Source: a bacterium
GTDB lineage: Bacteria > Bacteroidota > Ignavibacteria > Ignavibacteriales > Melioribacteraceae
Direction: 5' to 3'
Length of the DNA stretch: 32,649 bases
Assembly: GCA_027398005.1 (NCBI GenBank)
Contig: DAHYUM010000010.1
Span: 1 to 32,649 of the forward strand
The translations under genes were made by a program, and so were the position numbers. Positions within the stretch are counted from its first letter, which is position 1, and each line of letters begins with the position of its first letter. The notes under the pieces are model-generated. The model was not told the DNA's origin. It searched no databases and was given only the letters and a program-made list of their open reading frames with translations. Positions 1 through 32,649 of the stretch are shown one piece after another.

Positions 1-253
1 TACCGTTTCCGGCGAATACAATTCCGCAGTCGATTTTGATATCCCTGGAATATTTCCGGCTTCCGAGCGGCGCTCTTTCATTCCGGTCAATTACTGTTGT
101 GAAAGGTATCTTTAATTGTGAGTCCCCCTTAAGATAAACATAACAGGAATGAGTATTAAATTCAGTACGCGGATTAAAAAAATAGGAAATATCGGGACCC
201 TGGGCTGTCATTAAACCGCTCAATAAAAACAAGGCTAAAAAGGCATATCTCAT
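1..253 (-). CDS. Secreted protein of unknown function, 3' end outside window
   Basis: An open frame starts at the ATG at 253 (reading left) and stays open for 84 codons to the window edge, so the C-terminus is missing. It begins MRYAFLALFLLSGLMTAQ, a clear Sec signal peptide with the A-Q end typical of Bacteroidota exported proteins. The mature part starts GPDISYFFNPRTEFNTH and contains two cysteines, at about residues 37 and 76. A purine-rich stretch (GGGGGAA) lies 7 bases before the ATG. I do not recognise the family. It is probably periplasmic or outer-membrane associated. No lipobox cysteine is seen. Confidence 0.6.
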   Translation of the reverse strand, partial: MRYAFLALFLLSGLMTAQGPDISYFFNPRTEFNTHSCYVYLKGDSQLKIPFTTVIDRNERAPLGSRKYSRDIKIDCGIVFAGNG

Positions 254-343
254 TTATAATTCCCCCAAAATAGAAACAATAAGAATAATTTGTAAGATAT
301 TAGACTTTCTATGTGTCTGGTAAGTTGTAACAAATATTCAAAA

Positions 344-1651
344 TTACTGCGCTGTTATCTTTTTGCTTGCTTTAGTAAAATGGGGCAGAAGGTATAAGTT
401 GGAAAGAAGCCTGCCGGTTATATACGCAATAACCGCGGCGGTTACTCCTATAAGATTAAAGAAATGAATGCCTATTAAAAGGGCTATGCCCACTCCGGTT
501 ACTTCGGAAACGGAAGCCATAGTAACCGGCTTTGTGTCCTTGGCGCATACCAATATGCTTCTTTGAAAGCTGATAAAGACTGTAAGCGCGGGGAATATTG
601 AATAAATCATTAGGGGAATAAGGGCAAAAGAGGCAAGCCGTTCCGATAAACCGGATACATCGCGGAACCAGATATCGGCAAGCGGGGTAAATGCAATAAG
701 GGCAAGCCCGGCCACAGTGCCAAGCGCTATGTATATACCGAAATTTCTGACTGCCTTGTAATTGTTGGTCCTATTAATTAATGCTATAATTGCCTCCTGA
801 TACGACAAACCGAAACTGCGGAAAAGGAACACAAGCGAGTTAAGCACAGGAAGAACCGCGAAAGATTCAATTGCGTTGCGGCTTACCCCCATAAAAAAAG
901 TTACCATGGGGTGCATTGCAAGGCTTATAAGGGATGTGGTCGCGAGGGGAAAATAAAACTTAAGAATAAATTTGTAAGATATATGCTCCCCCGTATCGTT
1001 AATTGCCTTAACCGCGGGCAATAGTTTGCGCACCATAAAACGGCTTGCCAGAGCCTCCATTAAAACGCCGGCGGCAAGCGCCGAGGCTCCTATAATTACA
1101 CCATCCACGTTAAGAAGGGTAAATACCATAACTGCCGTAATTGCCATGGAAGAGACCCGCACAATAGTACCGTATGCCACTTTACGCGTCTGCCCGTTTG
1201 AAATTAAAATTCCCTGATAAAACCTTCTGTATCCGATAGAGCCGGGCCAGGGGAGAAGAATAACTGCCGCCTTGTAGGTAAGTGAAGCGACTCCATGCGG
1301 CAGGTTAAGCAGATTGTAAGCAAAAAAATCGAAAACCGGCGGAATAATCAGCAGAAGCATCATAAGCGTTGTAACCAGATTTACCCAATACGTAAAATGG
1401 CGCAGTTTATTAAAAGAGTTTTTCCCCTTTACCAGTGCTGTTGAAGCACTCATCATCATTATAACGGGGGATTCCATTATAAGAGCGAATGAATAGGCTA
1501 TTCCGTAGGCGGCAAGGTTAAATTCGGCCTGTGAGGCGCGCGCTATAAGGGCGGTTAAAAAGGGGCCTTCAATGCCCATCATAAGCCAGGTGGCCGCAAG
1601 GGGGGACCAGAATTTGAATATCTCTTTATTTGAAAGGGGCTGAAGCGGCAT
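344..1651 (-). CDS. MATE/ANKH-like multi-pass membrane transporter (MOP superfamily)
   Basis: This 435-residue protein is almost entirely hydrophobic helices (about 11-12 by eye) with short polar loops, and has no signal peptide. The N-terminus (residues 10-60, with WLMMGIEGPFLTALIARAS and then AAYGIAYSF) and the pseudo-symmetric second half (about residue 225 on, FYFPLATTSLISLAMHPM) fit the two-bundle layout of the MOP exporter superfamily. The AxYGxAYS stretch and the start of the second half resemble the progressive-ankylosis (ANKH) branch more than drug-efflux MATE proteins. That comparison is from memory. The substrate is unknown; efflux of a small anion or a lipid-linked sugar would both fit. 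It is divergent from the Trm112-like gene and 90 bases upstream of the truncated secreted protein. Confidence 0.75.
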   Translation of the reverse strand: MPLQPLSNKEIFKFWSPLAATWLMMGIEGPFLTALIARASQAEFNLAAYGIAYSFALIMESPVIMMMSASTALVKGKNSFNKLRHFTYWVNLVTTLMMLLLIIPPVFDFFAYNLLNLPHGVASLTYKAAVILLPWPGSIGYRRFYQGILISNGQTRKVAYGTIVRVSSMAITAVMVFTLLNVDGVIIGASALAAGVLMEALASRFMVRKLLPAVKAINDTGEHISYKFILKFYFPLATTSLISLAMHPMVTFFMGVSRNAIESFAVLPVLNSLVFLFRSFGLSYQEAIIALINRTNNYKAVRNFGIYIALGTVAGLALIAFTPLADIWFRDVSGLSERLASFALIPLMIYSIFPALTVFISFQRSILVCAKDTKPVTMASVSEVTGVGIALLIGIHFFNLIGVTAAVIAYITGRLLSNLYLLPHFTKASKKITAQ

Positions 1652-1731
1652 AGTATTGCTTTCTTAATTTATACTGCAAAATTATTTCATAACGGGGGTT
1701 TTTCCTAAAAACATTTTATTATTTAAGTAAT

Positions 1732-1739
1732 TATATTTG
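1732..1739 (+). promoter_or_regulatory. Candidate Bacteroidota-type -7 box
   Basis: The sequence TATATTTG matches the Bacteroidota sigma-A -7 consensus TAnnTTTG and ends 22 bases before the Trm112-like start codon. I see no good TTTG/TTG -33 element at the expected distance, so this is only a partial match. The same octamer occurs ahead of glgA. Confidence 0.3.
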
Positions 1740-1761
1740 TTATGTTGAAAAAAGGTGAAAA

Positions 1762-1977
1762 ATGATTAAAAAAGAGCTTCTCGATATTTTATGCTGCCCC
1801 GAGACCAAAGCCGATCTGGTACTTGAAGGGGATTTTCTCGTTTCTACCGATAAAAATACAAGACGCCGCTACAGAATTGAAAATAATATTCCCGTAATGC
1901 TTATTGATGAATCGGAAATTCTGGAACTGGCCGTTTGGAGCGAAATTATGAAAAAGCATGGAAGGAAAACAGAATAG
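1762..1977 (+). CDS. Trm112-like (UPF0434/YcaR-type) small protein
   Basis: This 71-residue protein starts MIKKELLDILCCPETKADL and contains IENNIPVMLIDES near residues 40-52. These match the Trm112 fold: an N-terminal helix leading to C-P, then a strand followed by 'GIPVLL'. Family members are small zinc-binding partners or activators of methyltransferases, or stand-alone proteins of unknown role. Only the CCP at about residues 11-13 is present here. The usual CPxC second cysteine is replaced (CPET) and no second CxxC pair follows, so zinc binding is doubtful. AAAGGTG lies just before the ATG as a ribosome binding site. The gene is 65 bases ahead of the FAD oxidase and may share its transcript. 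Confidence 0.75.
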   Translation: MIKKELLDILCCPETKADLVLEGDFLVSTDKNTRRRYRIENNIPVMLIDESEILELAVWSEIMKKHGRKTE

Positions 1978-2042
1978 TTTTCCTTTCTTCCCTTCTTTTT
2001 ATACCTTTATGAATTATTTAATTGAAAAATAATTCGCCCGGT

Positions 2043-3545
2043 ATGATAATTAAAACAGACAAAGAAGAATTTGCCTCCTTCCTTTCGGATGCCGCTAATT
2101 TTAAAGGGGATGCCGAAGCGGTTTATTTCCCCGAAAATGAAGAAGAGCTGAAAAGCATTCTTAAGGAATGCGCATTAAAAGGGATTAAAACCACCATAGC
2201 CGGCAACGGAACCGGAGTTACCGGCGCGCGCGTTCCGCAGGGGGGTGTTGTAATATCCACTTCTAAGCTGAACAGGATTTTGGAAATAAATAAAGAAAAT
2301 AAATTTGCCCTTGTTGAAGGGGGTGTTCTTCTTAAAGATTTTCAGGACGCCGTTGAAGCGGCCGGGCTTTTTTATCCCCCCGACCCGACAGAAAGAAACT
2401 GTTTCGTTGGAGCCACAATAGCAACAAACGCTTCGGGGGCGCGTACTTTTAAGTACGGACCAACACGTAATTATGTTATGGGATTAAGGGTTATTCTTGC
2501 CGGCGGCGATGCGCTGGAGCTTGAAAGGGGAGAGGTGTTGGCGGACGGATATAAACTTGAGCTTACCGCCGATTCGGGGAGAAAAATTAAAATAAATGTA
2601 CCCCGATATGAAATGCCCCCTACAAAGAATACCGCGGGCTACTATTCAAAAGAGAATATTGACGCAGTGGATTTATTCATCGGATCCGAAGGAACGCTGG
2701 GGGTTATATATTCGGCAAAGCTTCGGCTTCTTAAACTCCCTGCCGAAATCCTTTCGTGCGTGCAGTTTTTTAATGAAGAGGATGATGCCCTTTCGTTTAT
2801 AGAAGAAGCGCGCTTACTATCATACCAGATCGCCGGCGGAAATGAAAACTCTTTGATAGACGCGCGCGGGCTTGAATTCTTCGATTCCAATTCGCTCCGC
2901 TTTATGGAAAGTACATATAACAATATACCTAAAGCGGCAAAAGGGGCTGTGTGGTTCGAGCAGGAGTACAGCCCGGAAAACGAAAAAATTATTCTTGATA
3001 AATGGAGCGCGCTTATTGCAAAACACCGGGGGAATATTGAAAACGCATGGATTGCGTTTAATAAAGCCGATTATGAAAAATTTAAGGATTTCCGCCACTC
3101 AATTTCGTGGCAGGTGAATGAATACTGTACCCGCAACGGTGTTATGAAAGTGGGAACCGATACCGCCGTTCCGCATGAGATGTTCAGGGAATTTTACCGC
3201 TTCTGTGTAAAATTGGTAACGGAAGCTAATATGAATTATGTGGCTTACGGACATGCGGGGAATTCGCACATTCATCTCAATATGCTGCCGGCAAACCATG
3301 AAAGCTACACCAAAGCAAGAGAGCTGTACGGAATAATATGCCGCAAAGCGGTTGAATTGGGGGGCACGGTTTCGGCGGAACACGGTATAGGAAAATTGAA
3401 GAAAGGTTATCTGCTGGATATGTACGGCGAGGAGAATATTCGTCAAATGGCAAAACTTAAATACAGCCTCGACCCCGGAGGCATTCTTGGACCGGGAAAT
3501 ATTTTCGATGAAAAATATATTAATGAATTAAGGAAACCTTTATAA
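2043..3545 (+). CDS. FAD-linked oxidase/dehydrogenase, GlcD / D-lactate dehydrogenase type
   Basis: This protein of about 500 residues has the two domains of the GlcD/DLD family. The N-terminal FAD-binding part carries GNGTGVTGARVPQGG (about 55-70), then PPDPTE and ATNASGARTFKYGPTRNY, and GSEGTLGVIYSAKLRLL. The C-terminal oxidase domain carries GHAGNSHIHLNM, SAEHGIGKLKKGYL and a closing LDPGGILGPGNIF. Members oxidise 2-hydroxy acids (glycolate, D-lactate, D-2-hydroxyglutarate) and pass electrons to a quinone or an Fe-S partner. No Fe-S subunit gene is adjacent and the substrate cannot be read from sequence. An in-frame TTG at 2022 could extend the N-terminus by seven residues. Neither start has a clear Shine-Dalgarno. 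The TPR gene starts six bases after the stop. Confidence 0.9.
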   Translation: MIIKTDKEEFASFLSDAANFKGDAEAVYFPENEEELKSILKECALKGIKTTIAGNGTGVTGARVPQGGVVISTSKLNRILEINKENKFALVEGGVLLKDFQDAVEAAGLFYPPDPTERNCFVGATIATNASGARTFKYGPTRNYVMGLRVILAGGDALELERGEVLADGYKLELTADSGRKIKINVPRYEMPPTKNTAGYYSKENIDAVDLFIGSEGTLGVIYSAKLRLLKLPAEILSCVQFFNEEDDALSFIEEARLLSYQIAGGNENSLIDARGLEFFDSNSLRFMESTYNNIPKAAKGAVWFEQEYSPENEKIILDKWSALIAKHRGNIENAWIAFNKADYEKFKDFRHSISWQVNEYCTRNGVMKVGTDTAVPHEMFREFYRFCVKLVTEANMNYVAYGHAGNSHIHLNMLPANHESYTKARELYGIICRKAVELGGTVSAEHGIGKLKKGYLLDMYGEENIRQMAKLKYSLDPGGILGPGNIFDEKYINELRKPL

Positions 3546-3551
3546 TACCGG

Positions 3552-4574
3552 ATGAATAGGGAATTTAAAAATATTGTGCCGGTCATATTTTTCATATTCG
3601 TTTTGGCCGGCTTAATCAGCGCGCAGGAGCTTAAGCCCGAGGAAAAATATAATCTCGCGCTTAATTTTGAGCAGAGCGGCGAACTGGAAAAGGCTAAAGA
3701 GTTGTTTGCGGAACTTCTTAAGCAGGCCCCTAACGATTTTAATTATTTTAATTCGCTCAACAGGGTTTGTCTTAGGTTAAAGGATTATGATACTTCAATA
3801 AAACTTCTTAGCGGACGCCTGGAGAAGAATCCGTTCGATTATAATTTATACGGCCAGCTGGGCGCTTCTTTTTACGCCAGGGGGGATGTAGATAACGCTT
3901 ATAAATCGTGGGATAAGGGGATTGCTGTTCAGCCCGGTTCGGTTGTGGTTTACAGGGCAATGGCCTCGTACGCAATACAGAGCAGGGCATACGATAAAGC
4001 CGTTGAGTATTACAAAAGAGGGGAAGAGGCTTTAAAGAACAAGGGAATATTCGCAGTTGAAATATTCAATTTGTATAATGCGCTTTCAAAATATGAAGAG
4101 GCGGCCGACGCCCTCTGCAGTTCAATTGAATACCAGCCTCTTAATTTGGGAATGGCAAAATCGGTCCTCTTTTCGCTTGCGGGCAAACCGGAGGCTTACG
4201 ATAAATATTTTGATGTAGTAAGCAGTTATTACAGCAAAGATAAAAGCCCCTCATTCAAAGAACTTATGGCTTATGTATATCTGATGAAGAAAGAGGATGA
4301 TAAGGCGTTATCGCTTATAGAAGAAATCGATTCGGAAAAGAAGAAAGGCGAAATTGTATTGAATTTTGCGCAGGAATGCTTTGCCAACCGTCATTACAAT
4401 GCCTCGGCAGAAGCATATAAATATATAATAGATAATTATCCTAAGTCCCCCTTTATACTTCAGGCGCGCAGTTATTATCCGCGATGTCTCGAAATTATTG
4501 CCTCTTCGGAAGAAAAGGAGGGATGGAAAACAATATCGTTCCCCGATACAACCGCTCGGGCGGGGATATGTTAA
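3552..4574 (+). CDS. Secreted TPR-repeat protein, N-terminal part of a frameshifted gene
   Basis: The first 25 residues (MNREFKNIVPVIFFIFVLAG then LISA) form a Sec signal peptide. The mature protein is a run of tetratricopeptide-like helical hairpins, for example YNLALNFEQSGELEKAKELF, YGQLGASFYARGDVDNAYKS and AYDKAVEYYKRGEEAL. It is probably a periplasmic scaffold protein. The frame ends in an out-of-place tail (TTARAGIC, stop) just where TPR coding continues in the next frame ([16 protein letters not shown]). One base too many in the GGGG at 4562-4565 would explain this. Removing one G joins the two parts into a protein of about 620 residues. It lies between the FAD oxidase and clpX in a close-packed run. 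Confidence 0.85.
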   Translation: MNREFKNIVPVIFFIFVLAGLISAQELKPEEKYNLALNFEQSGELEKAKELFAELLKQAPNDFNYFNSLNRVCLRLKDYDTSIKLLSGRLEKNPFDYNLYGQLGASFYARGDVDNAYKSWDKGIAVQPGSVVVYRAMASYAIQSRAYDKAVEYYKRGEEALKNKGIFAVEIFNLYNALSKYEEAADALCSSIEYQPLNLGMAKSVLFSLAGKPEAYDKYFDVVSSYYSKDKSPSFKELMAYVYLMKKEDDKALSLIEEIDSEKKKGEIVLNFAQECFANRHYNASAEAYKYIIDNYPKSPFILQARSYYPRCLEIIASSEEKEGWKTISFPDTTARAGIC

Positions 4575-5424
4575 AGCGGTTAACGAGTATGCCGCTTCGG
4601 TAGATTTTTTTCCTCCGGGCGAATTGAGAAACCAGGTGATTCTGCGCATCGGGATAATTGATAAGGATAAATTGAATATTGATGCAGAAGCGGAGAAATA
4701 TTTTTCGAAGATAATTGAATCGAATATTTATTCGGCATCCCGTGTTGGCGCCGAACAAAACCTTGCAGAACTTAAACTGAAAGAAGGGGATTTTGCGGGA
4801 GGTGAAAAACTTCTGGAGGAGATTATAAACGGTTCAATTGCCGATTCTACTGCCAAAATTAAAGCTTCCTTCTATCTGGGCAAATCGTTTTACTGGAGGG
4901 GGATATTTACCGATGCGCTGGTTTACCTTAACAGGGATGCATACAATTTCAAAAGCGACTTTTCGAACGACGCGCTTGAGCTTTCGGCCCTTATAACAGG
5001 AACAAAGAACGACTCCCTTTCCCTAAGCGGATATGCGAAAGCCGATTATCTTATTTACCGGGGGGATCTTAAGGGAGCGGCTGAAATATTGAAAAATATT
5101 TCAAAATCGGATAATTTTATGCTTGCAGAGGGGGCAAAATTCCGCTATGCCCATATATTGACCGCATTGAACAGCTACCCAGAGGCAATTAAAATATTGG
5201 AAGAAATTTCGGCTTCGGATAATTCAATTTATGCGGATAATGCTTATTTTTCCGTAGGAAATATTTATTATTACGGAATAAAAGATTTCCGGAGCGCGGA
5301 AGCCGCTTTCGAAAAGCTTCTGGCTTCCTTTCCCGGCTCTGTTTTTGCCGATTCTTCAAGGGAGATGTTAAATAAAATTAAAAACAAATTTGAGATGAAT
5401 AATGACAACCGGCCGAACAAATAA
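4498..5424 (+). CDS. TPR-repeat protein, C-terminal part of the same frameshifted gene
   Basis: The frame opens from a TTG at 4498, but sensible protein starts only at about 4564 ([20 protein letters not shown]). The first residues ([14 protein letters not shown]) are an out-of-frame reading of the N-terminal part. There is no ATG for well over 150 codons after 4498 and no ribosome binding site, so this half is unlikely to be made alone. It holds further TPR hairpins: [54 protein letters not shown] and [20 protein letters not shown]. This is the usual end pattern of a periplasmic TPR protein. The stop overlaps the start of clpX by 23 bases. It is either a sequencing or assembly indel, or a recent frameshift. 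Confidence 0.75.
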
Positions 5425-6658
5425 TGAAGAAGTAAAATGTTCATTTTGCAATAGAAGCAGTTCCGAAGTCTCTAGCATGGTTGCGGGCCCCGATGTTTAT
5501 ATCTGCGATATATGCATTAAAACCAGCGTGGATATTCTTAAAAGCAACCTCGCGGCTTTTTCAAGCAAGGATACTTTTACCGGAAGCCTTACACCTGAAA
5601 TGATTAAAAAAAGTCTGGATGAATATGTTATAGGGCAGGACAGGGCGAAAAAGGTTTTATCGGTTGCTGTGTATAACCATTATAAAAGAATTAATGCCAC
5701 TACTTCTTTTTTCGATCTTGACGATGTTGAAATTGAAAAAAGCAATATACTCTTAATAGGCCCCACCGGAGTGGGCAAAACTTTAATTGCGCAGACTCTT
5801 GCAAAAATACTTGATGTTCCTTTTGCCATTGCCGACGCTACCACCCTTACCGAAGCCGGTTATGTGGGGGACGATGTTGAAACAGTGCTTGTAAGGCTCC
5901 TTCAGGCGGCCGATTATAATCTTGAAAAGGCACAGCGCGGAATTGTTTACATTGATGAAATAGACAAGATTGCGCGCAAGAGCGAAAGCACTTCAATTAC
6001 ACGCGATGTATCGGGCGAGGGAGTTCAGCAGGCGCTTCTAAAAATTCTCGAAGGAACAGTTGCCGGCGTTCCTCCGCGCGGCGGCAGGAAACACCCCGAG
6101 CAGAGCCTTATTAATGTTAACACCAAAAACATTCTCTTCGTATGCGGCGGCGCATTCGACGGAATTGAACCCGTTATAGCCGCACGTACCAATAAAAACG
6201 TTATGGGGTTCGATGCAACGGTGGATAAAAGCAGCGATGTGGATAAAGATAATTTAATTCAGCACGTATTGCCCGAAGACTTAATTAAATACGGACTCAT
6301 TCCGGAGCTTGTAGGAAGGCTTCCTATTCTTGCCCCTCTCCATTCGCTTAATGCAGAAGCTTTGCAGAATATTTTAACCGAACCTAAAAACGCCATAATT
6401 AAACAGTATAAAAAACTCTTTATGATGGAAGGTGTTGAGCTTGCATTTGAAGATGCCGCCCTTGCTTTAATTGTTGAAAAGGCAATGGTGCGCAAAACAG
6501 GCGCCCGCGCCCTCCGTTCGATTGTTGAAAGCATCCTGCTCGATATTATGTACGACCTGCCGGGCGTAGAAAATATTGACAAATGCCTTATAACCAAGAA
6601 CACGGTTGAAAAAGGGGAAAAGCCTGTTTATATCGAGTCCGACAGGAAATCGGCTTAA
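5402..6658 (+). CDS. clpX: ATP-dependent Clp protease ATP-binding subunit ClpX
   Basis: ClpX is the hexameric AAA+ unfoldase that feeds proteins to ClpP. The zinc-binding domain has C13-x2-C16 and C35-x2-C38. Walker A is GPTGVGKT (120-127), followed by the pore loop in GYVGDDVE, Walker B in [12 protein letters not shown], the RKH loop (GGRKHP), and C-terminal [10 protein letters not shown] and [12 protein letters not shown]. At 418 residues it is full length. Its ATG overlaps the end of the TPR gene, implying translational coupling. ClpX usually sits beside clpP, but no clpP is within this window. Confidence 0.98.
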
Positions 6659-6718
6659 TCCGTTTTTTATAAAAATGGGAATTGCTATTTTTAACGGGTC
6701 AATTATTTTAATGCCGCA

Positions 6719-7969
6719 ATGAAAATATTAATTCCCATATTTTTTTTCTTTACATCCCTGTTTGCCCAGCAGAAGATTTTAATTTATATGGACCTTAACC
6801 AGACCGACCACCTTAAAGCGTACGGCATTACATTCAACGCACTTAAAGAGGGGGCAAAAGCGGACTGGCTGTTGAACTACCGGGGCGGCTCCTTCTTAAT
6901 TGATTATACGGAAAAACTTGCCAACGAATGCCGCGTTAAAGGAGTAGCTTATTCGCTCCTTTCCCCGGAGGAAACTGTTTCCCTTTACGCAAAGGTTCAG
7001 GCGCCCGATGTTAATATGGATGTTGTCCGTCTTGAAAAAGCACCCCGTATTGCCGTTTATGTTCCCCCCGGATTTAAACCGTGGGACGACGCGGTTACCC
7101 TTGCACTTGAGTATGCCGAAATTCCGTACGATAAAATATGGGTGGATGAAATTCTTAATGGTGGGCTTGAAAAATATGACTGGCTTCATCTGCACCATGA
7201 GGATTTTACGGGACAGTACGGCAAGTTCTATGCTTCGTATGCGGGGGTGCAGTGGTATGTAGACCAGCAGAAAATTTATGAGGCTGAAGCCGCAAAACTG
7301 GGGTTTAAAAAAGTTTCGCAGATGGAAAAAAGCGTTGTGCTGGCAATAAAGGATTATGTGGGCCGGGGGGGATTTCTGTTCGCAATGTGCTCGGCTACCG
7401 ATTCCTACGATATAGCATTGGCCGCACAGAATGTTGATATTGTAGATAAAATGTACGACGGCGACCCGCCCGACCCGGATGCTCAGGAGAAACTCGATTT
7501 CAGCCAGACTTTCGCGTTCGAGAATTTTAAATTGGAAATGAATCCGATGGTTTATGAATACAGCGATATAGACATTCAGCCGGAGGAAATAGGCAATCAG
7601 GCTAACGATTATTTTACACTGTTCGATTTTTCGGCCAAGTACGATCCCGTGCCTGCAATGCTCGTTCAGAACCATGTTAATGTAGTGCGCGGATTTATGG
7701 GGCAGACTACCATGTTCCGCAAAAAATTAATTAAGAAGTCGGTTCAGATTCTTGGCGAACGGAACGGGGCAGACCAGGTTAAATATATACACGGCAATTA
7801 CGGAAAAGGGACATTTACATTTTACGGAGGACACGATCCGGAGGATTACCAGCATGCGGTAGGCGATCCACCGACAGATTTGTCGCTCCATAAAAATTCG
7901 CCGGGGTACAGGCTGATATTAAATAATGTTCTTTTCCCGGCGGCTAAAAAGAAAAAGCTGAAAACTTAA
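6719..7969 (+). CDS. Secreted protein with glutamine-amidotransferase-like fold ('asparagine synthetase B'-labelled family)
   Basis: The N-terminus MKILIPIFFFFTSLFAQQ is a signal peptide. The mature start KILIYMDLNQTDHLKAYGIT, followed by a WLLNYRGGSF motif, matches from memory a Bacteroidota/Chlorobi family that databases often call asparagine synthetase B. I see none of the motifs of true AsnB: no N-terminal catalytic cysteine and no SGGLDS PP-loop. Instead, DYVGRGGFLFAMCSATDSYD places Cys224 at what looks like the nucleophile elbow of a class I glutamine-amidotransferase or ThuA-like fold. Other conserved-looking blocks are WLHLHHEDFTGQYGKFY and HGNYGKGTFTFYGGHDPED. It is 416 residues long and probably periplasmic. 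Function is unknown, and the Cys224 role is an inference. Confidence 0.7.
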   Translation: MKILIPIFFFFTSLFAQQKILIYMDLNQTDHLKAYGITFNALKEGAKADWLLNYRGGSFLIDYTEKLANECRVKGVAYSLLSPEETVSLYAKVQAPDVNMDVVRLEKAPRIAVYVPPGFKPWDDAVTLALEYAEIPYDKIWVDEILNGGLEKYDWLHLHHEDFTGQYGKFYASYAGVQWYVDQQKIYEAEAAKLGFKKVSQMEKSVVLAIKDYVGRGGFLFAMCSATDSYDIALAAQNVDIVDKMYDGDPPDPDAQEKLDFSQTFAFENFKLEMNPMVYEYSDIDIQPEEIGNQANDYFTLFDFSAKYDPVPAMLVQNHVNVVRGFMGQTTMFRKKLIKKSVQILGERNGADQVKYIHGNYGKGTFTFYGGHDPEDYQHAVGDPPTDLSLHKNSPGYRLILNNVLFPAAKKKKLKT

Positions 7970-8005
7970 TTGAATCTGAAACTAAAAATTGTTATCTAAC
8001 ATAAA

Positions 8006-8662
8006 ATGAAAACAGCAAAAATTAAAAACAGTACGAGAGAATTAGAAATGGGAAAAATTGTCTGTGTAGGGCGCAATTATGCCGAACACGCTAAAGAACT
8101 TGGTAACGAAGTGCCCGAGTTTCCCCTGATATTTCTGAAGCCGGTTTCGGCTTTAATATCTTCGGGTAAAAATATTATTCACCCCGATTTTTCGGACGAT
8201 ATGCACCACGAGGTAGAGCTTGTTCTCCTGCTCGATAAAACGGTTAAGAATGCAAGCCTGCAGGAAGCCGAAGACGCAATTGCAGGATATGCAGTAGGGC
8301 TCGATATGACGCTTCGCGATATCCAGAATGAACTGAAGAAAAAAGGGCATCCGTGGACAATTGCCAAATGCTTCGATACCTCGGCGGTTATCTCCCCCTT
8401 CATGCTGAAATCGGAATATAAACTTAAAGGGAACGAAAGAATAGTACTCGAAGTGAACGGGGAAGAGCGTCAGAATTCGACACTGGATAAAATGATTTTT
8501 TCCCCCGCGGAAATTGTAAAATATATATCGTCCAAACTTACTTTGGAAAGCGGCGACCTGATTTATACCGGAACCCCCGAAGGAGTAGGAAAAGTTGTAA
8601 AGGGGGATAAGCTTAAGGCTTACATTGAAAATGTGGGCGAATTGACAACACAAGTAGTATAA
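8006..8662 (+). CDS. Fumarylacetoacetate hydrolase (FAH) family protein
   Basis: This 218-residue protein has a single FAH domain: GKIVCVGRNYAEHAKELG near the start, metal ligands E69 and E71 (HHEVELVLLL) and D100 (GYAVGLDMTLRD), then KKGHPWTIAKCFD and the terminal TGTPEGVGKVVKGD. Such proteins bind Mg or Mn and hydrolyse or decarboxylate acylpyruvates or related 2-oxo acids. The exact substrate is not readable. An internal ATG at 8048 (MGKIVCVG) with GAGAG upstream is an alternative start. I kept 8006 because the intervening residues look like coding sequence. It is first in a three-gene cluster: the next gene starts 9 bases after its stop. Confidence 0.9.
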   Translation: MKTAKIKNSTRELEMGKIVCVGRNYAEHAKELGNEVPEFPLIFLKPVSALISSGKNIIHPDFSDDMHHEVELVLLLDKTVKNASLQEAEDAIAGYAVGLDMTLRDIQNELKKKGHPWTIAKCFDTSAVISPFMLKSEYKLKGNERIVLEVNGEERQNSTLDKMIFSPAEIVKYISSKLTLESGDLIYTGTPEGVGKVVKGDKLKAYIENVGELTTQVV

Positions 8663-8671
8663 GGAAAAAAT

Positions 8672-8914
8672 ATGCCTGTATTCGAATACAAATGCGAAAA
8701 ATGCGAAACAAAATTTGAAGTGTTCCATAAATCATCTTCCAATCAGGAAGAGGTTGTATGTCCTAAATGCTCTTCTAAGGAGAACAAAAAATTATTTTCG
8801 GCATTCGCCGCTTCGGTGGGCTCATCCTCTCCGGCGGGGGATTCCTGTGCGTCGGGCAATTGCAGTGTCCCTTCTTACGGAGGATGCCCGGGCGGAATGT
8901 GCGGGTTGAATTAA
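8672..8914 (+). CDS. FmdB-family zinc ribbon protein
   Basis: This 80-residue protein opens MPVFEYKCEKCETKFEVF and continues VVCPKCSSKENKKLFSAF, giving the two CxxC knuckles of the FmdB/CxxC_CxxC putative regulatory protein family. The tail is rich in Gly, Ser and Cys (GDSCASGNCS then GGCPGGMCGLN), which is also usual for this family. The fold should bind one zinc. The role is unproven, with a regulatory function assumed from FmdB. AAGGAA lies just upstream. It abuts the ArsC/Spx-like gene with no gap. Confidence 0.9.
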   Translation: MPVFEYKCEKCETKFEVFHKSSSNQEEVVCPKCSSKENKKLFSAFAASVGSSSPAGDSCASGNCSVPSYGGCPGGMCGLN

Positions 8915-9262
8915 ATGGGAGAGCAGGTAATACAGATATTCGGAACGCAGAAATGTTCCGATACACGGAAGGCGGAACGGTTTTTCTCCGACAGGAGAAT
9001 TCAGTTTCATATACGCGATTTGAATGAAAAAGGAATTGCCAAAGGGGAGCTCGATAATATTACGCGCGTAATTCCTCTAGAAGATTTAATTGACCGGGAA
9101 GGGAAGCAGTTCCGCAAAAGAAATCTTGAATATATGAAGTTTGATATTGAAGATGAGCTTCTTAAAGACGCGCTTCTATTTAAAACCCCAATAGTACGTT
9201 ACGGAAGGGAAGTAACATTGGGTTACCAGCCTGAAATATGGAAAAAGTGGATTAATCCATAA
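8915..9262 (+). CDS. ArsC/Spx-family thioredoxin-like protein
   Basis: This 115-residue protein has the ArsC/Spx layout: a first strand IQIFGTQKCSDTRKAERFF with redox Cys14 and C-x3-R (Arg18), a middle segment on the helix pattern FRKRNLEY, and the cis-Pro region FKTPIVRYG followed by LGYQPEIWKKW. Members are arsenate reductases or Spx-like regulators. Only one N-terminal cysteine is present and no arsenic-resistance genes are near, so arsenate reduction is not supported by context. The ATG follows the FmdB stop directly (TAAATG), so translation is likely coupled. Confidence 0.85.
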   Translation: MGEQVIQIFGTQKCSDTRKAERFFSDRRIQFHIRDLNEKGIAKGELDNITRVIPLEDLIDREGKQFRKRNLEYMKFDIEDELLKDALLFKTPIVRYGREVTLGYQPEIWKKWINP

Positions 9263-9284
9263 TCAAAATTATAATATTCAAATA

Positions 9285-9336
9285 CACCCCTCCTTTGCAA
9301 GGAGGGGTGGACGGCTTTAGCCGGCCGGGGTGGTTT
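9285..9336. repeat. Composite palindromic intergenic repeat (REP-like)
   Basis: Perfect 11-base arms CACCCCTCCTT and AAGGAGGGGTG surround a TGC loop at 9285-9309. A second palindrome, CGGCTTTAGCCG, follows at 9312-9323, and the unit ends in CCGGGGTGGTT. Elements of this kind (a GGAGGGG hairpin joined to a second hairpin and GGGGTGG) recur between genes in many Bacteroidota-related genomes, as far as I recall. Only one copy is seen in this window. It lies between two convergent genes and could also help stop plus-strand transcription. Confidence 0.6.
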
Positions 9337-9375
9337 AAAAAAAAAGAGGAGAGCCATCCCGAAGGATGACTCTCC
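9337..9375 (-). terminator. Rho-independent terminator of the ispG-nif3-zinc ribbon run
   Basis: Read on the minus strand, a stem GGAGAG.CATCC with a TTCG loop and its complement (9348-9375) is followed by TC and nine T (9337-9345). It lies 28 bases after the zinc-ribbon stop codon. This is a textbook intrinsic terminator. Confidence 0.9.
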
Positions 9376-9402
9376 AACCGCATTAAGCCTTTATACCAAA
9401 AA

Positions 9403-10134
9403 TTATATTTTCGTCTGTACGTTTTCGGCAATCTCGGGGGAGATTAAAATTCTGCCGCACGATTCGCACGAATAGATTTTCTTGTTCTGCTTAATTTCAA
9501 TCTGTCTCTGCGAAGGGACCACGTTATGGCATCCGGTGCATGCGCCGCGACTGATAGTAACAACCGCTTTGCCGTTAAGTGCCTTTCTAATCCTCATGTA
9601 TGTGTTGTAGTCGGGTTTCTTAACCTTTGCAATAATTTTTTCTCTTTTATCGAGAAGTTTAGCTTCTTCCCTTTCGTTTGCTTTAATAATCTGTTTCAGC
9701 TCGGCTTCCTTTTCCTTTAATTCGCCGCTCAGATGGTCAAGCTGGGGGGTAAGGTCGGATGTTTCAACTTTAAGCTTTTCAATAAGTTCTTCAAGGGCAA
9801 CGTTTTCAGCTTCAAGTTTTGTAATGTGTTCTTCTGTATGGTCAATTTCCTTTGTAAGGGCGTCATATTCTTTATTGTTGCGCACCTGGTAAAGCTGCGA
9901 TTTGAATTTTTTCAAGTTTGCCTTAAGGCGCGAGGCATCTTCATCGTTGGCATTGCGCTTGTCAATCGATTCTTTTTTCTCGTCTTCCTTAGACTTAACC
10001 TGGTCTTTAATAGCCTGAATCTGGCTTGTAAGGTTATTAACGGCTATCGGAAGGTCGCCCCGCAGTTCTTCAAGCTCGTCGAGCATGTTGTCAATGAGCT
10101 GAAGCTCGTACAGTGTTGTTAGTCTTTCTACCAA
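9403..10134 (-). CDS. Coiled-coil protein with C-terminal C4 zinc ribbon (COG1579-type)
   Basis: Of 243 residues, about the first 175 are a charged coiled coil (for example LKKFKSQLYQVRNNKEYDAL, an NxKEYxAL stretch typical of this family). The C-terminus is a zinc ribbon with GACTGCHNVVP and YSCESCGRIL, giving four cysteines in two CxxC pairs. Family members are predicted nucleic-acid-binding proteins of unproven role, commonly encoded next to nif3-family genes. That arrangement is seen here: the nif3 stop is one base from this start codon. A strong terminator follows the stop. Confidence 0.9.
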   Translation of the reverse strand: MVERLTTLYELQLIDNMLDELEELRGDLPIAVNNLTSQIQAIKDQVKSKEDEKKESIDKRNANDEDASRLKANLKKFKSQLYQVRNNKEYDALTKEIDHTEEHITKLEAENVALEELIEKLKVETSDLTPQLDHLSGELKEKEAELKQIIKANEREEAKLLDKREKIIAKVKKPDYNTYMRIRKALNGKAVVTISRGACTGCHNVVPSQRQIEIKQNKKIYSCESCGRILISPEIAENVQTKI

Positions 10135-10135
10135 T

Positions 10136-11260
10136 TTAGTACTCCTTTTGTTTATAAAACTTTACCGGATTGGTGGTGCCTGTATATAAATATACTTTGC
10201 ATTTGCTTTTTTCGCGGTTTAAAAATTTTGTAATTCTATCTTTAACGAAAGAGAGTGAATGAATTTCGGTTTCGTAATGCCCTGCGTCTATAAGAAGAAT
10301 CTTATTCTCGGCTTCCTGGAATGTGTGGTACTTTATATCGGCCGTAATAAAGGCATCGGCTCCCGATGCAACGGCTTTGTTCAGCAGGTCGGCGCCGGAG
10401 CCCCCGCAGACCGCTACTTTGCCTATCTTTTTCCTGGTCCCGGTTGTATATCGTAATCCGCCGGCATTTAATTGTTTCGATACGAAAGCCACAAAATCAT
10501 TTTCGTTCATTTCCTGTTTTAACGTTCCAATTGCCCCTTCGCCGTAATTGCTGTTTTTATTTTTAAGCGGGTATATATCGTAAGCCGGTTCTTCGTAGGG
10601 ATGTTTGGCCAGCATTTCGCTAATGGCGGAGTTCAAATTCCACGAGTTAACAAGAAACTCAATCTTAATTTCTTCAACTCTTTCCGAATTGTTTTTCTTC
10701 CCCGTAAAAGGAGAGCTTTTGGAAGAGCCTTTGAATGTGCCGATTCCGTTGGAGCGGAAACTGCATTCGGAATAACGGCCAATAATGCCTCCGCCTGCGC
10801 CGAATACTGCATCGGAAATATCATCGGCAAATTTTTCGGGCACAAAGACAGAAAGCTTGAACTGGTTGGAATCGAAATTATTTAGGAATTTTACATTCTG
10901 CAGTTTCAGTTTTTCGGCAAGAGCGAATGAAACGCCCTCTCCGGAAAAATCGAGATTGGTATGTGCAGAGTAAAGGGTAATATTTTTCTTCAATAGTTTT
11001 TCTATTAACGCGGCTTTTGAATCTTTTTGAGTGTTTAACTTTTTTATGGGGTTAAAGATGAACGGGTGATGTGTAAATATGAAATTGCAGTTTCTTCTGG
11101 CAGCTTCAGTTAGGGCTTTTTCACTAAGCTCGAGACAGAGGAAAATATTTTTAAGCTCAATTCCTCCGGAACCTACCTGGAGCCCGACGTTGTCCCTGTC
11201 CCAGGCAACACCGGGAGGGGCCCATTCTTCAATATGTTTAATCAGATTGTCAATTACCAT
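10136..11260 (-). CDS. Nif3-like dinuclear metal centre protein (YbgI/YqfO family)
   Basis: This 374-residue protein is the long form with a central inserted domain. The Nif3 core shows EEWAPPGVAWDRDNVGLQVG at the start, metal-site histidines in FIFTHHPFIF and YSAHTNLDFS, and a C-terminal ADIKYHTFQEA plus IDAGHYETE. The insert lies at about residues 130-245 (including MLAKHPYEEPAYDIYPL). The family forms toroidal hexamers with two metals per subunit. It has been called GTP cyclohydrolase I type 2, but its real substrate is uncertain. The start codon directly follows the T-run of a terminator, and AGGAG in that hairpin is the best Shine-Dalgarno, 12 bases upstream. It is followed by the zinc-ribbon gene. 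Confidence 0.92.
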   Translation of the reverse strand: MVIDNLIKHIEEWAPPGVAWDRDNVGLQVGSGGIELKNIFLCLELSEKALTEAARRNCNFIFTHHPFIFNPIKKLNTQKDSKAALIEKLLKKNITLYSAHTNLDFSGEGVSFALAEKLKLQNVKFLNNFDSNQFKLSVFVPEKFADDISDAVFGAGGGIIGRYSECSFRSNGIGTFKGSSKSSPFTGKKNNSERVEEIKIEFLVNSWNLNSAISEMLAKHPYEEPAYDIYPLKNKNSNYGEGAIGTLKQEMNENDFVAFVSKQLNAGGLRYTTGTRKKIGKVAVCGGSGADLLNKAVASGADAFITADIKYHTFQEAENKILLIDAGHYETEIHSLSFVKDRITKFLNREKSKCKVYLYTGTTNPVKFYKQKEY

Positions 11261-11289
11261 AAAAAAAAAGCACTCCTTTTTAGGAGTGC
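11261..11289 (-). terminator. Intrinsic terminator overlapping the nif3 ribosome binding site
   Basis: On the minus strand GCACTCCT, loop AAAA, AGGAGTGC (11270-11289) is followed by nine T (11261-11269), and the nif3 ATG starts at the next base. The stem is perfect over 8 base pairs. It would end the ispG transcript and at the same time hide the AGGAG available to nif3. Confidence 0.8.
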
Positions 11290-11304
11290 AGCAATAAAAT
11301 TTAT

Positions 11305-11436
11305 CTAATGTTCGAAACCGTACTGTTTGACGGGAGTTTGGAGGATAAAGTAATATATTTTCTTATTTTCATAATCATCTACGTAAATATACGCCAATTC
11401 CGAAAATTCGTCAACAATGTAAAATCTAAAATTTTC
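11305..11436 (-). other. In-frame open continuation after the ispG stop codon
   Basis: After the ispG TAA (11437-11439), the same frame stays open for 43 codons to a TAG, reading ENFRFYIVDEFSELAYIYVD, then DYENKKIYYFILQTPVKQYG, then FEH. The composition looks protein-like (alternating hydrophobic and acidic, many Tyr). There is no ATG or GTG start; the only common alternative is a TTG at the Leu of SELAY. The intrinsic terminator stem begins 15 bases after its TAG, so the segment lies inside the ispG transcript. It may be a remnant, a small unannotated gene, or chance. Confidence 0.35.
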
Positions 11437-13368
11437 TTAATCTTTATCTACCCACATGCCGTTTTCCTTAATCAGGGTGATAAGCTCTTCAACAGCCAAA
11501 TCGGAGTTAAGGTTCCTTTTTACCACTTCCTTTCCCTTATAAAGGGTAATTTTGCCCGGTCCGGCCCCAACATACCCAAAATCGGCATCTGCCATTTCCC
11601 CCGGGCCATTTACAATACACCCCATAATTGCAATTTTTACCCCTTTCAGGTGCCCGGTGCGCTTCCTGATCCGGTTTGTTACCTCTACAAGATCAAATAG
11701 CGTTCTGCCGCAAGAGGGACAAGCAATATACTCGGTTTTTGAGATACGCGCCCTTACGGCCTGCAAAATGCCGAAGGAGACCCGGTTAATTAATTCCGGC
11801 GACTCTTTGTCCGAATTTAACCAGATTCCGTCTCCCAATCCATCTATAAGTAAAAATCCCAAATCGGTAGAGGAATAAAGGAGAATCAGACCGTCCGGGG
11901 TGCCGCCGTAATTTCTCCTGATTATTACAGGATTGCTGAAACCCCGTTTAATCAGTTCAAAGAAAAACCTTCTCTGCTCAACGGCGCCGTTTGTATTGGT
12001 GGTTTCGAGAATTATTACAACAGTTCTGTCATTTTTTATTTTTTCAAAATTATTATCGCTTAATGATTTTATACCGGCTGAAACAAAATTAAGCAGAAAC
12101 GATTGTTCATCGGCCGCGCAGTAATCATTAAGTGTATAAAGGGGAAAGCCTGAAGTCCTGTCTTCTAACTTTTTCCAGGTTCTATAATTGTACATAATCT
12201 TTAATGCCGCTGGGGAACCGAATGGGATTAAATTATCGCCGGCATAAAGAATATCAGCGGCAGTATCGGTCAGTTTCCATTTATCAATCGCTTCATCGTA
12301 AATATAGCCTATCGATTCTAGTTCTGCTGGGGATTTAATCTGCCGGCGGCTTAAATCGGCAACAACTTTAGGCACGGCCGTGCCCCCTATCGAAGCGGTT
12401 TCATCAGTTGCCCACCTTGAATATTCAAACGGGTTTTTAACGCTCTCATCTAACGGGGGAACCGGATTTGATACCTTTCTCTCCTTATACCTGTTAACAA
12501 TGGCAATGGCAACAGGGGCTTCAAATTCGGGCTCTTCGGTCAACGAAACCCTTATTGTATCCCCAATTCCGTCTTCAAGCAAGGCGCCAATGCCGGCGGC
12601 CGATTTAATGCGCCCGTCCTCGCCGTCCCCGGCTTCCGTTACACCAAGATGAAGAGGGTAATTCATTCCGGCGGCAATCATCTTGTTGATTAATAAACGG
12701 TATGCCTGAACCATAACGCGTGGATTGCTGGCTTTCATTGAAAGTACAATGCTGTAGTAATTCAAATCTTCGCAGATGCGCACAAACTCGAGAGCCGATT
12801 CAACCATGCCTAGGGGTGAATCGCCGAAGCGGCTCATAATCCTATCCGAAAGGGAGCCGTGGTTTGTACCAATGCGCATAGCAGTGCCGTATTCCTTGCA
12901 GATTTTTACCAGCGGCGTAAAGCGTTCCCTAATCCTTTCAATCTCGGCGTTATATTCGGCGTCGGTATATTCAATCTGCTGGAATTTTTTCTTATCTACA
13001 TAGTTACCCGGATTGACCCTTACCTTTTCAACAATCCTTGCAGCCTCTTCGGCGGCATTCGGGGTAAAGTGAATATCGGCGATTAAAGGAACGTCGTATC
13101 CTCTTCTTTTCAATTCTTTTTTAATATTGGCAAGGTTTTTAGCTTCGTTAATGCTGGGCGCGGTAATACGCACATATTCGCACCCTGCGTTTACCATCCT
13201 TATAGTCTGCTCAACGGTGGCAATTGTATCCATAGTATCCGTAGTGGTCATGGACTGAATCCTGATAGGATTATTCCCTCCGAGGGGGATATTGCCCACA
13301 AAAACTTCGCGTGTGGGAAATCTTTTATATTCGGTAATGCTTTCGCAGTAGCGGAAATTATTTTTCAT
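11437..13368 (-). CDS. ispG: 4-hydroxy-3-methylbut-2-enyl diphosphate synthase (IspG/GcpE), long form
   Basis: IspG is the [4Fe-4S] enzyme that converts methylerythritol cyclodiphosphate to HMBPP in the MEP isoprenoid pathway. The N-terminal TIM barrel begins REVFVGNIPLGGNNPIRIQS, then TAPSINEAKNLANIKKEL and VRVNPGNYVD. The C-terminal Fe-S domain has C550-x2-C553 (ACPSCGRTLFDL), C584 and E591 (MGCIVNGPGEMADADFG). At 643 residues it is the long type with a central insert of about 250 residues, found in plants, Chlorobi and Bacteroidota. E. coli IspG is about 370. It ends WVDKD. A DJ-1-like gene lies 58 bases upstream on the same strand. Confidence 0.97.
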   Translation of the reverse strand: MKNNFRYCESITEYKRFPTREVFVGNIPLGGNNPIRIQSMTTTDTMDTIATVEQTIRMVNAGCEYVRITAPSINEAKNLANIKKELKRRGYDVPLIADIHFTPNAAEEAARIVEKVRVNPGNYVDKKKFQQIEYTDAEYNAEIERIRERFTPLVKICKEYGTAMRIGTNHGSLSDRIMSRFGDSPLGMVESALEFVRICEDLNYYSIVLSMKASNPRVMVQAYRLLINKMIAAGMNYPLHLGVTEAGDGEDGRIKSAAGIGALLEDGIGDTIRVSLTEEPEFEAPVAIAIVNRYKERKVSNPVPPLDESVKNPFEYSRWATDETASIGGTAVPKVVADLSRRQIKSPAELESIGYIYDEAIDKWKLTDTAADILYAGDNLIPFGSPAALKIMYNYRTWKKLEDRTSGFPLYTLNDYCAADEQSFLLNFVSAGIKSLSDNNFEKIKNDRTVVIILETTNTNGAVEQRRFFFELIKRGFSNPVIIRRNYGGTPDGLILLYSSTDLGFLLIDGLGDGIWLNSDKESPELINRVSFGILQAVRARISKTEYIACPSCGRTLFDLVEVTNRIRKRTGHLKGVKIAIMGCIVNGPGEMADADFGYVGAGPGKITLYKGKEVVKRNLNSDLAVEELITLIKENGMWVDKD

Positions 13369-13426
13369 ATGGCTTTACGGTTTTAATTCTTTAAACAGAA
13401 GGAAGTAAAAGTAAGTTCTTTTGGAT

Positions 13427-13945
13427 TTATAATTTGCCGAGTTCATTTATAAGGCTGTTCACAAATTCGTTTGCGTACGAAGGGCCCTGCCCGGTAATAA
13501 TTTTTTTTGAGATAACCGAGGGGGAATCGGTGAAAATAGCCCCTTCCCGTTCAATTTCCCTTTTATCATCGGGAAAACAGACTGCATTGATGCCGTTTAA
13601 AATTCCGGCGCGGGCAAGAATTACCGGCGCGCTGCAAATTGCGCTTACAATTTTTTTCGCTTTAAGAAAATTCCGGGCGAGTGCGTGAACTTGGGAATTA
13701 TCCCAGTACAGTTTAACTCCCTTACCTCCAATAAGCACCAAAGCGGTAAAATTTGCTTCGCGCATATTAAAGAAGGAAACATCATTTTTAACTTTTAATC
13801 CGTTTTGCCCCACACATACGGCATTGGCATCGGAAGCAATAAAAACCTTATATCCGTTTTTAATAAGGGAGTTATATATAATAAGATATTCCTGTTCGTT
13901 GAAATCGACTGAGGGGAGAACGAGTAAAATGCTTTTGTTTATCAA
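13427..13945 (-). CDS. DJ-1/PfpI family protein
   Basis: This 172-residue single-domain protein has the DJ-1/PfpI pattern: a first strand ILLVLPSVDFNEQEY, TALVLIGGKGVKLYWDN in the middle, and the nucleophile elbow AICSAPVILARAGIL with Cys104. Members include glyoxalase/deglycase-like proteins, chaperones and peptidase-like enzymes. Which role applies cannot be told. The start is a TTG (13945), supported by AGGGA nine bases upstream. The first internal Met is near residue 61, well inside the fold. It precedes ispG on the same strand with 58 bases between. Confidence 0.85.
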   Translation of the reverse strand: MINKSILLVLPSVDFNEQEYLIIYNSLIKNGYKVFIASDANAVCVGQNGLKVKNDVSFFNMREANFTALVLIGGKGVKLYWDNSQVHALARNFLKAKKIVSAICSAPVILARAGILNGINAVCFPDDKREIEREGAIFTDSPSVISKKIITGQGPSYANEFVNSLINELGKL

Positions 13946-14145
13946 TTATACAAATCCCTAAAATTCATATTCCAAAATAAGAATAGCGGGCATAAATAAA
14001 AAATTGTTTTTTGAATTCCGGTTCCGGTGTAACCATTTTAAATATTGGTGCGTCTTATTGCATAGAGAGGAAAAAAGAAAAAGTTTCTTGCCGGCAATTT
14101 CTTTTTTGCTCCGGGGTAGAAAAATGAAAATAATAGGGTAGTGTT

Positions 14146-16371
14146 ATGAAAAGAATAAATACAGCATTTCTGCTGATGTTGTTCATCAGCGGAATTATAA
14201 TCGGACAGGCGGCAAGTCCTCAAAAACCCGCTATAAACGCGGTGAAAATAGATAAACCAATTAATTTAACAGGCAAAATAGATGACCCCGAATGGGCTTT
14301 GGCTCAGCCGGTGGAGCTGAAATATGAAATTATGCCGGGGGAAAATATTCCCGCGCCTCAAAGAACTGTCGTTAGGGCATTGTACGACGATAAAAATGTC
14401 TACTTCGCCTTTAAATGCTACGATACCGACCCGGGTAAAATAAGGGCTAATATAAGCGACAGGGATAAAATATTTCAGGATGATATGGTCGGAATCATCT
14501 TGGATACCTACGGCGATTACCAAAGGGCGTATGAGATTTTCGTGAATCCTTACGGAATAAAGGCCGATTTAATGAGAACGCAGAATAATGAGGATCCCAG
14601 TTTCGATATTATATGGAACTCTGCGGCCTCCATTAATAAAGACGGCTGGAGCGCAGAAGTGGCAATCCCTTTTTCAAGCCTTAATTTCGCCAATAAAAAG
14701 GAGCAGGTTTGGACAATTGCATTATTAAGAATACTTCCGCGCGCAAGCAGGGCGCAGATTTCGTGGCTGCCGTATGACAGGAATAATCCATCCCTGCTGG
14801 CGCAGTCGGGTGAATTGAAGGGAATAAAAAATATTCAATCGGGGGGCGGAGTAGAATTGCTTCCCTACGCAATGGGACAGAAAAGCGGATATCTTTCAAA
14901 CTCGGATAACCCGAACAGCGGAATTAAATATGACCCGATAATTGGAAGAATAGGGGGAGGAATTAAATATTCTCCTAGCGCAAATTTCTCAATTGACGCC
15001 GTAATCAATCCCGATTTCAGCCAGATTGAATCGGACGCCGACCAGATAAGCGTTAATACAACATTTGCCCTTCAATATGAAGAGAAGCGCCCCTTCTTTC
15101 TTACGGGAAGAGAACTGCTTCAAACGCCGGTTTACTACTCCCGTTCAATTAACGATCCTCTTTACGCCGGAAGAATTCTGGGTAAATCGGGGGCTCTTAC
15201 TTATATGTATATGGGGGCAATGGACAGGAACACAATTATCGTAGTCCCCGGCGAAGACATGAGCAGTACAGTTGCCACCGAGAAAAAATCTCTTGTTAAT
15301 ATCGGCAGGCTCCGTTACGATTTCGGCGACGAGAGCTATATAGGCGCAATTTTAATGGGCAGGAATATTGAGGATGCACACAACTATTCAATCGGGTTCG
15401 ATTATAATTATAAATTCTGGAATAACTGGTATATAAGGGGAGAAATTCACCTTGCCAATACAAAAGAATTGAACGATACAGCACTTTTCAATTCGGACCG
15501 CAGACTTGGCAACACAAACCACACCGCGGCATTCGACGGGGAAAATTATTCGGGAATCGGGTTGGAATCGATGCTATCGCACGATTCCCGCTCCTACGGT
15601 TTTCAGCTTGAATACACCGATATCAGCCCCGCTTTCCAGGTTTACAACGGTATAATTACTTCTACCGGCTACAGAAAAATATTTATGAACCATTACTACA
15701 CGATATATACCGAAAATTCATTCCTCGAAAGGACCACCTTCAGCATAAACGGCGATATGCGCTTTAATTTTGAAGGCACGAAAAAAGAACAGTTCGTTCA
15801 GCCGGGAGTAAGTTTCTCGCTTAAAGGGCAGACCGATATTTACGTGGGTTATCTGCTTGTAAACGACGAAGTCTTTTTCGGTAAAGATTTGAGAGGTGTT
15901 AGAAGAATCCAGTTCAATGCTCAAACACGCCCTACTAACGAAGTATCTTTTATGCTTTCGGGGCAGGTAGGCAATTTCATTTACCGCTCGGACGATCCTG
16001 TAGTCGGGTGGGGACATAATATTTCTGCTACAGTACAGATTAAGCCTACGCCTCAGCTGGATGTATCCCTTTCGTATACCCGCGCGCGTCTGGGCGAAAA
16101 GGATGCCGATAATTTATTCTACGACGGAAATATTTACCGCGCCGTGGCAATATATCAGTTCAACCCCGAGATTTTTGTAAGGACAATTCTTCAGTATAAT
16201 ACTTTCAGCAAGGAAATTCAGGTATATCCGTTATTCAGCTACAAGCTGAATGCGTTTACGAAATTCTTTGCGGGCGTAACAAGCAATTACCTTAATTACG
16301 AAAACAATTACGGATTCAGGAATACTGATCAGCAGTATTTTGTAAAGCTTCAGTATTTATTGGGAATTTAA
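14146..16371 (+). CDS. Outer-membrane protein with CBM9-like domain and DUF5916-type barrel, paralogue 1
   Basis: This 741-residue protein has a signal peptide (MKRINTAFLLMLFISGIIIG, mature from about residue 22). Residues 30-210 look like the carbohydrate family-9 binding-like beta-sandwich (GKIDDPEWALAQPVEL, VVRALYDDKNVYFAFKCYDT). Residues 230 to the end fit the DUF5916 barrel: VINPDFSQIESDADQISVNT, EKRPFFLTGRELL, many alternating aromatic strands, and a C-terminal strand QQYFVKLQYLLGI. The family is known from Bacteroidota and relatives. Its function is not established, though surface binding or processing of glycans is a fair guess. It is first of three tandem paralogues. A TAGGG lies about 8 bases before the ATG, and a terminator follows. 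Confidence 0.88.
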   Translation: MKRINTAFLLMLFISGIIIGQAASPQKPAINAVKIDKPINLTGKIDDPEWALAQPVELKYEIMPGENIPAPQRTVVRALYDDKNVYFAFKCYDTDPGKIRANISDRDKIFQDDMVGIILDTYGDYQRAYEIFVNPYGIKADLMRTQNNEDPSFDIIWNSAASINKDGWSAEVAIPFSSLNFANKKEQVWTIALLRILPRASRAQISWLPYDRNNPSLLAQSGELKGIKNIQSGGGVELLPYAMGQKSGYLSNSDNPNSGIKYDPIIGRIGGGIKYSPSANFSIDAVINPDFSQIESDADQISVNTTFALQYEEKRPFFLTGRELLQTPVYYSRSINDPLYAGRILGKSGALTYMYMGAMDRNTIIVVPGEDMSSTVATEKKSLVNIGRLRYDFGDESYIGAILMGRNIEDAHNYSIGFDYNYKFWNNWYIRGEIHLANTKELNDTALFNSDRRLGNTNHTAAFDGENYSGIGLESMLSHDSRSYGFQLEYTDISPAFQVYNGIITSTGYRKIFMNHYYTIYTENSFLERTTFSINGDMRFNFEGTKKEQFVQPGVSFSLKGQTDIYVGYLLVNDEVFFGKDLRGVRRIQFNAQTRPTNEVSFMLSGQVGNFIYRSDDPVVGWGHNISATVQIKPTPQLDVSLSYTRARLGEKDADNLFYDGNIYRAVAIYQFNPEIFVRTILQYNTFSKEIQVYPLFSYKLNAFTKFFAGVTSNYLNYENNYGFRNTDQQYFVKLQYLLGI

Positions 16372-16413
16372 CTCCCCCAAATAAATAGATAGGTAGGCGT
16401 ATCTTCTATTTGC

Positions 16414-16443
16414 AAAGCCCGGCTTAGGCCGGGTTTTGTTTTT
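16414..16443 (+). terminator. Intrinsic terminator after paralogue 1
   Basis: The stem CCCGGC-TTAG-GCCGGG (16418-16433) is flanked by AAAG and a T-rich tail TTTTGTTTTT. It starts about 45 bases after the stop codon and separates paralogues 1 and 2 into different transcripts. Confidence 0.85.
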
Positions 16444-16741
16444 AATTTAAATGGTTTATATGAAAATTTCTTAAGCGGAAATATGCTGTAATGCAGATTA
16501 ATAATTAGTCCGGCGCAGTCCCCCATTTATAAATTCTTCAAAAAATTATTTATTATTACATGCCCGATGTTATTATTTATGCAGATAATGCAGTGAATAA
16601 TGCGTTGCGGGTTTTTTCTTTTAAGTGTGAAACCAATAAACCTTGCCGGAATTACTGCGCATGCCGCACGCCGGACAAAAAACATCTTACGGATTTATCT
16701 TTGATTTATCTATTAACTCTTCTCTAATTAAAGGATTATTT
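16444..16741. other. Intergenic region ahead of paralogue 2
   Basis: Together with the preceding terminator this makes about 370 bases without a gene. I see no RNA gene, repeat or credible small ORF. It holds a candidate -7 box at 16696 and an AAAGGA ribosome binding site seven bases before the start codon at 16742. Confidence 0.6.
16696..16703 (+). promoter_or_regulatory. Candidate -7 box of paralogue 2
   Basis: TATCTTTG matches TAnnTTTG and lies 38 bases before the start codon, a normal distance for a short leader. No clear -33 TTTG is seen, so confidence is low. Confidence 0.3.
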
Positions 16742-18973
16742 ATGAAAGTAAAAATTTACTCTTCTCTTTTTATTCTATTCTCATTTTTAAGCTTTTCAAT
16801 GATGGCACAGAGTGTGAATGTTGGCAAAGAAACGATGAATGCTTTAAGAATTGACAAATCATTTAAAATTAATGGCAAAATGGATAGCCCTCTTTGGGCA
16901 AATGCAAAACCGGTTGAACTTAAATATGAAGTTCAACCGGGGGATAATACCCCCGCACCGCAAAAAACCCTGGTGCGCGCCATGTACGACGATAAGTTCA
17001 TTTATTTCGGATTTCAATGTTTCGATACAAATCCGGAACAGATAAGGGCAAATATATCGGACCGCGATAATCTTTTCCAGGATGACTATGTTATTGTTCT
17101 TCTAGATACCTACGGCGATTACCAGAGAGCCTACGAGCTGGCCGTTAACCCTTACGGAATTAAAGGGGACCTTATGCGCACCAGCAATAACGAGGATGAA
17201 AGCTTTGATATGATTTGGTATGCAGAAGCCGCAAGGAATGACAATGGATGGACCGCCGAAATGGCAATTCCTTTTTCTTCCCTTAATTTCCCCGATAAGG
17301 AGGATCAATCGTGGGTTCTTGAAGTGGTTCGTACACTGCCCCGTGCAAGCAGAACACAGATATCGTGGACTAAGATTGACCGCAACATTCCTGCTTTAAT
17401 GCCGCAGGCCGGATTGCTGGTTGGTTTGAAAAATATTCAGTCCGAAGGTAAAGTTGAACTTTTACCTTACCTTATGGGGCAGAAAAGCGGATACATGAAC
17501 GATTACAATAATCCTAATTCGGGAATTAAGTTCGACCCGGTAATAGGGCGTTTCGGAGGAGGAGTGAAATATTCACCAACGGCCGATATTACAATTGACG
17601 CGGTTATAAACCCCGATTTCAGCCAGATTGAATCGGACGCGGCGCAGATTAGCGTTAATACAACATTCGCATTGAATTATGATGAAAAACGCCCCTTCTT
17701 TTTAACAGGGCGCGAACTGCTTCCCAATCAGCAATATTATTCCCGCTCTATTAACGACCCGTTGTATGCGGGCAGAATAATAGGCAAAACCGGCGGACTT
17801 ACTTTCTTATATATGGGCGCATTGGACAGGAATACCGTTTTTGTTGTTCCGGGGGAAGATATGAGCAGCACCGTAGCAAGCCCGCTTCAATCGGTTGCCA
17901 ACATTGGGAGGGCTCGTTACGATTTTGGAGATGAGAATTATATAGGCGGTATGCTATTTACGCGCAATATGGAAGGGGGGCATAATTATGTGCTTGGAAT
18001 GGACTGGAATTATAAATTCTGGACCAACTGGTATTTCGGCGGAAGCGTTTATTTTTCGCAGACGAAAGAACTTAACGATACAACTCTCTTTTCGTCCAAT
18101 AGAATGTTTAGCAATACAGGCTATAACGCGGGTTTTAACGGAGAGGAATATACAGGCGCGGGCGCTTCTATATCGCTTAACCACAGCGAAAGATCTTACA
18201 ACTTTAAACTCTCTTACAGCGATTTTTCGCCTACCTACCAGACATACGACGGCCTGTTTACCAGAACCGCCAACAGGAACATAGGATTAACTCAGAGCTA
18301 TATACTTTACCCTGAAAATTCCTTCTTCGATAAAATAAGCTTCAGCCTTATGACCTCTACCCGTTTTAATTACGCGGGTGTAAATAAAGAAAAATTCGTT
18401 TCCCCCGGAATTAACCTTCAGCTTAAAGGGCAGACGAATGTAAGCGTATCTTATTTTGTTGTAAACGACGAAAACTTTTTCGGCGTGGATTTAACCGGAG
18501 TGCGCAGAGTGCAGATAAATCTCAGCTCGAGCCCCGTTAAGGAATTTAATTTTTCGGCGGGCGCGCAGATTGGCAGGTTCATTTACCGTTCTTCAAGCCC
18601 GACTATTGGAACGGGGCACAATATAGAAGCTTCGCTTCAGTTCAAGCCTACTTCACAGCTCGATATCTCTTTCTCCTATTCACGCGCGCAGTTAAGGAAT
18701 ATGGCTACCGATGATTTGTATTACGACGGGAATATTTACCGCGCGGTGGCAATATATCAGTTTACTTCCGAAATCCTTTTCAGAACTATCGTTCAGTATA
18801 ATACATTCGGAGAGACATTCCAGCTGTATCCTCTTTTCAGCTACAAAATGAACGCCTTTACCACATTTTTTGCCGGCGCTACGAGCAATTATCTCGATTA
18901 TAAGGGGGAATTCGGATTCAGGAATACTGACCAGCAGTATTTTGTTAAACTCCAGTATCTTATTGGGGTTTAA
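16742..18973 (+). CDS. Outer-membrane protein with CBM9-like domain and DUF5916-type barrel, paralogue 2
   Basis: This protein of about 743 residues starts at ATG 16742, preceded by AAAGGA. An in-frame TTG 99 bases upstream gives a non-signal-like extension and was not used. The signal peptide is MKVKIYSSLFILFSFLSFSM ending MAQ. It has the same two domains as paralogue 1 (GKMDSPLWANAKPVELKYE; VINPDFSQIESDAAQISVNT; EKRPFFLTGRELLPNQQYY) and the same closing strand QQYFVKLQYLIGV. By eye it is the copy closest to paralogue 1 in the N-terminal half, differing mainly in barrel loops (about residues 430-560), as expected if the loops determine ligand. It has its own terminator. Confidence 0.88.
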   Translation: MKVKIYSSLFILFSFLSFSMMAQSVNVGKETMNALRIDKSFKINGKMDSPLWANAKPVELKYEVQPGDNTPAPQKTLVRAMYDDKFIYFGFQCFDTNPEQIRANISDRDNLFQDDYVIVLLDTYGDYQRAYELAVNPYGIKGDLMRTSNNEDESFDMIWYAEAARNDNGWTAEMAIPFSSLNFPDKEDQSWVLEVVRTLPRASRTQISWTKIDRNIPALMPQAGLLVGLKNIQSEGKVELLPYLMGQKSGYMNDYNNPNSGIKFDPVIGRFGGGVKYSPTADITIDAVINPDFSQIESDAAQISVNTTFALNYDEKRPFFLTGRELLPNQQYYSRSINDPLYAGRIIGKTGGLTFLYMGALDRNTVFVVPGEDMSSTVASPLQSVANIGRARYDFGDENYIGGMLFTRNMEGGHNYVLGMDWNYKFWTNWYFGGSVYFSQTKELNDTTLFSSNRMFSNTGYNAGFNGEEYTGAGASISLNHSERSYNFKLSYSDFSPTYQTYDGLFTRTANRNIGLTQSYILYPENSFFDKISFSLMTSTRFNYAGVNKEKFVSPGINLQLKGQTNVSVSYFVVNDENFFGVDLTGVRRVQINLSSSPVKEFNFSAGAQIGRFIYRSSSPTIGTGHNIEASLQFKPTSQLDISFSYSRAQLRNMATDDLYYDGNIYRAVAIYQFTSEILFRTIVQYNTFGETFQLYPLFSYKMNAFTTFFAGATSNYLDYKGEFGFRNTDQQYFVKLQYLIGV

Positions 18974-18994
18974 AATATAAGTTTATTTCAAAGG

Positions 18995-19026
18995 GCGGTT
19001 CCCGTGTGACGGGAACCGCTTTTTTA
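18995..19026 (+). terminator. Intrinsic terminator after paralogue 2
   Basis: A perfect 10-base-pair stem GCGGTTCCCG / CGGGAACCGC with a TGTGA loop is followed by six T. It starts 21 bases after the stop codon. Confidence 0.92.
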
Positions 19027-19212
19027 TTACGGGCTGCCTCCCCCCATATTAAACCATTAAAAAACACATAAAACATCAAATTACCGGAAATGACAGCTTA
19101 ATACCGGTTAAAACTAACTTTATCTAGAAAAAAGATTCTTTTAAAATACTTGAAAAATTATGAAACCACTTACATATTATTTGCGTCATAATAGGAAAGA
19201 AAATGGAAAGGT

Positions 19213-20175
19213 ATGGACAAACTACATAAAATAGGGGCTCTTGGGCTTGCAAGCAGGCTTAAAAGATTAAGCGAACTTCTTTCAAAAGATGTGTCGGCGG
19301 TATATAAGAAAGAAAAAATAGATTTTGAAGCGCGCTGGTTTCCGGTGGTTTATTATCTGCTTGAGGCGGGAGAGGCTAAAATAACCGAAATTGCGGCTGA
19401 GCTTGGAATTACCCATACGGCAATAAACCAACTGGCATCGGAGTTAATGGCCAAAGGATATATAAAGACCGGCAGGAACAAGCTTGATGAGAGATTGCGC
19501 CTTTTAAGTTTAACCGGAAAGGGAATGAAAATTTGCAGCGAACTTGCTCCCCTCTGGAAAACAATTAAAAAAGAAAATGAGAAATTGATTGCCGAGGCTG
19601 GCGGGGGACTGCTTAAAGAACTGGATAGAATTGAGTCGGCGCTGGCAGCACAAAGCATGTACCGGAGGATAATTTATTCGCTTACCGGATCTTCAGCAGG
19701 CGAAATTGAAATTGCGCCTTATGAAGCAAAATTTAAAAAACATTTTGCGCGGCTGAACAGAGAGTGGCTTAATGAATATTTTGAAATTGAGGAACAGGAT
19801 GAACTGATGCTGAATCATCCCAAGGAAAAAATTATTAATAAAGGAGGGGCTATTCTGTTTGCGCTGGCAGAAGGGGAAGTTGTTGGCACCTGCGCCATAA
19901 TTAAACATAAGGGAAATATTTTTGAACTCGCAAAAATGGGCGTAACAAAAAAATTCAGAGGACAGAAAATAGGCGCAAAGCTGCTCGAAAGCGCTATTGA
20001 TAAGGCTATTCAACTGGGGGCGGTTGAACTTTATCTTAGGACGAACAGCCGGCTTAAAGAAGCAAACCGGCTTTATATGAAAAGGGGATTCGAAAAAACA
20101 AGGGTTAATCCTTTTGACAGTAATTCTTACCGGAGGGAAACATACGCGATGAAAATTGTAATTTCAAAAACGTAG
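19213..20175 (+). CDS. Fused MarR-type regulator / GNAT N-acetyltransferase
   Basis: This 320-residue two-domain protein has a MarR-like winged helix in residues 1-150: ITEIAAELGITHTAINQLAS as the recognition region and DERLRLLSLTGKG as the wing. Residues 163-320 form a GNAT domain with the acetyl-CoA loop FRGQKIGAKLLESAI (R249-G250-Q251..G254) and a C-terminal EANRLYMKRGFEKTR. Such fusions are known, and the acetyl acceptor is usually unknown. The stop is 10 bases before the third CBM9/DUF5916 gene, so the two are very probably cotranscribed. This suggests the regulator controls that gene or responds to its ligand, which is an inference. GGAAAGG lies very close to the ATG. The preceding terminator implies its own promoter. 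Confidence 0.9.
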   Translation: MDKLHKIGALGLASRLKRLSELLSKDVSAVYKKEKIDFEARWFPVVYYLLEAGEAKITEIAAELGITHTAINQLASELMAKGYIKTGRNKLDERLRLLSLTGKGMKICSELAPLWKTIKKENEKLIAEAGGGLLKELDRIESALAAQSMYRRIIYSLTGSSAGEIEIAPYEAKFKKHFARLNREWLNEYFEIEEQDELMLNHPKEKIINKGGAILFALAEGEVVGTCAIIKHKGNIFELAKMGVTKKFRGQKIGAKLLESAIDKAIQLGAVELYLRTNSRLKEANRLYMKRGFEKTRVNPFDSNSYRRETYAMKIVISKT

Positions 20176-20185
20176 AGGAGACATT

Positions 20186-22423
20186 ATGAAAGTGAAATAC
20201 CCCCTTGCAGCTATTGCGTGGTGCCTGTTTTTTATGACGCAGGCAACAAGCTTTGCACAGGTGCCCGCCGAAAAACCGGCGGTTAATGCACTAAAAATTG
20301 ATAAGCCGGTTGAATTGAGCGGAAAACTGGATAATCCGGTTTGGGCGCTTGCCGAAACTATTGAGCTTAATTATGAAGTACTCCCGGGCGAAAATACCCC
20401 CGCCCCTCAAAAAACTGAAGTGAAAGTTTTATATGATGATAAGTATTTATACTTTGGATTTATCTGCCTCGACAGCAATCCCGAACAGATTAGGGCAAAT
20501 ATTACCGATAGGGACGGAATGACGGCGGATGATTTTGTGCTTGTGGGCATAGATACCTACGGCGATTACCAGAAATATTACGAACTTGCAGTTAACCCTT
20601 ACGGAATTAAAGCAGATTTGCTTGCTTCGAACGGCGGAAACGAAGATTTAAGTTTCGATATGATTTGGGATGCCGCGGCCGAAATAAATTCGAAAGGCTG
20701 GACCGCCATGATGCGGATTCCTTTTTCGAGTCTTAATTTTTCGAGTGCCGAAGAGCAGAACTGGGTTCTGGCAATTATAAGATGCCTCCCCCGAGCAAGC
20801 AGAATTCAAACTTCGTGGACTCCCCAGTATAAGAATATTCCCGGTTTAATTACACAGGCAGGAGTTCTTAAAGGACTGAAGAATATTAAATCGGGGGGTA
20901 ATGTAGAATTGCTGCCTTATTTAATGGGGCAGAAGAACGGCTCAATTGCCAATCCGGCCAGCCCCAATTCCGGCTTTAAATACGACCCCGTTTTAGGCCG
21001 TCTTGGGGGCGGAATAAAGTATTCCCCCAGTGCAGACCTGGCAATTGACGCTGTAATCAATCCCGATTTCAGCCAGATTGAAGCTGATGCAACGCAGATA
21101 AGCGTAAATACAACTTTTGCGCTTCAGTATGAAGAAAAACGTCCATTCTTTTTAACGGGAAGAGATCTTCTGCAAACCCCCATGTATTATTCCCGTTCCA
21201 TAAACGACCCCCTTGTTGCGGGCAGAATTTTGGGGAAAACAGGGGCTCTTACTTATATGTATATGGGGGCGCAGGATAGAAATACGGTTTTCATTATTCC
21301 CGGAAGGGAAAACAGCAGTACAATAGCCACAGATAAAAAGTCGATTGATAACATCGGCAGGCTGTGGTACGACCTTGGCAATGAAAATTATTTGGGCGCA
21401 ATGATTTTAGCCCGGAACATAGGGGATGGGCACAATTATGTATTCGGTGCCGATTGGAAGTATAAGTTTTGGACCAACTGGTATTTCAGCGGAGAAACTT
21501 TCCTTTCGCAAACTAAAGAATTGAATGAACCTACCCTGTTTAACTCGCAAAGAGGATTTGGCACTACCGGTTTTAATGCCGCATTTAACGGAGAAGAATA
21601 TAGCGGAACAGGAATTCATCTGAACCTTTCAAAAAGGGGAAGGGATTTCGGGTTCTCGGCTACATATAATAATTTCAGTCCAACTTATATGACTTACAGC
21701 GGTATGTTTCCAAACAACGATTATCAGCAGTTTGTTTTTCAGCCATCTTATACATTCTATAATGTAAATTCATTTGTAGATAGGTTATATTTTTACCTGC
21801 TTTCCTATGCCAATTTCGATTCCGAGGGGGGAAGAAAAGCCCTTATATTTCAGCCGGCAATTCATTTTGTTGTTAAGGGGCTGACGAATTTTGAAATCAG
21901 CTATCTATATACGGCAGAAGATTTTTACCGCAACACAAGCATGAAAAATGAAAAGAGCATTGTGATTAATGCAAGCACGCGTCCGGTTAAGGAATTTACC
22001 CTCTTCTTTAACGGCACATTCGGAGATTTCTCTTATTACTCGTCAACTCCCGAAGTTGGTTATGGCCATAATTTATCTGCCTCAATTCAGCTTAATCTCA
22101 CTTCACAGCTCAATTTATCGCTCGATTATTCGAGGGCGCGCCTTTCGGGCAAAAAAACGGATGAATTGTTTTACGACGGCAATATTTACAGAGGAATTGT
22201 AAAGTATCAATTTTCGGAGGCCTTGTTCTTCAGGACAATTCTTCAGTACGATTCATTCGAAAAGAATTTCCAGATATATCCTTTGCTCAGCTACAAATTA
22301 AATGCGTTTACAACTTTTTTTGCCGGCGCTACAAGCAATTATCTTAATTACGGCGAGAATTACGGTTTCAGAAATACTGAACAGCAGTATTTTGTTAAAA
22401 TACAATATTTAATAGGCATTTAA
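20186..22423 (+). CDS. Outer-membrane protein with CBM9-like domain and DUF5916-type barrel, paralogue 3
   Basis: This 745-residue protein has a signal peptide (MKVKYPLAAIAWCLFFMTQA, ending SFAQ) and a strong GAGGAG ribosome binding site. The CBM9-like part (GKLDNPVWALAETIEL, KVLYDDKYLYFGFICLD) and the barrel part (VINPDFSQIEADATQISVNT, EKRPFFLTGRDLLQTPMYY) align with the other two copies, and it ends QQYFVKIQYLIGI. It is the most divergent of the three, with different loops around residues 440-600 and VPGEDMSSTVA replaced by IPGRENSSTIA. It differs from its paralogues in being the second gene of an operon, behind the MarR-GNAT regulator. Confidence 0.88.
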   Translation: MKVKYPLAAIAWCLFFMTQATSFAQVPAEKPAVNALKIDKPVELSGKLDNPVWALAETIELNYEVLPGENTPAPQKTEVKVLYDDKYLYFGFICLDSNPEQIRANITDRDGMTADDFVLVGIDTYGDYQKYYELAVNPYGIKADLLASNGGNEDLSFDMIWDAAAEINSKGWTAMMRIPFSSLNFSSAEEQNWVLAIIRCLPRASRIQTSWTPQYKNIPGLITQAGVLKGLKNIKSGGNVELLPYLMGQKNGSIANPASPNSGFKYDPVLGRLGGGIKYSPSADLAIDAVINPDFSQIEADATQISVNTTFALQYEEKRPFFLTGRDLLQTPMYYSRSINDPLVAGRILGKTGALTYMYMGAQDRNTVFIIPGRENSSTIATDKKSIDNIGRLWYDLGNENYLGAMILARNIGDGHNYVFGADWKYKFWTNWYFSGETFLSQTKELNEPTLFNSQRGFGTTGFNAAFNGEEYSGTGIHLNLSKRGRDFGFSATYNNFSPTYMTYSGMFPNNDYQQFVFQPSYTFYNVNSFVDRLYFYLLSYANFDSEGGRKALIFQPAIHFVVKGLTNFEISYLYTAEDFYRNTSMKNEKSIVINASTRPVKEFTLFFNGTFGDFSYYSSTPEVGYGHNLSASIQLNLTSQLNLSLDYSRARLSGKKTDELFYDGNIYRGIVKYQFSEALFFRTILQYDSFEKNFQIYPLLSYKLNAFTTFFAGATSNYLNYGENYGFRNTEQQYFVKIQYLIGI

Positions 22424-22463
22424 TTTCCCTTGTATATATAATCCCCCAACTACCTTCCTACAG

Positions 22464-22490
22464 GCCCGGTTACCCCGCCGGGCTTTTTTA
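22464..22490 (+). terminator. Intrinsic terminator after paralogue 3
   Basis: GCCCGG (22464-22469) pairs with CCGGGC (22478-22483) across an eight-base loop. It is followed by TTTTTTA and begins about 40 bases after the stop codon. Confidence 0.8.
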
Positions 22491-22590
22491 TTTGTTTGTA
22501 ATTTAAAACGGATTTTTTATCTTGCATAAACGATATGCTGATTATTAATGGTTTCTCATTTTTTGTTTTATAATCTTAGCCGGAACGGGT

Positions 22591-22791
22591 GTGAAAATTA
22601 ACAGGTACGAAATAATTATATTTTTACTGTTATATCTTTTAATATTCCTGTTTTTACTTTGGAACAACAGCAGGGTAGAACTTTCTTTGTTAAAGGCTCT
22701 ATTGTCTCCCCTCGCAGTTGTTATTCCTGTACTCCTTTTTTATTTTATACTTAAATCCCTAATTTCCTGGAAAAAAAAGAAAGTATTTTAA
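22591..22791 (+). CDS. Possible small two-helix membrane protein
   Basis: A GTG-initiated frame of 66 residues has two hydrophobic stretches (about residues 7-23, IIIFLLLYLLIFLFLLW, and 36-54, ALLSPLAVVIPVLLFYFIL) and a lysine-rich tail SWKKKKVF. This fits an inner-membrane protein with positive ends. There is no recognisable family and no strong ribosome binding site. It lies between the paralogue 3 terminator and the next gene on the same strand. It could be chance in an AT-rich stretch, although the helix-loop-helix pattern and the charge pattern favour a real gene. Confidence 0.5.
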   Translation: MKINRYEIIIFLLLYLLIFLFLLWNNSRVELSLLKALLSPLAVVIPVLLFYFILKSLISWKKKKVF

Positions 22792-22861
22792 TTATAATCA
22801 GCTGTAAGGCTGATATAAACGCTGCGGATAAATAAATAACAACAAATTCCAAGGAGGGTAC

Positions 22862-23281
22862 ATGAACCATAAAATGGTATTCAGGACTTTTTCGGTCATT
22901 TTTATTTTGGCGGGGGCATTTTTCTTTGCCACAGGGCCATATTTACTTAGCTTTTTCGGTGTAAAGGAATTCCCCGAAATTGTAAGCCGGAACGGAGAGA
23001 CGTTAGATTTCTGGGAAATGTATGCATTTGTAAGAATGTTCGGAAGCGCTGTTCTTATGTACGGACTGCTAATCGGCTTTCTGGCATATATAGACGGTGT
23101 TAAGAACAGGAAATACGCTTCATTCGGAGCCGCGCTCGGCCAGCTGGCGTTCCTTATTATTTATTTGAGCCAGCAGATATCTATTTGGAATACAGCGGCG
23201 GGATGGGTTATTGCGGCAGTTTTTTTACTGGCCCTTGTATCCTTTTCGTATCTGGCGTTTAAAAAAGAAGCTATGGATTGA
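22862..23281 (+). CDS. Four-helix membrane protein of unknown function
   Basis: This 139-residue protein has four predicted membrane helices: about 10-31 (VIFILAGAFFFATGPYLLSF), 54-75 (VRMFGSAVLMYGLLIGFLAY), 84-105 and 110-132. AAGGAGGG lies right before the ATG, an optimal ribosome binding site. The length, the four helices and the polar loop between helices 1 and 2 resemble small DUF4345-like or DoxX-like membrane proteins, but I cannot place it firmly. Its stop overlaps an alternative start of the DinB-like gene, so the two form an operon. Confidence 0.8.
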   Translation: MNHKMVFRTFSVIFILAGAFFFATGPYLLSFFGVKEFPEIVSRNGETLDFWEMYAFVRMFGSAVLMYGLLIGFLAYIDGVKNRKYASFGAALGQLAFLIIYLSQQISIWNTAAGWVIAAVFLLALVSFSYLAFKKEAMD

Positions 23282-23289
23282 TTTCCGTT

Positions 23290-23757
23290 ATGGGGCATTA
23301 TAAATATAAAGGGGCCGAAGCATTAACAGTGCTTCACGAAAATCAATTAAGAAGTTTTGTTTCAGTATGGCTTAAAGCAAAAAGAAAAGGAATAGTGCTT
23401 CCTGTTACCGACGATCCATATTACAGCTCCATGAATATGCTTTTATTCCACGTCCTGCAGTCTGCGGGAGGATATTTAAATTGGATATGCCGTAACCTGT
23501 CGCTTCCCGACCCTCAGATACTTCCACCTCCGGGGGAGAAGCACATTGAAAAGGAAGCCAAAAGATATCTGGCGTATCTGCTTGAGAAATGGGAAAACAG
23601 GCTTTGCGATGTTGAGCCGGCGGCATTTGAAGATAAAGTGTTCGAATCGAACTGGGGAGTGCCTTTCTGCATAGACGCAATGCTGGAACACGCTGTTATG
23701 CATCCGTTAAGGCACGAGTATCAGCTGATAAATTTAATGGAACAGCAGAAGAAGTAA
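23290..23757 (+). CDS. DinB/YfiT-like putative metal-dependent protein
   Basis: With the ATG at 23290 the protein is 155 residues. It looks like a DinB-type four-helix bundle: His54 in LLFHVLQSAGGYLNWI and a C-terminal helix EHAVMHPLRHEYQLINLM with His134, His138 and His142. These give the spaced histidines that bind a divalent metal in DinB/YfiT proteins, a superfamily that includes thiol-transferases. The sequence is divergent, so the assignment rests on pattern only. A TTG at 23278 would add four residues and overlap the stop of the membrane-protein gene by four bases. Neither start has a clear ribosome binding site. Confidence 0.65.
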   Translation: MGHYKYKGAEALTVLHENQLRSFVSVWLKAKRKGIVLPVTDDPYYSSMNMLLFHVLQSAGGYLNWICRNLSLPDPQILPPPGEKHIEKEAKRYLAYLLEKWENRLCDVEPAAFEDKVFESNWGVPFCIDAMLEHAVMHPLRHEYQLINLMEQQKK

Positions 23758-23806
23758 CAAAACCTTTTTAATTCGGTGTTAAACTTGAACGGGGGTAATT
23801 TGTATT

Positions 23807-24958
23807 TTACCCGCTGAAGCGGAGTTTTATAAATACAATCTCGGGTCTGCTTCCGGTTCTAACCGGAGGCCCCCAGGTTCCCGCTCCGCACGAAACGTAT
23901 ATATTTGTTTCCCCTTTTTTCTTATAACCCCAGCCCACTTCGTATACCATATCGGTAATGTAATTGAAAGGCCACATCTGGCCGTTATGTGTATGCCCCG
24001 AAAGCTGAAGGTCAACTTTTGCATTGACCGCCTCTTCCAATTTAAACGGCTGGTGATCCATTAATATTACCGGCAGTGAAGGATTAATGTTTTTAACAAG
24101 CTCTGCAAGTTCTTTCCTTTTTTTTCCCGTAGCGTTTTTCTGCCTGTCTTCGCGCCCTACAAGGTAAAACGAATTGTCAATTTCGGCAACGCTGTCCCTA
24201 AGCATTACAACGCCATGATCGGTAAGGTATTTTGCGGCGGCATCGGCTCCGCTGAAATATTCGTGATTGCCCGTAATAGCGTAAAGCCCGTAGGTCGATT
24301 TGAATTTTTTAAGTGTAGGGCCAATATGGTCTTTTAAAATAGAGCCGATATCTTCATCAACCACATCGCCGGCAAAGAGCACAAGATCCGGGTTGAGCGA
24401 ATTTGATTTTTCCATTATTCTTGTGAGGAACGAATCGCCCAGTATCGAGCCGAGATGTAGGTCGGATACCATTACAATATTAAGCTCTTTTAAATTGCCC
24501 GCTTTCTTGTTTATGGCTAAATCGAGCCTTTTAATTACGGGGAAATAAGTGTTTATATGCCCGGCCGCCACGGTAATAAAAGTAATCAGGACAATTGCGA
24601 GGCCTGTAATTTTTTTTGCCCTCTCTGTATTCCCGGTTATAAAGGCAGGGAAGATATGTGTGAAATGATTAATAAGCCTTAGCAGATCTACAAAAATAAG
24701 CGAAAGGAAAAAATAGAGCATAAAGGCTATCCAGAATGAGCCCGCCCAGGTAAGTATTTGGGGCAGCACCGGAATATCGGTCCTTTCGAGAAAACGCCCC
24801 GCTATAAATGAAACTGCAAAGAATATAAGAACTATTAAATATAAAGTTTTAAATGCCGGGCTTACAATGGCAAGCCCTCTTTTTATTATGTAGTAGTTAA
24901 CAAGTCCGTATACAAGAAAAAAGATGCTGAAGAAAAGTATCTGTGCGGTTAATTTCAT
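23807..24958 (-). CDS. Membrane-anchored calcineurin-like metallophosphoesterase (YkuE type)
   Basis: The N-terminal 140 residues hold about four membrane helices. The rest is a metallophosphoesterase domain with all the usual metal ligands: D166 and H168 (VSDLHLG), D198 (FAGDVVDE), N231-H232-E (GNHEYF), DHQPF near 301, and H322 and H324 (SGHTHNGQMWPF). The domain pattern matches the YkuE/LpxH-like group that acts at the membrane; the substrate is uncertain. The ATG overlaps the glycogen synthase stop as ATGA, so translation is coupled. A functional tie to glycogen is not otherwise supported. Confidence 0.9.
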   Translation of the reverse strand: MKLTAQILFFSIFFLVYGLVNYYIIKRGLAIVSPAFKTLYLIVLIFFAVSFIAGRFLERTDIPVLPQILTWAGSFWIAFMLYFFLSLIFVDLLRLINHFTHIFPAFITGNTERAKKITGLAIVLITFITVAAGHINTYFPVIKRLDLAINKKAGNLKELNIVMVSDLHLGSILGDSFLTRIMEKSNSLNPDLVLFAGDVVDEDIGSILKDHIGPTLKKFKSTYGLYAITGNHEYFSGADAAAKYLTDHGVVMLRDSVAEIDNSFYLVGREDRQKNATGKKRKELAELVKNINPSLPVILMDHQPFKLEEAVNAKVDLQLSGHTHNGQMWPFNYITDMVYEVGWGYKKKGETNIYVSCGAGTWGPPVRTGSRPEIVFIKLRFSG

Positions 24959-26427
24959 TGGCTGTTTCTTTTATTGATTGCTGAATTATAGAGTTCCAAA
25001 TATTTTTCAGCCGATTTGCGCCATGAATAATCTTTCAGCATTCCGTTCCGCCTTATTTTATTCCAAACCGGTTTATTGTAAAAATCGCCTATGGCTCTTC
25101 TAACCGTATGCTCAAGCGCGGCGCCGGAATATTCGCTGAAAGAAAATCCGGTGCCGGTATCAAGCCCCATTGCGTTATATTCATTCCAGTCCTGAACCGT
25201 ATCTGCAAGCCCGCCTGTTTTTCTAACAACCGGAACGGTGCCGTATTTAAGGGAATAAATCTGGTTAAGGCCGCACGGTTCAAAGTGCGAAGGCATAAGA
25301 AAAATATCTGCCGCCGCTTCAATCTGGTGGGCCAGCTGGTTATTAAAACCGAACCGGACAGTAAAGCGGTCGTAATGTTCTTCGGAAATCTTTAGGAATT
25401 GTTCTTCATATTCCGCCTCTCCGGTGCCAAGCACTACCCATTGAACATTCAGCTGTAAAAGCCCGGGAAGCGCTTCCATAAGAATTTCAATTCCTTTCTG
25501 CTTAACAAGGCGCATAATAATTCCGATGAGCGGTATGTTTTCGTCAAAGCGCATATTAAGCTGGCGCAGAAACCATTTCTTGTTGAGCAGTTTGCCCCCC
25601 ATATTATCGGGAGTATAATTATATGGAATGAGGTTGTCCGTTGCGGGATTCCATAATTCGTAATCCACTCCGTTCAATATTCCGGAGAAACTGCTCCCTT
25701 TCTCCCTTAAAACGCCGTACATTCCTTCGCTGTATTCAGGGGTAAGAAGTTCTTTGGCGTAAGTATCGCTTACGGTGTTTACCATTTCAGAAAAAACAAT
25801 GCCCGCTTTAAGGAATGAGAAAGAATTATAAAATTCAACGGGACCCATAGGATAAAAATATTTCGGATTCATTTCCCCTTTCTCAAGCACCGAGCGGTCA
25901 AACAGTCCCTGATATGCAACATTATGAATGGTGAAAAGGAACGCTGTTTTATCGAACACCTTATCCCAGCTGTAATTATCCTTAACGAGAAGTGGAATAA
26001 GCCCGGTCTGCCAGTCGTTGCAGTGAAACAGGTCCGGTTTCCAGTGAATGCGCTGAATGAATTCAATTACCGCTTTATTAAAAAGGATGAATCGTTCATC
26101 CTCATCTTTATCGTTAGTATAGATGTTCTGCCGGTGGAAATGATGGGGGGAATCTATAAAATAAATTTCAACATTCGAATTGGGGATTTTCGATTTATAA
26201 ATCTGTACTTCGTAAACTTTGCCCCCTACGCGCACGGGAATATTACCGAGTGTCCACATAAAATGAAGTCCGTGTTTTTCTTCATCAATGTGGTAATATT
26301 TAGGCATAAAAACTTTAACATCAACCCCCAGTTTAGAAAGCTCAATAGGAAGTGAAGATGATACATCCGCCAGGCCTCCTGTTTTGGCAAATGGAAATAC
26401 CTCGCTGGCAACAAATGCAATTTTCAT
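24955..26427 (-). CDS. glgA: Glycogen synthase (ADP-glucose type)
   Basis: GlgA transfers glucose from ADP-glucose to a growing alpha-1,4-glucan. This GT-B fold protein has 490 residues, the usual family size. The N-terminal nucleotide site motif K15-T-G-G18 lies in SEVFPFAKTGGLADVSSSLP. HCNDWQTGLIPLL follows, then PLIGIIMRLVKQKGIEILME, and the C-terminal catalytic block HFEPCGLNQIYSLKYGTVPV with RKTGGLADTVQDW. No other glycogen gene (glgB, glgC, glgP) is in the window. It is transcribed ahead of the metallophosphoesterase with a four-base overlap. A TATATTTG box lies 32 bases upstream. Confidence 0.96.
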   Translation of the reverse strand: MKIAFVASEVFPFAKTGGLADVSSSLPIELSKLGVDVKVFMPKYYHIDEEKHGLHFMWTLGNIPVRVGGKVYEVQIYKSKIPNSNVEIYFIDSPHHFHRQNIYTNDKDEDERFILFNKAVIEFIQRIHWKPDLFHCNDWQTGLIPLLVKDNYSWDKVFDKTAFLFTIHNVAYQGLFDRSVLEKGEMNPKYFYPMGPVEFYNSFSFLKAGIVFSEMVNTVSDTYAKELLTPEYSEGMYGVLREKGSSFSGILNGVDYELWNPATDNLIPYNYTPDNMGGKLLNKKWFLRQLNMRFDENIPLIGIIMRLVKQKGIEILMEALPGLLQLNVQWVVLGTGEAEYEEQFLKISEEHYDRFTVRFGFNNQLAHQIEAAADIFLMPSHFEPCGLNQIYSLKYGTVPVVRKTGGLADTVQDWNEYNAMGLDTGTGFSFSEYSGAALEHTVRRAIGDFYNKPVWNKIRRNGMLKDYSWRKSAEKYLELYNSAINKRNSQ

Positions 26428-26458
26428 TCTATGCTTAAAATTATTTTAAAAATCATTA

Positions 26459-26466
26459 CAAATATA
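26459..26466 (-). promoter_or_regulatory. Candidate -7 box of glgA
   Basis: Read on the minus strand this is TATATTTG, an exact match to TAnnTTTG, 31 bases upstream of the glgA start codon. A -33 element is not obvious. Confidence 0.3.
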
Positions 26467-26493
26467 AGCAAGAATAATAAAAATAGCGTTGAA

Positions 26494-27195
26494 TCAGCCC
26501 AATCCTGCCATATCGAATAGGATAAATCGGGAATTTTCCATGAAAGAGAGTGAAATACCGGCCCTGTCCTCAATCTCAACGGCATCCCCCGCTTCCAGAA
26601 ACTCATCCTCTATTTTTACTTTTCCCTCTATTATGTGAATATAAATTTTCCTCCGGGGCGAAACCGTGTAATTTAAATTTTCTCCTTTCTTAAAAAGGGC
26701 AATACTAAGGGAAACATCCTGATGAATTTTGACCGGCGCATTTTTGTACGCCGCTACTTTAAATAATTTTCCCGTTATATCGTTTTCGTTAAAAAACACC
26801 TTTTCGTATGAAGGGGTGAGTTCCGTTGTTTCGGGCAGAATCCATATTTGAAGCAGGTGCAGTTTCTCCGAATCGGAAGCGTTAAATTCAGAATGAAAAA
26901 TACCCGTTCCGGCGCTCATTTTCTGAACTTCGCCGTATTTAATGGTTTCAGAGTTTCCGGTGCTGTCTGTATGGCTCAGCTCCCCCTCAAGCACGATGGT
27001 AATAATTTCCATGTTTTTATGGGGATGAGTAGGAAAACCTCCGCCCGGCTCAAGGTAATCGTCGTTAATTACCCTTAAAGGGCCGAAATGGATCCGGGAT
27101 GGGTTATAATATTCACCGAACGAAAAACTATGGTAACTGGTAAGCCAGTCAATTTTGGTGAGTCCGCGTGTGCCGCTTTTATAAACCGATATCAT
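26494..27195 (-). CDS. Pirin family protein
   Basis: This 233-residue bicupin has the pirin signature: YHSFSFGEYYNPSRIHFGPL at about 21-40, then metal ligands H57 and H59 (GGFPTHPHKNMEIIT), H101 and E103 (GTGIFHSEFN). The second cupin lies around residues 150-233. Pirins bind Fe and include quercetin 2,3-dioxygenases and redox-sensing regulators; which applies here is unknown. AAAGGAGAG precedes the ATG. It lies 42 bases after a MarR gene on the same strand and is probably under its control. Confidence 0.93.
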   Translation of the reverse strand: MISVYKSGTRGLTKIDWLTSYHSFSFGEYYNPSRIHFGPLRVINDDYLEPGGGFPTHPHKNMEIITIVLEGELSHTDSTGNSETIKYGEVQKMSAGTGIFHSEFNASDSEKLHLLQIWILPETTELTPSYEKVFFNENDITGKLFKVAAYKNAPVKIHQDVSLSIALFKKGENLNYTVSPRRKIYIHIIEGKVKIEDEFLEAGDAVEIEDRAGISLSFMENSRFILFDMAGLG

Positions 27196-27237
27196 TTTTT
27201 TCTCTCCTTTATTCTTTAAACAAAGGGAGAAAAAGGA

Positions 27238-27687
27238 TTAGTTCACGCTGGTGCCCAATTTTTTAAGCAAATCGCCCAAGGTTTTCTGCTCTTCGGGGGT
27301 TAAAACGGACATAAGCTTATTAACGTGGTCTGCATGCTTGGGAAAGATTTCGCTAAAAAGCTTTTCCCCGTTTGCGGTAAGTTTAACCACAATGGCTCTT
27401 CGGTCTTCTTTACTGTGAATTCTTTCGATTAAATTGGATTTTTCGAGATTATCGAGAACCAGGGTCATGTTACCCCCGCTGACGAGCATTTTATTGCAAA
27501 TTTCGCCTACTTTAAGGGGACCCAGATGTCCGAGTACGTCAATAACTGCAAATTGAGGCTGGGTTAATCCCGATGAACGGATATTATCGGTAGATTTCTT
27601 ATAGAAAGAATTAAAAGCCCGCGCCAGCTTTACCCAGGTGTTCAGGGCAAGATCTACTTTGTCGCCGTAATTCTTTTTCATTTTCAT
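27238..27687 (-). CDS. MarR family transcriptional regulator
   Basis: This 149-residue single-domain winged-helix protein has a dimer helix at residues 8-35, the recognition region KVGEICNKMLVSGGNMTLVL (about 59-78), and the wing SKEDRRAIVVKLTANGEKLF. The DRRA motif is typical of MarR proteins. It contains one cysteine (in EICNK) that might serve redox sensing, an inference only. AAAGG lies 8 bases before the first of two close ATGs. It leads a two-gene unit with pirin. A candidate promoter and a 14-base palindrome lie upstream, which would fit self-regulation. Confidence 0.92.
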   Translation of the reverse strand: MKMKKNYGDKVDLALNTWVKLARAFNSFYKKSTDNIRSSGLTQPQFAVIDVLGHLGPLKVGEICNKMLVSGGNMTLVLDNLEKSNLIERIHSKEDRRAIVVKLTANGEKLFSEIFPKHADHVNKLMSVLTPEEQKTLGDLLKKLGTSVN

Positions 27688-27707
27688 ATCAGCCGCCTTT
27701 CTTTAAT

Positions 27708-27738
27708 TAAAGATATATTTCATAAGCGAAAAAATCAA
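27708..27738 (-). promoter_or_regulatory. Candidate promoter of the marR-pirin unit
   Basis: On the minus strand TTG (27736-27738) is followed, after 20 bases, by TATCTTTA (27708-27715), which differs from the Bacteroidota -7 consensus TAnnTTTG only in the last base. It lies 20 bases upstream of the marR ATG. Spacing and position are sensible, but in such AT-rich DNA a chance match is possible. Confidence 0.35.
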
Positions 27739-27743
27739 CTCAT

Positions 27744-27757
27744 AATATTTAAATATT
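27744..27757. promoter_or_regulatory. 14-base palindrome, possible MarR operator
   Basis: AATATTTAAATATT is a perfect inverted repeat in the region between the divergent marR and DUF2203 genes. It is just upstream of the candidate -33 element. MarR proteins bind palindromes of this size near their own promoters. AT-only palindromes also arise by chance, so this is tentative. Confidence 0.3.
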
Positions 27758-27823
27758 CTACATTATCTCCTTAACATTCCTTATCTTTTATTCGATTATC
27801 TATGTAAAAAGAAAGATGATCCG

Positions 27824-28204
27824 ATGAACGATATTGAAACGAAATATTTTACCCGTAAAGAGGCCCAGCAGACTCTTCCCCTGGTAAAACAGATTGTTAA
27901 GGATATTCTCGATACAGGGTTTATTATTAAAAGCATTGCCGACGCGCTGGACGGTAAAATAGAAAACAACGAAGAAATCAAAACTCTCCTTCTAAAAATG
28001 AACGGCTACCTTTCGGAACTTGAAGAAATAGGGTGCTTTTATAAGGACTGGAATTTCACGGTAGGCATGGTCGATTTCCCTGCGATGATTTATGAAGAAG
28101 AGGTTTATCTATGCTGGCGCAGCGATGAAGAGGAAATACTCTTTTATCACCGCCCCGAAGACGGCTATTCGGGAAGGCGCAAAATTCCTGAAGAGTATTT
28201 ATAA
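27824..28204 (+). CDS. DUF2203 family protein
   Basis: This 126-residue protein starts NDIETKYFTRKEAQQTLPLV, has a helical N-terminal half, and ends with the family signature: GMVDFPAMIYEEEVYLCWRS, then EILFYHRPEDGYSGRRKIPE. DUF2203 proteins are small, soluble and without known function. It is divergent from marR and convergent with the OsmC-type gene, and shares a terminator with the latter. It has no obvious operon partner. Confidence 0.88.
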   Translation: MNDIETKYFTRKEAQQTLPLVKQIVKDILDTGFIIKSIADALDGKIENNEEIKTLLLKMNGYLSELEEIGCFYKDWNFTVGMVDFPAMIYEEEVYLCWRSDEEEILFYHRPEDGYSGRRKIPEEYL

Positions 28205-28227
28205 TTGAATTTGAAATAATGCGGAAA

Positions 28228-28262
28228 TAAAAAAGGCGGACCGTTAGTCCGCCTTTCTTTTT
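28228..28262. terminator. Bidirectional intrinsic terminator
   Basis: GGCGGAC-CGTTA-GTCCGCC (28235-28253) is flanked by A-rich sequence on the left and TTTCTTTTT on the right. It sits between two convergent genes (DUF2203 and OsmC-type) and can end both transcripts. Confidence 0.92.
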
Positions 28263-28277
28263 GTGTGCAGTATAAAA

Positions 28278-28709
28278 CTATTGTTTTGCTTCTTCAATCC
28301 TGAATGAATGCGTAACGGGCATAGCTTTGTTAAGCATTGCGGTAACGCCGCAGTATTTGGTCATCGATAGTTCAATTGCCCTTTCAACATCCTTTTCCTG
28401 AATCCCTTTCCCGTAGAAAACATATTCGATATGAATTTTTGTATATACCTGCGGATGCTCTTCGGCAACATCGGCGCTGAGGTTCATTTCAAATCCGCTT
28501 ATATCAACTTTCTTTTTCTGAAGTATGGTAACAACATCGCTTCCTGTGCAGCCTCCCAATCCGATGAGTATTAATTCCTTCGGCCTTACGCCTGCGTCGC
28601 TTCCGCCGAAATTTTCGGGGCCGTCCATTGTAACCCAGTGGTTCGAATCGGATTTGCCCGCAAAGGTAATTCCTTTAATTTGTCTAACGTATGCTTTCTT
28701 TTCGGCCAT
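28278..28709 (-). CDS. OsmC/Ohr family thiol protein
   Basis: This 143-residue protein has the two redox cysteines of the family: C54 in LIGLGGCTGSDVVTIL and C120 in SMTKYCGVTAMLN. Members reduce organic or fatty-acid hydroperoxides. The sequence fits the general OsmC-like (YhfA-like) branch more than Ohr. The ATG at 28709 is chosen because GGAG lies six bases before it. A TTG four codons earlier is less likely because that GGAG would be inside the coding sequence. It lies downstream of the acyl-CoA synthetase gene, 61 bases away on the same strand, so they may be cotranscribed. Confidence 0.92.
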   Translation of the reverse strand: MAEKKAYVRQIKGITFAGKSDSNHWVTMDGPENFGGSDAGVRPKELILIGLGGCTGSDVVTILQKKKVDISGFEMNLSADVAEEHPQVYTKIHIEYVFYGKGIQEKDVERAIELSMTKYCGVTAMLNKAMPVTHSFRIEEAKQ

Positions 28710-28770
28710 TTCATGCTCCAATTTATTTTTAATTAATTAGATGCCGCAATTAAATGCCGGATTCATCAAT

Positions 28771-30846
28771 TCAGCTGAATTTAATTCTTGCGTCAACGGC
28801 AAAAAACCTGTTATCTTCTGTCAAAAGAAGCGGATTAAGGTCAAATTCCGCCAGATTCCCGTTTTCGGATATCATGGCGGCCGCCGATTTTATAATCTTT
28901 TTGAGTGCTTCAATATCAGCCGGAGCTTCGCCCCGCACTCCCTTTAAAACCGCGCCTATCTTTGTAGAGCTTATCATTGCCTCAATGTCGTCATCCGAAA
29001 TGTATGCCGATTTTATTGATGTATCGGAAAATACTTCGACATACTTGCCGCCGCTTCCGAACATTACAATAGGCCCGAATGAAGGATCGCGGAAACCGCC
29101 TATAAGAAGCTCGTGCCTTGTCTTTATATATGGCTGAATTAAAAATTCATCTACCGTGAAATTATGTTTTGCAAAACTTTCTTTTATTTCTTCCGCGGCA
29201 ATAATTAATGCGTCTTTATCCTTTATGTTTAATTTAACCGCGCTCATCTCGGTTTTGTGAACAACATTTTTATTGATTCCTTTTATCACAAGGGGGTATT
29301 CAATTTCGTTGAAGTAATGAAGGTCTTCGGGCTTAACAAGAACTTCCTTAACAACCGGAATTCCGTAATCTGCGCAGATTTTGTTTACATCGGCAGGTGA
29401 AATAAACCCGCTTCCGAAATTATATTTTGCCTTTCCGCTTCCATTTGCAAGGGCGCTGTAGCGGTCAAAATTGTTTTTCAGCTTTTCGGCGCTTTTGGAA
29501 TAAAACAACATATTCGAAATAACTTCCGCCGGGTCCTCGGGGTTGCGGAAAATTGCCTTCTTGGTGGCGGAATTAGTCCTGTACTCCTGCCAGAATTCGG
29601 GCAGTGGCATGCATACCTGGAGAATCGGTTTAGAAGATGAAATTGAATTTATTCCCTCAATTACGGGCATTGCCTTAACCATAACCGGTTCAACAAAAAT
29701 TGAAACAACGGCATCAACATTCCCGTCGGCCGCTACAATTTCATTTACCGTTTTATAAAGTTCTGCGGTTGCCCCGGGCAGCATATCAACCGGATTTTCA
29801 ACGCTCCCTTCGGGATGCACAATTTCGCGCAACTTTCTTTTTGTATCTGCCGTAAGGCCGGCAAGTGCAAGCCCTTCCGTTTCAATTGCGTCAACGGCTA
29901 GAATGGCGGGGCCTCCGGCGTTTGTAATTACCGCAACCCTTTTGCCCTTCGGTACGGGGAAGTTCTCAAATCCCTTTGCCGTATTGAAAAGTTCATTTAA
30001 ATCATTTGCCCTAATAATGCCGAACTGATTAAGAAGCGCCTCAACAATTTTATCCTTGCTGCTCAGCGCCCCGGTATGCGAAGAGGCCGCTTTCATGCCG
30101 CTTGAGGTCTTGCCCGATTTTAGCACTATCATCGGTTTGGTAACATTGCCAAGCATAACGGGTTTAATAAAATCCTCTCCGTCAACAAAACTTTCAAGAT
30201 AGAATGTAAGCACCGAAATATTCTCATCCTCCTGCCAGAATTTCTGCAGGTCGTTCTCATTTATATCGGCCTTGTTGCCAACGCTTACGAAATGTGAAAA
30301 TTTAATGTCGGTATCGCGCAGTGAATTTAAAACCGCGGCGCCAAGCGCCCCGCTCTGCGAAAGGAAAGCAAGCGAGCCAACTTCGGGCCTTTCGGCTACG
30401 AATGTGGCATTGAGTTTTGTGGAAGGACGGGCGTTTATTACCCCCATGCAGTTGGGACCAATAAGCCTTCCGCCGGCTTCCTTAACTTTACGGGTAATCC
30501 GCTTTTCGGTTTCTTCCCCTTCTTTGCCAACTTCCTTAAAGCCTGCGGTAATAAGTATTATCGATTTAACATTCTTTTTAAGCAGCGCGTCAATTGAATC
30601 TTCGGCAAACTGTTTTGGCACTACAACAATTGCCATGTCTATGCTTTCCTTAATATCCTCTATCGTAAGGTAACATTCGCAGCCTAATACATTTCCCCCT
30701 TTCGGGTTTACGGGAAGTACTTTTCCGGTATAACCGTAATCCTTGATTGTCCTTAATATTTCATATCCAATACTTTTTTCTTTTGATGAAGCCCCGGCAA
30801 CGCAAATTGAAGCCGGATAAAAAAAGTTTTTAATTGCGTCGTTCAT
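28771..30846 (-). CDS. ADP-forming acetate/acyl-CoA ligase, fused alpha-beta subunits
   Basis: This 691-residue fusion starts with the CoA-binding alpha part (SICVAGASSKEKSIGYEIL; GGRLIGPNCMGVINARPST; AFLSQSGALGAAVLNSLRD), including the phospho-acceptor H257 in SSHTGALSSKDK. It ends with the ATP-grasp beta part from about residue 480 (ADVNKICADYGIPVVKEVLV; YPLVIKGINKNVVHKTEMSA; DEFLIQPYIKTRHELLIGGF). Enzymes of this type make ATP from acyl-CoA, ADP and phosphate, giving acetate or branched-chain acids, and are typical of fermenters. The true acyl group cannot be told; protein acyltransferase relatives carry an added GNAT domain, absent here. Confidence 0.92.
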   Translation of the reverse strand: MNDAIKNFFYPASICVAGASSKEKSIGYEILRTIKDYGYTGKVLPVNPKGGNVLGCECYLTIEDIKESIDMAIVVVPKQFAEDSIDALLKKNVKSIILITAGFKEVGKEGEETEKRITRKVKEAGGRLIGPNCMGVINARPSTKLNATFVAERPEVGSLAFLSQSGALGAAVLNSLRDTDIKFSHFVSVGNKADINENDLQKFWQEDENISVLTFYLESFVDGEDFIKPVMLGNVTKPMIVLKSGKTSSGMKAASSHTGALSSKDKIVEALLNQFGIIRANDLNELFNTAKGFENFPVPKGKRVAVITNAGGPAILAVDAIETEGLALAGLTADTKRKLREIVHPEGSVENPVDMLPGATAELYKTVNEIVAADGNVDAVVSIFVEPVMVKAMPVIEGINSISSSKPILQVCMPLPEFWQEYRTNSATKKAIFRNPEDPAEVISNMLFYSKSAEKLKNNFDRYSALANGSGKAKYNFGSGFISPADVNKICADYGIPVVKEVLVKPEDLHYFNEIEYPLVIKGINKNVVHKTEMSAVKLNIKDKDALIIAAEEIKESFAKHNFTVDEFLIQPYIKTRHELLIGGFRDPSFGPIVMFGSGGKYVEVFSDTSIKSAYISDDDIEAMISSTKIGAVLKGVRGEAPADIEALKKIIKSAAAMISENGNLAEFDLNPLLLTEDNRFFAVDARIKFS

Positions 30847-30951
30847 TCATAATTCCTTAAAAAAGTGATTTTAAAAAATAGGAAATATCGGCGAGGAATC
30901 ATAAGGCGGAATGCATGCGCATTGGAAAGCCGGCAGGGCATTAATAAAGGA

Positions 30952-30980
30952 AAGGCAAAGTTTTACCTTTGCCTTTTTTA
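30952..30980. terminator. Probable terminator after the SPFH gene
   Basis: AAGGCAAAG (30952-30960) pairs with CTTTGCCTT (30967-30975) across a six-base loop. It lies 60-90 bases beyond the stop of the minus-strand SPFH gene. On the minus strand the tail is CCTTTATT, only moderately T-rich. The better T-run is on the plus strand. Confidence 0.6.
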
Positions 30981-31040
30981 CCCTTCCCCCAAAGAACTAT
31001 AGTAGATAGTCCCTCGTTAAACACCACACTCAATGAAAGC

Positions 31041-32649
31041 CTATTTCATTTCGGCGCCGGCAGGCTGTTTTTCTGAACCTTTCGGAACCGCAATAAGATT
31101 GGTTAAAAACGCCGATAAAAGTCCCCCTAAATTATCTCCCCCCTGCACAAGAAAATCGGGAGTAACTTTTACGTTGCCGGCGGCAATCTGTTTTGCAATT
31201 TCAATAGCCGTAACGCCCTGCTGGCCAACAGCTTTATTCTGAAGTTCATAAGCCTTCGCGGTCGATTCGCCAATGGCAAGAATTTTGGTGCCCTCGGCTT
31301 CCCCTTTGGCTTTAATACCCTTTGCCTCGCCTTCGGCGCGGAGCCTTATTGCTTCGGCCTCCCCTTCGGCAGAGCGGATATTCTTCTGTTTATTCTGCTC
31401 GGCAATCTTAACGCCAATTTCGGCTTCAACAAGATTTTTCTGCTGGTCCGCTTCGGAACGCGTCTTCTCGGTTGCAATTCTTGTCTGTTCCGCTTTCTGC
31501 ATATCCTGGTACATTGCCTGCTGCTGCTGCGCAATAATTTTCTTGGTCTGCGTATCCATCAGTTCCTGCGGCAGGGAAATCTGGCAGATTAATACCGAAA
31601 CACACTCAACGTGGTATTTCTCCAGTTCGCCTTTGGCTCGGTCTTCGGCTTTACGCTGTTCCTCCTGACGGTCCTGCATAAAATTCATTGCCGATGTTGA
31701 TGAAGCCTGATTGCGGAAGCTCGAATCTATCATCGGATGAATTACGTGCAGTATAAGGTTTTCTATAGAGCCTATTTTGGCAACCATGTAAGGCGCCTGG
31801 TCCGGACGTACCCTAATAACCACCTTAACCGAAACGCTTATTTCAAAACCGTCCCTTGAAATTACTTTCAGAGGATCGAACCGGGTCGAATTGGAATCAT
31901 CCCAGTCGATTGTAATATTGGTTGTATCTACAATATAAGCAATGTATGCTCTTCTGTTAAGGTAATAGAAACCGGGGCCTGCTACTTCCTGCTGAATACC
32001 GCGGTATCCTTTAGGTACTACATAACGTTCAATACCGACATTAAGGCGTTTTTCAATGTCTTTATATGCATCGCTGCCCAAAGGGGCATTTTCAATTTTA
32101 GCGGTTTCTTCAATTGCTTTACGCACCTGCGCCGGTTCTTCGCCGACGTTCGAAACCACAACTGCAACCTGGCCTCTTTCAACAACCGCAACTTCATCAA
32201 GTTCAACTTTGAATAAGAGGGGGTTGATATAATACGTTCCCGGCCTTAGAACATCGAACTGCGGGCCGCGCTGTCCTCCGTTTTCAAGAAATTTAGACGC
32301 GTTCTGAAAATCATTATGTCCGGTTACCGATTTAGCTACATATTCGGCATCGGGCAGGGGTTCGCCGTCGAGCGCGGTAATTAAACCCACATTGTTTGCG
32401 GGTATAATAGTCGCATTCTGAATTTCAATATGGAACAGATCCGTATTAATACGGTAAGTGCCCGGGAAAAGAATATCTATCTGGGGCCCTTTCTGTCCCT
32501 TGTTATTGAGGAATGCCTCTCCGTTCTCAAAATTGGAGTGCCCTTCAATTTTCTTTGCAAGCAGTCTTCCTGCAGGAATCTGTTCGCCGTCCATTGAAGT
32601 TATTACGCCTACGTTTCCCTTATCAATAAAGATAGCGGGTACTTTTCTA
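31041..32649 (-). CDS. SPFH/band-7 (flotillin-like) protein with duplicated N-terminal module, 5' end outside window
   Basis: The frame is open to the window edge (upstream of the first internal Met it reads RKVPAIFIDKGNVGVITS), so at least 536 residues are encoded and the start lies outside. Two similar modules of about 64 residues come first (GVITSMDGEQIP to LFHIEI, then GLITALDGEPLP to LFKVEL). A band-7 domain follows (VVPKGYRGIQQEVAGPGFYY; VISRDGFEISVSVKVVIRV). Next is an Ala/Glu-rich coiled coil with GEAEAIRLRAEGEAKGIKAK as in flotillins, and a Pro/Gly-rich tail. SPFH proteins scaffold membrane microdomains or quality-control complexes. The missing N-terminus may hold the membrane anchor. 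Confidence 0.88.
   Translation of the reverse strand, partial: RKVPAIFIDKGNVGVITSMDGEQIPAGRLLAKKIEGHSNFENGEAFLNNKGQKGPQIDILFPGTYRINTDLFHIEIQNATIIPANNVGLITALDGEPLPDAEYVAKSVTGHNDFQNASKFLENGGQRGPQFDVLRPGTYYINPLLFKVELDEVAVVERGQVAVVVSNVGEEPAQVRKAIEETAKIENAPLGSDAYKDIEKRLNVGIERYVVPKGYRGIQQEVAGPGFYYLNRRAYIAYIVDTTNITIDWDDSNSTRFDPLKVISRDGFEISVSVKVVIRVRPDQAPYMVAKIGSIENLILHVIHPMIDSSFRNQASSTSAMNFMQDRQEEQRKAEDRAKGELEKYHVECVSVLICQISLPQELMDTQTKKIIAQQQQAMYQDMQKAEQTRIATEKTRSEADQQKNLVEAEIGVKIAEQNKQKNIRSAEGEAEAIRLRAEGEAKGIKAKGEAEGTKILAIGESTAKAYELQNKAVGQQGVTAIEIAKQIAAGNVKVTPDFLVQGGDNLGGLLSAFLTNLIAVPKGSEKQPAGAEMK

Follow-up and report, generated by a model that had tools for sequence, protein, structure and literature searches.

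Tandem CBM9-like/DUF5916 outer-membrane barrel paralogues and a MarR-GNAT fusion gene in an Ignavibacteria draft genome

Genes and transcription units of the locus

The window, i.e. the whole stretch of DNA analysed here, occupies bases 1-32,649 of contig C11 in a draft genome of 2.93 Mb (87.6% complete). On its forward strand lie three full-length open reading frames (ORFs) of one family, referred to herein as copy 1 (14146-16371, 741 aa), copy 2 (16742-18973, 743 aa) and copy 3 (20186-22423, 745 aa). Between copies 2 and 3, on the same strand, a 320 aa ORF (19213-20175) encodes a MarR_2 domain (residues 39-94) and a GNAT domain (residues 183-293). The original prediction, made from the sequence, had described three genes of 741-745 codons together with a MarR-GNAT gene, and all four were found to be real at these coordinates. 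Because the signal peptide of copy 2 begins at the ATG at 16742, this codon was chosen as its start; an in-frame TTG at 16643 would add 33 codons (16643-16741) ahead of the signal peptide and is probably unused. Elsewhere in the window, neither a 435 aa ORF on the reverse strand (344-1651) nor a 416 aa ORF on the forward strand (6719-7969) gave any Pfam match, even at E-values up to 1.

Each of the three copies matched CBM9_1 (PF06452) above the Pfam cut-off of 23.4 bits (31.6, 36.2 and 26.0 bits in copies 1, 2 and 3, respectively). DUF5916 (PF19313; cut-off 22.6 bits) was listed by hmmscan for copy 1 only, whereas a genome search recovered it in all three (47.3, 43.9 and 41.0 bits). These DUF5916 matches are partial, covering model positions 27-94 or about 67 of 572 positions (~12%); in contrast, a paralogue (G000:C144) matches the model from 1 to 562. 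The copies share with other DUF5916/CBM9_1 outer-membrane proteins a CBM9-like N-terminal domain followed by a barrel bearing an NPDFSQ...EKRPFFL segment, in identical order, but at ~740 aa they represent a divergent, shorter version of the barrel that is common in Ignavibacteria. No TonB-receptor plug domain was found ahead of the barrel, and the copies had no plug or receptor match in Pfam, no enzyme family match and no match in a PDB sequence search. Our literature search on DUF5916/CBM9 barrels returned no functional study and no mention of DUF5916, in keeping with the earlier statement that the family lacks a firm function. The family is widespread, with strong matches (E up to 1e-75) in 108 of the 391 sampled genomes of the class, a survey that scored the two best candidates per genome and so does not report copy number.

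Folding of the intergenic stretches revealed a stem-loop with an adjoining T-run 3' of every copy on the forward strand: at 16412-16439 after copy 1 (12-bp stem, -20.6 kcal/mol), at 18990-19024 after copy 2 (16-bp stem, -25.0 kcal/mol; missed by a pattern scan) and at 22462-22485 after copy 3 (-15.7 kcal/mol). The individual intrinsic terminators that had been proposed are therefore present, and all three are strong. Since the copy 2 terminator lies upstream of the MarR-GNAT gene, and only 10 nt containing a Shine-Dalgarno-like AGGAG (20176-20180, forward strand) separate this gene from the ATG of copy 3, the two genes very probably form one two-gene transcription unit. This spacing, along with the terminator positions, supports the cotranscription suggested originally. 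The promoter of the unit is expected in the intergenic stretch at 19026-19212 on the forward strand. The best palindrome ahead of the MarR-GNAT gene (19169-19199) was within chance expectation (29 of 300 shuffles were as good), and a search for words common to this stretch and the DNA preceding copies 1 and 2 returned no informative one. A MarR operator common to all three transcription units was therefore rejected.

Duplication history and genomic neighbours

The three copies are 57-62% identical to one another and form a single clade (91 ultrafast bootstrap, 93 SH-aLRT) beside single-copy orthologues, which supports the duplication proposed for them. Copies 1 and 2 are closest to each other (62%) and copy 3 is the most diverged. 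Among the nearest relatives of the barrel protein is that of a Melioribacter metagenome-assembled genome (MAG), and the window is tentatively assigned to the Melioribacteraceae of Ignavibacteria or their vicinity. An orthologue was detected in 9 of 79 genomes of the same family, as a single copy in each except the window genome, one of these single copies appearing as two fragments at contig ends. Synonymous codon identity between the copies is ~50%, near saturation, and all ORFs are intact; the duplications must therefore be old and the copies have been retained. A recent duplication or gene conversion was rejected on the same synonymous sites and on the longest exact DNA run in common, which is 30 nt. 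The triplet is thus an old, lineage-specific tandem duplication and an ordinary, routine paralogue expansion of an uncharacterised family.

The context of orthologous barrel genes is not conserved, their neighbours varying by lineage and including HSP90 (three genomes), inositol phosphatase, Thr-tRNA synthetase and Omp85, among others. Other genomes likewise contain CBM9/DUF5916 barrels in tandem or in clusters, with a pair in genome G101 and heterologous pairs in genomes G258 and G158. We also observed arrays of two to four such barrels in Poribacteria MAGs (L075, L085, L094, L117) and in other MAGs. At two loci (L209, 3511-8897; L211, 4004-8722), the single-copy orthologue is located 3' of a distant CBM9/DUF5916 barrel paralogue of 725-727 aa, either immediately or one gene further on.

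The MarR-GNAT protein carries both domains in one ORF, is homologous end to end to other such fusions, has the same domain order as full-length homologues elsewhere in the class and phylum, and is, judged from its sequence, a known type of fusion regulator. Homologues, with up to 47% identity, were found in 34 of 391 genomes of the class including the window genome, a few of which match the GNAT half only, and in 3 of the 79 family genomes. At 16 loci of the class, the gene directly 3' of the MarR-GNAT gene on the same strand encodes an S41 peptidase whose N-terminal domain is of the IRBP type and whose N-terminus is hydrophobic; this peptidase is the usual partner, whereas the window gene is paired with a barrel gene. 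No close copy of the peptidase was found in the window genome. In another family of the class, the neighbours are instead glyoxalase, RidA-like and glycogen phosphorylase genes (L151-L156, L237). The MarR-GNAT gene and the barrel gene co-occur in 19 of 34 genomes, versus 108 of 391 genomes with the barrel overall (naive p = 0.0003). We give this statistic no weight, as only a few families account for most of the carriers.

In none of the other genomes searched did a MarR-GNAT gene lie beside an orthologous barrel gene, so the adjacency, whose absence from every related genome would by its own terms refute the original prediction, is nearly missing from relatives. The exception concerns a distant barrel: in G158, the sister of the window's MarR-GNAT gene (47% identity, support 99) is followed on the same strand by an S41 peptidase gene (25 nt), a CBM9/DUF5916 barrel gene of a distant clade (47 nt) and an esterase gene. 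Two barrel neighbours among ~35 MarR-GNAT loci, in genomes that hold several barrels each, are suggestive, not conclusive, and the pairing of regulator and barrel is mostly particular to the window genome. It is quite possible, at somewhat less than an even chance, that the MarR-GNAT gene came to lie between copies 2 and 3 by a chance insertion and is functionally unconnected with the barrels, copy 3 simply using its promoter. The missing orthologous neighbours, the usual S41 peptidase or glyoxalase/RidA partners and the scarcity of the gene in the family all fit this explanation, while the 10-nt spacing with its Shine-Dalgarno-like motif, the uninterrupted stretch between the two genes, in which no terminator was found, and the same-strand barrel two genes 3' of the G158 sister speak against it. 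It concerns the regulator only and is compatible with the barrels being channels.

Predicted structure and divergence of the copies

AlphaFold2 models of copies 1 and 3 (pLDDT 90.4 and 89.7, from 48 and 46 sequences, respectively) displayed an identical strand pattern: following the signal peptide, a CBM9-like domain (approximately residues 27-228) precedes a barrel of ~24 strands. In a Foldseek search the CBM9-like domain matched the solved structure of BACUNI_03838 (PDB 4jpq; TM 0.73, 14% identity), which has the same fold but is a putative carbohydrate-binding protein of ~219 residues without a barrel. The barrel itself returned generic matches with TM under 0.45, among them LptD and TonB-dependent receptors. 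Like the copies, these proteins form large barrels in the outer membrane and have a periplasmic part or a plug ahead of the barrel, but the similarity is only generic (query TM under 0.4), and the N-terminal domain and the insert described below differ. The modelled barrel has an even number of strands, and its short turns and long loops lie on opposite sides, an arrangement that should place the two termini in the periplasm; the CBM9-like domain would therefore lie in the periplasm and probably is not surface-exposed.

Past the third strand, the barrel is interrupted by a 50-residue segment, residues 288-337 (NPDFSQIESDA...EKRPFFLTGR...YSRSI). This insert has the lowest model confidence within the barrel region, yet no other part of the protein is as well conserved across the family (mean conservation 0.66 versus 0.34-0.49 elsewhere). 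Across 48 diverse homologues, D290, F291, E295, D297, E313, R315, F317, F318 and R333 of the insert are invariant; the CBM9-like domain likewise has three invariant residues, D107, D113 and D141. We read the insert, on the basis of the models, as a plug or constriction segment. The same residues could instead belong to an outer-membrane enzyme, a hydrolase or glycan-modifying protein with the charged insert as its catalytic or metal-binding site and the substrate anchored by the CBM9-like domain. Full invariance of the acidic and arginine residues across phyla, along with that of the three aspartates, would suit such a site, but neither an enzyme family nor a PDB sequence was matched, and salt bridges holding a plug would explain the invariant residues equally well. 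We consider an enzymatic role unlikely.

The copies had also been thought to combine closely similar N-terminal domains with clearly diverged barrel loops, as expected of surface receptors with different ligands. Between copies, identity is 60-63% in the CBM9-like domain, 54-60% in the barrel strands, 47-56% in the inferred outer loops and 82-92% in the insert. The N-terminal domains are thus closer than the loops, but pairs of single-copy orthologues at 50-70% overall identity have a similar profile (CBM9-like domain 63%, strands 58%, outer loops 55%, insert 80%), so the loop divergence is not distinctive. The weakest region consists of strands 467-613, which are 28-42% identical between copies, against ~70% for the other strands, and 42% identical between orthologues. 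Loops at 467-618 in pairs involving copy 3 are 24-36% identical, versus 60% in orthologue pairs. Beyond this modest excess, which also fits the longer branch of copy 3, there is no trace of loop change specific to a copy. Loop lengths are kept and, signal peptide aside, the length difference among the copies amounts to a single codon. Diversification of receptor loops was therefore rejected, the modest copy 3 excess aside. A role as surface receptors or variable antigens with loops under diversifying selection can draw on the somewhat lower conservation of the outer loops relative to the CBM9-like domain and on the copy 3 loops at 467-618, which exceed orthologue divergence. It is still highly improbable, given that orthologue pairs have about the same profile, that divergence falls mostly in strands 467-613 and that loop lengths are unchanged.

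A possible role for the barrels and the regulator

We tentatively favour a reading, held with rather less than even confidence, in which the copies are old tandem paralogues acting as plugged channels and copy 3 is under an autoregulating MarR-GNAT protein. Old duplications in this lineage gave rise to three tandem outer-membrane barrel paralogues of a gene that is single-copy in the family relatives possessing it. Each copy would most likely be a plugged channel, with the conserved charged segment lying in or over the lumen of the ~24-strand barrel, and the putatively periplasmic CBM9-like domain would handle the passing ligand, probably a saccharide or an amphipathic molecule. It is the architecture of the protein that points to a channel function, since Foldseek recovered only generic barrels. 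Copies 1 and 2 are independent transcription units, while the MarR-GNAT gene very probably leads an operon and its product would most likely autoregulate the unit, making copy 3 a conditionally expressed version of the protein. A parallel for this operon is provided by the 16 loci at which a MarR-GNAT homologue stands first in a short unit that also encodes a secreted protein, the S41 peptidase.

A further idea, which we regard as doubtful, is that the MarR-GNAT sub-lineage comprising the window and G158 proteins was recruited to control CBM9/DUF5916 barrels, sensing, and perhaps acetylating, a compound that passes the barrel. If so, regulator-enzyme and outer-membrane channel would form a pair of which we found no description. 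Whether or not this idea holds, the most useful feature of the locus is that copy 3 is accompanied by a regulator that should respond to a ligand, and this ligand could reveal the compound that the barrel family binds or transports.

As a separate observation on this regulator type, the pairing of a MarR-GNAT gene with a secreted S41 peptidase (L206, L220-L236) is more conserved than the regulator-barrel pairing of the window.
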